Assembly: GCA_949751835.1 (NCBI GenBank)
Contig: CATKHK010000010.1
Location: 616,195 to 680,194 of the forward strand
DNA from: Blepharisma japonicum
Lineage: Eukaryota > Ciliophora > Heterotrichea > Heterotrichida > Blepharismidae
DNA length: 64,000 bases
Direction: 5' to 3'
Part shown: piece by piece, positions 1 through 64,000 of the stretch
Position numbering within the stretch: position 1 is the first letter of the stretch
How the letters are laid out: each line of letters opens with the position of its first letter
The notes under the pieces: model-generated
The model's input: the letters and a program-made list of their open reading frames with translations, nothing else
What the model was told of the DNA's origin: nothing
The model's database searches: none
Translations under genes and position numbers: made by a program

Positions 1-678
1 TTCTTCTTTTTTAATCCCATGCTTTTTATACTCATCTATCTGTTTCGTGACCATCATATTATTTCGAAAAATTTCATCATTTTCTTTCGCTATTTGAAAT
101 AGCTCTTTGTTCTTTTTTATACTTTGTGTCAAAATTTTGCTTCTTATCCTCAGTTCATATCTTTGCTTTTCTAAATTTTGCATTAACTTGTCATTTTCTT
201 GGATTTCTTGGGTCAATTCTCGGCTCTTTGTATAGATTTTGCCTTGAATTTCAAGTTCTTTTGCTTTAATTAATTCAGCTAATTGCCTATTTTCTGATAA
301 TTTTTCATCAATTTGTTGATCTATGCTTTCAGAATAATTGTCAAATTTTTGTAAATCTTTATTGAATTTTTCGATTTTTAAGGACTGTTCATCAAGGTCT
401 TTTATAAGTTTTTCTATTTTAAAGTCTCTTTCTTCTTTAGTTTCCTCATTAATTCTACGAGGAGAACTCCCTGGCATTCGTCGAATCCTATCCTTATTTG
501 TAGGAGTTCTATAAATTCCTTTGGTTTGTGATAATTTACTGCTTGAATTAGGCGTAAAATTTGGAGAAGCTTCCACACTTCGAATCCGCTGTTGAAATAG
601 TGGTGGCTTTTGAGGCGTTTTTTCAACACTTTTTTTAAAATTTGGCGACAAATAGTAATCTTGTATTGGATGTGACAT
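1..678 (-). CDS. coiled-coil protein, N-terminal 226 residues (runs off left edge)
   Basis: The frame is open from an ATG at 678 down to base 1 with no stop, so the 3' part lies outside the window. Residues 1-80 are polar and rich in Ser, Pro, Thr and Arg (motifs TPQKPP and SSPRR), likely disordered. From about residue 85 onward the protein is almost entirely charged heptads rich in Glu, Lys, Gln and Leu, with almost no Pro, predicting a long coiled coil. No domain is recognised; a cytoskeletal or basal-body role is only a guess. It is divergently paired with the gene at 719, 40 bp away. No TGA codon occurs in the visible part. Confidence 0.75.
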   Translation of the reverse strand, partial: MSHPIQDYYLSPNFKKSVEKTPQKPPLFQQRIRSVEASPNFTPNSSSKLSQTKGIYRTPTNKDRIRRMPGSSPRRINEETKEERDFKIEKLIKDLDEQSLKIEKFNKDLQKFDNYSESIDQQIDEKLSENRQLAELIKAKELEIQGKIYTKSRELTQEIQENDKLMQNLEKQRYELRIRSKILTQSIKKNKELFQIAKENDEIFRNNMMVTKQIDEYKKHGIKKEE

Positions 679-718
679 TAAAGTAAAATTTACATTTTTA
701 TGGAATAATAAACAAACC
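679..718. promoter_or_regulatory. 40-bp shared divergent promoter region
   Basis: Only 40 bp separate the start codons of the divergent genes at 678 (-) and 719 (+). Both promoters and both 5' UTRs must fit here or overlap the coding regions. It is AT-rich and contains a TTTTTATGGAAT stretch resembling the TATA-like motif seen before other genes in this window. Confidence 0.5.
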
Positions 719-1381
719 ATGATTCCTCAAATAAACCAAGATCGATACTTTCACAACAAAGACCGAATTTTATTTGAAAAATACATGCAAGCTGAAGATG
801 TTAGACAATTTAAACCAATTGGGCACTCTCTTATTAAACAAATGCAGATAGAACCTGTTGTGAACTTATTAAAAAATACAAGAAAAATTGAAATTTTAGA
901 AAATAAGCTGCTTGAGGAGTGGAAATTTAAAGAAGAACAAAGACTGAGGAGAATGAAAAAAATTGACCAAGAAAAAGACCATGATTATGGGCTTTTATAT
1001 CAAAGAGTTATAAGAGAATCTGCCAGACAAGAAGCAAAATTAATCAGAAAAAGCTTGCCAATGGGCCCAAAAGTGGACCCTTTGCCTTATTTAAAAAAGA
1101 CTAGAGAAGCTTTATGCAGTAGTCTGAGCTTAGAAAGTGAAGAAGAAATTATTGATGAAAAGCCAACTCCGGACCCTGGATTTGTGTATTTATACCCGCA
1201 CGAAAAAATGAAAAAAGGAATTGGCTTTAAAATCGGAGAAAAATCCAAAATAAAGTCAAAAAGTAAGTCACCTTCCCCAGTTTCCTCCAAAACTCCTAGC
1301 AAGCTTATTAAGGCAAGTATATACCACAAAGCAAGCACTTCAATTGACTCACCTTTTAATTTCAAGCTTCGCTTGAAATAA
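719..1381 (+). CDS. hypothetical basic protein, 220 aa
   Basis: Complete ORF from ATG to TAA with no in-frame TGA. Residues 1-110 are charged and helical with many Arg/Lys/Glu/Gln, the middle contains a Pro-rich stretch, and residues 165-220 are a Lys/Ser-rich basic tail (repeated KSK and SKSP-type motifs) that looks disordered. No catalytic motif or known family is recognised. It shares a 40-bp divergent promoter region with the coiled-coil gene on the other strand. A role with cytoskeletal or cilium-associated structures would fit the composition but is not shown. Confidence 0.7.
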   Translation: MIPQINQDRYFHNKDRILFEKYMQAEDVRQFKPIGHSLIKQMQIEPVVNLLKNTRKIEILENKLLEEWKFKEEQRLRRMKKIDQEKDHDYGLLYQRVIRESARQEAKLIRKSLPMGPKVDPLPYLKKTREALCSSLSLESEEEIIDEKPTPDPGFVYLYPHEKMKKGIGFKIGEKSKIKSKSKSPSPVSSKTPSKLIKASIYHKASTSIDSPFNFKLRLK

Positions 1382-1415
1382 TGCTAATCTGTTAAACTAA
1401 AGAATAATAAATTAT

Positions 1416-1426
1416 TTTTATAGAAT
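1416..1426 (+). promoter_or_regulatory. TATA-like motif TTTTATAGAAT upstream of kinase
   Basis: The 11-mer TTTTATAGAAT ends 14 bp before the kinase ATG at 1441. The same motif at the same spacing precedes the kinase stub at 3031, and a one-base variant precedes the second kinase at 3445. It also occurs, in either orientation, before family A genes. Confidence 0.5.
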
Positions 1427-1440
1427 TTTATTAATTTACA

Positions 1441-2673
1441 ATGGATCCACTTGACGATTACTACAGCTCATACACAGAAGAGAAGACTGAACAAGGATCG
1501 AAATCAATGCTTATCAAAGTACGGTTTACAAAATGAACACCCGGCTCAAGCCTTCCTCAATGAGGATACATGAAGCTATTTCAAAGAAGGAATGAATCTA
1601 ATGAAAGAGAAGCCAATTTTTTAAGGCAAGCGGGGGATTGCCACAGAAATGTAGTGAGATTTCTTCATCATATGGATTTAAGCAATAATAGGTATGCAAT
1701 TTTTATGGAATTATGCGACCAAGGAAGCCTGGCTGATATTCTTTATAGAAATCTCCATGATCCTACCTATTGGACAAAAGATGAGGTATTAAACAGATTT
1801 ATTATTATAGTAGATACTCTGACAACCTTACACAGAGTAGGAATAGCTCACAGGGACGTAAAGCCTCATAATATTTTTGTCAACCAAAATAACGAAATTC
1901 GTATTGGAGACTTTGGAGAGTCTAAAGAAGTTAGAGTTAATATCAAAAATACTGCTCTTGGAACACCTGGATATATGTCCCCGTTTTTAGAAAAAATGCT
2001 AGAGAATAAAAGATATAAAAGCAAACATATTGACCCTTATAAAGAAGATGTTTGGTCGACTGGGAAGACGCTTTATGAAATAGCTACTATGAATTTGGAA
2101 CTGGAAATAGAAAAAACAGATGAAAAAATAAGGGAAAGGGTTCTTAAAGATATGAGAAATTTTGGATATCGCGATGACGCAATAGAAATTATTTTAAGCA
2201 TGCTATTAGTCGATAAAAATAGTCGGCCAAGTATGGCTAGAGTTTGTACAAATATAAAAAACTTGAGTCTTGATAAATTTGCGATTCCTGGATTCGATTT
2301 ATCATCGATAAAGCCAATAATATCACCTACAAATACTCCAACTTGGACAAATTTTGGAATGGGATGGCGAACAACTGGGACTGGAGGACCAAGTATCCGA
2401 CAAAGTTATGAACAACCTTCCACTAAAGATAGATCTTTCGAGACAATCGAAAGAGAAGGTTGTGAGCTTTGCCATTATAACGAAATATTTGTTCACAGCT
2501 GTGGTAAAACAATAGAAATTGCCCAATTTATTCCTTTTATTAATGAAATGATCGCAATAAACGAAAAATATAACGATATCACTTGTCTAGAATGTCAAGG
2601 ATTGCTTCCAATCGAAATTTTTCAATGTGGGAGAGGCCATTTCGATAAACTTCCTAATTATTTTTTTACATAA
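1441..2673 (+). CDS. protein kinase with C-terminal Cys-rich domain, 410 aa
   Basis: Reading two TGA codons as Trp (residues 32 and 41) extends the frame to an ATG at 1441, giving a start matching the paralogue at 3445. A divergent Ser/Thr kinase fold is visible: likely beta-3 Lys45, helix and hinge (ELCDQGSL), catalytic loop HRDVKPHN at 137-144, DFG at 157-159, activation segment GTPGYMSPF at 174-182 and the DVWSTG helix. No Gly-rich loop is apparent. From about residue 340 a domain with two CxxC pairs, a lone Cys and CGRGH probably binds zinc; it is not a family I recognise. Catalytic residues are present, so it is probably active. A truncated and a degenerate copy follow in tandem. Confidence 0.85.
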
Positions 2674-3030
2674 ATATTTTAAAAAAATGGTTTCATTTTT
2701 TATTGATTTTATAAAAAATAGCACTGATTAATTTTATTACTTTATTTACGTTAGAGAAGAATTATAAATAGTCAAACTTCTTGTTGAAATTTCACTTTGT
2801 GGATTATTCAATTCAAGATACTTTTCATTATCTAAGAAATTTTTGCCAAAGACAATGGTCATTAAAAAATTGATTAAATAAGCTCCCTTCTCTACTCTCT
2901 TTCAAATCTCGCAAGCTTCTAATAGCCTAAAATTAAATTAAAAATTTCATTGATTAATTTCATTTTTAAGTATTTGTGAAACGATGCTGATTAAATCTAA
3001 ATTAATTTTATAGAATTTAATTAAATAATT
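2674..3030. other. intergenic region between kinase and kinase stub
   Basis: AT-rich, no supported coding region. The last 60 bp resemble the 5' flank of the upstream kinase, including TTTTATAGAAT at 3006-3016, showing that the duplicated unit included the promoter. Confidence 0.5.
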
Positions 3031-3171
3031 ATGAATTCAAAAAAAAATTACTTCAGCTCTTATATAGAAGATCTTGGAAGTGAAAGTATCTATAAATTGA
3101 ATGTGCATATGATGTTCCTAAGTGTATATAGGGCATTAGAAATTAACCCACTGACATCTAGTCCGAAATAA
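3031..3171 (+). pseudogene. truncated third kinase copy (5' stub)
   Basis: A 46-codon ORF whose first 20 residues (NYFSSYIED, then SES) match the N-termini of the kinases at 1441 (YYSSYTEE) and 3445 (YYSSYVGEE). It then diverges and ends in TAA, with no kinase domain following. The upstream 40 bp, including the TATA-like motif and its 14-bp spacing, are also conserved. This is best read as a remnant of a third tandem copy, most of which was deleted. Confidence 0.6.
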
Positions 3172-3444
3172 TAACTCAGCCTCAAGTTAGGATAATCTGT
3201 ATTATGCCTTCTATTTGCCCCTTAAGGTTAGCGAATCAGCATTGATTTAGAGAGTCATCTGGCCAGATATCTTTTTCCAAATACTCTGAGAGTATGCTAT
3301 GTGCATATCTAAGCTATATAGCAAATCAAATCATTCCAACTATCTATTTATTTTTATATTTAGCCTCTTTACAAAAGTTAAGAAAATAAATGTTAAATTA
3401 AAACTATAGAAAAATAATCCATTTTATAGAACTATATTAATAAA
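3172..3444. other. intergenic region upstream of pseudokinase
   Basis: No coding frame supported. The variant motif TTTTATAGAA lies at 3422-3431, 13 bp before the ATG at 3445. Confidence 0.4.
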
Positions 3445-4668
3445 ATGAACCTCCTCGATGATTATTACAGTTCTTATGTAGGAGAGGAGTATAGTATTGA
3501 TCATTGATTCCTTATAAAGAGAGTAAGATTTACAAATTGAACACCACATTCAAAACTTCCTCAAAACAGCGCTATGGTAATAACTCTAAGAAAAAATGAG
3601 TTTCATGAAGAAATAATTGATATATGAAAGAAAGCTGTGGCCTGCGACAAAAATATAGTTAAAATCTACCATCAAATGGAATTACGAGACAAAACTTATG
3701 CATTTTTTATGGAATTATGTGATAAGGATAGCCTAGCTGATATTATCTACTCGAATATCGATAATTTTACATATTGAACTGAGCCTGAAGTATTAAAAAT
3801 ATTTGCCACTATCACCAAAACTATTAAAAACTTGCATAATGCAGGAATAGCTCATAGGGATATTAAGCCTCATAGTATTTTTGTCAGCCAAAACAATGAA
3901 ATCCGCATTGGAAATCTTTGAGCATCTAAAAAAATTAGGTTAAATGTCAAAAATACTGCTCTTGGAACACCTGGATATATGTCCCCGTTTTTAGAAAGAA
4001 TGTTAGAAAATAAAAGATATAAAAGCATACATATTGACCCTTATAAAGAAGATGTTTGGTCGGCTGGAAAGACTCTTTATGAAATAGCTACTATGAAATT
4101 GTGCACAGATATACCAAATAATGATAAAGACATTAGGGAAATCGTTATCAGAGCAATGAGTAATTCTGGACATCATGATTTTTTAACAGAAATTATTTTA
4201 AGCATGCTGAACTGTGATAAAAATTTACGTCCAAGTATGGCTGAAGTTCATGGAATGATAAAAAGGTATGCTCTTGCCAATTTTGAGATTTCTAAATATG
4301 AATTATACTCTGTCAGACTGAAAGAGTCTTTAAATACTCCAATTGCGGTAAATTATAAAAATGAATTATTCATAGCTCAAGCTGAAGACCAAAGTGCCCC
4401 AGAAAATATTGAGCAATTGAGAGTCCAGGTTGACCATACAGTTGCTATAGGTGCATGTGAACTTTGTAATAATGGAGAAATCTTTACTCACATCTGTGGT
4501 AGCATAATGGATGCTAACCAGTTTGTGTCTTTTATTAATGAAATGATTGCCACAAATGAGAACTATAATAATATCACTTGCATGGAATGTGGAGAATTAT
4601 TTCCATTAGAAATTTTTCAATGCAGGAGTAACCATTTTGAAAAGCAGCCAAACAATTTTTTCACATAA
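3445..4668 (+). CDS. predicted pseudokinase, tandem paralogue, 407 aa
   Basis: TGA is read as Trp at five places. It aligns throughout with the kinase at 1441, sharing the activation segment GTPGYMSPF, the DVWSxG helix and the same C-terminal Cys-rich domain (CELC, HICG, CMECG, CRSNH). Catalytic residues are lost: the aligned beta-3 Lys is Val, the catalytic loop is HRDIKPHS (Asn to Ser), and the metal-binding DFG is NLW. Catalysis is therefore unlikely, yet the frame is intact from ATG to TAA, so it may be kept as a scaffold, regulator or decoy of its active neighbour. The third residue of NLW is itself encoded by TGA. Confidence 0.85.
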
Positions 4669-4839
4669 TTAAATATTCTTTAAATGTTTTAATAAATATT
4701 CATTTATAATGGATTCTTCAACAACGTAGTTTTGCAATCTATTAAAATTATTTCTAAAATGCTAAAAATATTAAATTCTCTTTCATTGTTTAATTTAATA
4801 CTTTCTTTTTTGACTCATTTTTTACTTTATCCGATTTCT

Positions 4840-6066
4840 TTATTCTCTTCCATACAGCTCTTCAATTTTATTGACAAAACCTTCTAGCCCAATCATAACA
4901 ACCGTCACATTATCTGTCGTTTTTTTATTTAATGCAGTATTCATTACATTTTCGACTGCAATCCCACATAACTGGTGAATATTTTTCGTTTTTGCTTCAT
5001 AAATGCATGATCATACACTTTGAATTACCTCTTTATTGCTCATTTTATCATAAATCCCGTCAGTGGCGAGGATGATAAAATCAAAATCCTGATGGATTCT
5101 GAAAGCTTTAATGTCTGGAGTTGATATTAAAACATTAGGGTTTCCGTTATAAGTTGGTAATTTGGCTTCGATATCACCAATAGTTCGACTTACTGAAAGT
5201 CGACCTGGGAAGATCCTATATGGTCCTGCGATTTGACTTCCTTGGATTTGTGCAGTTGATTGATAAACTTTTCCACCATTATTGATAATTCTTTGCCTTT
5301 CTTTTTCCTCACAAGGTTTATGGTCTTTTGACAAAGGATAAATCTTTGTTCCACCTTCACCACTCATCACAGCCCTAGAATCTCCTACATTTGCTACATA
5401 GCAATTATCACCAACTATTAAAACTACATTTGCGCAGCTCCCAGACCTTTCTATTGGCTGATTTCTTTCTGCAAACTCAACAAAAGCTCTTTCTGCAGCC
5501 TCAAAGCCATTCCTAATTGCTTCTTTAGGATTGTGAGGAAAATAATGATTTCTTATCACATATTGGTGTAAATTATCTCGCAGAAAGTCGGCGCACGCTG
5601 CGCCTCCGTGACCATCGTAAACTCCAAAAAAGGAACAACGGGGTCATGGTTCTCCACTTCGGTGAGGAGGTTTCATGATATTTAAAATGATGCTCACCCG
5701 ATCTTCGTTATAATTTCTAACTAAACCTTGATTTGTGCTTGCAGCATACGCTTTAACTGACCCATTTTCTTTTAATGAGCATTTTGTTTGGTCTGAAGGA
5801 GTTTCTGTATTCCCAAAAAACCTTCTATCAGTGCTTCTTGCAGTTAAAGCTCTACCCTCAATTTGTGAAGATCTCCCAGGTAAATTTTGTGTTGGGCTTT
5901 GCAATGATTTTGACGACCTTGAAGTCTGTGCACTTAAAAGGCGTGGGGGAGACAAAAAATCCATTGATAAAGGTATTAAAGAAGGTACTGAATTTTTCCA
6001 TTGTGGATGTGAGGTATTTTCCTTAAGTCTTTCATAGCTTCGTGTATTTGGGTTTGAAATTGACAT
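4840..6066 (-). CDS. PP2C-family Ser/Thr protein phosphatase, 408 aa
   Basis: One frame runs from ATG at 6066 to TAA at 4840-4842 once two in-frame TGA codons are read as Trp; treating them as stops would split it into fragments. Residues 1-115 are polar and probably disordered or regulatory. The catalytic domain begins near 120 (NQGLVRNYNEDR), followed by the metal-binding VYDGHGG motif at about 149-155, GDSRAV, SRTIGD, ATDGIYD and the closing TTDNVTVV. All metal-coordinating Asp positions I can place are present, so it should be a Mg/Mn-dependent phosphatase. A CTATAA motif lies close upstream of the ATG. Its 3' end faces the pseudokinase 171 bp away; 44 bp separate its start from the hydrolase stop. 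Confidence 0.93.
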
Positions 6067-6110
6067 TTCTTATAGGAAATAGCATAATATCTAAATAATT
6101 TTTTTTAAAT

Positions 6111-7172
6111 TTATTTCCATCTGGGATTATATTCTAAATATCTCCACAAAAAGATTAAAAATTCTTCTTCCCTTTCTATTTGTGGCGCATGCCCACAGTC
6201 TTTTATAACGATTTCTTGGTAACTTCCGCCATTTTCACTGTATAAATCAAGTACTCTTCGAATTTGTCTGAGCATTGGCTGGGGACGATACAGCTCTTTT
6301 CCTGGGTAGCCTTTGATTTTTCCTAGCTTTCCGAGAACAGCAGGGTCACTAGTACTGCAATCTGAGATATAATTATCTTTATCCCCTCTCAGCCATAATA
6401 TTGGCGGTTTAGGGTATGTGTGGATTATTCCTGATAAATTGTGATACTTAGCTGAGCATGCATTAAAGTACCCTTTATCGCCAGGTCGCCAGCCTGGCCA
6501 GTTGATTGAAGTTTGGTAATTTCCAGGCAAAAAATCATCCCCTGTTTTTGATAAAAAAAATTCACTGACATAATCTCTTTCTAATTCCTCAGTTATTTGT
6601 TTTCCTCTTACATACCAAGTTTTTCTTAAACAGTCAAGTAAATGAGAATACGCATTTTTATCAGAAATTCCTTTTTCAATTGAAGATTTCATATGTAAAG
6701 CTATAGAAGTTACCCCAGATCCAGCATAATCTGGAAAGGTTGGAGTCCCTAATTCATCTTCAGTACCAAACAGTCCATAAGGAGATCCTGGTGACTCTAA
6801 AATTAAAGATAAAATTTTCTCGCTATGGTCGATTGCATATTGCATTGCAATATTCCCACCTCTGCACCAACCCATTATATGGGTCTTTTTTATATTCAAA
6901 GCTTCTATAAGTCCATGAAGATCGTCTGAAAAATTCTTTAAGCCTTGAGTAGCATCAATTGGGACTGCTGATGAGCGGCCATGACATCGTAAATCATAAG
7001 CAATACATCGATATCTCGAAGGCATTTTTTGGATTATTCGCTTGTGGAATAGAGAGGTTGCCAAATAGCCGTGGATAAATATGATAGGAATTCCAGATTC
7101 TGGGCCACATTCCAGGACGTTTACATTCATTCAGGGCAGTGGAAGAGTATAAGACCTAACTAATTTGTTCAT
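6111..7172 (-). CDS. alpha/beta-hydrolase with Cys at the nucleophile position, 353 aa
   Basis: I start at the ATG at 7172, reading through one TGA (Trp14) to a second Met at 7130, because the added residues supply the first beta strand of the fold. Visible motifs are oxyanion HGY, YDLRCHGRSS, nucleophile elbow GWCRGG, an acid candidate in LRGDKDN, and catalytic His in CGHAPQIER. The elbow has Cys where most family members have Ser, as in dienelactone hydrolases, so the substrate cannot be inferred; an inactive enzyme is also possible. Cytosolic, no signal peptide. It lies in tandem with the PP2C gene; an operon is not expected in a ciliate. Confidence 0.88.
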
Positions 7173-7484
7173 ATATGGAAATTTTCATATATTTTTTATG
7201 AAGAATTACTAATTGATTAATGATAGAGCTTTCTAAATAAGTTTTTCAAGATTTTTTAAGTAGATTATTAGTGCAAAGCAAAAGAATTATTTGTTATTGA
7301 TTAATATCAATTTTACTATAATAGAAAATTTATATAATTATATTTAATCTGGCGTATGATGTCAAGGCCAGTAATATTTACATCAAATAAACCTATATTT
7401 TTTTGCAGAATAGAGTTTTTATAGCTCAGAAATATTTGCTAGTTTCCTTTATCTGCCTAAAACCATATTTTCGTAATTATAAAA
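7173..7484. promoter_or_regulatory. divergent intergenic region, hydrolase (-) / ankyrin-bromodomain (+)
   Basis: 312 bp between divergent starts, AT-rich. AATTATAAAA immediately precedes the ATG at 7485. No RNA gene or coding frame is apparent. Confidence 0.4.
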
Positions 7485-8699
7485 ATGGCCCATAATAATA
7501 AAATGCAAGGTGGAGAATACGATAAGACCCGTTGGTTCGATCTAATCAAGCATGGAAGACTCGAAGATGTAGCTTCCGAATTAGAGCGCTTCCCAAAAAA
7601 TTTCCTCCTGGCATTAACTGATAATTCTCAATCTCGTCACACATGCCTTTTTCATGCTATCCAATCAGAAAACCCTGAGCGCGGGAATCAATTAGTTGAG
7701 CTTTTATTAAGAGAAGGCGCTGACTGTAATTACAAAGACATGCTCCAGCAAACAGCTTTATTTTATGCATCTCGTTATGGCCGAGATCGACAAGTAGAAA
7801 TGCTCTTAAACGCAGGCTCAGACCCAAATCAGAGAGACGCTTATGGACAAACTGCTCTTTATTATGCATCTCGTGAAGGTCACTGCTCCACAATAAATAT
7901 TTTAATCTCAAGAGGCGCAGAAGTAAATTCAGTCGACAATCAAGGCCAAACTGCAATTTTTTATTCAAGCCGCGAAGGGAAATTCGAAGCATCTCGAACA
8001 CTTGCAGAAAATGGGGCAAATGTAAATTATTTAGATAAAACAAAAAATACTCCTTTGACTTGGGCCCGAAGATCAAATAACCAACAGCTCGTAGAATATT
8101 TGATATCTAAAGGGGCAATAGATAGGTCATCCAAGGCAAAAAAAGAGGATGGAGGGAAAAAGAAAGAAGAAAAAAGGAAAAGCGAAAAGAAATTAAAATG
8201 CCAATTGATGATTGTAAATGATAAAGGAGAAGAAAGGCCAGCCACACAAGAAGAATTGGCTGAGTTTGAAAATAATTTCCCTGATATAGCGAAATATTGG
8301 AAAAACCCTGAAACTTTGAAAGATTTGGAAACGATGGATCCAGACATTGTTGATAAATTGAAACCATGGGAAAAGCCAGGGAAAAAACTCATAAATGTAT
8401 TGTGGAGGACTAATCACTCATGGATTTTTCATGAACCTGTAGACCCAGTGAAGTTGAATTTGCCTGATTATTTTGATGTGGTGAAAAATCCAATGGATTT
8501 TGGGACTATTAAGAAAAAATTGAATAACAATGTATATACATCAGGCGAAGAGTTTATTAAAGATCTTGAATTAGTGTTCTATAACTGCAGACTTTTTAAC
8601 CCTCCAGAGTCTGATGTGGCTAAGATGTGTAATCAAGTTCAAAGCGTATATCAAACCCAACTGCAACAGTTAGGACTTGAGAAATACAAACAGCAATAA
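7485..8699 (+). CDS. ankyrin-repeat bromodomain protein, 404 aa
   Basis: Residues about 15-215 form five to six ankyrin repeats (QTALFYASRYGR, QTALYYASREGH and QTAIFYSSREGK in series). A Lys/Glu-rich linker at 215-235 is followed by an acidic helical region. Residues about 300-400 are a bromodomain: the ZA-loop stretch LPDYFDVVKNPMDF, IKKKL, and the acetyl-lysine-binding Asn in YNCRLFNPPES. This order, ankyrin then C-terminal bromodomain, matches the BDP1-type chromatin reader known from apicomplexans, which are alveolates like ciliates, so an acetyl-histone reader in the nucleus is the likely role. The frame is continuous with no TGA, ending in TAA. Confidence 0.9.
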   Translation: MAHNNKMQGGEYDKTRWFDLIKHGRLEDVASELERFPKNFLLALTDNSQSRHTCLFHAIQSENPERGNQLVELLLREGADCNYKDMLQQTALFYASRYGRDRQVEMLLNAGSDPNQRDAYGQTALYYASREGHCSTINILISRGAEVNSVDNQGQTAIFYSSREGKFEASRTLAENGANVNYLDKTKNTPLTWARRSNNQQLVEYLISKGAIDRSSKAKKEDGGKKKEEKRKSEKKLKCQLMIVNDKGEERPATQEELAEFENNFPDIAKYWKNPETLKDLETMDPDIVDKLKPWEKPGKKLINVLWRTNHSWIFHEPVDPVKLNLPDYFDVVKNPMDFGTIKKKLNNNVYTSGEEFIKDLELVFYNCRLFNPPESDVAKMCNQVQSVYQTQLQQLGLEKYKQQ

Positions 8700-9504
8700 A
8701 AATATTTAAGTAATTTGCTTCCACTTAATTTTATAAAATCAATTTATTATTTAATCGTAATATCATTATATAGGTTAGCTAAGAATAAGATGGATAAATA
8801 GAATTTTTTAAATGCATTATAAATAATTATATATTTTAATTTATCAGCTTGACTTAACCAGAAATCTTTTACAGTAGTAAATATGGGTTTTGGTATCATA
8901 ATAAATGAGAAAGGTAGTAGAAATATTTTATATTCCAATTTTCTGCTATTTTTGAAGTTTACATAAAATATTAATATTAATAGCCATATAGGACTTAAAT
9001 GGTTTTTTTCTCTTGATTATTTTATAGATCACTTATGAAGAAAATCAAGAGCTATAAAAGATAATAACTGCGAAAATAAATAATAAACGTATCAAAAATA
9101 ATTCTAATGCTAAAAATTAAAGGGAAAGCACTCTGAAGTATAAAATGGATAATAAAGAGAATTCTTTTTCTTAAGACTTTAATCTAATTATTATAAAATT
9201 ATATTAATTTAAAACGATTTTGCTTTAGAGTACTAGCAAAGTTAAATAATTTAATTTGCAATTTTTAATACTATTAAAGTTAACTTTATGAATAATGGCT
9301 TAATAATTTTTATTTATGTCCTAAAAATTTTTAATGATTTTTTTTTGAATTTTCTGTTCTGAGATTTTGTTTATATTTTTTGCACAATAAGTATATCCAA
9401 CATAAAATTATTAAAAGAAGCTATTAAGTAGCCAAGAAATATTTTTCTAAAGCATAATTTTAATATTGGACATTTAATTATAATACCTAAATAGTGAATA
9501 AATT
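8700..9504. other. intergenic, no gene supported
   Basis: About 800 bp of AT-rich sequence between convergent genes. A 62-codon open stretch on the minus strand (8747-8938) is hydrophobic and lacks an ATG near its beginning, so it was not called. Confidence 0.5.
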
Positions 9505-10254
9505 TTATTCTTCTCAATTCAATGTATCGAGATCTATATTGTACATCCTTTTGCTCACAAATTTGCTTAAATCGTTCTCCTCTTCTTCATCTTCATCAAA
9601 TGTTTTTGACCTTTTGATTATTTTATTAATTTTCTCCTCATTTAATTTTCACTTTTTTTCTGACTTTTCTTCCATAGCATAAGCTAAAATCTCAAAGACA
9701 TTTTGGAAAAAGGAGAAGTCGACTTCATATTTATGCTTCATCAGATTGAAAAACTCGCCATCCATGTCGAAAATTTCATCTGATGAAAGATCAGTGAAAC
9801 AGTCCTCAAATTCCAAATTACAGAGATGGATGGGATTACAGACTTTTTGAGCGGTTACTGTAGCAGTGAACACAAATTGACGCCAATTTGCGTTAAATAT
9901 TTTAATCCCTGATGACTTTGAGACTCTTAATATATACATTAAAGTCAGTATTAAACATTCCCCACTAAGCTTTTTTAAGCTGTATAAATGAAAGGTGAAT
10001 GAGAAAATTTCTTTGATTGAAGGCGCTTTTTTTGATTCTGCTCTTAAATACTCCCCGAGATGAAATGTGTTGAAAAATACTTCGCTTTTAGGTGTCGAGG
10101 TATTTTCCTTTGTTTCCAAGTCCTCAATTATTTTGGCTTGGAGACATGCTGAAAACGCAACTGTTAAATCCTCCAGAGATGGGTAAACATCAATGGGATC
10201 TGTTTTGCGTTGAGTATGAGAGTCTTCAGAATTTTTGCGATAAGTTGGAGTCAT
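9505..10254 (-). CDS. Pho80/P-type cyclin-like protein, 249 aa
   Basis: I chose the ATG at 10254 (MTPTYRKN); an upstream in-frame ATG at 10308 would add 18 hydrophobic residues that look like untranslated AT-rich leader. The end is extended through two TGA codons (Trp) to TAA at 9505-9507. Residues about 60-200 resemble the cyclin box of Pho80/PCL cyclins: a helix with ECLILTLMYILRV, then NWRQFVFTATVTAQKV matching the typical N-hR-hhhsAhhhAxK helix. The C-terminus is a very acidic run (DEDEEEEN). It would partner a cyclin-dependent kinase, which one cannot be told. ATTATAAT precedes the ATG by a few bases. Confidence 0.7.
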
Positions 10255-11981
10255 TTTTTTTATTATAATCTCGAATAAAGATGGAAATACTATTAAAAAA
10301 TAAATCAATCAAGGTGAGAGGAAAATAGAAATTTTTTAAAAATTATATACTTAATTAAATTATTTGTATATATACTGAAGATATTTTGAAATATGATGGC
10401 TTATTTTCATTTTACTTTTGTAAATTTTTAAAAGTAAGCAACTCAGCTATTTTTTTTTTTGCAAACAGCTTAAATTTTAAGAATTATTGCTAGACAATTT
10501 TCATAAATGTTATATTGAGTTTAAAAAATAAAATTATCATAGATAATATCAATTAATCTTAAAATTCTTATATTCAGCAAATTTAATATTTTTGAAAGTA
10601 ATCCGCTATAGAAATAAAAATGCTTAATATTATAGTAAGCAAAGGACTATAAATTCATATCTCTAAAGTTCCGAAAGCCAATAAATATATAAGTGAAATA
10701 AGTCAATTTAGTTATAATACTTAGTAATAAAATACTGACAGGATAATTAGATAAAAGGGCTAATATTTATTTAGCTAGCAATATTGCTTTATCTTATCTA
10801 GAATAATAAAATTTATGATTCCCAATAAATTAATAAGAAAATGCCTTATGGCCTTATGATATGATAATTTTTAAAATTAGATTATTATAAATTATATAAA
10901 TTTCCTTCAATTATGCAAGGTAATAAGCAAATTTTTTTATTCTGTGTGAATCTTCGAGCTTCTTTAAAGATAATCTAAAATCTGCAGTTCTTTAGGATTT
11001 TATTGAATATAAAACATTATAAAGCAAGTTTGCATTTAAAACATTATCAAAAGTAATTAGCTTAAATGCTGGCAAGAGATAAATAAAATTTCAAAGTTAC
11101 TATAAATGCTATTAAAATATATATATTTGTATTTAGTCCGAAAACAGTTAAAAAAAATGCTCACTTTAAAAAGTAACATTAGAGAACCTTAGCTTGAGTG
11201 TGATCATTTGGAAAATTGCAAAAATAATAACCGAAGACTCGGGATTTAAATCTGCAAAAAGCGATTGCGCAGAGAGCTAAAAATTTGAATTTCAATATTT
11301 TATTTTGCCAAACCCATATTAAAAGATAAGCTTTAATGCCTATTTTAATTTGGTGTGCAAATAAAATTTACTGAAATTTTAATTATTGGGAGCCTGCATA
11401 ATCGTTTTTTGCAATTTCAAGTGTCCTAGTCTTCAAATACTGATTTTGAACATCTGCCAATGCCTATACTTAGCACAGGCTCTCTAATGTTTTTTTTTTC
11501 TTTGCTATTCCCAGACTTAAGGCAAGCATATATAATAAAAATATAATATTAAAACTTTATTTTATTTTTTTTGAGGATTAGTTTAGTATCTTCGTTTAAA
11601 ATAGCCCATAAAGGATATGTGAAATGCTATTATCTGAATTGAGATTGGCATTGAGTATACATGTACCAAGCTTTCATTTTACTAAATTATCTGCACTAAT
11701 TATAAAATGTTATATTTATATAAAAATGCTATCAATTGAAAGTAAGATTGATCTTAAGTATGCATAATAACAATTAATAAAAGTGCTTTCATCTTACTAA
11801 ATAATCACTAATTATAAACTATTATACTTATAATGATTAAAATTAAAACAAAAGTAATGTATATTTTTGTTTTATCCTCACTTAACTATCTTTATAGCAA
11901 TTTGCAAACACTCATTGGCCTTATTTAAGATGAATTTACCTCAGCGAAACATATTGCATCAATTTTATGAATTGGATTTAA
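10255..11981. other. gene-poor AT-rich region
   Basis: About 1.7 kb without a supportable gene, separating the housekeeping-type block from the A/B array. The only structure seen is the inverted-repeat pair at 11175 and 11491. No tRNA cloverleaf was recognised. Confidence 0.5.
11175..11491. repeat. imperfect inverted-repeat element, 317 bp
   Basis: The ends AACATTAGAGAACCT (11175-11189) and, on the opposite strand, AACATTAGAGAGCCT (11477-11491) match at 14 of 15 positions. Weaker similarity continues inward to a shared GAAGACT. There is no coding capacity. It could be a MITE or a remnant, but the right arm also resembles the finger-coding sequence at 12051-12078, so a decayed duplicate is an alternative. 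No clear target-site duplication. Confidence 0.35.
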
Positions 11982-12104
11982 ATTTCTATAATTAAATTCG
12001 TAGAATATATATTTTATCAACCCAATTGTAAAGGTCAGCCAAAATTTGAGTGCTATTGCTTAGCCTCTCTAACATTTTGGTGATGCTTTCATCTTTCAGC
12101 TCAC

Positions 12105-12450
12105 CTAACTACCTCAAAAACTCGCCATAATGTTGAATTAATAAATAAACAACCTTCTATAATGCGCCAAAGTCTTCCGGCTCAAAAAATTTCTTCAAAT
12201 ACTCAGAATGCTTCTGGATTGATGGCTAGCTCAGCTTCTATGACAAATCAAAGATCTCCAGTTAATCCTTCTTATTCTTCAAAGGCTCAGCATAATGCTG
12301 AATTGATTACTAGCCCACCATCTATAACACAGCAAAGTATTGCTTCCTCAAACACTCAACATAATGCTGAATTGGTTACTAACTCGCTTTCTATGGAGCA
12401 TCAAAGTCTTGCTGCTTCAAAGACTCAGCATAATGCTGAATTAATCCCTA
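12105..12450 (+). repeat. tandem repeat (about 69-bp unit) in A1 N-terminal region
   Basis: Units centred on QHNAEL-type peptides (CAGCATAATGCTGAATT) recur at about 12120, 12289, 12358 and 12425, each followed by a Ser-rich segment (PSI.QQS). The first unit lies upstream of the ATG at 12162 and is in the same open frame, so the repeat predates loss of the original start. Confidence 0.7.
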
Positions 12451-13829
12451 AATCACTAATTGATATTAGTGAAACGATTAGTGACAAATGTTATGATTAT
12501 CTTTATAAAGTAGAAAATTCCACTGCTATGACAATTCTTGCATTAACCATAGACAATATATCAAAAATTAATAAAATAATCCAAAAATTCACACCAGACT
12601 ATTGAAATTGGAGCTATTGTAAACAATTGATAGAAAATCGTTTAGACTCAATATTAGTTTATAATAATATTCTCGAAGAAATTAAAATTGCTGCAGAATT
12701 CGCTACATCAATTGATGATTTAAATTTATCATTAATAGAAATTATGAATGTTATAGACAATATTGATAAAGAAATTGATTTTTTTGAAATATTAAGTGAA
12801 GTTTTAGAGTTAGAAAATACTGTTAAACGCTATTGATATGCAAAAATTTTAAAATCCCAAAAAAAGATTGATGACTTAAAATCTGAATTTAATATTAAGT
12901 TAAAGGATTTAGAATATTTTTGCGCAAGCAATATTGGCAACTTGAATACTATAGAAAATGAGAAATTCATGAATTTAACCGATGAGCTATATCTAATTTC
13001 TAAACTAATGAATAACAATGCTGAGGCCAAATATTTTTTACAAATTAAAAACGATCAGCTTGTAATAAATGTCACAGAAGCCTGAGAATGGTCTTGTTTT
13101 AGCTTAAGCATTTTGAAATATACTTATTATTTGCCAAAACATGAATATCCTGTGCATGATACTCAAGTAATTGAGCTTCCTAATTCTGAAATTTTTTGTT
13201 TTGCACAAAGCAGTCTCGCATTCAAAATTGATCTAAAATCTTTTAGAATAGGCAAATTATTTCGTGCTTTCCGAGGATGTAACCATTCAACACCCATATA
13301 TTATAAAAATTGCGTTTATGTATTTAGTATGGAATCTAAATATTCTCGAAAAAGTATACTGGAAAAATATGATCTAATTAAAGGCTTGAAAACATTTTTC
13401 ATCAGTCCACTTAAAACTTATTCTAACGATTCTTTATGCTGCTTATATAAAGACTCAATTTTATTTTGTGCTTCAAAAATTTCTAAATTATGGAAATTTG
13501 ATTTTTTATTAGAAAGCTATTCAGAGTTTCCGTTTTATGGAATCTGCCTAGGATACATGAAAATGCTATTTACTGTAAATAATAGAGCATATATAGTGGA
13601 TTCAGAAAATGTAGTTTTCGGTAGTGAGATTGATAATGAGTATAATTGAAGTAAAATTGCAAAATTTAGTGGAATTTCTTATAAAGAATACAATAATCAT
13701 AGAGATGCAGAATGATATATTTTTGCCAATATGGAGCAAGGTTCAATTAAAATATATCAATTTGATTTTAAAAATAAGAAAATCTATGAACCGAAAAGCA
13801 ATTGGTATGGTAGTATCAATATCAAATAA
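12162..13829 (+). CDS. A1: family A coiled-coil/propeller protein, start shifted, 555 aa
   Basis: TGA is Trp at five places. Residues 1-95 are Ser/Gln-rich repeats, about 105-290 a coiled coil with the family motif ATSIDDLNLSLIEIM, and 315-555 the Kelch-like propeller (VIELPNSEIFC, NCVYVFS, LYKDSILFC, EIDNEYNW). The frame is open upstream to 11982 and encodes a recognisable family A zinc finger (CKGQPKFECYC...H), but the first zinc Cys is Phe and the codon aligned with the family start ATG (about 11997) is TTC. Translation probably begins at 12162 without the finger. Alternatively the gene is a decaying copy. Confidence 0.7.
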
Positions 13830-14135
13830 TTAAAATAATAATAAATAATCTATTTTAATTAATATATGATGTAAAATAATTGATTATCGAAAATGAAGCT
13901 TCTTTGAAGCAGGGATAAATAAGGAAGCCATAAGGAATTTGGATATTTTCTTATTGTTTTTAATTAGTTCTGCTTTAAATTATTTATAAAATGATTTTGA
14001 TGCTAAATTAGAATTCTATATTATTTATTGAAAGTTTTATTGTCAATATTTTCACACCAAGAAACTATTTTTTATTCGCGAAAACCTTTTATTATCTAAA
14101 AAGTATAGAATTTTAAAACAGAAACAGATAATAAA
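13830..14135. other. intergenic A1-A2
   Basis: 306 bp, AT-rich. TATAGAATTTT occurs at about 14104-14114, some 20 bp before the A2 ATG. Nothing else seen. Confidence 0.4.
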
Positions 14136-15776
14136 ATGGCAAATTTAGCTTGCTTTGAACCCTTGTGTAAGAAGGAAGCAGAATACCTATGCAATTGCTC
14201 ATCACCATATACAGTCTGGTGTAGCTCACATATGATGATTCATCTAGATTCTACAAATATTGAACATCCTATAGAAGCCATTACTAAAAAGAACCCAGCT
14301 ATTGGAGTAAAACCAGCGGATCCTATTATAAACCCTCATGGGGATTCAATTGACTATCCTTATGAGCATTCTTATCATAGCTCTTATGAGTATTCTATTA
14401 AATACCCAACTGAACATCATTATGAGGATCCTTTTGAGCATCCTTATGAAATATCTATCAAAAAGCCAAATCAAGCTATTGAATCAACTCTTGCTCTAAT
14501 CTACAAACATATATTAGAGATTGAAAAAATTAAAAATAAATTCCGGGAAGAGCACTTTAAATCAAGCTATTGTTGTAATTTGATAAATAATAGTTTAAAA
14601 TCAATTGAGCAATATAATGAAATCCTAGATGAAATGAAAATTGGGGCAGAATATGCTCAATCAATTGATGATTTTCCTCTATCGTTAATGGAAATCATGA
14701 ATATTATAGATAATATTAATATCCAAATAGAATTTCTTGAAAAATTAAATGACATTTTATTATTGGAAAATCAAGTCAAGAGATATTGGATTAAAAAATT
14801 TTCTGGAAACTCAGAAATGATTGGTAAGCAGAAATCTGAATTGAATAGGAGAATAGAGGATATAGAAAGCTGGTGCTTTTGTCATAAAAATAATAAAAAT
14901 CAATTAAACTCTATAGATAATCAAAAGATAGGCAGTCTCCTCAGCACACTAAAGTCAATTTCTGCATTAATAAATAACAATTTTGAGTCCAAGTATTTTT
15001 TCCAGATCAAGCAGGGCCAGCTTTTAATATATGGTACAGAAGCTTGAAGATGGACCTATATTGCTTTGCCTATTTATCAACATAGCATTTATTCATGTAA
15101 TGCACAAGTAATTGAGCTTCCAAATTACGAACTTTTTTGTTTAGGTGATAACAATTATGCATTTACATTTGACCTAAAAGCATGAAGCATCAAAAAAATA
15201 TTTCTTACTTCTATAAGATATGAAGATCCACAGTTACTTTATTATGAAAATTGTGTTTATTGATTCAGTTCTAATCATTACCACCTAAGTTGCTTAATAA
15301 AATTCGATTTAATTAGCAACAAAATATCAAATTTGCCTAGTACTCATATAAATTATAATTCACCTTTATCATGCTGTATATATAAAAATTCCATTTTAGT
15401 TTGTGCGAAAAAAAGTGGACAATTATTAAAATTTGATCTCTTAATAGAAAGCTACTCAGAACTTCCATTTACTGGGTCTAATAAAATCTTTGGAAAAATG
15501 CTATTTACTGGAAACATGAGAGCTTATATTGTAGATCATGCTAATGGGATTTTTGAAAGTGAGATTGAAAATGAATTTCATTGGAATAAAATTGGCATAA
15601 TTAAGATGGATTCGATTGAAAAATATAATGACAGAGGATCCTTAAATCTAGTTTATTTTTCTTTTGTGATAGATGATTTAATGGAAATATATCTGTTTGA
15701 CTTGGGAACTAAGAAAATTTATAAGGTGGAAAGCGATTACTATGGCAGCATATATATTTGAAATAACAACTCATAA
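14136..15776 (+). CDS. A2: TRIM-like zinc finger / coiled coil / propeller protein, 546 aa
   Basis: Zinc finger at residues 6-44 with spacing C-x4-C-x7-C-x-C-x7-C-x2-H-x3-H-x7-H, B-box-like but not a match I can name. A Tyr/His/Glu/Pro-rich linker (PYEH, HPYE) follows at 65-115, then a coiled coil at about 120-290 (QSIDDFPLSLMEIMNIIDN), then a Kelch-like propeller from about 310 (VIELPNYELFC, KFDLISNK, KFDLLIESYSELPF, FTGNMRAYI, IENEFHW). TGA is Trp at four places and the frame is intact to TAA. Function unknown; the architecture resembles TRIM proteins lacking RING, with the propeller as a possible ligand-binding end. Confidence 0.8.
14300..14485 (+). repeat. PYEH-type coding minisatellite in A2
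   Basis: Irregular in-frame repeats of four-codon units around CCT TAT GAG CAT, encoding variants of P-Y-E-H. Corresponding, longer arrays occur in A3 and A6 at the same linker position. Confidence 0.6.
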
Positions 15777-16570
15777 TAATTACTTTAGATATTTATAATC
15801 CATAAAACTTAAAATAGTTAAAGAAAGCTTGGTGCATTTGCTGTAGCTTAGAACTTACAGCTCATCTGATTTTATCAAAAATTAATATAAATATTGAAAG
15901 ATAATAAATCAAATCATACTAATTATACAACTCTTTATCAGAATATTTTTGTAAAAGAAAACAAATTGTGGTAAATGACTTAAATATGTGTATAAAAAAG
16001 GGCTGTCTGGAAAATGCATTCCATTGACACCCTATTTTATACGAGATTTATATATAAATAATAATTTGAAATGAATTTTTTGAAATCGGAAAGGATAATA
16101 AGTTTATCTGAAATAAATTGGTGAATGCTACAATAATCCTTCTGGGGTAATAATAATAATAATAATCGAAATATTTCATTTAGAAATATACAATTTTTTA
16201 AAAAATTTTCCCTCTCAATCAAACAAAGTGATGTATCGCTTGTAAGGATTGAGAAGAATTTAAGTAATAATATAATGCATAAGATTAAAGCAGTTCCTTT
16301 GGCACCATGCATATTAAAATATTAATATATTATATAGCTTGAATGCTCTTTAAATGGCTCTAGGTTATTCAACTTTCTATGCAGTTTGGATTTCTAGCCA
16401 ATCTATGAATAGAGGAGGACATGAGCTATACATAATTTGTTTAGTTAGAATTTGAATGAGAAAATGAGATAAGAATCATCATAATCCAAAAATTGTAGAA
16501 AGCATGCTTAAATATTTTATCTTTTAAATTAATTTAAAAATGAAACAAATAACAATTCTATAAATTTTAT
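15777..16570. other. intergenic A2-A3 with a decayed MULE fragment
   Basis: Mostly low-information AT-rich DNA. On the minus strand around 16350-16420 the frame reads EIQTA, stop, KVE, stop, PRAI, matching ENDIARQDE, stop, PRMI at the start of the MULE at 26.8 kb. The last 150 bp resemble the A6 5' flank. A 91-codon minus frame at 16037-16312 is Leu-rich, has no similarity to the array genes and was not called. Confidence 0.4.
16555..16566 (+). promoter_or_regulatory. TATA-like motif ATTCTATAAATT, 4 bp before A3 ATG
   Basis: One of a series: ATTCTATAA followed by A/T ends 4-5 bp before the ATG of A3, A6, A8, A9, A10, A11 and A12. A4 and A5 carry the reverse complement. Confidence 0.5.
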
Positions 16571-18328
16571 ATGCTAGGTTTAATTTGCTTTAAATCTTTT
16601 TGTGAGAAAAAAGCAGAATATCAGTGTAATTGTTCTTTCCCTCAAACACTTTGATGCAGCTCTCACCTGGCAAATCATTTAGTTTCTTCAAATAATGAGC
16701 ATCCTATTGAAGCAATTACTAAAAAAGAAAACGCTAGTGCTAAAGAAATATCTAGTCCTCTTGTTTCATATCCTGCTGAGCATGATTTTAGGTCTTCTTT
16801 TGAGGATCATTATGATTATCAAAATAAGTACTCTTACGAGCATCCCAATGAGAATCCTTATGAGCTTCCCTATAAAAATCCTCCTAATAGCCATTCTGAT
16901 GGGCATCCTTATGAACCTTCTAATGAGTATTCTCATGAGCATTCTTTTAAGCCTCATTTTGAGGCTTCTTTTGAGGATCCTTCTGAGACTCTTAATAACA
17001 TTCCTGTTGAGCTTCTTAATACGTATTCTCACGAAGTAGTTCATCAAGAGCCAAACCCAACTATTGAATCAACTCTTGTTCTGATCAATGAGCAAATTTC
17101 AGCAATAGAAAAAATAAAAAACAAATTCACAAAAAAGGATTTAGAATCAAGCTACTGTTCAATTGTGCTCCAAAATAGCTTACATTTAATTGAACTATAT
17201 AATGAAGCGCTTGACGAAATTAAAATTGACACAAAACGTGCTTTATGTGTTACTGATTTTTTCCTCCCATTAATTGACATTATGAATATGATTGACAATA
17301 TAAAATTTGAAATAGAGATTCTGGAAAAAATAGATGAAATTATATTTTTAGAAAATCAAGTTAAGAGTTGTTGACTTGCAAACATTTTAGAAAGCCCAGA
17401 AAAGATTAATGAGCTGAAATCTTATTTTATTGAGTGGGTAGAGGGTATAGAAAAATGGTGCTTTCAGTATATAAATACAAAAACGCCATTGACAACTATA
17501 GACAGAGAAAAAGTTAGCAGTCTTACCAATGCATTGAACTTAATTTTAGAATTAATAAATCAGAATTTCGAAGTTAAGTATTTTTTCCGAATAGAGGCGA
17601 ACCAACTATTAATATATGGCACTGAAGCCAGAAAATGATCGAATATTCCTTTGCCTTTTGAGCAATATAATATTTGCTCAATTAATGCACAAGTAGTTGA
17701 ACTACCCAATTACAAAATTTTTTGTGTAGAAAATCGCAATTACCCATTCATATTTGACCTGAAAACTTGAAAAATCAGTAAAATTTTTCCGGAATTTTAT
17801 GTGCACGATCATTCAGTGCCCATTTATTATGAAAACTGCGTTTATGTATTTAGCATGAGGAATTTGCCATGTTTAGAAAAATTTAATTTAATAAGCAGTA
17901 AGAAAACAAGGTTGCCCAGTCCTTTTATAAACTATCTATCTACTCTGTCATGCTGCTTATATAAAAACTCAATTTTAATTTGTTCAGAAAGGAGTTGAAA
18001 ATTATGCAAATTTGATCTCATAATAGAATGCTACTCAGAAATTCAATTTATTGAGCTTAATCCAAAAAATTTTAAAATGCTATTTACTGGAAATATGAGG
18101 GCTTATATTGCAGATAGCAAAAATTGAATTTTTGAAAGCGAAGCTGATAATGAATATAGTTGGAATAAAATCGGATTATTCCAAACAAATTCTATTGGAA
18201 AATGCATTAACCGTAGTTACTTAAATCTAGCATATTTTTCTATTATGGAGAATAAATCAATGGAAATATACCAATTTGATTTGTGTCGTAAGAAAATTTA
18301 CTATGCAGAAAGCTCTTATAATATTTAA
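16571..18328 (+). CDS. A3: TRIM-like family A protein, 585 aa
   Basis: The ATG at 16571 gives the family zinc finger (CFKSFC, CNC, WCSSHLANH); one of the six Trp encoded by TGA lies inside it. Residues about 60-155 are a long Pro/Tyr/Glu/His repeat linker, 160-340 a coiled coil (IDNIKFEIEILEKI), and 370-585 the propeller (VVELPNYKIFC, NCVYVFS, SILICSERSW, FTGNMRAYIADS, EADNEYSWNKIG). Intact to TAA. Closest relative in the window is A6 by linker and propeller sequence, and the two also share their 5' flanks. Confidence 0.8.
16750..17045 (+). repeat. PYE/HEH-type coding minisatellite in A3
   Basis: About 300 bp of imperfect 12-bp units (CCT TAT GAG CAT and variants) encode Pro/Ser-Tyr/Asn-Glu-His/Tyr repeats. 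The other frames of this repeat happen to stay open and would give spurious Leu/Ile-rich ORFs on both strands. Confidence 0.65.
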
Positions 18329-18691
18329 AAATAAATAATAATTTTTATTAAAAACTGACTAGCTTAATATAATTCCAAAAAACTCTAAAAGAAGCATCAA
18401 ATTTGCATCCGATTTGTGAATCCAAAACCATCTATACTAATCAGTATATAATTTTGTATATTTTGAAATAAAAAAATTATATAAAATTTTATTGCTAAAA
18501 ATAAAGGAATTTTTATTGTTTGTCAAAATTTGTAGATTTCTTAATCATTGTTGAATCTTTAATGCTTCTGCTTTTACGTTAAAAATAAATTTTTAAAACT
18601 TTAATTTGTATATTTTTTATCTCAACAATCTGCAAAAATTGGAAGAGGTCTTTTGGTTCCGTTTTATAGATGTGGAGTCAGTGTACAAATT

Positions 18692-18772
18692 CATAAGACA
18701 ATTCTTGATTATTTTCGTAGATCTGACAGACTGGGCTATCAAATCCGTCTTTTTATCGAGTAAGCTGACTTT
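18692..18772 (+). pseudogene. 3'-end fragment of an A8/A12-type gene
   Basis: Matches the last roughly 25 codons of A8 and A12 (VYDTxLDYFRxFDxQKYPICLFFG) including ATTCTTGATTATTTTCGTAG, with substitutions and no upstream gene body. A leftover of recombination. Confidence 0.55.
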
Positions 18773-19002
18773 CAAATAGCAATAAAGATAAAAGGTGCTT
18801 ATATACTTATTAATTTAGATTATTATGCAAATAATAAAAATTACTTATTTATTACAGAAGAAACTAAGTCTATTATAATCATATAATTATTTGGAATCTA
18901 ATTTTTTGACACACAGAGACTTTAAGATACCAAATATCCCAAATGCCGAAAATAAACTGTAACATAAGTGCTTGTTTGCAATAACTGCAGTGGATTATAT
19001 AA

Positions 19003-19013
19003 TTTTATAGAAT
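19003..19013 (+). promoter_or_regulatory. TATA-like motif TTTTATAGAAT, 5 bp before A4 ATG
   Basis: Same 11-mer as before the kinase at 1441; here it is close to the ATG at 19019. A5 has it at 22592-22602. It is the reverse complement of the ATTCTATAAAA motif before A6 and A10. Confidence 0.5.
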
Positions 19014-19018
19014 TCAAA

Positions 19019-21122
19019 ATGGCGGACCAAATTTGCTTTCAATCTTTTTGCATTAACTCAGCAGAATTCCAATGCAATTGTTCAGTCCCTCAAACTTTAT
19101 GCTGTGGCTTACACCTTGAAGCTCATCTGGTTTCATCAAAAAATGAGCATCAAATTAAGAAAATCCCCGAAAAACCAAATGCGATTATTGAAGCTCGTGA
19201 GAAGGGTACTTTTGAAGAGGCCTACATAATTAAAAATCCTATTATTGAGGCGACTCTTGACAAAATATGTGAGGTTATGTCTATAATCAAAAGAGTAGAA
19301 ACTGAATTATCAAATATATATTTAGGACATAACTATTGTCATGATTTATTTGAAAAATGGCTATATTCAATTAAATTCAGGTTCTTATAGCTTAAAGGAT
19401 TTTACAATTCGTACTCTTTCAACCAGATCTCCTATTTGCTGGAGGAATAGCAACCAATGGTCTTATATAAGGATGAGGCTTGCATTGTTACCCCTAGAGT
19501 GTCGACAGACTAGAAAGACTCCTTAATCAGTCATCATTGATAATATGAAGACACTGAGCTTCTCTATGTCTTCTATCATATCTATGAGAAGAGAAGACAC
19601 CTAGGAAAAAGGAGCCACAGCAACAGAAGGAGTGTGACTTAAAAAGGATCTTGATAATTAATATATGGTCATATTAAGCCAATAGCTTCAGCTTAAAGTT
19701 ACCCACTCCATATAGTCTCCTAAAAGCTAGTAGCTAAGTTATATGTTGAATTTCTAGGCTCATGCTATAAATTTATTTTGGTAACCACGATTATATCCAT
19801 CACCTTTGATAATTTTTATCATAGAGCGAAGTAACGAAAAATTATGAGAAAAGTTCATAGAAGTGGAAAGTGGGATTATAAAGTATTTATGGGATAATGG
19901 AAATAAGAAAGAGTTATGCTGAGGCTTAACGTTGAAGTCATTAGTAATAAATTCAATTATAGAATACAATGAAGTTCTTGATACTCTTAAAACTAATGTA
20001 GAAGAGGCTAGGTCAATTGACAAACTTCCTTTATCATTAATGGAAATAATGTTAATTATAGAAAATGCAGAAAATGAAATAGAATTCCTTGAAAAATTAA
20101 ATGAGATGTTTATATTGGAAAATAAAATAAGAGAGCAATGGCTTGCAAAAATTATACAAAATACAAAAAATATCGAAAAATTAAAATCTAGATTTAACGA
20201 AAAAATAAAAGATCTAGAAAATTGATGTTTACGACGCAAAAGCGACAAAAGCAACAAAAGTACTCTAAAGGCTTCAGAAAATGAAAAAATAGAAAGTCTT
20301 CTTAATAAGCTGAGCTTGATTTCTGAACTAATTAAAAACAATTTCGAGGCTAAGCATCTTTTTCAAATCGAAAATGGAAGCATTCTAATATATGGAATAG
20401 AAACCAGAAAAATTTGCAAAATTAAAGTTTTTCCCTATAAAACTGATCTTCATAGTGGCGGGCAGGCAATTGAGCTTCCTAATAACGAAATTTTTTGCAT
20501 ATGGAATTTTAAATTTGCATGCAAAATTGATTTAAAAACTTCAAAGATTGTAAAAAAGTTTCGAGGTTCTAGTTTCTCTAGTTATTACCCACTTATATAT
20601 TATGATAATTGCGTTTATGCATTTAGTGAAGCGAAAGATTTCGAAAAATATGATTTAATTAAAAATATAAAAACAACACTGCCTAGCCATTCTATTAAAA
20701 ACTCATCTAATTTTACCTGCTGTGTATATAGAAATTCAATTTTATTTTGCACAGAATATAGCGTGAGTCTGTTTAAATTTGAATTTTTAATTGAAAGTTA
20801 TTCGAGGATTTCGCTTAATTGGATAGAATCATTATCTCGAAAAAGTTTGTTTACTGGAAATGCGAGAGCTTATATTTATGATAGTATGAAAGTACTTTTT
20901 GAAAGCGGAATTGATAATGAGTATTCCTGGAGTAGAATTATTGATAATGTCAATAATTTTATTGTAGAAGAAATTAATCAAAGTATTGGAAATTTTCTAT
21001 ATTTTCCTTTAAAGGAGCATGATAGCTTGATAGAAGTATATAAATTTGATATTCCTAATACACGGCTCCACAAAATTGCGACTAAAGATTATCAATATGA
21101 TGGCATATATCAAATAAATTAA
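19019..21122 (+). CDS. A4: family A gene interrupted by a 586-bp insertion (505 aa if removed)
   Basis: The zinc finger (CFQSFC, CNC, CCGLHLEAH) and first part of the coiled coil read from 19019 to 19373. The frame then enters unrelated sequence with stops, and family sequence resumes at about 19960 (IEYNEVLDTLK, RSIDKLPLSLMEIM) through the propeller (AIELPNNEIFC, NCVYAFSEAK, FTGNARAYIYDS, GIDNEYSWSRI) to TAA at 21122. Removing 586 bp between two copies of ATTCAATTA joins EKWLYSI to IEYNEV with no gap and gives 506 codons, close to A5 (509) and A7 (505). As it stands the continuous frame stops at about 19390 after the finger. Confidence 0.8.
19374..19959. mobile_element. 586-bp insertion in A4, flanked by 9-bp direct repeats
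   Basis: ATTCAATTA occurs at 19365-19373 and 19951-19959. Paralogues A5 and A7 have no corresponding sequence. The insertion has no convincing ORF and no clear terminal inverted repeat, contains a diffuse inverted repeat around GAGAAGAGAAGACACC, and its boundaries can be set at a TA dinucleotide at the end of each repeat. It may be an unexcised internal eliminated sequence, a retained MITE-like element, or a simple insertion with target duplication. Confidence 0.75.
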
Positions 21123-21635
21123 GTTAATAATATAAGTTTAAAAAATATATTTGTTTTTTATGGTTTTTCTGGTAAATATAATTTAATATGGTAATCTCTT
21201 AAATTTATACTTATTGAATAGCTTAGTTTTTTAATGCTGCATTGAATTTAGACTTTTGAGGGAAAAATTGTTAAATGAATAAAATTGTCTAGTGTAAGAT
21301 TATAGAGTGCTCCTCGGTCTTAAAAATTATTTTGAATGAAATTCTTCTTATGTTTTTTAATGCTTACTATTCTATTCTTTTAATTAATATTAATTCTCAT
21401 TTGGAGAACTGTTTCTCAGTTATAGTATTAGATTAATAATCTGTGAAAGAATTCTGAATATATAGACTTATTAATATAAATATTCCACTGTTAATAAGAA
21501 GCTTGCACTCATGTTTGCTGCTTTATAAATTTTATCTATTTTGATTGCTTTATAAAATGACTTATACTTCTATATGTAATTTTCTTAATGTATATTTAGA
21601 TGAAAAAATCGCTTTTGTGCTTTTTTGGCTCACCC
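21123..21635. other. intergenic downstream of A4
   Basis: AT-rich, about 500 bp, no gene, repeat or RNA recognised. Confidence 0.4.
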
Positions 21636-22255
21636 ATGAAAATACTGAATGCTTTCAAAGCCTTGGCTGTAAAATGGCAATGGGGCAATAATGTTAAGGA
21701 TGTTTGAAAACTGCTCTGAATTAGTGCGATAAGATGAGAATATCAATAAACTGCTCTTTTAACGTCACTCTCACACTGTAGCTCATATAGGTTACTCAAG
21801 CAATAATCATTCTATTATAATAATCTCTAGCATTAATTTATTATAAAGAAGATAAGATAAATGCATTTTTAAATATTAATACTTTCATTATATTTCAATA
21901 TTAGCAATAATCAATAAAATAAATTCCATCATATTCAAATTAATAAAAATTTCTATAAATAAATTTTCTTTACAGGAAATCAATTTACTGGTCAGCCAAT
22001 GACTTTTTTTACTTTAAAAGGGTTCATTAAGAAGAAGAAAGAAGAAGAAGAAATATTATATTGGCTGTGCTGACCAGTAATAATGCTTCTTATGTATAAG
22101 TATAAAATTATAGATTATTAAAAATCATCTAAAACTCGCATATTGAGTGCTAAATATTCTGCTGATATTTTTGTCGAAGCCTATGAACAAACACCTAAAG
22201 CCTCAAAAATCAATAAAATGCAAACTTTATTAAATATTCAATTAAACGAGAGAGT
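21636..22255 (+). pseudogene. decayed A8-like family A copy
   Basis: Three separated matches in order: a finger start (TGCTTTCAAAGCC...GTAAAATGGCA), the His part of the finger (CACTCTCACACTGTAGCTC, as in A8/A11), and coiled-coil codons at about 22170-22250 (KASKINKM then LLNIQLN, as SEINKKLQAISNIQLS in A8). Stops and spacer DNA separate them. The inverted-repeat element at 21986-22079 lies inside. Confidence 0.55.
21986..22079. mobile_element. 94-bp TA-bounded inverted-repeat element
   Basis: The segment begins TACTGGTCAGCCAAT and ends GTGCTGACCAGTA, so CTGGTCAGC forms terminal inverted repeats just inside a TA at each end; the perfect arm is 12 bp counting the flanking T/A. The interior is purine-rich (GAAGAAGAAG). 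Size and TA ends fit a MITE or short internal eliminated sequence of Tc1/mariner-like origin. No transposase. Confidence 0.6.
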
Positions 22256-22606
22256 AAGGGTAAGCTTCAAGTAATGAAATTTCTGCAATTAAGGATCATA
22301 TCCTATGTGGAGAGGTTTTCAAGTAACTGCTTTATAAAGGTCTACTGAAACCAATAGCAATAAAAATGATCAACTCATCAAACGGTAAAAGATGCTTATA
22401 TACTTATTAATTTTAGTTTATTATGCAAATAATAAAAATTTCTTATAATTAAGAAAGTCTATATTATTCGGTAACTTTTATTTGCCTCAATATTTAACAT
22501 GCAAGAAGCTTTAAGATTCTAGACATATAAATACCAAAAAATAAATTTTCACACGAGCTCCAATTCGCAATAGTTGTAAAGCATTGTATAATTTTATAGA
22601 ATCTAG
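22256..22606. other. 5' flank of A5, shared with A7 and A4
   Basis: About 230 bp upstream of the ATG (from about 22380) are nearly the same as upstream of A7 (38750-38997), including TTCGGTAACTTTTATTTGCC and the TATA-like motif next to the ATG. No gene. Confidence 0.5.
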
Positions 22607-24133
22607 ATGGCAGACCAAATTTGCTTTCAACCTTTTTGCAATAAACTAGCAGAGTTCCAGTGCAGGTGTTCAATCCCTTGAACATTTTGTTGCGGCTTAC
22701 ACCTTGAAGCTCATCTATTTTCATCAAACGATGAGCATGATATCGAGAAAATCCCAGATAATTTAAATACTAAAATTGAAGCAAGTTCGAAGGATATTTT
22801 TGAAGAAGCCCATAAAATTAGAAATCCTACTATAGATGCGACTCATGACAAAATATGTGAGCAAATATCTAAAATCAATAAGATAAAAACTAAGTTATCA
22901 AATAGGAATTTAGAACATACTTATTGCAATGAGTTACTTGAGAAATGACTAAATTCAATTGATGAATGTAATGAAATTCTTGATATAATTAAAACTGCTT
23001 TTGAAGAGGCCACATCAATTGACGAGCTTCCTTTATCGTTAATGGAAATAATGTTAATTATCGAAAATTCTGAAAGTGAAATAGAATTTATTGAGAAATT
23101 AAATAGGATTTTGTTATTAGAAATTGGAGTTAGGAAACAATGGCTTGCAAAAATTACTAAAAATACCGAAAAAATTGAAAAATTAAAATCTAAGTTTAAC
23201 AGAAAAATAAAAGATGAAGAGAATTGATGTTTCCAGAGAAAAAGTAGCAAAAAATTCTCAGAAAAAGGAAAAATCGCAAGTCTTCTTAATATTCTGAAAT
23301 TAATTTCTGAACTAATTAAAAACAATTTCGAAGCAAAACATTTTTTTCAAATCGGTAATAATTGTCTTCGAATATATGGCACAGAAAACTGAAAAAAATG
23401 CAAAATTAATTTATTTTTTTATAAAAATGATTTCGAACTATATTTCAATCTATATAGTGGGCATGTAGTAGAGCTTTCTAATAATGAAATTTTTTGTTTA
23501 TGGAAATACAATTATGCATTCAAAGTTAATCTAGAAACTTTAAATATTATAAAAGTATATTCTTGCTTTCAAGGCTCTAATTGCTCCAGTCTCATATATT
23601 ATGATAACATCGTTTACGCATTTAGTAAAGAAAAAATTTTCGAAAAATATGATTTAAATAAAAATAAAAAAAAGACATTGCCCAACCATTATATTGAAAA
23701 CACATCTGATTTATCCTGCTGTGTGTATAGAAATTCAATTTTATTTTGCGCTGAAAATAGCTTGACGCTGTTTAAATATGATTTTATAATTGAAAGTTAT
23801 TCGGAGATTCAGGTAAATGAAATAGAATTACTATCTCGAAAAAGACTGTTTACTGGAAATATGAGGGCTTATATTTATGACAATATGAAAGGAATTTTTG
23901 AAAGCAGAATTGATAATGAGTATTCCTGGAGTAGAATTATTGTTAATGTCAATAGTTTTCCTGTAGAAGGTATTGATAGAAGTATTAAAAATTCATTATA
24001 CTTTTCTTTAAAATTGGATCATGAATACTCAATGGGTATATATAAATTTGATTTTTTAAATAAGAAGCTCTATAGGGTAATGGCTGAAGATCATATAGAA
24101 GATCTTAGATATAGACTATTATGTTTTAAGTAA
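22607..24133 (+). CDS. A5: TRIM-like family A protein, 508 aa
   Basis: Zinc finger at residues 6-44 (CFQPFC, CRC, CCGLHLEAH, Trp from TGA inside it). No PYEH linker; the coiled coil spans about 80-240 (TSIDELPLSLMEIMLIIEN), the propeller about 260-500 (VVELSNNEIFC, VYAFSKEK, CVYRNSILFCAENS, FTGNMRAYIYDN, RIDNEYSWSRI). Four TGA codons are Trp; ends at TAA. Very close to A7 throughout, and to A4 once its insertion is removed, so the three form a recent subgroup. TTTTATAGAAT lies 4 bp before the ATG. Confidence 0.82.
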
Positions 24134-24417
24134 TAAATAGAATAGATAATTATTTTTATTAGACTTTGAATGATGAAAATAAGACAATCTCTTAAGCCAT
24201 GCTTATTGAATGACTAAACTTTAAATTGCACAAAAATTAATCATAAAGATTTTGAGTGTTTTAAACAAATAATTTTCTCAAAAATTTTTTTAGCAGAAAT
24301 TTAAGAATTTTCTTAAAATTTTGAGTATAATACTCTTTACTGAACAAATTAATTGATAATCTTGATGCATTAATCAACTTTTACTGTATATAATTATAAT
24401 TAGTAATAAGAGAATTG

Positions 24418-25180
24418 TTAATTTACTCTTTTATAAATTAGAAAATAAGGTTCTTCTGACGCGGGGCAATTCTCTATAGCATCTGGAAGCTTCACAAGTT
24501 TTCCCATATTTTTCATCCCATCATATTAGAAAAACCCTTGCAATTCCTCAAAATTATTTCTTGTTTTGATTGTAGGGTTCTTTATCAGTGTTGTAAAGTG
24601 CTTATTTTTATGCAGAACTGTAGAAATAAATTCATAATTAATATCGTCTTTCTTTAGATTGTTCAAATCTTTAAGTTAAATCTCAAATTCACTATTTTCT
24701 AAACATATGAATAGATATTGAGGCCATCTCATCATATTTATTGGGCAATTGCACATGGTCATGCACTTTGGGCATTCTTTAAGAGTACTTGTAAATCTAA
24801 ATATGAAAAAGTCTTGAAAGTTATTGAACTCATCTGGATTGCAGTTCATACTCACATTTACAGTGCAACTTAAATTGACATCTTGTAATATTTCTTCATA
24901 CTTACATTTTGTGCATTTCAATGAGCTATTATATAAAATTCTGCATTCTTCACAGGCATATAACATCTCAAAAAGAGTGGAAAGGAAACCTTCTAAACCA
25001 TTGTCTTCTTGAAAATAATTGTATTTGATTTAAAAATTCTCAATTGCATATTGGTCATGATCATTTAAAGCTTTTATAGCTAACAAAATGTTGTTTATAT
25101 CAACATCAAAGATTCACTTTTTAAAATAGTCTTGATTACTGTTATATATTACCAACGCTATTATGGTATAAAACTATCGA
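24418..25180 (-). pseudogene. ubiquitin-specific protease (C19)-like, C-terminal half, decayed
   Basis: One minus-strand frame, without frameshift, carries USP features: two CxxC zinc pairs (ACEEC, KCTKC), CPKC, a PQYLFICL strand, the catalytic-His region YEFISTVLHKNKHF, and the typical end EEPYFLIYKR. It is broken by TAA at 25030-25032, 24676-24678 and 24526-24528, and the N-terminal Cys box is absent. One TGA (in KKWIF) reads as Trp. It lies downstream of, and in the same frame as, the last part of the MULE sequence, with a Lys-rich stretch between them, so it may once have been a fused or captured domain. Confidence 0.6.
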
Positions 25181-25260
25181 AGCGACAACTATTATTTTTT
25201 CATTTTATTTATGAAGCTTATCAACAACATTTGCTTTTCTTTTCGCACCTTTTGCTTCTC

Positions 25261-26850
25261 CTATCGGTGATCAATTCTTTTCTTTTTGGCAACTTGAGGA
25301 GTTATTTTCTTTCCTTTTACATCTGATATTTTTTCAGGCTTTGAAGCAATAGGTTTTCTGATTTCTTCATAAGATTCTAAGTTATCTGAAGTATCTTTAA
25401 CTTTAGTAGAAAAATTCTGAGACCTATTTCCTGATTCTATTGCATCATTATAAAAATATATATAAATTTCATGCAATGAAATGTTGAAATCACTCCAGAA
25501 ATAATTAGTTTTGACTTTTGGGAAAAATTTTTTTACAAATTAATTAATTCCTTCTAGCATTGAATTAGATCTATATCTGTTTTCTTCCAAATCACTATAA
25601 ATAAGTGTGTCATCTTTAAAATATTTTAGCACTAGATTCGAAATATTTGATAAATTTGTTGATGATTTCACATTTTGAGAATTCAACTTTGAACTTAGCC
25701 ACTTGTACATCCAAGCTATCTTTGTTATAGCACAACTTTTCTTTTGTATCAATTATATATTGGGATTTTTCTTTAAGCTGTGCCGGATCTTTTTTTATAT
25801 ATACCTAAAGATTTAGCTTTCTCTCTAAGGTTCTTTTTAAGTGATACAGACATCCCACAATACGAATTTCTGGGTAAATATTTTTTATGCTTTGTATTAG
25901 ACCTTTCTCGAAATCAAATGTTATTGATTTTAATTGCATTGGATATCCTGACGCTTGAACATGAATCTTTACTATTTCAAAAATATATGAATAAAGCACT
26001 TTCGCCTTGCAAGACCATATCGATAAAGCATGCAGGTAGTCGTTTCTGAGATGCTTGCTCATATAACGCAATAATTAAAAGTTGGGTGAAACCTTTTCCA
26101 GGGAACACATTAAAAGTTGCATCTATATACCAATGCTGACTTTGCCTGAGCTGCGCAAGCTGCCAATCACTTGCTCATATAATGTATCTATACGAAGTGT
26201 TACCAATTGTGAAACATCCATAATTTCTGAGTAATTTTATGCCTAGATTCTCTGATTGTTAAATTTGAATTTTAATTTATTGTGCTAATATATTGCATTT
26301 TCTAAATTGTTAAATATATTTACCAAAGAATAGATTTAATATCAGAGAATTGTTCAGCTGCGCTCTCTCAATTGCTCCACCCGCAATCTTTTTTTATTTG
26401 ATTTATTGCGTCTTTTATATAATTCAACTTATGATTTTTAAATACATTACGAAACTCTTGATTAAGTGCGGTTGTGATTTCTTCATATTTCATGAAGTGA
26501 TCCCTTAGAATTATATTTCGCAGAGCAGGAAGTAGTTGAATTTCTGTATTTTCTGATTGTGCATTTTGAGAGTTTTCTTGAATAGCTAGAATACCATGAT
26601 TTTTATGATTCTGGATTAGTTCAGCTTCATCTGCTACAATTAATTCGCCCTGGATTCTACATGATGCACTACAATGTTTATATATGAAATGGAAATAAGT
26701 GTATTCGCCTCATATGTTTCTCCCCCTATATTTATCGTTTTGTATTGATAAGAACATTACTGGGCTCTTATAGATCATTCTAGGCTATTCATCTTGCCGT
26801 GCAATATCGTTTTCTGATAAATCCACAAGTAGTTGAGCTACAGAATAGCT
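25261..26850 (-). pseudogene. Mutator-like (MULE) transposase with FLYWCH-type finger, decayed
   Basis: Reading down from about 26850: a start region (possible ATG at 26778), a FLYWCH-like finger (YFHFIYKHC, CRIQGE, HKNHG), then the DDE core: first Asp in WYIDATFNVFPGKGFTQLL (about 26121), second in ITFDFEKG, the CLYHLKR motif, and a possible catalytic Glu in NSMLEGIN. The C-terminus is Lys-rich. At least three frame changes and several TAA/TAG codons interrupt it, so it is inactive. It is a transposase by the conserved D-x-TF and DFE/CxxH pattern. Confidence 0.75.
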
Positions 26851-26894
26851 CAAGGATACGTTACTATACATAATTTATTTATTATACATTAAAT

Positions 26895-27070
26895 ATATGA
26901 ATAATTAAATTAATTAATTAACGTAACAATAAGATAAGAATCATCAGCATCTTACAAAATGTAGAAAGCAAACTCATATTTATAAAAACTTGATATTTAT
27001 CCTTATTATTTTTAAGCAAATTATCTTTTGAATAGCTTAGAAAAGAAATGGCAATTCTATAAAATAAAAA
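26895..27070 (+). promoter_or_regulatory. A6 5' flank
   Basis: About 170 bp closely matched upstream of the stub at 40786, and partly upstream of A3 (AAGATAAGAATCATCA). Ends with ATTCTATAAAAT at 27054-27065, 5 bp before the A6 ATG. Confidence 0.5.
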
Positions 27071-28831
27071 ATGGGAGATTTAGTTTGCTTTAAAGCTTTT
27101 TGTGAAAAGCCAGCAGAATACAAGTGTAATTGTTCATTTCCTCAAACATTTTGATGCGGCTCTCATCTAGCAACCCATCTAGTTTCATCTAATAATGGGC
27201 ATCCTATTGAAGCCATTACTAAAAAAGTCAACATCAACACTGAAGTGATACCTGATCCTCTTGCTAATTGTCATCATGAGCATGATTTTAGGTATCCTTG
27301 TGAAAATTCTTATGATTACCCATGCGAGCATCCTTGCGATCGACCTAGTATGCATCCTTATGAGTTTTCATATAAAAATCTTTGTGATCATCCTAATAAG
27401 AATCTTTGCGAGCATTCTTGCGAGTCTTATATTGAGCCTTTTAATGAATATCATTTTGATCCTACTTTTGAGCTTCCTTCTGAGCCCTTTATTGCTAACC
27501 TTATTGAGTGTTTTTATAAATATCCTTATGAAATAGTTCATAAAAAGTCGAATCCAGCCATTGAATTAACTCTCGCTCTGATCTGTGAGCAAATATCAGA
27601 AATCGAAAAAATAAAAAATCAATTCTCAAAAATGCCCTTAGAATCAAGCTACTCATTTTTAGTACAAAATAGCTTAAAATTAATTGAACAATATAATGAA
27701 GTTTTTAACAAAATTATAAATGATGTAGAATGTGCTATATGAAATAACGATTCTCCTTTTTCGCTAATAGATATTATGAATATGATGGACAATATAAAAA
27801 TTGAAATAGAATTCCTAGAAAAATTAAATGAAATTTTATTATTAGAAAACCAAGTTAAGAGCTGCTGGCTTGCAAAAATTTTAGAAAGCCCAGAAAAAAT
27901 TAATGAATTGATTTCTGAATTAATTGGGAAAGTAGAAGATATGAAAAAATGGTGCTTTCAGTATAAAAATAAAATAGAGTCATTGAAGTCTATAGAAGAT
28001 GCAAAAATTAGCAGTCTTATCAATGCACTGAGCTTAATTTCAGAATTAATTAATCACGATTTTGGAATCAAGTATTTTTTCCAAATAAAATCGAGCCTAC
28101 TTTTAATATATGGCACAGAATCCAGAAAATGGGCACATTATCCCTTTCCTTTTGATCAATATAATATTTATTCATTTGATGCACAAGTAGTTGAGCTTCC
28201 AAATTACAAAATCTTTTGTCTAGGAGATGGCAATTATGCATTTATTATTGATCTAAAATCTTGAAAAATCACTAAAATATTTCCTAAATTTTATGGGCGC
28301 AATCAATCAGTACCAATTTATTATGAAAATTGCGTTTATATATTTTGTTTCAATTTAAGGAGAGGAAGGAGGGTCTTTCCCTGCTTGGAAAAATTTGATT
28401 TAATAAGCAATAAGAAGACAAGCTTGCCGATTCCTTTTATTGATTATCTATCTACTCTATTGTGCTGCTTATATAAAACATCAATTTTAATTTGTACAGA
28501 AAAAAGCGGAAGATTGTGCACATTTGATCTCTTAATAGAAAGCTATTCTGAAATTCCGTTTATTGAGCTTTATACAAAATCTGTAAAAATGCTATTTACT
28601 GGAAATATGAGAGCTTATATTGCAGATAACATAAGTGGAGTTTTTGAAAGCGAGATTGATAATGAATATAGTTGGAATAAAATAGGGCTATTTGAATTAA
28701 ATTCTTTTGGAAAATACAGTAACCATAGTCACTTAAATTTAGTTTCTTTTCCTACTATGAAAAATAATTCAATGGTAATATACCAATTTGATTTGTGTCA
28801 GAAGAAAATTTACATTTCAGAAGCCTATTAG
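27071..28831 (+). CDS. A6: TRIM-like family A protein, 586 aa
   Basis: Zinc finger (CFKAFC, CNC, WCGSHLATH; its Trp is TGA), then a Cys/His/Pro/Tyr/Glu-rich repeat linker at about 60-155 with many extra Cys and His, coiled coil at about 160-345 (IDIMNMMDNIKIEIEFLEKL), and propeller from about 375 (VVELPNYKIFC, NCVYIF, EKFDLISNKK, FDLLIESYSEIPF, FTGNMRAYIADN, EIDNEYSWNKIG). Three TGA codons read as Trp; ends at TAA. Closest to A3. A partial copy of its 5' end sits at 40786. Confidence 0.82.
27255..27545 (+). repeat. Cys/His/Tyr-rich coding minisatellite in A6
   Basis: In-frame 12-bp units encode variants of Tyr/His-Pro-Cys/Tyr-Glu, e.g. YPCEHPCDRP. Compared with A2 and A3 several Tyr codons (TAT) are Cys (TGT/TGC). 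Confidence 0.6.
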
Positions 28832-29037
28832 CATTATGAATATTTAAAAATCTCGATCAAATTAAATAATAATTTTGATTAAACATTTACTAGATAAATA
28901 TAATTTAAATGTTTGCATCTAATTTAATAGAACACGGTTTTAAATATTTTTTCGGAAAACGAAGAATTTTAAATGATTAGAAAATAAGATAATTTTTGTT
29001 ATTTATTATAAATTTATTTGTTATATAATTTTATTCA
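28832..29037. other. intergenic, 3' ends of A6 and B1 converge
   Basis: About 200 bp, AT-rich, no gene. Confidence 0.4.
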
Positions 29038-29541
29038 CTATTTAGAAATTAGATTTCTATAATAGATAGCTATTATGCATCGATAAGACTTTTGAGATGG
29101 CAACATTTGAACCTCATAATTTTTATTAATAATAAATGTAAGAAAAGCGCTTTGATATTCTTTACAACGGCAGAATAGCTCACCATTGGGAAGCTGAACA
29201 ATTGATGCATCGTTAGTATCCAATCTCTTGGGAGTTTCTATCAATTTTGCTTCTTCCCTCTCATTTTCAGTGTTATAAGTGAATAAATTAACTTTCCCAT
29301 CAAGTTCACCAAAAAGATAAAGAGAGGTGATTTGATGATAGTTCTTCTCCAATTCCTTGGTAAGTTTGGCTAATTAATGGATCAGAAGTATGATTCTCAT
29401 TTTGATACAGTGGGCAAGCTGCCCTAAAATCTTGTTCTGTTTTTGAATTATCAGGCCTAGCTGATATGCAAGCAATTTGAGTTCTTAGATCGTTCAATTT
29501 ACATAACAGCCTAGTGCTGCTAACTGATCTGAATCCGCCAT
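29038..29541 (-). pseudogene. B1: frameshifted and truncated family B copy
   Basis: Starts at an ATG with the family N-terminus (MADSDQL), then a one-base deletion shifts the frame; the family sequence continues (RTQIACISARPDNSKTEQDF) until a one-base insertion near GIGEELS shifts it back to the frame of YHQITSLYLFGELDGKVN. It ends at TAG after the second propeller strand, with no TPR part. Clearly not functional as a full family B protein. Confidence 0.75.
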
Positions 29542-29830
29542 GTATTAAATTATTCTCTTTTAGAATTAAATAGTTAATAAAATTATTTCAGAGCAGACTT
29601 ATAAATTCTTATTAAATCAAAATTCCTATAAAATTGAACTAAATCATTTTTCTTTGCTATCTCGCTCTGAAAGTAATAAATTTTATAAATAAATTCCAAG
29701 ATTGCCTTCAAGATCTTCAACTTTTTGTTTATCACTTCAACAGACTGTAGCTAGCATCATTTCGATTTGGCATCTGTGCAGCTGCTTTGAAAGCCTTAAA
29801 ATCATTTTTTTCTATTATTCCTCCTTTAAG
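29542..29830 (-). repeat. family B upstream block, inverted copy
   Basis: Reverse complement of the block before B2, B3, B4 and B7; contains GCTACAGTCTGTTGA and TTACTTTCAGAGCGAGAT. Only the gene-proximal 290 bp are present. Confidence 0.6.
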
Positions 29831-29849
29831 CTTGTGTGAATTCTTTTAT

Positions 29850-31258
29850 TTGCTTAGAAATTGGAAGTTCTGAGTAGCTTTCAATTAAAAATAATAATTT
29901 TTGGTCACATTTGTGCAAAATATAATTGAATTTCGATAAATTATGCAAGAAAATGCATCATTTGAAGGACTGGCAAGATTATTTTTCTATTTTCTTTTAA
30001 ATCATATTTTTCCAAATAATAAATATCATGTCTACAAAAATATAAACTGAGTGCATAAATACAGTTAGTGTGATATATAAGCGAATGGACTTTTCCTTTG
30101 GAAAATGACAAAATTTTGACAACTTCCATAGTTTCGACATCAAATTTGCATGCAGTACCGCTATTTCATAAACAAAAAATTTCAGATTCCGAATTATCAT
30201 GCAAATTGGATCCATTAATTGCCTTCTAAGCTCAGCTAGCAGGTCCATGTTTATGAGGATTTTCTTTAGAAGAAAGAAAAAAATTTGTCTGCATTAATAT
30301 TTTTAAATATTAATTGAGAATTTGAAGTTACCCATTCATTAGATTAACAAGTTTTTGGTATTTTATAAGCTTCAATGAATAACTATTCCTCATCTGCCTT
30401 CTCAATCAAGATTGCATTTTATATAATTTACTAATAAATTGAGTTCATAAACCATCCTTATTTTTATCTTTTTTACTCAAGTGATTGCTAACTAGAAATT
30501 CCAATAATAATGCTTCATTTAAAATTTCAAGAAAATCTATTTCTTTTTCAACATTCTCTAGAGTTTCTATTATTTAAATTGGTGATAAAAAGAACTCATC
30601 AATATTCTTTGACATTTCATGAGCTGATTTCATATTGCATCATATTACTTAATTTATCTTTTGCCTCTATTCTGACCTTCTATACACATCTTCGCAAGGA
30701 AATTTTCTCTTTCGGTTTACTCTTATTTCTCATATATGCCTGCCTCACATTGCGATTTGCTCCTCCTAATCCCTAGAAGTCTTTTGAGAATTCAAGAAAA
30801 CAGTAAACACTAGTGGCTTGCAGTTTCACCCGTTTTGAATTATTCAGACTACTTAATTAAGTTTCCTAACTTTTAATTAGCAATAGAAAGATTTAAAATA
30901 GATAAACAAATGATGGTAACCTATTAAAGTAATACTTAGCATTTTCTCTCTATTGCACAGAAATCAATATTAAAGTCTACTCTATACTAATAGAAGGCAG
31001 TTATAGGAAATAAGAATTCAAAGAGTGAATTACCTTTTTGTCTAAAGCTGTTTTATTATGATTTAAGGCTGATTTCAGGGAATTTTTATTATTGGACTTA
31101 CAATCGTCATTCCTTTTCTTAATAGAATGCTGTTTATTAGATGACCGTGGATGACTTTCAAGATGTGAGCTGCATCACATTGTTTGAGGGACTGAACAAT
31201 TGCACTGATATTCTGCAGGTTCCTTACAAATGAGCTCAAAGCGAATAAAGTCTGACAT
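29850..31258 (-). pseudogene. decayed family A copy (A8/A12-like), inverted
   Basis: From an ATG at 31258 the minus strand encodes a finger with its first Cys replaced by Arg (FIRFELIC, CNC, WCSSHLESH). Further down come coiled-coil codons at about 30510-30570 (NVEKEIDFLEILNEALLLE) and propeller codons at about 29945-30200 (ETMEVVKILSFSKGK, YYLEKYDLKENRK). Multiple stops and frame changes separate them. Open frames on the plus strand here are shadows. Confidence 0.65.
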
Positions 31259-31290
31259 CTCAGATTTATTCGCTATCAATGTTTTAATGC

Positions 31291-32200
31291 TTAGCAGATC
31301 TTCATTATAGTCAGGTCTAATCAACCATCATTGGTTAAATATCATCTCCATTAGTAATTATTGCATATAAATTGTTTTATTGGCTAGATTTTATAGATTA
31401 AATCAGCTGGAAATTGTTTTCCTATCCCAATGGTGCCTGATAAAGATATTTCTGCCGAATTTTCACATATTTGTCCAGGTATTAAACAAAGATATGAAAT
31501 AAATTTAAACAAGATTTCAAATTAAAATAATATTCATATGTGGAACGAGCTTAAAAATATAATTAAGTTAACTTTAATATCTAAGAAGCCCTGATACGCA
31601 TTCTTGTAACATGCATTGCTATTATAAATAATAAATATAAGATTTGAAATAGATTGAGCTTCATCAATAGACTTAAAATCTTTTAATTCAAAATTCTAAT
31701 TAAAATTAAAACGTGCAGCCTTATAATGCTTTGAGAGAGTGATTTCAGCTTTGTTTAAATATTAGTCTTTTTAAATTCCTAATCAATTTCTAGTTGGCAC
31801 ATAGCTTTCTCAAATCCGATAAATCTATTATGGAATAAGAACATTTTCTACGCAAATGCAAATTCACATAGGTTGATAAAAGAAGTATTAGAGAAGAAAA
31901 TATGATTATAAAGCTTGTGAAGCAGCTGCAACCCACGCCGCGGAAATTAAAACGCACGGTTGATTCCAAGTCTAAATGATTCTAGCTACAGTCTGTTGAA
32001 GTGACAGACAAAAAGCTGGGGATCTTGAAACGATATTGGTATTTTTAAAATTTATTATTTTCAGAGCGAGACGGAATAGAAAAATGATTTAATTCAGATT
32101 CTAATAAATTTTATAGGAATTTAGATTCAATTCAGAGCTTATAATCATGCTCTGAAATAATGAGATAAAGGAATTAATTCTAAGGAGAAAATATATATTC
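31291..32200 (+). repeat. family B upstream block, copy before B2
   Basis: About 900 bp nearly shared with 41005-41861 (before B4) and more distantly with the copies before B3 and B7. No continuous ORF is conserved between copies. Contains CTAGCTACAGTCTGTTGA and ends in ATATATATTC directly before the ATG. Could be an extended promoter, a non-coding transcript or simply duplicated flank. Confidence 0.6.
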
Positions 32201-34885
32201 ATGGTTGATTCAGATCATCTTAGCAGTACTAAGCTTTTGTGTAAATTGAACGAGCTAGGAGCTCAAATCGCTTGCATATCAGTTAGGCCTGATAATCCAC
32301 AAACAGAACAAGAGTTTAGGGAAGTTTGTTCATTGTATCAAAATGAGAATCATGCTTCTTATCCATTCATCAGCCAAACTGACCAGGAATTGGTGGAAAA
32401 GTATCATCAAATCACCTCTCTTTATCTTATTGGCGAACTTGATGGGAAAGTGAATTTGTTCACTTATAACACTGAAAATGAGAGGGAAGAAGCAAAATTT
32501 GTAGAAACTCCAAATAAATTGGATCCAAATAGATTGGATCAAAATAGTCTAACAATTGTTCAGCTTCCCAATGGCGAGCTATTTTGCATGTGTAAAGAAT
32601 ATTGAAGCTCTTTTATTACTTTTATTATTAAAAAAAACTATGAGGTTCGAATGTTGCCATCTCAAAAGTCTTATAAATCATTAACAGCTATCTATTTTAG
32701 AGGAAATGTCTACTGCTTTGGAGAAGATAATCATCTTAAAAATCTATCTTGTAGATTCGATTTGGGTAGAAATCAATGATTTAAACTGACTCCTATCCCA
32801 CATGGTTGTTATTGAAATAGTGCATTATTCAATAAAAATATTTTATTTTTCAGCGCTAATATGAGTAAAATTTTACAATATTCAATTGATATAGACTCTT
32901 TCTCAACAATTCCTTATGATTTTCAAGGTTACCGTAGAAGAGTCTTAATAAATGGAGAGGAGAGATTGTATTTGATTGAACGAGATAAAAATGGATTTAT
33001 TTATGAAAGTGGAGTAGGAGATGAGTATAATTGGAAAGAAATAGCAAAATCATCAATAAATGAAGATAGCAACCAATTATATTGAATATATAATAAAAGA
33101 GGAATATATATCTCAACTCTTACTGAATGCACAAGAGAATATTATAAGTTTGATTTAGACCAAAATGCTATTATTGGCATTGCTTATTATGATAAGAATA
33201 TAGCTTTTCGAAGATTAGGCGGAAAGCTTGAAGAAATAAAAGGCAGTAACCAAACTTTTAATCTGAATCCTCAAACTGCTTTAAGCTATGGAAAATTCAC
33301 TATTAATGATTTAGGGAGAAAACTTGAGAGAATTGAATGCTGTAATCAAGCAATCAAGCTTAATCCTGCAGATGCGGATGCTTACATTGATAAAGGAAAC
33401 ACTCTTAACGATTTAGAAAGATATCTTGAAGCAATAGAATGTTTTAATGAGGCAATCAAAATCTATCCTACCAAATTTTATGTTTACCATAATAAAGGAT
33501 TTTCTCTTAGTTCTTTGGGAAGATATAGCGAAGCAATAGAATGTTATAATGAGTCATTGGAAATAAACTCAAATATCCCAGAAACTTATATAAGTAAAGG
33601 AATGGCTCTTTATAATTTAAACAGAGACATTGAAGCAGTTGAATGCTATGAAGAGGGTATTAAAATCAATCCTAGATTAAAACATGCACATTATTTAAAA
33701 GGATGTGCTTATTATCGTTTAGACAGAAATCTAGAAGCGATTGAATGCTTTGACGAGGCACTTAAGCTTGATTCTTATTATGCTGATACTTATAATATGA
33801 AAGGAAATGCTCACTATCGTTTGCAAAATTATCTTGAAGCAATAGATTGCTATAATGAAAGCATAAAATTTGACCCTAACAATACTATTAAATATAGGAA
33901 TAAAGGAGCTGTTCTTTATGATTTAAAAAGATATCTTGAAGCAGTTGAATGCTATAATGAATCAATCAAGCTTAACCCTAAGGATGCTACTGCTTATACT
34001 AAGAAAGGACATAGCCTTTTCGAATTGAAAAGGATTTTGGAAGCAATAGAATGCTATAATGAAGCCATCAAAATAGATCCAAGAAATGCTACTGCTTACG
34101 AGTATAAAGGATCTGCTTTTTCTTTTTTGGAAAGGTATTTGGAAGCAATAGAATGTTACGACGAAGCAATCAAAATAAATCCCAACAATTCTAATACATA
34201 TCATTGTAAAGGAAATGCTCTTGAAAATTTGGGTAGAAATCTCGAAGCAGTAGAATGTTATGACGAGGCAATCAAAATCGATCCATGCTATTCTTCTGCT
34301 TATCATAAGAAAGGAAATATTCTCTGTGAATTGGATAGAAAACTTGAAGCAATAGTATGCTATAATGAAGCAACCAAACTAGATCCTGATAATCCTCTAA
34401 ATTTCTTTAATAAAGCGCTGACACTCAATAGTCTAGGTCAAGAAGCAGAAGCACTCCAGGACTTTTACCGAGGCTATTATTTAATAAAAGAAAGCCAAAC
34501 AAGTAATAAATTCAATCTTTCTGAAATAAATAGTAATTTTACTAATGAAGCATTGAAAAACGATTTCATAGAATTGCTTCAAAAGCTTGCTCAACTGCAA
34601 GGAAGTGCAATTGGTTTTAAAGAGGGATTTAATAGCCTCAAAAGATACCAAAAATCCAAACTAATGAAGGAGATTGAGGAGCAAGAAGAAAGAATTAAAG
34701 AAGAGCGTTCTCATTTATTAAGGAAAGCAGCTGTCTTCTTTAGTCCAAATAATGATACACTAGAAGAGATGCAGCAAAAAATTTATCAAGTAGATAGAGA
34801 AGCTGATGAATACCTAAAACGGGTTATTTCAACGATCTCTGATCTCAGATCGTCTCTGCAGCAAATAGTGAGTGAGGATGAATAA
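32201..34885 (+). CDS. B2: Kelch-like propeller / TPR protein, 894 aa
   Basis: TGA is Trp at four places. Residues 1-60 are helical (KLLCKLNELGAQIACISVRP). A Kelch-like propeller fills about 65-350 (SLYLIGELDGKVNLFTYN, IVQLPNGELFC, GNVYCFGED, FIYESGVGDEYNWK, YNKRGIYIS). About twelve 34-residue TPRs follow at 365-775, each of the type LEAIECYNEAIKIDP, and the C-terminus is a coiled coil (EIEEQEERIKEERS). TPRs suggest protein-protein scaffolding. Same length as B4. The propeller is visibly related to that of family A (GxGDEYNW against IDNEYSW). No signal peptide or membrane span. Confidence 0.85.
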
Positions 34886-35097
34886 TCGTTATCTTTTGGG
34901 TAGGCTCTTATATAAGGAATAGTTAACTAAATTCATATAAACTTATTTAGTAGCTTTATTGGGGCAATGAATAGTTTATTTTGATATATTTTAGGCAAAT
35001 AGATTTGGTGAACTTTAGCATTTATAGGGCCTTTCTTCAGCATTGAATTTGTTTTATCTTTAAGGCATCGACCATAAATAAAGAACTTTAAGGCTTT
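34886..35097. other. 3' flank of B2
   Basis: About 200 bp; the first part (GGGTAGGC, then AAACTTATTTAGTAGCTTTATT) is shared with the 3' flanks of B3 and B4. Confidence 0.4.
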
Positions 35098-35949
35098 ATA
35101 AGAAAATGCTACATATTATTTTTAAAGCAGATTTTACATCTAAAAGCTTCTGCCAATAAGGAACTTCATACCTTGAGCTTTGATTGATGCCGAAACATAT
35201 CATCTCCATGAGTACCATAGGCTAGATTTTATAGATGGAATCAACTGAAGGTTACCTATCCCAATAGTGTATTTTCAAATATGAATAAATAAATTTAAAC
35301 AAGATTTCAATTAAAAATAAAATTTATACATAAAAGAATATGCAATTTTGTCTTTTCATTTGAGAAGCTCTAATTTAATCACTGAGGCTTGCATTGTTAT
35401 TATAAATAGTTAATATAGAATTTCAAAATTAAGCTCATTTACAGACGCAAAATCTTTTAAATCAAAGATTATAATAATTAAAATTAAACTGAGACTAAAA
35501 CGTTATTAAGAGAGTGATTTCAGCTTTGTTTTAAATATTACTCTTTTTTATATTTCTAATAAATTTCCAGTACACATGCTTAAATCATAGTAAATCTATT
35601 ATGAAATAAGAACATTTTCTTATCAAATACAGAATTCCCACAAGCTGATAAAAGAAGCATAAGAGTAGAAAATTTGATAGCAAGGCCATCGAAGCAATTG
35701 CGCCGATGCCAAGTCGAAATGATGCAAGCTACAGTCTGTTGAGTCGACAAATAAATTTTGAAAATTTTGAAGGCAATCTTGGGATTTTATTTTTAAAATT
35801 TATTACTTTCAGAATGAGATGGTATAGAAAAATGATTTAGTTCAGATTCTAATCAGCTTTATAGAATTTGGATTTAAATAAAAGTTTATAATCATCCTCT
35901 GAAATAATGAGATAAAGCAATTAATTCTGAAAGAGAATAATATATAATC
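35098..35949 (+). repeat. family B upstream block, copy before B3
   Basis: Near-identical in layout to 63025-63951, more distantly related to the copies before B2 and B4. Includes GCTACAGTCTGTTGA at about 35729. Ends in AATATATAATC before the ATG. No gene seen. Confidence 0.6.
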
Positions 35950-38730
35950 ATGGCGGATTCAGATCAGTTTAGTAGCACCAAGCTTTTGAATAAATTGAAC
36001 GAGCTAAGAACTCAAATGGCTTGCATATCAGCTAGACCTGATAATCCACAAACAGAACAAGATTTTAGGGAAGCTTGTTCAGTGTATCAAAATGAAAATC
36101 ATGCTTCTGATCCATTAATCAGCCAAACTGGCCAGAATTTGGAGGACAAGCATCATCAAATCACCTCTCTTTATCTTATTGGTGAACTTGATGGGAAAGC
36201 TAATTTTTTCACTTATAACACTGAAAATGAGAGGGAAGAAGCAAAATTGATAGAAATTCCAAATGAATTGGATACTAGAGGTGCATCAATTGTTCTCCTT
36301 CCCAATGGCGAGCTATTTTTCAATAGTAAAAATGATCGAAGCTCTTTTATTATTATTATTAGTAAAAACTATGAACTTCGAATGTTGCCATTTGGAAAGC
36401 CTTATGAATGCCTAACAGCTGTCTATTTGAGAGGAAATGTCTATTGCTTTGGAAAATATAAAGATTCTCAAACTCTAGCTTATAGATTCGATTTGGGCAA
36501 CAATATGTGATTTAAATTGGCTCCTAACCCATATCGTCATTGAAACTGCAATAGTGCAGTATATAATAAAAACATTTTAATTTCCGAATCTAAACGGGAA
36601 AATCTTTTGGAATATTCAATTGATATAGACTCTTTCTCAATAATTCCTTATGATTTTCTAAGCAATTGTGTAAGGGTCTTAACAAAAGGAGAGGAGAGAT
36701 TATATTTGATTGAATGAGATCAAGATGGATTTATTTATGAAAGTGGAGTGGGAGACGAGTATAATTGGAAACAAATAGCAAAATCAGCAATAAATTCAGA
36801 TTTCTGACAAATATATTGAATATATAATAAAAGAGGTATATACATCTCAACTATTACTGATAAAAGCTTAAGAGAATATTATAAGTTTGATTTAGACCAA
36901 AATGCTTTTAATGGTATTGGCTATTATGATAAGCATATAGCTATTCGAGGATTCGAGGGAAAGCTTGAAGCGGTAGAAGGCTACAACCAAACTTTTAATC
37001 TCAATCCTCAAACTTCTTTAAGTTACAAACGTGGAAGATTCACTATTAATGATTTAGGGAGAAGTCTTGAGAGAATTGAATACTATAATGAAGAAATCAA
37101 GCTTGGATATGCCAATGCGAATACCTATATTAGTAAAGGAGATATTCTTTCTTATTTAGAAAGACATCTTGAAGCTATAAAATGTTATGATGAGGCAATC
37201 AAAATCAAACCGAGAAAATTTTATGCTTACTATAATAAAGGAATTTCTCTTAGTATTTTATTAAGATACAATGAAGCAATCGAATGTTATAATGAGTCAT
37301 TAAAAATCGATTCAACTATCCCACAAATTTACATAAATAAAGGAATTGCTCTTTTTAATTTAAATAGAAACGTTGAAGCAATTGAATTTCTTGAAGAGGG
37401 TATCAAAACCTTTCCTAAAATAAAAGCATTATATAATTTAAAAGGATGCTCTTATTATTGTTTAGATAGATATCTAGAAGCGATTAAATGCTTTGATAAG
37501 GCACATAGGTTTGATCCTTGTAATGCTAATTATCATAATATAAAAGGAAATGCTTACTATCGTTTAGAAAAATATCTTGAAGCAATTGATTGCTATAATG
37601 AAAGTATCAAAATCGACCCTAATAATGCTTGGACATATAGCGATAAAGGAAATGCTCTTTATGGTTTGAAAAGATATCTTGAAGCAGTTGAATGTTATAA
37701 TGAATCAATCAAGCTTGACCCTAGAGATGCTGATATATACACTAAAAAAGGAAATAGCCTTTGTCAATTGAAAATGTATTTGAAAGCAATAGAATGCTTT
37801 AATGAAGCTATCAAAATTGATCCTAGAGATCCCGAGGCTTACGAGTATAAAAGTTATGTCTTTTATGATTTGAAAAGGTATCTTGAAGCAATAGAATGTT
37901 GTGACGAGGCAATCAAAATCAATCCCAAAAATTCTAATACATATCATTATAAAGGAAATGCTCTTTATAATTTGAATAGAGATCTTGAAGCAATTGAGTG
38001 CTATGACGAGGCAATTAGGATTAATCCTTTCAGTGCTGCTGTTTATGAAGCAAGAGGAAATGCTCTTGCACATTTGGGTAGAAATCTTGAAGAAATAGAA
38101 TGTTATGACGAGGCAATCAAAGTCGATCAATGCTATTCTTCTGCTTATCATAAGAAAGGAAATATTCTCTGTGATTTGGATAGAAAACTTGAAGCAATAG
38201 TATGCTATAATGAAGCAAGCAAATTAGATCCTGATAATCCTCTGAATTTCTTTAATAGAGCACTAGTACTCAATAGTCTAGGACAAGAAGCAGAAGCAGT
38301 CCAAGACTTTTACCGAGGCTATTATTTAATAAAAGAAAGCCAAACAAATGATAAATTCAACCTTTCTGAAATAAATAGTAATTTTACTAATGAAGCATTG
38401 AAAAACGATTTCATAGAATTGCTTCAAAAGCTTGCTCAACTGCAAGGAAGCGCAATTGGTTTTAAAGAGGAATTTAATAGCCTCAAAGCTACCGAAAATC
38501 AAAAACTAATAAAGGAGATTGAGGAGCAACAAGAAACAATTAAAGAAAAGCATTCTCAATTTTTAATGAAAGCAGCTGGCTTCTTTAGTTCAAATAATGA
38601 TACGCTAGAAGAGATGCAGCAAAAAATTTATCAAATAGCTAGAGAAGCTGATGAACACCTAAAAAGGATTACTTCAACAATTTCTGATCTCAGATCATCT
38701 CTGAAGAAAAAAGTGAGTGTAGATAAATAA
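35950..38730 (+). CDS. B3: Kelch-like propeller / TPR protein, 926 aa
   Basis: Continuous from ATG to TAA with five TGA codons as Trp (NMWF, RHWN, LIEWD, DFWQ, IYWIYN). Propeller at about 65-350 (IVLLPNGELFF, GNVYCFGKY, ESGVGDEYNWK), then about thirteen TPRs, one more than B2/B4, and the family coiled-coil tail (EEQQETIKEKHS). Several TPRs are less regular than in B2 (e.g. a YLERHLEAIKCYDEAIKIK unit), so this is an older copy. A7 follows only 267 bp downstream. Confidence 0.83.
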
Positions 38731-38997
38731 ATTTATCTCTTGGGTAGATTTCTAAATAAGGGATAGTTAATTAAATTTATATAAACTTATTTAGTAGCTT
38801 TATTATGCAATTAATAAAAATTTTCCTTATAATTAAGTAAGTCTACTAATACTTATATTATTCGGTAACTTTTATTTGCCTCAATTTTTAACATGAAGAG
38901 GCTTTAAGATTCCAGACATACAAATACCAAAAATAAATTGCCACACGAGTTTCAATCCACAATAGTTGTAAAGCATTATATAATTAATAGAATCTAG

Positions 38998-40512
38998 ATG
39001 GCAGACCAAATATGCTTTCAACCTTTTTGCAATAAACTAGCAGAATTCCAGTGCAACTGTTCAATCCCTTGCACATTTTTTTGTGGCTTACACCTTGAAG
39101 CTCATCTATTTTCATCAAACGATAAGCATGATATCAAGAAAATTCCAAAAAATTTAAATACTAAAATTGAAGCAAGTTCGAAGAATACTTTTGAAGAAGT
39201 CCATAAAATTAGAAACCCTACTATAGATGCGACTCATGATACAATATGTGAGCAAATATCTAAAATCAATAAGATAAAAACTAAGTTATCAACTAGGAAT
39301 TTAGAATATAATTATTGCAATGATTTATTGGAGAAATGACTAAATTCAATTAATGAATGTAATGGAGTTCTTGATAGAATTAAAACTGCTTTTGAAAAGG
39401 CTATATCAATTGACGAGCTTCCTTTATCCTTAACGGAAATAAGGCTAATTATAGAAAATGCTGAAAGTGAAATAGAATTTATTGAGAAATTAAATAGGAT
39501 TTTGTTATTAGAAATTGAAGTTAGGAAGCAATGGCTTGCAAAAATTACTAAAAATACCGAAAGGGTTGAAAAATTAAAATCTAAGTTTAACAGAGAAATA
39601 AAAGATGAAGAGAATTGATGTTTACAGAGAAAAAATGACAAAAAAATTTCAGAAAAAGAAAAAATTGCCAATCTTCTTAATAAGTTGAAATTAATTTCTG
39701 AACTAATTAAAAACAATTTCGAAGCAAAATATTTTTTTCAAACTGATGATGATAATCTTTGAATATATGGCACAGAAACCCGAAAAAAATGCAACATTAA
39801 ATCATTTAAAGATGATTTGAAACTATATTTTTCATATGGTGGGCATGTAGCAGAGCTTCCTAACAATGAAATTTTTTGTTTAAAGAGATACAATTACGCA
39901 TGCAAAATTAATCTAGAAACTTTAACTATTATAAAAATATATCGTTGCTTTGAAGCCTATAATTGCTTCAGTCTCATATATTATGACAACAGCATTTACG
40001 CATTTAGTGAAGCAAAAATTTTCGAAAAATATGATTTAATTAAAAATAAAAAACAGACATTGCCAAACCATTATATTGAAAGCTCATCTGATTTATCCTG
40101 CTGTGTGTATAGAAATTCAATTTTATTTTGCGCTGAAAATAGCTTGACGCTGTTTAAATATGATATTATAATTGAAAGTTATTCGGAGATTCTGGTAAAT
40201 GAAATAGAATTACAATCTTGAAAAAGACTGTTTACTGGAAATATGAGGGCTTATATTTATGACAATAAGAAAGGAATTTTTGAAAGCGGAATTGATAATG
40301 AGTATTCCTGGAGTAGAATTATTGATAATGTCAATAGTTTTCCTGCAGACAGTATTGATAGAAGTATTAAAAATTCATCATACTTTTCTTTAAAATTGGA
40401 TCATGAATACTCAATGGGTATATATAAATTTGATTTTTTAAATAAGAAGCTCTATAGGGTAATGGCTCAAAATCATATAAAAGATCTTAGACATAGACTA
40501 TTAATTTTTTAA
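38998..40512 (+). CDS. A7: TRIM-like family A protein, 504 aa
   Basis: Zinc finger (CFQPFC, CNC, FCGLHLEAH), coiled coil at about 80-240 (SIDELPLSLTEIRLIIEN), propeller to the end (VAELPNNEIFC, IYAFSEAK, CVYRNSILFCAENS, FTGNMRAYIYDN, GIDNEYSWSRI). TGA is Trp at four places, including one in the propeller (QSWKRL) where A5 has Arg. Ends at TAA. It is the closest paralogue of A5, and flanks on both sides are also shared, showing a segmental duplication. Confidence 0.82.
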
Positions 40513-40608
40513 GATACAAATAGAATAGATAATTATTTTTATTAGACTTTGAACGATGAAATAAGACAATCTTTTAAGCCATACTTATTGAATGACTAAA
40601 CTTTAAAT

Positions 40609-40937
40609 ATATGAATAATTAAATTAATTAATTAACTAGACAATAAGATAAGAATCATCAATATCTTACAAAAATGTAGAAAGCAAACTCATATTTATAA
40701 AAAATTGATATTTATCCTTATTATTTTTAAGCAAATTATCTTTTGAATAGCTTAGATAAGAAATGGCAATTCTATAAAATAAAAAATGGGAGATTTAGTT
40801 TGCTTTAAATCTTTATGGAAAGCTAGCAAAATACAAGTGTAATTGTTCATTTCCTCAAACATTTTGATGCGGCTATCATCTAGCCATTCATCTAGTTTCA
40901 TCTAATAATAGGGACCCTATTGAAGCCATTACTATCT
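40609..40937 (+). pseudogene. 5' stub of an A6-like gene with its promoter flank
   Basis: The A6 5' flank is copied, followed by an ATG at 40786 and the finger (GDLVCFKS); a 2-base loss at ATGGAAAGC breaks the frame and a TAA follows. Similarity ends at about 40936 (ATTGAAGCCATTACT). Only finger-coding DNA remains. Confidence 0.7.
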
Positions 40938-41004
40938 TGCCTCCAAGAATAGCAAGATTTTACTTATAAGTCTTTTGGCATATGTCGATTAGGGCAGTTG
41001 AAAT

Positions 41005-41861
41005 TTAGCAGATCTTCATTATAGTCAGGTCTAATCAACCACTATTGGTTAAATATCATCTCCATTAGTAATTTATTGCATATAAATTGTAGCATTAGCT
41101 AGATTTTATAGATTAAATCAGCTGGAAGTTGTTTGCCTATCCCAATGGTGCCTGATCAAGATATTTCTGGCAAATTTTCACATATTTGTCCATGTATTAA
41201 ACAAAACTATTTAATAAATTTAAACAAGATGTCAAATTAAAATAATATTTATATGTGGAACGAGTTTAAAAGTATAACTAAGTTAATTTTAGTATTTGAG
41301 AAGCCCTGATACGCATTCTTGTGGCATGCATTGCTATTATAAATAATAAATATAGGGTTTAAAATAGATTGAGCTTCATCTATAGACTTAAAAAGTTTTA
41401 ATTCAAAGCCTTATAATGCTATTGAGTGATTTCAGCTTTGTTTAAATATTAATCTTTTTACATTTCTAATCAATTTCTAGTTTGCACATAGCTGTCTCAA
41501 ATCCGATAAATCTATTATGAAATAAGAACATTTTCTAAGCAAATACAAATTCACCCAGGTTGATAAAATAAGCATTAGAGAAGAAAATATAATTATAAAG
41601 CTTTTGAAGCAGTTGTACTGATTCCAAGTCTAAATGATTCTAGCTACAGTCTGTTGAGGCGAAAAACAAAAAACTGAAGATCTTGAAACGATATTGGAAT
41701 TTTATTTATAAAATTTATTATTTTCAGAGCAAGATGGAGTAGAAAATGATTTTATTCAGATCTAATAAATTTATAGGAATTTGGATTTTAATTCAGAGCT
41801 TATAATCATAATCTGAAATAATGAGATAAAGGAATTAATTCTAAGGAGAAAATATATATTC
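41005..41861 (+). repeat. family B upstream block, copy before B4
   Basis: Closely matches 31291-32200. Contains GCTACAGTCTGTTGA and ends with ATATATATTC before the ATG. No coding frame is conserved with the other copies. Confidence 0.6.
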
Positions 41862-44546
41862 ATGGCGGATTCAGATCAACTTAGCAGCACTAAGCTTTTG
41901 TGCAAATTAAACGAGCTAAGATCTCAAATGGCTTGTATATCAGGTAGGCCTGATAATACAAAAACAGAACAAGATTTTAGGGAAGCTTGCTCATTGTTTA
42001 AAAATGAGAATCATGCTTCTGATCCATTCATCAGCCAAACTTACCAGGAATTGGTAGAAAAGTATCATCAAATCACCTCTCTTTATCTCTTTGGTGAATT
42101 TGATGGGAAAGTGAATTTGTTTACTTATAACACTGAAAATGAGAGGGAAGAAGCAAAATTGATAGAAACTCAAAATATATTGGATACTGATAGTTCATCA
42201 ATTGTTCAGCTTCCCAATGGTGAGCTATTCTGCAGCTGTAAAGAACATAATGGCTATTTTATTACTTTTATTATTAATAAAAACTATGAGTTTCGATTGT
42301 TGCCATCTCAAAAGTCTTATGAATCATTAGCAGCTATCTATTTTAGAGGAAATGTCTATTGCTTTGGAGAAGATGAAGATTATGAAACTCTATCTTATAG
42401 ATTCGATTTGTACAGAAATCTATGATTTAAACTGACTCCTATCCCATATCAAAATTCCTCAAATAGCGCAGGATTTAATAAAAATATTTTAATTTCCGAA
42501 TATAATTGGGAAAATCTTATGCAATACTCAATTGATATAGACTCTTTCTCAATGATTCCTTATGATTTTCAAGGTCGCTGTAGAAAGGTCTTAATAAATG
42601 GAGAGGAGAGATTGTATTTGATTGAATGAGCTAAAAATGGATTTATTTATGAAAGTGGAGTAGGAGATGAGTATAATTGGAAACAAATAGCAAAATTAAC
42701 AATAAATGAAGATTGCGACCAATTATATTGAATATATAATAAAAGAGGAATATACATCTCAACTCTTACTAATGAATGCATCAGGGAATATTATAAGTTC
42801 GATTTAGACAAAAATGCTTTTATTGGTATTGCTTATTATGATAAGCATATAGCTATTCGAGAATTAGGCGGAAAGGTTGAAGCAATAGAATGCTATAACC
42901 AAACTTTTAATCTCAATCCTCAAGCTGCTTTAAGTTTTGGAAAATTCACTATTAGTGATTTGGGGAAAAGACTTGAGAAAATTGAATGCTGTAATGAAGC
43001 AATCAAGCTTAATCCTGCCAATGCGGATATCTTCATGCATAAAGGAAATATTCTTCACGATTTAGAAAGATATCTTGAAGCAATAGAATGTTTTGGTGAG
43101 GCAATCAAAATTGATCCTACCCAATTTTATGCTTACTATAATAAAGGATTTTCTCTTAGTTCTTTGGGAAGATATAGTGAAGCAATAGAATGTTATAATG
43201 AGTCATTAGAAATAAATTCAAATATTCCAGAAGCTTATATAAGAAAAGGAATGGCTCTTTATATTTTAAATAGAGACATTGAAGCAGTTGAATGCTATGA
43301 AAAAACTATCAAACTCAATCCTAAATTAGAAGTTGCACAGTATTTAAAAGGATGTTCTTATTATCGTTTAGGTAGATATTTAGAAGCGATTGAATGCTTT
43401 AACGAGACAGTTAAGCTTGATCCTAATTTCCATATTAGTCTTTATGATTTAAAAGGAAATGCTCACTATCGTTTGCAAAATTATCTTGAAGCAATTGATT
43501 GTTATAATGAAAGCATCAAATTTGAGCCTAATAATGCTAGTACATATAGGAAGAAAGGAGATGCTCTTTATGATTTACAAAGATATCTTGAAGCAGTTGA
43601 ATGCTATGATGAATCAATTAAGCTTGATCCTAAAGATGCTACTGTTTACACTAAGAAAGGAGATAGCCTTTTCGAATTGAAAAGGTTTTTGGAAGCAATA
43701 GAATGCTATGATGAAGTCATCAAAATTGATCCAAGAGATGCTATTGCTTACGAGTATAAAGGGTCTGCTTTTTCTTTTTTGGAAAGGGATTTGGAAGCAA
43801 TAGAATGTTACGATGAAGCAATCAAAATAAATCCCAACAATTCTAATATATATCATTGCAAAGGAATTGCTCTTGAAAATTTGGATAGAAATCTCGAAGC
43901 AGTAGAATGTTATGACGAGGCAATCAAAATCGATCCTAAATGTGCTTCTTTTTATTATAAGAAAGGAAATATTCTTCTCTATGGACAGGGTAGGAAACTT
44001 GAAGCAATAGAATGCTATAACGAAGTAACCAAGTTAGATCCTGATAATCCTCTGAATTTCTTTAATAAAGCGCTGGCACTCAATTGTCTAGGTCAAGAAG
44101 CAGAAGCACTCCAGGACTTTTACCGAGGCTACTATTTAATAAAAGAAAGCCAAACAAGTGATAATCCCAAATTCAACCTTTCTGAAATAAATAGTAATTT
44201 TACTAATCCAACATTGAAAAACGATTTCATAGAATTACTTCAAAAGCTTGCTCAACTGGGAGAAAGCGCAATTGGCTTTAAAGAGGAATTTAATAGCCTT
44301 AAAAGATACCAAAAATCCAAACTAATGAAGGAGATTGAGGAGCAAGAAGAAAAAATTAAAGAAGAGCGTTCTCAATTTTTAATGAAAGCAGCTGGCTTCT
44401 TTAGTTCAAATAATGATACAATAGAAGAGATGCAGCAAAAAATTTATCAAGTTAATAGAGAAGCTGATGAATATCTAAAAAGGGTTATTTCAACGATCTC
44501 TGATCTCAGATCGTCTCTGCAGCAAATAGTGAGTGAAGATGAATAA
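41862..44546 (+). CDS. B4: Kelch-like propeller / TPR protein, 894 aa
   Basis: TGA as Trp at NLWF, LIEWA and LYWIYN links an N-terminal propeller part with the TPR part in one frame. Propeller at about 65-350 (IVQLPNGELFC, GNVYCFGED, YESGVGDEYNWK), about twelve TPRs at 365-775, coiled-coil tail (EEQEEKIKEERS). Very close to B2 over the whole length and in the upstream block, so one is a recent copy of the other. Scaffold-type role likely; partners unknown. Confidence 0.86.
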
Positions 44547-45962
44547 TCGTTATCGTTTGGGTAGGCTTTTTATATAAGGAATAGTTAAATATATTTCTCT
44601 ATGCAAATGATGCAACTCTCAATTCCAAACTATTAAAATCTTTTAATAAAATGAATATGAAGCGATCTGAGATTTTTAATAAAATTGAATATGCATTTAA
44701 AGCATCAAATTTTAGCAATTTAATAATTTTGCTATTTAAATGTCGGAAATTCCTCTATTAAAAACTGAACTTTGAATTGGCATTAGGCTTCGAACCTAAC
44801 TCTATTTCATCTCTCATAATCTGCGTGCATTTTTAAAACTTCCATATTAATTTATATTTCAGAAAAATGCTTAACTAGCCAAACTTTTGTTTTAAATTAT
44901 ACTTATTTCAACAAGACGAATACTGCATCATATCTAACAATATAGATCCATGTAATGAGTCTCCTTAAAAGTTATTCATATTTTAATATTCATTTAAACT
45001 TGGAATAAAAATCTGTACAATATTATCTTAATTTTTTCCCTATTTCAAAATTTTCATGGGCAATAATAATCATCATGGTTATTCAAGGCTTATTCTTTTT
45101 CATGATCTACCCTTCAATCAGCCTAATAATAGCATTAGCCATTCCAATCGTATTGATAGCCATTAGTGCATCCTTTATCTTTTCTTCAATTAATTCGTGC
45201 AGACTATAAACAATAACATCATTAGTTGAAATCAATATAAGAAGCCAAAATCTCTAAAAGATTGGAAAAAAGCAGGTGTTTATATTTTTTTTATGATTTT
45301 TTCTAACGGTAATAAATATTTCAATTCGAATAAGCCATACAGATATTAGCAAGAGTAGGTATCAAAACAATATAAAAAGATGCTAAAGATGATTTCTAGG
45401 TAGAAAAGGAGGCTGATATGAATAATCCAGACACAGCAAGAAATGTGGTAGAGTATACGATTAAGTAGCCTCCATCAGGTATAAAATCAGTAGCTTAAAA
45501 AGAAATACATACTCACTATAGAAATGCCTATAAGAATGTAGTTCATATATGTCAAGCATTTTGTCATATTCGTTAATAAAACTCTTAAAGAAAGAATTAA
45601 GGGAATATATCATGAAAGCTCTGAAGATTTCTGAATTAAATACTTGACATATGAATTTTCTCTTATATGGATTTTTGATAAAAATTAACTAACTTCAAAG
45701 ACTGCCTATAGAGGCATTTAGATTACATGATTTTAGAGAAGGTTGAATTTAAGAAAAATTGAAGTCCTAATTAGTTGATACCCCTTTCAAAAGAGATTTA
45801 AAAACTAAATAACCTAGGACGCTATTATATCAGGTTTTATAATAATCTATCAGCATAAATCAAATTTATAAAAACCATGAGCACATCTTTGTTGCTTTAG
45901 TAATTTAGCTATTTAATTTCTTATAAAATAATTTAGGAACAAATGGATTCTATAATATTAAG
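44547..45962. other. intergenic B4-A8
   Basis: The first 220 bp resemble the B5 3' flank at 61419-61640 (ATATGAAGCGATCTG). 45060-45560 holds decayed coding-like sequence. The last 350 bp resemble the 5' flanks of A11 and A12. A tRNA T-arm-like palindrome near 44775 has no cloverleaf around it. Confidence 0.45.
45060..45560 (+). pseudogene. decayed coding-like sequence, unidentified
   Basis: Plus-strand frames show non-random protein-like stretches (KPKSLKDWKKAGVY; VEKEADMNNPDTARNVVEY; KEIHTHYRNAYKN) interrupted by TAA/TAG codons and frame changes. The second stretch loosely resembles a helical repeat as in Prp6-type proteins, but this is too weak to name. It does not belong to families A or B. 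Confidence 0.3.
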
Positions 45963-47420
45963 ATGGCTGAGCAAAAATGCTTTGAATCCGTATGCGATAA
46001 AATAGCAGAATTTAAATGCAATTGTTCATGGATTCAAACCTTTTGATGTCACGCTCACATTGTAACTCATATAGCTTACTCAAGCAAGAACCATTCTACT
46101 AAACTAATCCTTAGCACTAAGAAAATAAGTGATAGATGAAAAGCCATAGCTAAACACCATCTAAAACTTGAAAAATGAAGAAGAAAATATAATATTGTTG
46201 AAGGTCTTGCAGAAATTTATAAGCAAAAATCTAGAATATCAGAAATCAATAAAAAATTACAAGCAATTTCAAATATTCAATTAAGCTATTATTCAAAATT
46301 GTATGCTGAGGCATATAATAAAATTCAAATATTCAATTATGAGATTAATAAAGTAAGACTTACTGGACTGCGGCTTTTATTAATTGATGAGCCTACTTCA
46401 AATTTTTGAAATGACTTAATGGTTTTTAAAATTGATATAAATTCTCTCGAAAAATTAATAGAAAGATTATTATTGGAAAATCAAATTAAAATTCACTTTC
46501 TTAAAAAAATTTCAGGCGAGATTATATACAATCAACTAAAATCTGAATTTAAAAGTAAAATAGAAGAAATTGAATATTGGCCCAATCTATCTTATTATGG
46601 AGATATCCTAACTGAGTTAATTAATAGCAAAATCAGAGCCAATTATTTTTTCCGTATTGATCAGAATAATCTTTATATATATGGAGCACCTGCCTTTAAT
46701 TCAAAAATTGGTAAATGTAAATTTTATCTACATATTTGACAAGAAGCTTACAATGATTGTCACGAAATTTTTTGTATATGAAATGACAAAACTGCATGCA
46801 AAATTGATAGAAAATCTATGAAAATTACCAAAATATTGCCATCTTCTAAAGGAAAAAGTCTCTCTGCACTCATATATTATAAAGATTGTGTTTACCTATT
46901 TAGTTTGAAGTCTAAATATCCTGATTTATATTATTTGGAAAAATACGATCTAAAAGAAAATAGGAAAATATATTTACCTAGCCCTTCTGTAAATGTCTTA
47001 TCTAATTATTCCTGCACTATATATCGAGAGTCAATTTTATTTTGTGCAAAAGATAGCCAAGTATTGCATAAATTTGACCTTTTAATAGAAAGTTACTCAG
47101 AGCATCTACTTGAATGAATTGATAAATCTTGTTTTAAAATGCTATTTACTGGAAATATGAAGGTTTATATGGCTGATGCTAAATGTGGAATATTTGAAAG
47201 TGGGGTTTGAGACGAGTATGTCTGAAATAAAGTTCGTACACATAACTATAATCCTTTAAGTCAATTCAGCGAATATTCAATATATTTGTCTTCAATTGAG
47301 TTTGATGCCGGAGATACATATAAATTTGATCTACGAAGCAAAGAAGTTTATGATACAGCTCTTGATTATTTTCGTAGATTTGATGCGCAGAAATATCCTA
47401 TATGTCTTTACTTTGAGTAA
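45963..47420 (+). CDS. A8: TRIM-like family A protein, 485 aa
   Basis: Finger CFESVC, CNC, WCHAHIVTHI, with a His added beside the usual positions, then a basic segment, a coiled coil at about 80-200 (EINKKLQAISNIQLS, ENQIKIHFLKKI) and a propeller (KITKILPSSKGK, CVYLFSLKSK, YYLEKYDLKENRK, CTIYRESILFCAKDS, FTGNMKVYMADA). Nine in-frame TGA codons read as Trp. It ends DYFRRFDAQKYPICLYFE then TAA, a tail shared with A12 and with fragments at 18692 and 58455. Confidence 0.78.
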
Positions 47421-47750
47421 ATATACTATTAATAGCGTTAATAAAGAAAAAGATGGTTATGTATAGACTCATAAAAAATTATTTAAGGTCTTAATAAATC
47501 TAATTTGTTGATTAGTAATTTGTAATAGATTTGTGTTTACGATTTAATAAGGATGAAATGCAAAGTCTTTGTTTAGCTAAATTTTATTACTTAATCAAAG
47601 TTCCTTTTTTTTCTTTTAAATAATTCTTCGATTTATTAATAGAATTTGCAATACTTGTTTATTTTGCACTTGGGAGAGCTTCATAAAGCAAAAAACTTAC
47701 TTATTTTAAATGCATATTTAAGCAATTTTTATGATTCTATAAATTTAAAA
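47421..47750. other. intergenic A8-A9
   Basis: 330 bp AT-rich. ATTCTATAAATT at 47734-47745 ends 5 bp before the A9 ATG. The frame upstream of this ATG is open but matches no paralogue. Confidence 0.4.
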
Positions 47751-49208
47751 ATGATTAATCAAGTTTGTTTTCGACCTTTTTGCGATAAATTAGCAGAGAT
47801 CAAGTGTGACTCTTTAATCAGTCATGGATTTTGTAGCTTGCACGTTAAAGATCATATACATTACCTAGATAGTGAGCATCCTATTGAAGAAATCTCTAAT
47901 AATTGAATCGACGCCACTGAACTTCAAGAACATCCTTTTAAGGCTATTGAAGCAACTCTTTTACAAATTTCCGAACAATTGCCAGCGCTCCAAAAAATAA
48001 AAATAAAATTGCTCACAGTAGATTATCGTTCAAGCTACTGTGCAGGGTTGCTTCAAAATGGGCTATTAAAAATTGAAAAGTACAAAAAAATTCTTGATCA
48101 GCATAAAACTGATTTAGAATGCGTAGCTTCAATAGAAGATCTTGAATACTTGCTAATGAAAATCAATATAATTATAAAAAATGTAAAAATGGAGGTTAAA
48201 TTCTTTGAAAAACTATATGAAGTTTTATTGTTGGAAAAGGAAGTTAAAAGCCACTGACTCGCAAAATTTAATGGAAGCCCAGAAAAGCTCAACGAATTAA
48301 AATCTGAATATAAAAGAAAAATAAAGGAAACAAAAGATTGATGTTTTGAGGATAAAAATAAGGGAATTCAAAATGTCATAAGTCTGGGGAATAAGCTAGG
48401 TCGAATTTCTGAATTAATTGAAAGAGGTTTTGAAGCCAAGCATTTCTTCTTAATCCATGGAGATCATCTTACAATATATGGCGCAGAAACCTGAAAAAAG
48501 AAAGAGCATACTTTGAGAATGCCTTTTTTATATTCCGCTTGTGCTATTGAAATTCCTAATTCTAAAATTTTTTGCTTGGATGAATACAAAAATCAGTGCA
48601 TTATTGATTTAAAAGATATGAAAATAAGCAAAATTTTGCCAAATTCCAGCGGAGGCAATCAATTTGCTCTTTTATTTATTGAGAACTGTGTTTACACATT
48701 CGGTTCAACATTTGCTAATGCATCTTTGAATTATTTGGACAGATATGACATAATTTCATATAAGAAAACAAATTTAGCTAAGCCTCCTATATCTGGATCA
48801 CGAAACTTCCAATGTGTTGCATATCATAATTCAATATTATTTTGTGCAAAGGATAGTTTAGATTTTTATAAGTTTGATCTCATGATAGAAAACTATTCAA
48901 AGCTTCCAATTGTTGGGCTTTACTCATTTTCTCTCAAAATGCTGTTTACTGCCAAAGAGAGGGCTTATCTAATTGATATTACTAGTGGGATTTTTGAAAG
49001 TGGGATTGATAATGATTTTATTTGGAATAAAATTGGTAAATGTCAAAAATATTATTATGCAGAAGATTGCAATATAAGCATGGAAGAATTATTTTATTTT
49101 TCTATAATGGAAAATGATTTAATAAACATATATAAATTTGATTTAGGAAGCAAGAAGCTCTATGAAATTGCATTGAAACAGCTTACTAATAAATTAAATT
49201 TATTTTAG
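47751..49208 (+). CDS. A9: TRIM-like family A protein, 485 aa
   Basis: The ATG at 47751 matches the family start (MINQVCFRPFC); a longer open frame upstream is leader. The finger is atypical: CRPFC-type first half, then KCDSLISHGFCSLH, with the second Cys of CNC replaced by Ser. Coiled coil at about 80-215, propeller from about 240 (AIEIPNSKIFC, CVYTFGS, YHNSILFCAKDS, FTAKERAYLID, GIDNDFIWNKIG). TGA is Trp at four places. Intact to TAA. Confidence 0.8.
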
Positions 49209-49307
49209 CATATGAAACTTAATATATAGCTTGTCAAAATTCTTTAATTTAATATAATGAATAGGCTTATAGGGTTGATGCCAATTTTTCTATTCCCCTC
49301 TTTACTC

Positions 49308-49415
49308 ATAATCACTAAATTTAGTTTCTTTTCTATTATGATGCATAATTCAATAATATATAAAATTTGATATCGCTAAAAGAAAATTTCCAACAGAAGC
49401 GCTTGATGATTATAA
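49308..49415 (+). pseudogene. 3' propeller fragment of an A3/A6-type gene
   Basis: CACTAAATTTAGTTTCTTTT then ATTCAATAATATAT...AGAAAATTTCC matches the last propeller blade of A3/A6 (LNLVSF...SMVIYQFDLCQKKIY). Isolated and out of any longer frame. Confidence 0.5.
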
Positions 49416-49793
49416 ATATAAAAAATCCATATCAAAAATACATTTTTTTATTTTAATTAAATATTTAAGATTAGGTAAATAGAATATTGAATTGATGAGT
49501 TCCAAACAAAAAATAAAAACGGCGCATGAATTTTATATTTTGTGAATATTAAAAATTAAATGCAATTTTATGATTAGAAAATAAATAGAATTTTATTATT
49601 TATAAAAAATTATATCATTCTCTAATATTTTTAATATTTTGTTTATTAATTTTATTAAAATATTTAGAAGCAGATTCTATATATTTGTTGAAATTTGTTT
49701 CCCATCTCTTCCACATACAAATAATTAAAAATTTAATTTATTTTACTCTCTTAACCTTAGGCCGCAGACAGCAACGAAGAATAAAATTAAAAA

Positions 49794-49958
49794 ATGATAG
49801 ATTTTAGTTGCTTTGAATCCTTTTGTGAGAAGAAAGCAGATTTCAAATGCCATTGATCATTTTTTCCTTCATTTTGATGCAGCTTTCACCTGTCAAATCA
49901 TTTAGCTTCATCAAATATTGAGCATCCTGTTGAACCGATTACTATTTCTCCTTGATAA
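49794..49958 (+). pseudogene. finger-only stub of a family A gene
   Basis: A 54-codon frame from ATG to TAA encodes the finger (CFESFC, KCH, WCSFHLSNH) with three TGA as Trp, and stops where the linker should begin (EHPVEPIT). The coiled coil and propeller are missing. If expressed it would be a finger-only protein. Confidence 0.6.
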
Positions 49959-50249
49959 TTATTCAATATTTCTTGTCTATGTACTTAATGGTTATATCTT
50001 TCGGATTGAGTTTTTTGGCATTGATATCACCTTCCTAGTCCCTAGCTCTCATTTTCTGCTTTGAAATGATAAAACTCTACCTTTTATATATAGTGTCTCA
50101 CTTTACTATAAATTTTCAAATATATTTTTTAATCTTTAATTTTCAATTTCTTTCACAAAAAAACTATGCTTTTATGGAGCTGAGATCATTGCATTATATT
50201 TTTGCTGCTAATATCCTGATTTAATTTATTGCGAATATCTTATCGAAAG

Positions 50250-50962
50250 CTTGCATATTGCATATATTAGTGTGAGTGGTTTCAAATTCTGAGGCTTGAC
50301 ACTCCTCTTTTAGGTTGCAAGATCATATTTTCAGATTTTATCTGATTAGGGATTCTTCCTCTTCCAACATCTTCATCAAAAGATCCGCAGTCAAACTTTT
50401 CATCTCCTCAGAGTAATTTATTGTAAGCTCACTTGGAATGCCATCAGTCCACGTGCCTTATTATTTTTGATCTAGCTTATATCTATGAAGATCTTTTCCC
50501 TTGCAATGCTAATGTTTCAGGAGGTTACATTTGCGACATACCCAATTAGTTCAGGTCCATCATACATGTTCCTCCATCATTTAGTGACACTATCTTTGTT
50601 GCCAGACCAAAAGTTATTGATTTATTTGAGCTGTTTTGGATAACTGACATGCATTTTACGCTTCATTGATTCCATCATCAATTCATCAATATTGCTATTC
50701 TCTATTATTTCTTCTATCTGTCCAGAAAGATTCTAAAAAGTCTTATAAGCAATTTTATGCAATCGAAGATACTCAAGATAAGTGCACAAATCGCCTCCTC
50801 TAAACTCATAAATACCTTCTTAAATTATGTTTTTGATCTCAGCCTCAAGCCTGCAGTAATTCCCGTATATGTCCTCTGCAGCTTCCTTTCTTCTGGGCAT
50901 CTCATAAGGGACAAGCGCAGACTCTGCAATGTAAAATAAACAGAGAAGCACATCCTCAATGA
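50250..50962 (-). pseudogene. non-LTR retrotransposon reverse transcriptase fragment, decayed
   Basis: The minus strand reads as protein for about 240 codons with TAA/TAG interruptions: LVPYEMPRRKEAAEDIYGNY, EEIIENSNIDELMMESMKRK, NFWSGNKDSVTKWWRNMYDG, then KNNKARG and, after one missing base, DGIPSELTINYSEEMKSL. The KNNKARG-xDGIPSEL stretch is the start of the LINE-type reverse-transcriptase domain. Catalytic palm motifs lie beyond the readable part. Confidence 0.55.
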
Positions 50963-50980
50963 ATGCGAGTTATAGAGTGA

Positions 50981-51115
50981 TACAATGAAGCAATCAAACT
51001 CGAACTTGGCCTTGCTGACGCCTACTATAATAAAGGATTAGCCATTTATAACTCAGGCAGAAATCTTGAAGCAATAAAATGTTATACGAAGCAATCAGGC
51101 GCAATCATAACATAG
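50981..51115 (+). pseudogene. isolated TPR fragment from a family B gene
   Basis: Encodes YNEAIKLELGLADAYYNKGL and NLEAIKCY, about one and a half TPR units, then a one-base shift and TAG. No propeller or further TPRs nearby. Confidence 0.6.
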
Positions 51116-51220
51116 GATAGGGTAAATTAATATTTTTGTTTGTTTAATCGAAAGATGGGGGATCGGCCAATCAAGGATAGGATAAGTAATTGAAAATAGA
51201 AGAAAATATTTTTCCAGACC

Positions 51221-51608
51221 ATATATAAATGCATCATGTGACTTTAATTGTGCTATATATCATGACTCAATTTTATTTTGTGCAAAAGATAGCCTTGAAT
51301 TATATAAATTCGATCTTAGAATAGAAAGCTATACAACACTTCCAACATTTGGTTTGAACTCATCTTCTATTAAAGTGCTTCTTATTAAAAATGAGAGAGC
51401 ATATGTAATTGATTTTGAATATGGGATTTTTGAAAGCGAAATTGATAATGAGTATGCTTGAAGTAAACTTGGTAAATTCCAAAATAATAATTTTGGAGAA
51501 GATCTTAATATTAGTCCAGATTATTTTTCTGTGATAGAATTCTGGTCATTACTTATATATAAATTTGATTTAGGCAGCAAGTTGCTTGAAAGAATTGAAT
51601 ACTCTTAA
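51221..51608 (+). pseudogene. 3' half-propeller fragment duplicated from A10
   Basis: Closely matches A10 54060-54453: ASCDFNCAIY, SILFCAKDSLELYKFDL, LLIKNERAYVIDFEYGIF, EIDNEYAW (TGA) to TAA. No start, finger or coiled coil precedes it. Confidence 0.7.
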
Positions 51609-52972
51609 TATCAGTAATTTTAAATTTATTTTTAAAATATTGCTCTTCAGATAGTTTGCTATGTCAAAAGCTCATGAAAAAGCTTTTAAATTAATGAATG
51701 GGTTGGCTTCGAGAATTATATTCTAATTTATTTTTTTAAGTATTTCTTCATATTTCTTTATTTTTAATAAAAATCGATATGTTATAAATTCTCTTTTTCA
51801 AAAGAATCTTACTACCACTTGAGCAATCAAATTAGCATAAATAAGTATCTCTTTTATCGGAAAAAACACTTTAGTATTGAGTAAAACTTTTGCACTACAA
51901 AAGTTTTTGTAATACTGCTATAAAATTGCATCCTAAAACTTAAAATTTTATAATAGCGTTGAAGACTATTAATAAAGCATTAAAAATTATATATAGGATA
52001 TGATGATTTGAAGTGGCAAAAGATCATATATTATATTATAGATAAAAGCATTATATTTATTGAATGATAAAAAATGTTAATTTTGTGATGTAAAACCCTG
52101 AAATTATTAATCTCAAATATTCTTAGCAAATTAGGATTTAGCAACTAGATTAATTCTATAATTAAAATTTTATAGAATGCTCTTAAGTCTTGAAAATTAT
52201 TTAACATGCATATTTTCCATGAATATCGTGATAAAGAATAATTCTTGGTAAAACTAGAAGAGATTTTACCTTAAAATCTTGATTTAAAATAGTAGCAGAT
52301 GCTGAAAGAAGCATGCTATAATTCTGGTATGTGATTGTGATACTTGTGCAATGAGTAAATATTGAAAGATTGAGAACTTTCATTACTATGCTGGGTATAT
52401 GATTTTTATTGACTTAGTTTGCATTTAACAATGCGATGCTATTATGATTCAATGCATATTGGGGAAGTATGAAAAGTATTTGCGAGGAAACTATAATGTA
52501 TCAGAGGGCTATAGGTTAGCTTTGCGTTTTAAGATAGAGTTCAAGTCTTATTTTATATTGGCTGGCACGTTAATGATTAAATTTATATTTATGAATACCC
52601 ACTCTTTAGAAGTAGCAACTTAAATTTATTTTCTTTTTCTATTATGTCACATAATTCAATGGTTATACAAGAATTGTGCCATGAAAATTTTGAAGCACGA
52701 AAAGTGTTTGGAAATTATTATAAATCTAAAATCCTTAATCAAAAACGCATAATGTTATTTTAATAAAATATTAATTAGCTAAATAGAATTTTATAAAACA
52801 AACTAATCAGTGCATGACTTTGCATTTTCGTAATGAAAATTAAATGAAATTTTATAGTTAAAATAAATAGAATTTTATTGTTTGCAAAAATTTATATTTA
52901 TCCTTAATATTATTTTATTTGTTTATATAATTTTATTGCATGATTTAAAAAGTAGATTTCTATAAAATAAAA
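51609..52972. other. intergenic region before A10
   Basis: About 1.36 kb, AT-rich, with a perfect hairpin at 51883-51907 and a small A3/A6-type fragment at 52615-52690 (TTCTATTATG...AATTCAATGGTTATAC). A 60-codon minus frame at 52201-52383 shows no family resemblance and was not called. TTTCTATAAAAT at 52957-52968 ends 4 bp before the A10 ATG. Confidence 0.45.
51883..51907. repeat. perfect hairpin, 10-bp stem
   Basis: AAAACTTTTG and CAAAAGTTTT separated by CACTA. Each arm is itself nearly palindromic. Could be a small terminator-like or cruciform structure; no neighbouring gene end explains it. Confidence 0.4.
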
Positions 52973-54453
52973 ATGTCAAATTGTTTTTGCTTTGAATTTC
53001 TTTGCGAGAATAAAGCAGATATTCAGTGCAATTGCACAGTCCCTAAAACTTATTGATGCTTCTCTCACCTGGAAAATCATTTAATTTCATCATCAAATAA
53101 TGAGCATTCTTATCAAATCATTACTAAGCAAAACAACTTTACTCCTTCACAAGAGATAGATGAAGATTGCTTTGAAGAGCTCAATTTGAAAGCGGATGAA
53201 GCTATGAAGACGATTTTTGTTCAAATTAGCAAGCAAATATCTGCTCTCAAAAAAATAGAAATGAAGCTGAATGCCCAATTTCATAGTCCAAGCTGTTCGA
53301 AATATTGCTTTCAAATGGGCGATTGAAAATTGAAGAATACAAAGATGTTCTTATTCAACTTAAAAGCAGTGTAAAATGTGCTACTTCAATAGACGATTTC
53401 CCTTTATCACTAATGGAAATCATAATGATAGTAGAAAATGTTGAATCGGAAGTCAAATTCCTTGAAAAATTAAATGAAGTTTTATTATTAGAAAATGAAG
53501 TTAAAAATCATGGACTGATAATAACTATTGAAAGCTCAGAGAATCCTAATGATTTAAATTCTGAATTTAATAGGAAAAGAAAAGATATTGAAGGATGATG
53601 CTCTCAGCACAAAAACAAAGATGATTCAAATATTATAAATCTCAAAAATGGACTGACGCAAATTTCTAAATTAATTCAAAACAATTTTGAATTCAAACGT
53701 TTTTTCAGAGTTAAGTGATATACCCTTGAAATATATTGCGTAGAACCCTCAAAAAAATTAACTTTTCAAATTCTAACAGAAAAATTGGGATTATTTCATA
53801 AATATGCCCATAATGCAATTGAGATTCCCAATTATAAATTATTTTGCTTACTTGAATTTAGAAATGCATGCATAATTGATCTAAAAACTATGAGTATAAT
53901 TAAAACATTGCCAGCATCTTACGGAGCCAATCAATTTTCATTTGTTTATTATTTAAACTGTGTTTATGTACTTAGTTCGACATCTCATGACTCTAGATCA
54001 ATTTTTTTGGAAAAATATGATCTGAGTAATAATAGAAAAGCATGCTTACCCAAACCTAATATAAATTATATAAATGCATCATGTGACTTTAATTGTGCTA
54101 TATATCGAGGCTCAATTTTGTTTTGTGCAAAAGATAGCTTTGATTTATATAAATTTGATCTCGAAATAAGAAGCTCTTCAAAACTTCCAACATTTGGACT
54201 TAACTCATTTTCTATTAAAGTGCTTCTTATTAAAAATGAGAGAGTTTATGCAATTGATTTTGAATCTGGGATTTTTGAAAGCGAATTTGATAATGAGTAT
54301 GCTTGAAGTAAACTTGGCAAATTTCAAAATAATAATTTTGGAGAAGATCTTAATATTAGTCCAGATTATTTTTCTGTTATGGAAAGCAGATCATTGCAAG
54401 TATATAAATTTGATTTAGGCAGCAGACGGATCGAAAAAGTTGAATACGATTAA
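52973..54453 (+). pseudogene. A10: family A gene with one frameshift
   Basis: The finger (CFEFLC, CNC, CFSHLENH) and start of the coiled coil read from ATG 52973. Near 53295-53305 (TTCGAAATATTGC) the frame shifts by one base relative to paralogues; the family sequence continues as LLSNGRLKIEEYKD through the coiled coil (TSIDDFPLSLMEIIMIVEN) and propeller (AIEIPNYKLFC, CVYVLSSTS, SILFCAKDS, EFDNEYAW) to TAA. The first frame ends shortly after the shift. No GT-AG intron of 15-16 nt fits. A recent pseudogene, a sequencing error or ribosomal frameshifting are the options. Confidence 0.7.
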
Positions 54454-54981
54454 TATCAGTAGGTTTAAAGTTATTTTTAAAAATTATCTTTATATTTCTT
54501 TAATTTATTTTAATAACATTTAACAAATAGTTTAGTTTTAAATTTTGATTTGAATTTATATTTTTTAAAACAAAAATAAATTGCTTAGATCTCAGTCTAG
54601 ATATTGGCAGTTCTCAAGGATGTATTTTAGGATGCTATTGAATAAAATTCTTTGTTTGCTTTTCGTGCTCTTACGTGCTTATTATTTCATGGATTTTGTC
54701 TGAGCGGAAGGAAGGGTTTTCGTGGGATGCATGCTGAATAATGAGCGAGAATAAGTGGAAAACCCCTAATTGAGGGAGCAAAACATTTTAATCTTATCTA
54801 ATTTCATGGATTTAAGATAAAAATTAATCTCCTCAAAAAGATAGCTTATAGATGCATTAAGATTCATGAATTATGAAGCTCTAAATCTAACAATTATTGA
54901 AATTCAGAACGGCAGATCCCCTTTCAAAAAATAATTAAAAAATTATATTTAGCTATTCTAATTGCTTAGAAATAAATTACA
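54454..54981. other. intergenic A10-A11
   Basis: About 530 bp; from about 54800 the sequence resembles 5' flanks of A8 and A12 (AAAGATAGCTTATAGATGCATT-type segment). No gene. Confidence 0.4.
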
Positions 54982-54993
54982 ATTCTATAATTT
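54982..54993 (+). promoter_or_regulatory. TATA-like motif ATTCTATAATTT, 4 bp before A11 ATG
   Basis: Identical 12-mer lies before A12 (56860-56871), also ending 5 bp before its ATG. Confidence 0.5.
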
Positions 54994-54997
54994 AAAG

Positions 54998-56200
54998 ATG
55001 GTTGATCAAATTTGCTGCGAATTTTACTGCAAGAAGGTAGCTAAATATGAATGCAATTGCTCAAAAAATCAAACCTTTTGATGCCATCTTCACATTGTAA
55101 CTCATATAGCTTACTCAAACAATGATCATCCCACTAAACTAATCCCTAGCACTATGATAATTGTAGACAATACTGAAAAGGAAATTCAATTTCTTGCAAA
55201 ATTAAAGGTACTTTATTTATTCGAAAATGAAGTTAGAAGCCATTGGCTCGCAAAGATAACTGAAAGCCCAGAAAAGGTTTATGAATTAAATACTGAATTT
55301 AATAGGAAAATAAAGAATATAGAAAATTGGTGTTTTCAGCATAAAAATAAAGAAGACTCAAATATTGTATACCTCGAAATTGAGATGAGGCGGATTTCTG
55401 AATTCATTCAAAATAATTTTGAAGCCAAACATTTTTTTAGGATCTGTGGTTATTGTCTCTGAATATACGGCGCAGAATCCAGAAAAAAGGTAAAAATTTT
55501 TACTAAATCAATTTTTTTTTCATTGGATCCTGTGCAAGCAATTGAGATTCCTAATTCTAAAGTATTTTGCTTGCTTCAATCTACCCATGCATGCATAATT
55601 GATTTAAAAAAGATGAGCCGTACCAAAATGTTGCAAAGTTCCAGTGGAGGTGATCAATTTACCTTGACATATTATGAAAATTGTGTTTATGTATTTTTCT
55701 CGAAATCCAATAACCCTTATTTGAATTATTTGGAAAAATATGATTTAATTTCATATAAGAAAATGATTCTTCCCGAGCCCCCCATACGTGCATCATGCAA
55801 CTTTACTTGTGCTATATATTGTGGTACAATTTTATTTTGTGCAAAAAATAATTGTCGATTATATAAATTTGATCTTAAAATAAGAAGCTATTCAATATTA
55901 ACACCTTTTGGATTGCTTTGGCTTTCTCTTAAAACGCTATTTACTGCAAATATGAGAGCTTATATATGTGAAATCGATAATGGAATTTTTGAAAGCGGGG
56001 TTGATGATGATTTTACTTAAAATAAAATTTGTGAATATGAAAAATATTATTATAAAGAAGGCACTTATTTAAGTTCAGAAAATTCAGTTTATTTTTCAAG
56101 TATTAATGAGAAGTACTCAATGATTATATATAAATTTGATTTAGGAAGCAAGAAGCTTTATGAAATTAGATGTATTGATTACAACGATGATTTTTTTTAA
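54998..56200 (+). pseudogene. A11: family A gene with premature TAA at the conserved Trp
   Basis: Finger CCEFYC, CNC, WCHLHIVTH joined directly to the second half of the coiled coil (IIVDNTEKEIQFLAKLK): about 100 residues are missing, in frame. Propeller follows (AIEIPNSKVFC, CVYVFFSKS, FTANMRAYICEI). At 56018-56020 a TAA sits exactly where paralogues have Trp (DNEYSW, here DDDFT then stop); the frame then continues to the family C-terminus and TAA at 56198-56200. Product would be 340 aa instead of 400, lacking the last blade. Confidence 0.75.
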
Positions 56201-56876
56201 CTAATTAGATGATTTATTAGAATCTTAATGAATAAAATATTTAACTATATAATGGATTTATAGACTTATAATTAAAAGTTTTAAAACTTAAGGGTTTAGG
56301 CTAAGCTTATAATTGAACTGTTAAAGCTTCAAATTTAAGCACTTTGCATAGTAGTTAGACCTTGTTAGCTTTGCTATAATATATGACTTAAAAAAGGGGA
56401 AAACCTCAAGTGTTGCTTATTTCATTAAGGAAACTAGACTGATTACTTAGGATTGGCATATTTATTTTATTAGCTTAGAGCTGGAAAATTTTACAAAATA
56501 TTTGATCCTTCTTTCTTTATTACGATCTTCTTATCTTTATAAAACTTTAGGAAGAAATCACTGGAGCTGTTTCCAGCATCATCAAATTTATATTATAGGG
56601 TTCATCAGGTCATCATTTCAATAAAATTAAGTGCCTTCAAAAAGCAGAGAGGCATTAAAACTTATGAATTATGAGAGAAGGTGATCACTTAAAAATTATT
56701 GAAATCTATAAAGGTAGAGCCCCATTCTAAAAATCTATCTAAACACGAACACTCCTATTCAAATTTTATCAATAAACTTAATTAGTCTAAGTCATAGTAA
56801 TAAGAATTTCCCACAAATCTTTGCTGCTTTTAAAGATTTAGCTATTCTAATTGCTTAGAATTCTATAATTTTAAAG
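56201..56876. other. intergenic A11-A12
   Basis: About 680 bp, no gene. The last 300 bp resemble the flank upstream of A8 and A11. ATTCTATAATTT at 56860-56871. Confidence 0.4.
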
Positions 56877-58352
56877 ATGGTTGATCAAATTTGCCCTGAA
56901 TGCTACTGCAAGTCAATAGCAGAATATGAATGCAACTGCTGAGGAATTAAAACCTTTTGATGCCTCTCTCATATTGTACCTCATATAGCTTACTCAAAAT
57001 ATGATCATTCTACTAAGAAAATAAATGAGAGCTGAAAAGCCATTACTAAAAATCCTCAGAAACTTGCAGATAGAGTAGCAAAATATACTATTGAAATTCT
57101 TTCCAAAAGCTGGGAATATGAATCTAAAATCTCAAAGATCAATAAAAAATTGAAAACAATACCAAATATTCAATTAAGCTATTTTTCATATTGCGTTTAC
57201 TGGGGATTAGAGATAATCAAACAATATATTTCAAGGTGTATTCTAATTAGACATTTAGTAATAAATATTTGATCATTTGATGAGTTTCCTTTAGAGTGAT
57301 ATGCAGCAGTTTATGTACTAGAGGACACTGAAAAAGTAATAGAATCTCTTGAAAAATTAATTGAAGCATTATTATTGGAAAATCAAGTTAAAAATCACTT
57401 TTTTAAAATAATTACCAAAGGCGTGAAAATGAGCAATAACTTAAAATCTGAATTTGATAGTAAAGTAAAAAAACTTCTATCTTGGCTAATTCCAGCATGT
57501 TTCAGTGGCTCACTTAAATTTAGGCAAGGGCTTTTGCTGACTTCTGAGTTAATTAATAGCAGTGTCAGAGCAAACTATTTATTCCACATTAATGAGAATA
57601 ATCTTTTTATATATGGAGCCCTTTCTTTAAATTTGTCAACTGATTTATGCAATATTTATCTCCCTAATTGACAAAAAGCTAATCTTAATAATCGAGAAAT
57701 TTTTTGTTGATGAAATAATAAATCTGCATGCAAAATTGATAGAAAAACTATGAAAATTACCAAAATATTACCGTCTTCTAAAGGGGAAATTCACTCAGCA
57801 CTCATATATTATAAAGAATGTGTTTATCTATTTAGCCTGACGCAAAATATTTGTGATTTCTATTATTTAGAAAAATACGATCTAATGGAAAATAGAAAAA
57901 CATATTTACCCAACCCTCCTGTAAATGCTTTTTCTAACTATTCCTGCACTATATATCGAGATTCAATTTTATTTTGTGCAAAAAATAAACAAACCTTATA
58001 TAAATTTGATCTTATAATAGAAAGTTACTCGAAACTTCCACTTACTGGAATGAGTATATTTTATTTTAAAATGGTATTTACTGGAAATATGAAGGCCTAT
58101 GTGGCTGATTCTAAAAGCGGAATATTTGAAAGTGGTGATAATAATGAATATAATTGAAATAAAATTGGTGAATATAACTATAATCCTATAGGTCAAGAAA
58201 GTGAATATTTGATATATTTGTCTTGAATTAAATGTGACTCAGGAGATATATATAAATTTGACCTGCTTAGCAAACATGTTTACGATACAGTTCTTGGGTA
58301 TTTTCGTAGTTTTGATACACAGAAATATCCAATCTGTCTTTTCTTTGGGTAA
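56877..58352 (+). CDS. A12: TRIM-like family A protein, 491 aa
   Basis: Finger with extra Cys (CPECYC, CNC-W, WCLSHIVPH), coiled coil at about 75-195 (SKINKKLKTIPNIQLS, NQVKNHFFKII), propeller from about 235 (KITKILPSSKGE, CVYLFSLTQ, YYLEKYDLMENRK, CTIYRDSILFCAKN, FTGNMKAYVADS, DNNEYNWNKIG) and the A8-type tail FDTQKYPICLFFG. Nine in-frame TGA read as Trp, the extreme case with A8. Intact to TAA. Confidence 0.78.
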
Positions 58353-58454
58353 AATTACAATTAAAGAGCGTTAAGGGATAAAAGATTTTAAATAAACTTT
58401 AATAATTATTACTTTTCTATTTTTAATAAATAATATTGATTTACAAGAAAATAC

Positions 58455-58560
58455 TTAGCAAATATGTTCATGATACAATTCTTGATTATTTCGTAGATTT
58501 GATATGCAGAAACATCCAATCTGTCTTATTTGGGTAAATTTACTATTAAATACCGTTACG
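58455..58560 (+). pseudogene. duplicated 3' tail of A12
   Basis: Repeats the last roughly 35 codons and 3' flank of A12 (CTTAGCAAATATGTTCATGATACA-like start, ending TCTTATTTGGGTAA, then the shared TACTATTAAA flank) with small deletions. It sits between A12 and B5, probably marking a recombination junction. Confidence 0.65.
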
Positions 58561-58632
58561 GGATAAATATTATTATGTAAACTTAATAATTATAATTTTT
58601 ATTTTTTGATAAACATAATACAATATATGCTC

Positions 58633-61191
58633 ATGGCAGATTCAGATCAACTTAGCAGCACTAGGCTTTTGTCTAAATTGAACGAGCTAGAAGCTCAAAT
58701 GACTTGCATATCAACTAGACCTGATAATCCTAAAACAGAACAAGGTTTTAGGGAAGCCTGTTCATGGTATCAAAATGAAAATCATGCATCTGATCAATTA
58801 ATCAGCCAAACTTATCAAAAATTAATGGAGAAGTATCATCAAATTACATCTCTTTATCTTATTGGTGAACTTGATGGGAAAATTCATTTGTTCACTTATA
58901 ACACTGAAAATGAGAGTGAAGAAGCTAAATTGATACAAACTCCACAAAAATTGGATCCAAATCGTGCATCAATTGTCCAGCTTCCCAATGGCGAGCTATT
59001 TTGCAGTTTTAGAAGTTATCCAAGCTATTCTTTAAGTATTTTTATTATTAAAAAAAACTATGAGGTTCGAATGCTGCCATCGCAAATTTTTTATGAATAC
59101 GCAACAGCTATCTATTTTAGTGGAAATGTCTATTGCTTTGGAAAAAATAAATATTATGAGCGTCTGTCTTATAGATTCGATTTGGACAGAAATCAATGAT
59201 TTAAACTGACTCCTATCCCATATAGTTCCTATTGCTGTAATGCAGTATTTAATAAAAGTATTTTAATTTCCGCAGATGATAGTGAAAATCTTTTGCAATA
59301 TTCAATTGATATAGATTCTTTCTCGATAATTCTTTATGATTTTCAAGACATCTGTAGAAAGATCTTAATAAATGGAAAGGAGAGATTGTATTTGATTGAA
59401 TGTGATCAAGATGGATTTATTTATGAAAGTGGAGTGGGAGACGAGTATAATTGAAAACAAATAGCAAAATCAACAATAAATCAATATTGCGGCCAATTAT
59501 ATTGAATATATAATAAAAGAGGAATATATATATCAACTCTTAGTAAAAAATGCGTAAGAGAATACTATAAGTTTGATTTAGACCAAAATGCTTTTATTTC
59601 TATTGCTTATTATGATGAGCATATAGCTATTCGAGAGTTTGGCTGAAAATTTGAACTGATAAACTGCTATAACCAAACTGTTAATCTCAATCCTCAAACT
59701 GCTTTAAGTTATAGAAAATTCACTATTAATGATTTAGGGAGAAATCTTGAGAGTATTGAATGCTGTAATGAAGAAATCAAGCTTAATCCCGCCGATGCGG
59801 ATGCCTACATGAAGAAAGGAAATGCTCTTTTCTCTTTAGAAAGATATCTTGAAGCTATAGAATGTTTTGATGAGGCAATTAAAATTGATCCTACGAAATC
59901 TTATGCTTACAATTATAAAGGATGTGCTTATTGTAATTTAGGCAGAAATCTAGAAGCAATTGAATGCTTTGACGAGGCACTTAAGTTTGCACCTCATAGT
60001 GCTAATATTTATAATTCGAAAGGATATGTTCACTATTGTTTGGAAAATTATCTTGAAGCAATTGATTGCTATAATGAAAGCATCAAATTTGACCCTGATA
60101 ATCCTTGCACATATAGAAATAAAGGAGATGCTCTTTATTGTTTGAAAAGATATCTTGAAGCAGCTAAATGCTATGATAAATCAGTCGAGCTTGACCCTAC
60201 AGATGCTGATGTTTACACTAAAACAGGAAATAGCCTTTACGAATTGAAAATGTATTTGGAAGCAATAGAATGTTATAATGAAGCTATCAAGCTTGACCCG
60301 AGAGATGCTCATGCTTACGCCTATAAAGGATCTGCTTTTTGTGCTTTAGGAAGGTATCTTGAAGCAATAGAATCTTGCGACGAAGCAATCAAAATCAATC
60401 CCAATAATTCTAATACATATCATTATAAAGGAAATGCTCTTTATAATTTGGATAAATACCTTGAAGCAATAGAGTGCTATGACGAGGCAATTAAGATTAA
60501 ACCTAACAATGCTATTTACTTGGCAAAAGGAGATGCTCTTTCTGATTTGAATAGAAATCTTGAAGCATTAGAATGCTATGATGAGGCAATCAAAGTCGAT
60601 CCATACTATGCTCCTGTTTACTATAATAAAGGAAATATTCTTCTCTATGAACTGGATAGGAAACTTGAAGCAATAGCATGCTATAATGAAGCAAGCAAAT
60701 TAGCTCCTGATGACCCTTTGAATTTCTTTAATAGAGCGCTAGCACTTAATAGTCTAGGGCAAGAAGCTGAAGCACTCCAGGACTTTTGTCGAGGCTATTA
60801 TTTATTAAAAGAAAGTCAAACAAGTGATAATGCTAAATTCAATCTTTCTAAAATAAATAGTAATTTTACGAATGAAGCATTGAAAAACGATTTCATAGAA
60901 TTACTTCAAAAAGTTGCACAACTGCAAGAAAGTGTCATTAGCTTGAAAGAGGGATTTAATAGCCTTAAAGATACCAAAAATCCAAAACTAATAAAGAAGA
61001 TTGAGGAGCGAGAAGAAACAATTAAAGAAGAGCGTTCTCAATTTTTAATGAAAGCAGCTGGTTTCTTTTCTCCAAATAATGATACACTAGAAGAAATGCA
61101 GCAAAAAATTTATAAAATCAATAGAGAAGCTGATGAACACCTAAAAAAGGTTATTGCATCGATTTCTGATCTCAGATCATCTCTGCAGTAA
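58633..61191 (+). CDS. B5: Kelch-like propeller / TPR protein, 852 aa
   Basis: Start at the family MADSDQL; an in-frame ATG two codons upstream is possible. Propeller at about 65-350 (IVQLPNGELFC, GNVYCFGKN, ESGVGDEYNW), about eleven TPRs, the family tail (EEREETIKEERS), ending at TAA. TGA is Trp at NQWF, YNWK, LYWI and FGWK. It lacks the long upstream block found at B2-B4; instead the A12 tail duplicate lies immediately upstream. Confidence 0.85.
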
Positions 61192-61707
61192 AATGCGAGT
61201 GCAGATGAAATAAATTCAGATAAACTTATTAATAGCTTTATTATGCAATGAATAGCTTATTTTAAATATTTTAAGTGAGATTTGGTCTTACCTGAAATTA
61301 TACAAAACAAAGTTTTATTTTACAGACAAAAACTACTCTGGATGATCCTGGTTTAGTGAGCATTTAACACTTATAGGATTTTTTTCAGTATTAAATGAAT
61401 TTATTTTGAGATTTAAATATATTCCTCCATGCGGATGACGCAAATCTCAATTTCAAAATATCAAAATTCTTTTTATAAAATTAATATGAAGCGATCTGGG
61501 ATTTAAATTAGGAATAATTCATTTAATAAAATTGAAATATGCATTTTTGTATCGAATTTTAGCAATTTAATAATTTAGCTATTTAAATGCAGAAAATCCT
61601 CAAAACAAGACTGAGCCTAAAGCTTTTTGATCTTTTATAGCCTACATATATTTTGAAACTCCCATAACAACTTATATTCAGACAAAATAGTTGCTTAGCC
61701 ACATATT
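61192..61707. other. 3' flank of B5
   Basis: AT-rich. 61419-61640 matches the B4 3' flank at 44590-44760 (ATATGAAGCGATCTG, AGCAATTTAATAATTT), so the duplication unit extended about 400 bp past the gene. No gene. Confidence 0.45.
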
Positions 61708-61887
61708 TTAAGTTGTACAGCCTGCCTTTGGCACTACTGTGTTGCCTCCCCAAAAAATGCTCCTGAATTCTCCGGCATACCTAGCGATCCTCTCCTCGCA
61801 CATGGGCATCAGCATACGATTATTTCTGCTGGCCAGGAACCTAATACGTATTCATGCCCTCAAACGAATATATGGTGAATTCTTCAT
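61708..61887 (-). CDS. small hypothetical ORF, 59 aa, GC-rich for this window
   Basis: ATG at 61887 to TAA at 61708-61710, one TGA as Trp. Basic and Arg-rich N-terminus (IRLRAWIRIRFLASRNNR) followed by MPMCEERIARYAGEFRSIFW. Clearly higher GC than the flanks, and only 45 bp divergent from the B6 start. It matches neither family A nor B. Either a genuine short gene, a fragment of a mobile element, or imported DNA. Confidence 0.35.
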
Positions 61888-61932
61888 TTTCTTGACTTAA
61901 GGAGCGATCTGAATGCATTATAATATATATTC

Positions 61933-62934
61933 ATGGCGGATTCAAATCAACTTAGCAGCACTAGGCTTTTGTGTAAATTAAACGAGCTAAGAACACAAAT
62001 GGCTTACATATCAACTAGACCTGATAATCCTAAAACAGAACAAGATTTTAGGAAGGCCTGCTCATTGTATCAAAATGAAAATCATGCATCTGATCCATTA
62101 ACCAGCCAAACTTATCAAAAATTAGTGAAAAAATATCATCAAATCACCTCTCTTTATCTTATTGGTGGACCTGATGGGAAAACTCATTTGTTTACTTATA
62201 ACACAGAAAATGAGAGTGAAGAAGCAAAATTGATACAAACTCCAGAAAGATTGGATTCAAATCGTGCATCAATTGTTCAGCTTCCCAATGGCGAGCTGTT
62301 TTGCAGTTGTTATAAATATCGAAGCGATTCTTTAATTACTTTTATTATTAAAAAAAACTATGAGCTTTGAATGCTGCTATCTCAAAAATTTTATGAATAC
62401 GTAACAGCTATCTATTTTAGTGGAAATGTATATTGCTTTGGAAAAAATAAATATTATGAGCGTCTGTCTTATAGATTCGATTTGGGCACAAATCAATGAT
62501 TTAAACTGACTCCTATCCCATATGATTACTATTGCAATAATGCAGTATTTAATAAAAGTATTTTAATTTCCGCAGATGATAAGGAAAATATTTTGCAATA
62601 TTCAATTGATATAGACTCTTTCTCAATAATTCCTCATAATTTTCAAAGGGAACGTAGAAAGATCTTAATAAATGGAAAGGAGAGATTGTATTTGATTGAA
62701 TGAGATCAAAAAGGATTTATTTATGAAAGTGGAGTGGGAGATGAGTATAATTGAAAACAAATAGCAAAATCATCAATAAATCTATATTGCGGCCAAGTAT
62801 ACTGAATATATAATAAAAGAGGAATATACATCTCAAGTCTTAGTAATGAATGCGTAAGAGAATATTATAAGTTTGATTTAGACCAAAATGCTTTTATTGC
62901 TTATTATGATAGGTATATAGATATAATTCTATAA
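61933..62934 (+). pseudogene. B6: truncated family B gene, propeller only, 333 aa
   Basis: N-terminal helices and propeller (IVQLPNGELFC, GNVYCFGKN, ESGVGDEYNW, KRGIYIS) read as in B5, with six TGA as Trp. Near 62905 a deletion removes the IRxxGGK region and the frame hits TAA at 62932-62934; about 110 bp of degraded downstream sequence (TTTACTATTAATGATTTA) remain, and all TPRs are lost. It could express a propeller-only protein; more likely a relic. Confidence 0.75.
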
Positions 62935-63024
62935 CTAATCTTTTAATCTCAATCTCAATGTGCTTTAGGCTATATAAAATTTACTATTAATGATTTAAGG
63001 AGAAAATTGAGAATATTGAATTCT

Positions 63025-63951
63025 ATAAGAAAATGCTGCATTATTATTTTTAAAGTAGATTTATATCTAAAAGCTTCTGCCAATAAGGAGCTTCATACCT
63101 TGAGCTTTGATTGATGCCGGAAATATATGCTATGGATATAGATCTCGCCCTTATGTTAAATCTCTTTGCTTTTAAGTTAAATGTGCAAAAAATGGATTTT
63201 CATCTCCATGAATACCATAGGCTAGATTTTATAGATGAAATCAACTGAAAGTTGCCTATCCCAATAGTGTATTTTCAAATATGAAATAAATAAATTTAAA
63301 CAAGATTTCAATTAAAAATAAAATATATATGTAAAAGAATAAGCAAATTTGCCTTTTCATTTGAGAAGCTCTGATTTAATCACTGAGGCTTGAATTTTTA
63401 TTATAAATAGTTAATATAAAATTTCAATAAAATTAAGCTCATTTATAGACTCAAAATATTTAAATCAAAGATTATAATATTAAAATTAAAATAAGCCTAA
63501 AAACGTTATTAAGAGAGTGATTTCAGCTTCGTTTTAATATTAGTCTTTTTTACATTTCTAATCAATTTCCAGTACACCTGCTTAAATCATACTAAATCTA
63601 TTATGAAATAAGAACATTTTCTAATCAAATATAGAATTCCCACAAGCTGATAAAAGAAGTATAAGAGTAGAAAATTTGATAGTAAGGCCATCGAAGCTGT
63701 TGCACCGATGACAAGCCGAAATGATGCAAGCTACAGTCTGTTGAGGCGACAAATAAAGTTTGAAAATTTTGAAGCAATCTCGGGATTTTATTTTAAAAAT
63801 TTATTACTTTCAGACTGAGATGGTATAGAAAAATGATTTAGTTTAGATTCTAATCAACTTTATAGTAATTTGTATATAAATAAAAGCTTATAATCATGTT
63901 CTGAAATAATGGGATAAAGCAATTAATTCTGAAAGATAATAATATATAATC
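63025..63951 (+). repeat. family B upstream block, copy before B7
   Basis: Matches 35098-35949 nearly end to end (AAAAGCTTCTGCCAATAAGG, GCTACAGTCTGTTGA). It begins directly after the truncated end of B6, indicating that B6 lost its TPR part at this junction. A 60-bp insertion near 63120-63190 is absent from the B3 copy. Confidence 0.6.
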
Positions 63952-64000
63952 ATGAAGGATTGAAAGCAGCGTCTCAGAACTGAGATTTTGTGTAAATTGA
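63952..64000 (+). CDS. B7: family B gene, first 16 codons (runs off right edge)
   Basis: Aligns base for base without gaps to the family start, ending in the shared ILCKL / LLCKL codons, with TGA as Trp at codon 4. The first residues (MKDW) differ from MADS. Whether the rest is intact cannot be seen. Confidence 0.45.

Follow-up and report, generated by a model that had tools for sequence, protein, structure and literature searches.

How did one gene of a tandem family in Blepharisma come to be split by several hundred base pairs of non-coding DNA, and is this DNA removed again in somatic development? The gene, A4, lies on contig C10 in the 64,000-nucleotide stretch analyzed here (the window). 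The initial annotation, made from the sequence alone, described a 586-bp insertion whose exact removal restores the full gene and gave it two possible origins, either an internal eliminated sequence (IES) retained in this molecule or a recent insertion that duplicated its target. The second is now well supported by an empty site in the DNA of sister genes. The retained IES is still a candidate.

The 9-bp repeat ATTCAATTA is indeed present at positions 19365-19373 and 19951-19959, 586 bp from start to start, and its two copies enclose an interior of 577 bp (19374-19950). Since 586 leaves a remainder of 1 when divided by three, the frame is not kept across the repeat. Read from the ATG at 19019, A4 is open for 123 codons and then meets a stop codon within the insert (19388-19390). 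Exact removal of the 586 bp gives, as had been proposed, 506 codons, corresponding to 505 residues and the TAA at 21120-21122, with TGA read as tryptophan. The joined protein is 61 and 60% identical to its two nearest sisters, B (22607) and C (38998), both of which align without a gap at the joint, and the coil is continuous. Among 19,200 trial combinations of left and right cuts, 5,399 were stop-free and the 17 with the highest scores against B and C all delete exactly 586 bp. Precise removal would therefore restore the coding sequence at this site, a property asked of an IES. A4 is a gene interrupted by 586 bp and restored by their exact deletion. The features of the locus are collected in Table 1.

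Table 1. Features of the A4 locus and of the two uninterrupted sister copies (positions in the window).
Feature	Position	Strand	Evidence
5' part of A4: start codon, Cys/His-rich N-terminus, start of the helical region	19019..19361	+	Joined-protein identity 60-61% to B/C; open from the ATG
Left copy of the probable target duplication, TATATTCAATTA	19362..19373	+	Exact over 9 bp, one mismatch over 12 bp; begins and ends with TA; repeat family D4
Inserted DNA	19374..19947	.	Non-coding; single genome occurrence found; about 34% GC
Right copy of the probable target duplication, TAAATTCAATTA	19948..19959	+	Identical to sister C; 11/12 bases as sister B
3' part of A4: remaining helical region and predicted beta-propeller	19960..21122	+	Stop TAA 21120-21122
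Sister copy B, uninterrupted, empty site CTAAATTCAATTGATG	22607..24133	+	Alignment to joined A4; DNA at the site
Sister copy C, uninterrupted, empty site CTAAATTCAATTAATG	38998..40512	+	Alignment to joined A4; DNA at the site

The DNA of the sisters also refines the extent of the duplication. The repeat in A4 extends to 12 bp, of which 11 are identical between TATATTCAATTA and TAAATTCAATTA, and both sisters carry TAAATTCAATT. At the site itself, A4 has CTATATTCAATTA on the left and ATAAATTCAATTA on the right, to be compared with CTAAATTCAATTGATG in B and CTAAATTCAATTAATG in C, and it is the right copy that retains the state of the sisters. The top joins, which begin one to three bases to the left of the 9-bp register, score 595 vs. 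579 for that register. Among them is the join that cuts at the two TAs, 19362 and 19948, and their product reads KWLNSI, as in both sisters, whereas the 9-bp register encodes KWLYSI. From this comparison, the target duplication is probably the 12-bp TAAATTCAATTA, its left copy having undergone one later change; the other possibility is a 9-bp duplication next to three bases that match by chance, such a match having a probability of 0.046. The locus thus carries a target site duplication, as a cut-and-paste transposon or a MITE would leave, together with the TA-containing direct repeat that defines the TA-bound class of IESs in published work on Blepharisma stoltei (PMC9942856).

The weight of the repeat and of the restored frame was evaluated against chance. 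Base composition gives a probability of about 1.7e-5 that a given joint is flanked by a 9-bp repeat, or 2e-4 if 12 registers are considered. In the window, 9-bp repeats at a spacing of 586 are found at 20 of 63,250 positions, in only two places (A4 itself and 36900), and repeats at random spacing were obtained in 38 of 200,000 draws. The 9-mer ATTCAATTA is not rare, with seven places on the plus strand of the window and two on the minus strand. Deletion between 9-bp repeats produces 101 open-frame joins on the plus strand vs. 64-73 in ten shifted controls, and two on the minus strand vs. 4-19 in shifted controls; the plus-strand excess is probably due to the tandem paralogues. Frame restoration on its own was therefore rejected as evidence, such joins being common in an AT-rich tandem array. 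Hence, the case for A4 rests on gap-free homology.

The family to which A4 belongs forms a tandem array of genes having a Cys/His-rich N-terminus, a helical coil and a predicted beta-propeller. A4 has no Pfam family match at E values up to 1. A structural model of sister B (mean pLDDT 65.6, pTM 0.49, eight sequences) has helices at residues 52 to 238 and strands after 246. Among the 50 Foldseek matches listed, most are by their titles beta-propeller proteins of unrelated kinds, with low TM-scores of about 0.24-0.32 of the query; from the model and these weak PDB matches, the C-terminal part of the A4 family is predicted to be a beta-propeller. The insert falls at about residue 118, within a predicted helix (108-134). 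Counting the copies whose N-terminal region could be located in the window, and leaving aside an N-terminal fragment (40817-40954) and more distant C-terminal matches, the family has 14 members, nine of which have a long open frame. The five broken ones are A4, the copies at 49794, 52973, and 54998, and a minus-strand copy near 29853-31258. With five of 14 copies broken in the window, a broken A4 is unremarkable, and further apparently broken copies are found on contigs C181, C202, and C115.

Several observations on these relatives can be added. In the copy at 52973, there is one frame change within about 30 bases (53270-53305), by eye a small indel rather than an intron, which looks like a pseudogene or a sequencing error. 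One copy on C115 is interrupted by about 369 bp on the minus strand (C115:102545-102913; L037:2693-3061). The join bounded by TCCA is by eye the most like the relatives among seven stop-free joins listed with a repeat of at least 4 bp; this stretch has a single occurrence found in the genome, and its boundaries, which show no clean repeat, are uncertain. Sisters B and C have a dN/dS of about 1.0 (0.68-1.72), with frames still open. In their propeller half, dN is 0.100 vs. a dS of 0.043 (Fisher p 0.04, from rounded counts and estimated site totals), and diversifying selection is possible from these counts. Finally, the array (12009-62880) reaches near the right end of C10, where the window also ends (64000) and where the last 300 bases carry no telomere repeats, and relatives crowd the small contigs C181 and C202. 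This arrangement suggests an assembly break in a repetitive cluster.

The content of the inserted DNA gives few indications of its nature. It has 8-13 stops per frame and a longest stop-free stretch of 63 codons, and no transposase or long coding frame was found within it. In tblastx comparisons with the masked window, with parts of C181, C202, and C115 and with some other loci, no coding remnant was detected (best E value 0.65 among the matches listed), and nhmmer gave no match at E values up to 50. Structured RNA was ruled out as its identity, with no Rfam match inside the insert (one sub-threshold match lies outside it) and fold z-scores of -0.34 and -0.02. Plasmid or phage DNA was ruled out as its source, the collections of both giving no match. 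Its GC content of 34.3% is reached by 50 of 635 window stretches of equal size. As for terminal structure, the inverted repeat typical of a cut-and-paste transposon or a MITE was not found above chance. Compared in inverted orientation, the two 60-base ends match best over 8 bases. This match starts some 33-51 bases inward from the ends of the insert and is reached in 30 of 200 shuffles with the repeats and in 21 of 200 of the interior only. No end-to-end inverted pair appears among the matches listed (25 of 28 pairs).

As the initial annotation had suggested, the insert was searched for in the genome (45.2 Mb in 224 contigs, DNA search, E up to 10), and it matched only itself, a result that is no proof of rarity since the search skips very common words. 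Each 24-base end likewise has one place in the genome with up to three mismatches allowed. The further copies expected of a cut-and-paste transposon or a MITE are thus not seen in this somatic-type assembly. Two weak resemblances, one between the right end of the insert and the N-terminal DNA of A4 (30 bp, 86.7%, E 0.12) and the other an identity over 17 bases at 35383 (E 0.036), are taken as chance. An insertion-free A4 was not found in the assembly either; a search with the joined flanks returned the two halves of A4 and then only paralogues of at most 79% identity (14 of 16 matches), the nearest being at 79 and 78%. Topic searches of openly licensed papers on Blepharisma, other ciliates and IESs in general, made by words rather than by sequence, gave no listing that names the locus.

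Whether the insert stands in a somatic or a germline molecule bears directly on its interpretation. A 16-base pattern of the telomere repeat CCCTAACA has 92 forward and 104 reverse matches in the genome vs. none in a reversed control, and the places listed include several contig ends. All 134 scored kinase domains span some 740-885 bp, close to full length, without long interruption; in ten, the match includes a TAA or TAG, which may reflect small introns or lesions. These are the best 134 of 1185 candidates, and the survey, biased to intact genes, yields no rate of retained inserts. Because of the telomere repeats and of the kinase domains free of long interruptions, the assembly looks to be of the somatic (macronuclear) type. 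Host genes contain in-frame TGA codons, and the PiggyBac DDE family matches 12 stretches of the genome, of which three are full length and free of TAA and TAG and the others are degraded. Telomere repeat, in-frame TGA and PiggyBac-type DDE genes all fit Blepharisma. GC content is 29% in the window and 31% in 22.7 kb of other loci. The somatic genome of B. stoltei is reported at 41 Mb and 33.5% GC (PMC9942856), with the same telomere repeat, UGA as a tryptophan codon and introns predominantly of 15 and 16 bp (PMC9942806).

The TA-bound IESs of B. stoltei have much in common with the A4 insert. They are intragenic, carry a TA-containing direct repeat, restore the frame upon removal, are similar in length and GC content, and occur in a genome with PiggyBac-type homologues. 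In contrast, the A4 insert is seen in a somatic-type assembly without observed excision, and its repeat is longer than the TA, TAT, and TATA common at B. stoltei IESs. Moreover, no repeat family was found for it, whereas B. stoltei IESs of at least 115 bp are described as mostly repetitive in the published germline assembly (PMC9942856).

Bogo and BogoMITE (MITIES) of Blepharisma resemble the insert as non-coding ciliate DNA with a target duplication. However, the insert ends are by eye not like the Bogo terminal repeat, and the duplication and the length differ from the 3-bp TAA/TTA and the roughly 389 bp of these elements. A Bogo element was ruled out as the identity of the insert by its ends and by a genome search for the Bogo terminal repeat. 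Elsewhere in the genome, this repeat end has eight matches with two mismatches (L053-L060; none in the reversed control), two of which lie about 600 bp or less from the telomeric end of C38; they are possible degenerate Bogo-type remnants in somatic DNA. A variable duplication of 9-12 bp would fit the insertion of a non-LTR retrotransposon. In Blepharisma macronuclei, insertions of such elements (LINE/RTE-X) are reported as retained or only partly excised (PMC9942856). Unlike them, the A4 insert has no coding remnant, no clear tail by eye, and no second copy found in the somatic assembly.

On balance, we lean toward a recent insertion that duplicated its target, is excised poorly or not at all, and leaves A4 broken in this molecule. 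Against this reading, mobile elements are not usually represented by a unique insert, and neither a terminal inverted repeat above chance nor a transposase or long coding frame was found. Also, the intact remainder of A4 and the single mismatch in the 12 bp favor a selected gene 1.8-3.6 fold, a weak factor obtained under rough assumptions and assumed priors. This decay factor speaks for a less probable but plausible reading, that of a true IES. A domesticated PiggyBac-type excisase would then cut at the TA-containing repeats in part of the somatic copies, A4 would be functional there, and the assembly would show the retained form. TA stands at both ends of the 12-bp repeat, and the best of the 5,399 stop-free joins fits a TA cut at 19362/19948 that restores the Asn of the sisters. 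Length and GC content are within the range published for B. stoltei IESs (median 255 bp, 90th percentile 603 bp, 33.3% GC; PMC9942856). The PiggyBac DDE family is present, A4 has no other disabling change, and a germline-limited element would be expected to have content that is unique in a somatic assembly. However, the insert stands in the consensus of a somatic-type assembly, which argues against efficient excision, and neither the excised form in the assembly nor an inverted terminal repeat above chance was found. In B. stoltei, residual IES retention in macronuclear DNA is reported as 0.02 or less, some retrotransposon loci in Blepharisma are reported as partly excised, and excision is described by the authors as a continuum (PMC9942856). 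It is improbable that A4 is developmentally switchable, the share of somatic copies or lineages that lose its TA-ended insert being variable and heritable variation in excision turning a member of a fast-diverging tandem family on or off.

The single, non-coding occurrence without terminal structure would also suit filler DNA (organellar, bacterial or unassembled) caught, without any part played by a mobile element, at a staggered double-strand break, and a fill-in of 9-12 bp would likewise duplicate the target. We regard this as distinctly improbable: the plasmid and phage collections gave no match, and the assembly contains a cox1-bearing contig, C204, maybe a partial organelle genome, which the insert did not match. 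Even less credit can be given to the idea that the insert is a long intron left unspliced or that the assembly is chimeric here. Among the GT-AG pairs tried (donors within 19251-19420, acceptors within 19702-20061), 22 preserve an open frame longer than 480 codons. On visual inspection, however, the family sequence at the joint is recovered at none of these 22 junctions, and B. stoltei introns are predominantly of 15 and 16 bp (PMC9942806). Splicing was rejected as an explanation, no GT-AG ends giving the family joint having been found in these ranges. A chimera would not be expected to carry a target duplication.

Under the preferred reading of a recent, unexcised insertion, 574-577 bp of non-coding DNA entered the coil segment of A4 and duplicated a target of 9-12 bp, as shown by the repeat, the empty site of the sisters and the single occurrence found. 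The source would probably be a germline-limited or since-lost element, because duplicating the target takes a staggered cut and the somatic-type assembly yielded no second copy. Since the assembled somatic molecule carries the insert, the latter would be not or poorly excised in somatic development. The A4 product that this molecule can encode is limited to about 123 residues. Further disabling changes, which according to the initial annotation would mark a dead gene, were looked for in A4 and none was found beyond the insert, in agreement with both readings. Because the rest of A4 is free of such changes, the event, if the gene died at insertion, would be recent, at less than about 2-5% neutral divergence. 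In simulations, the chance that 505 codons show no lesion is 0.21 at 1% and 0.057 at 2% neutral divergence with an indel ratio of 0.05, and 0.24 at 2% and 0.03 at 5% without indels.

Without excision, A4 is a broken copy of an ordinary sort and serves as a caution: in AT-rich tandem arrays, chance alone often lets a deletion between short repeats restore a reading frame. If excision is shown, A4 would be a single-site example, in an early-branching ciliate lineage, of a fresh insertion becoming, or failing to become, an eliminated sequence.
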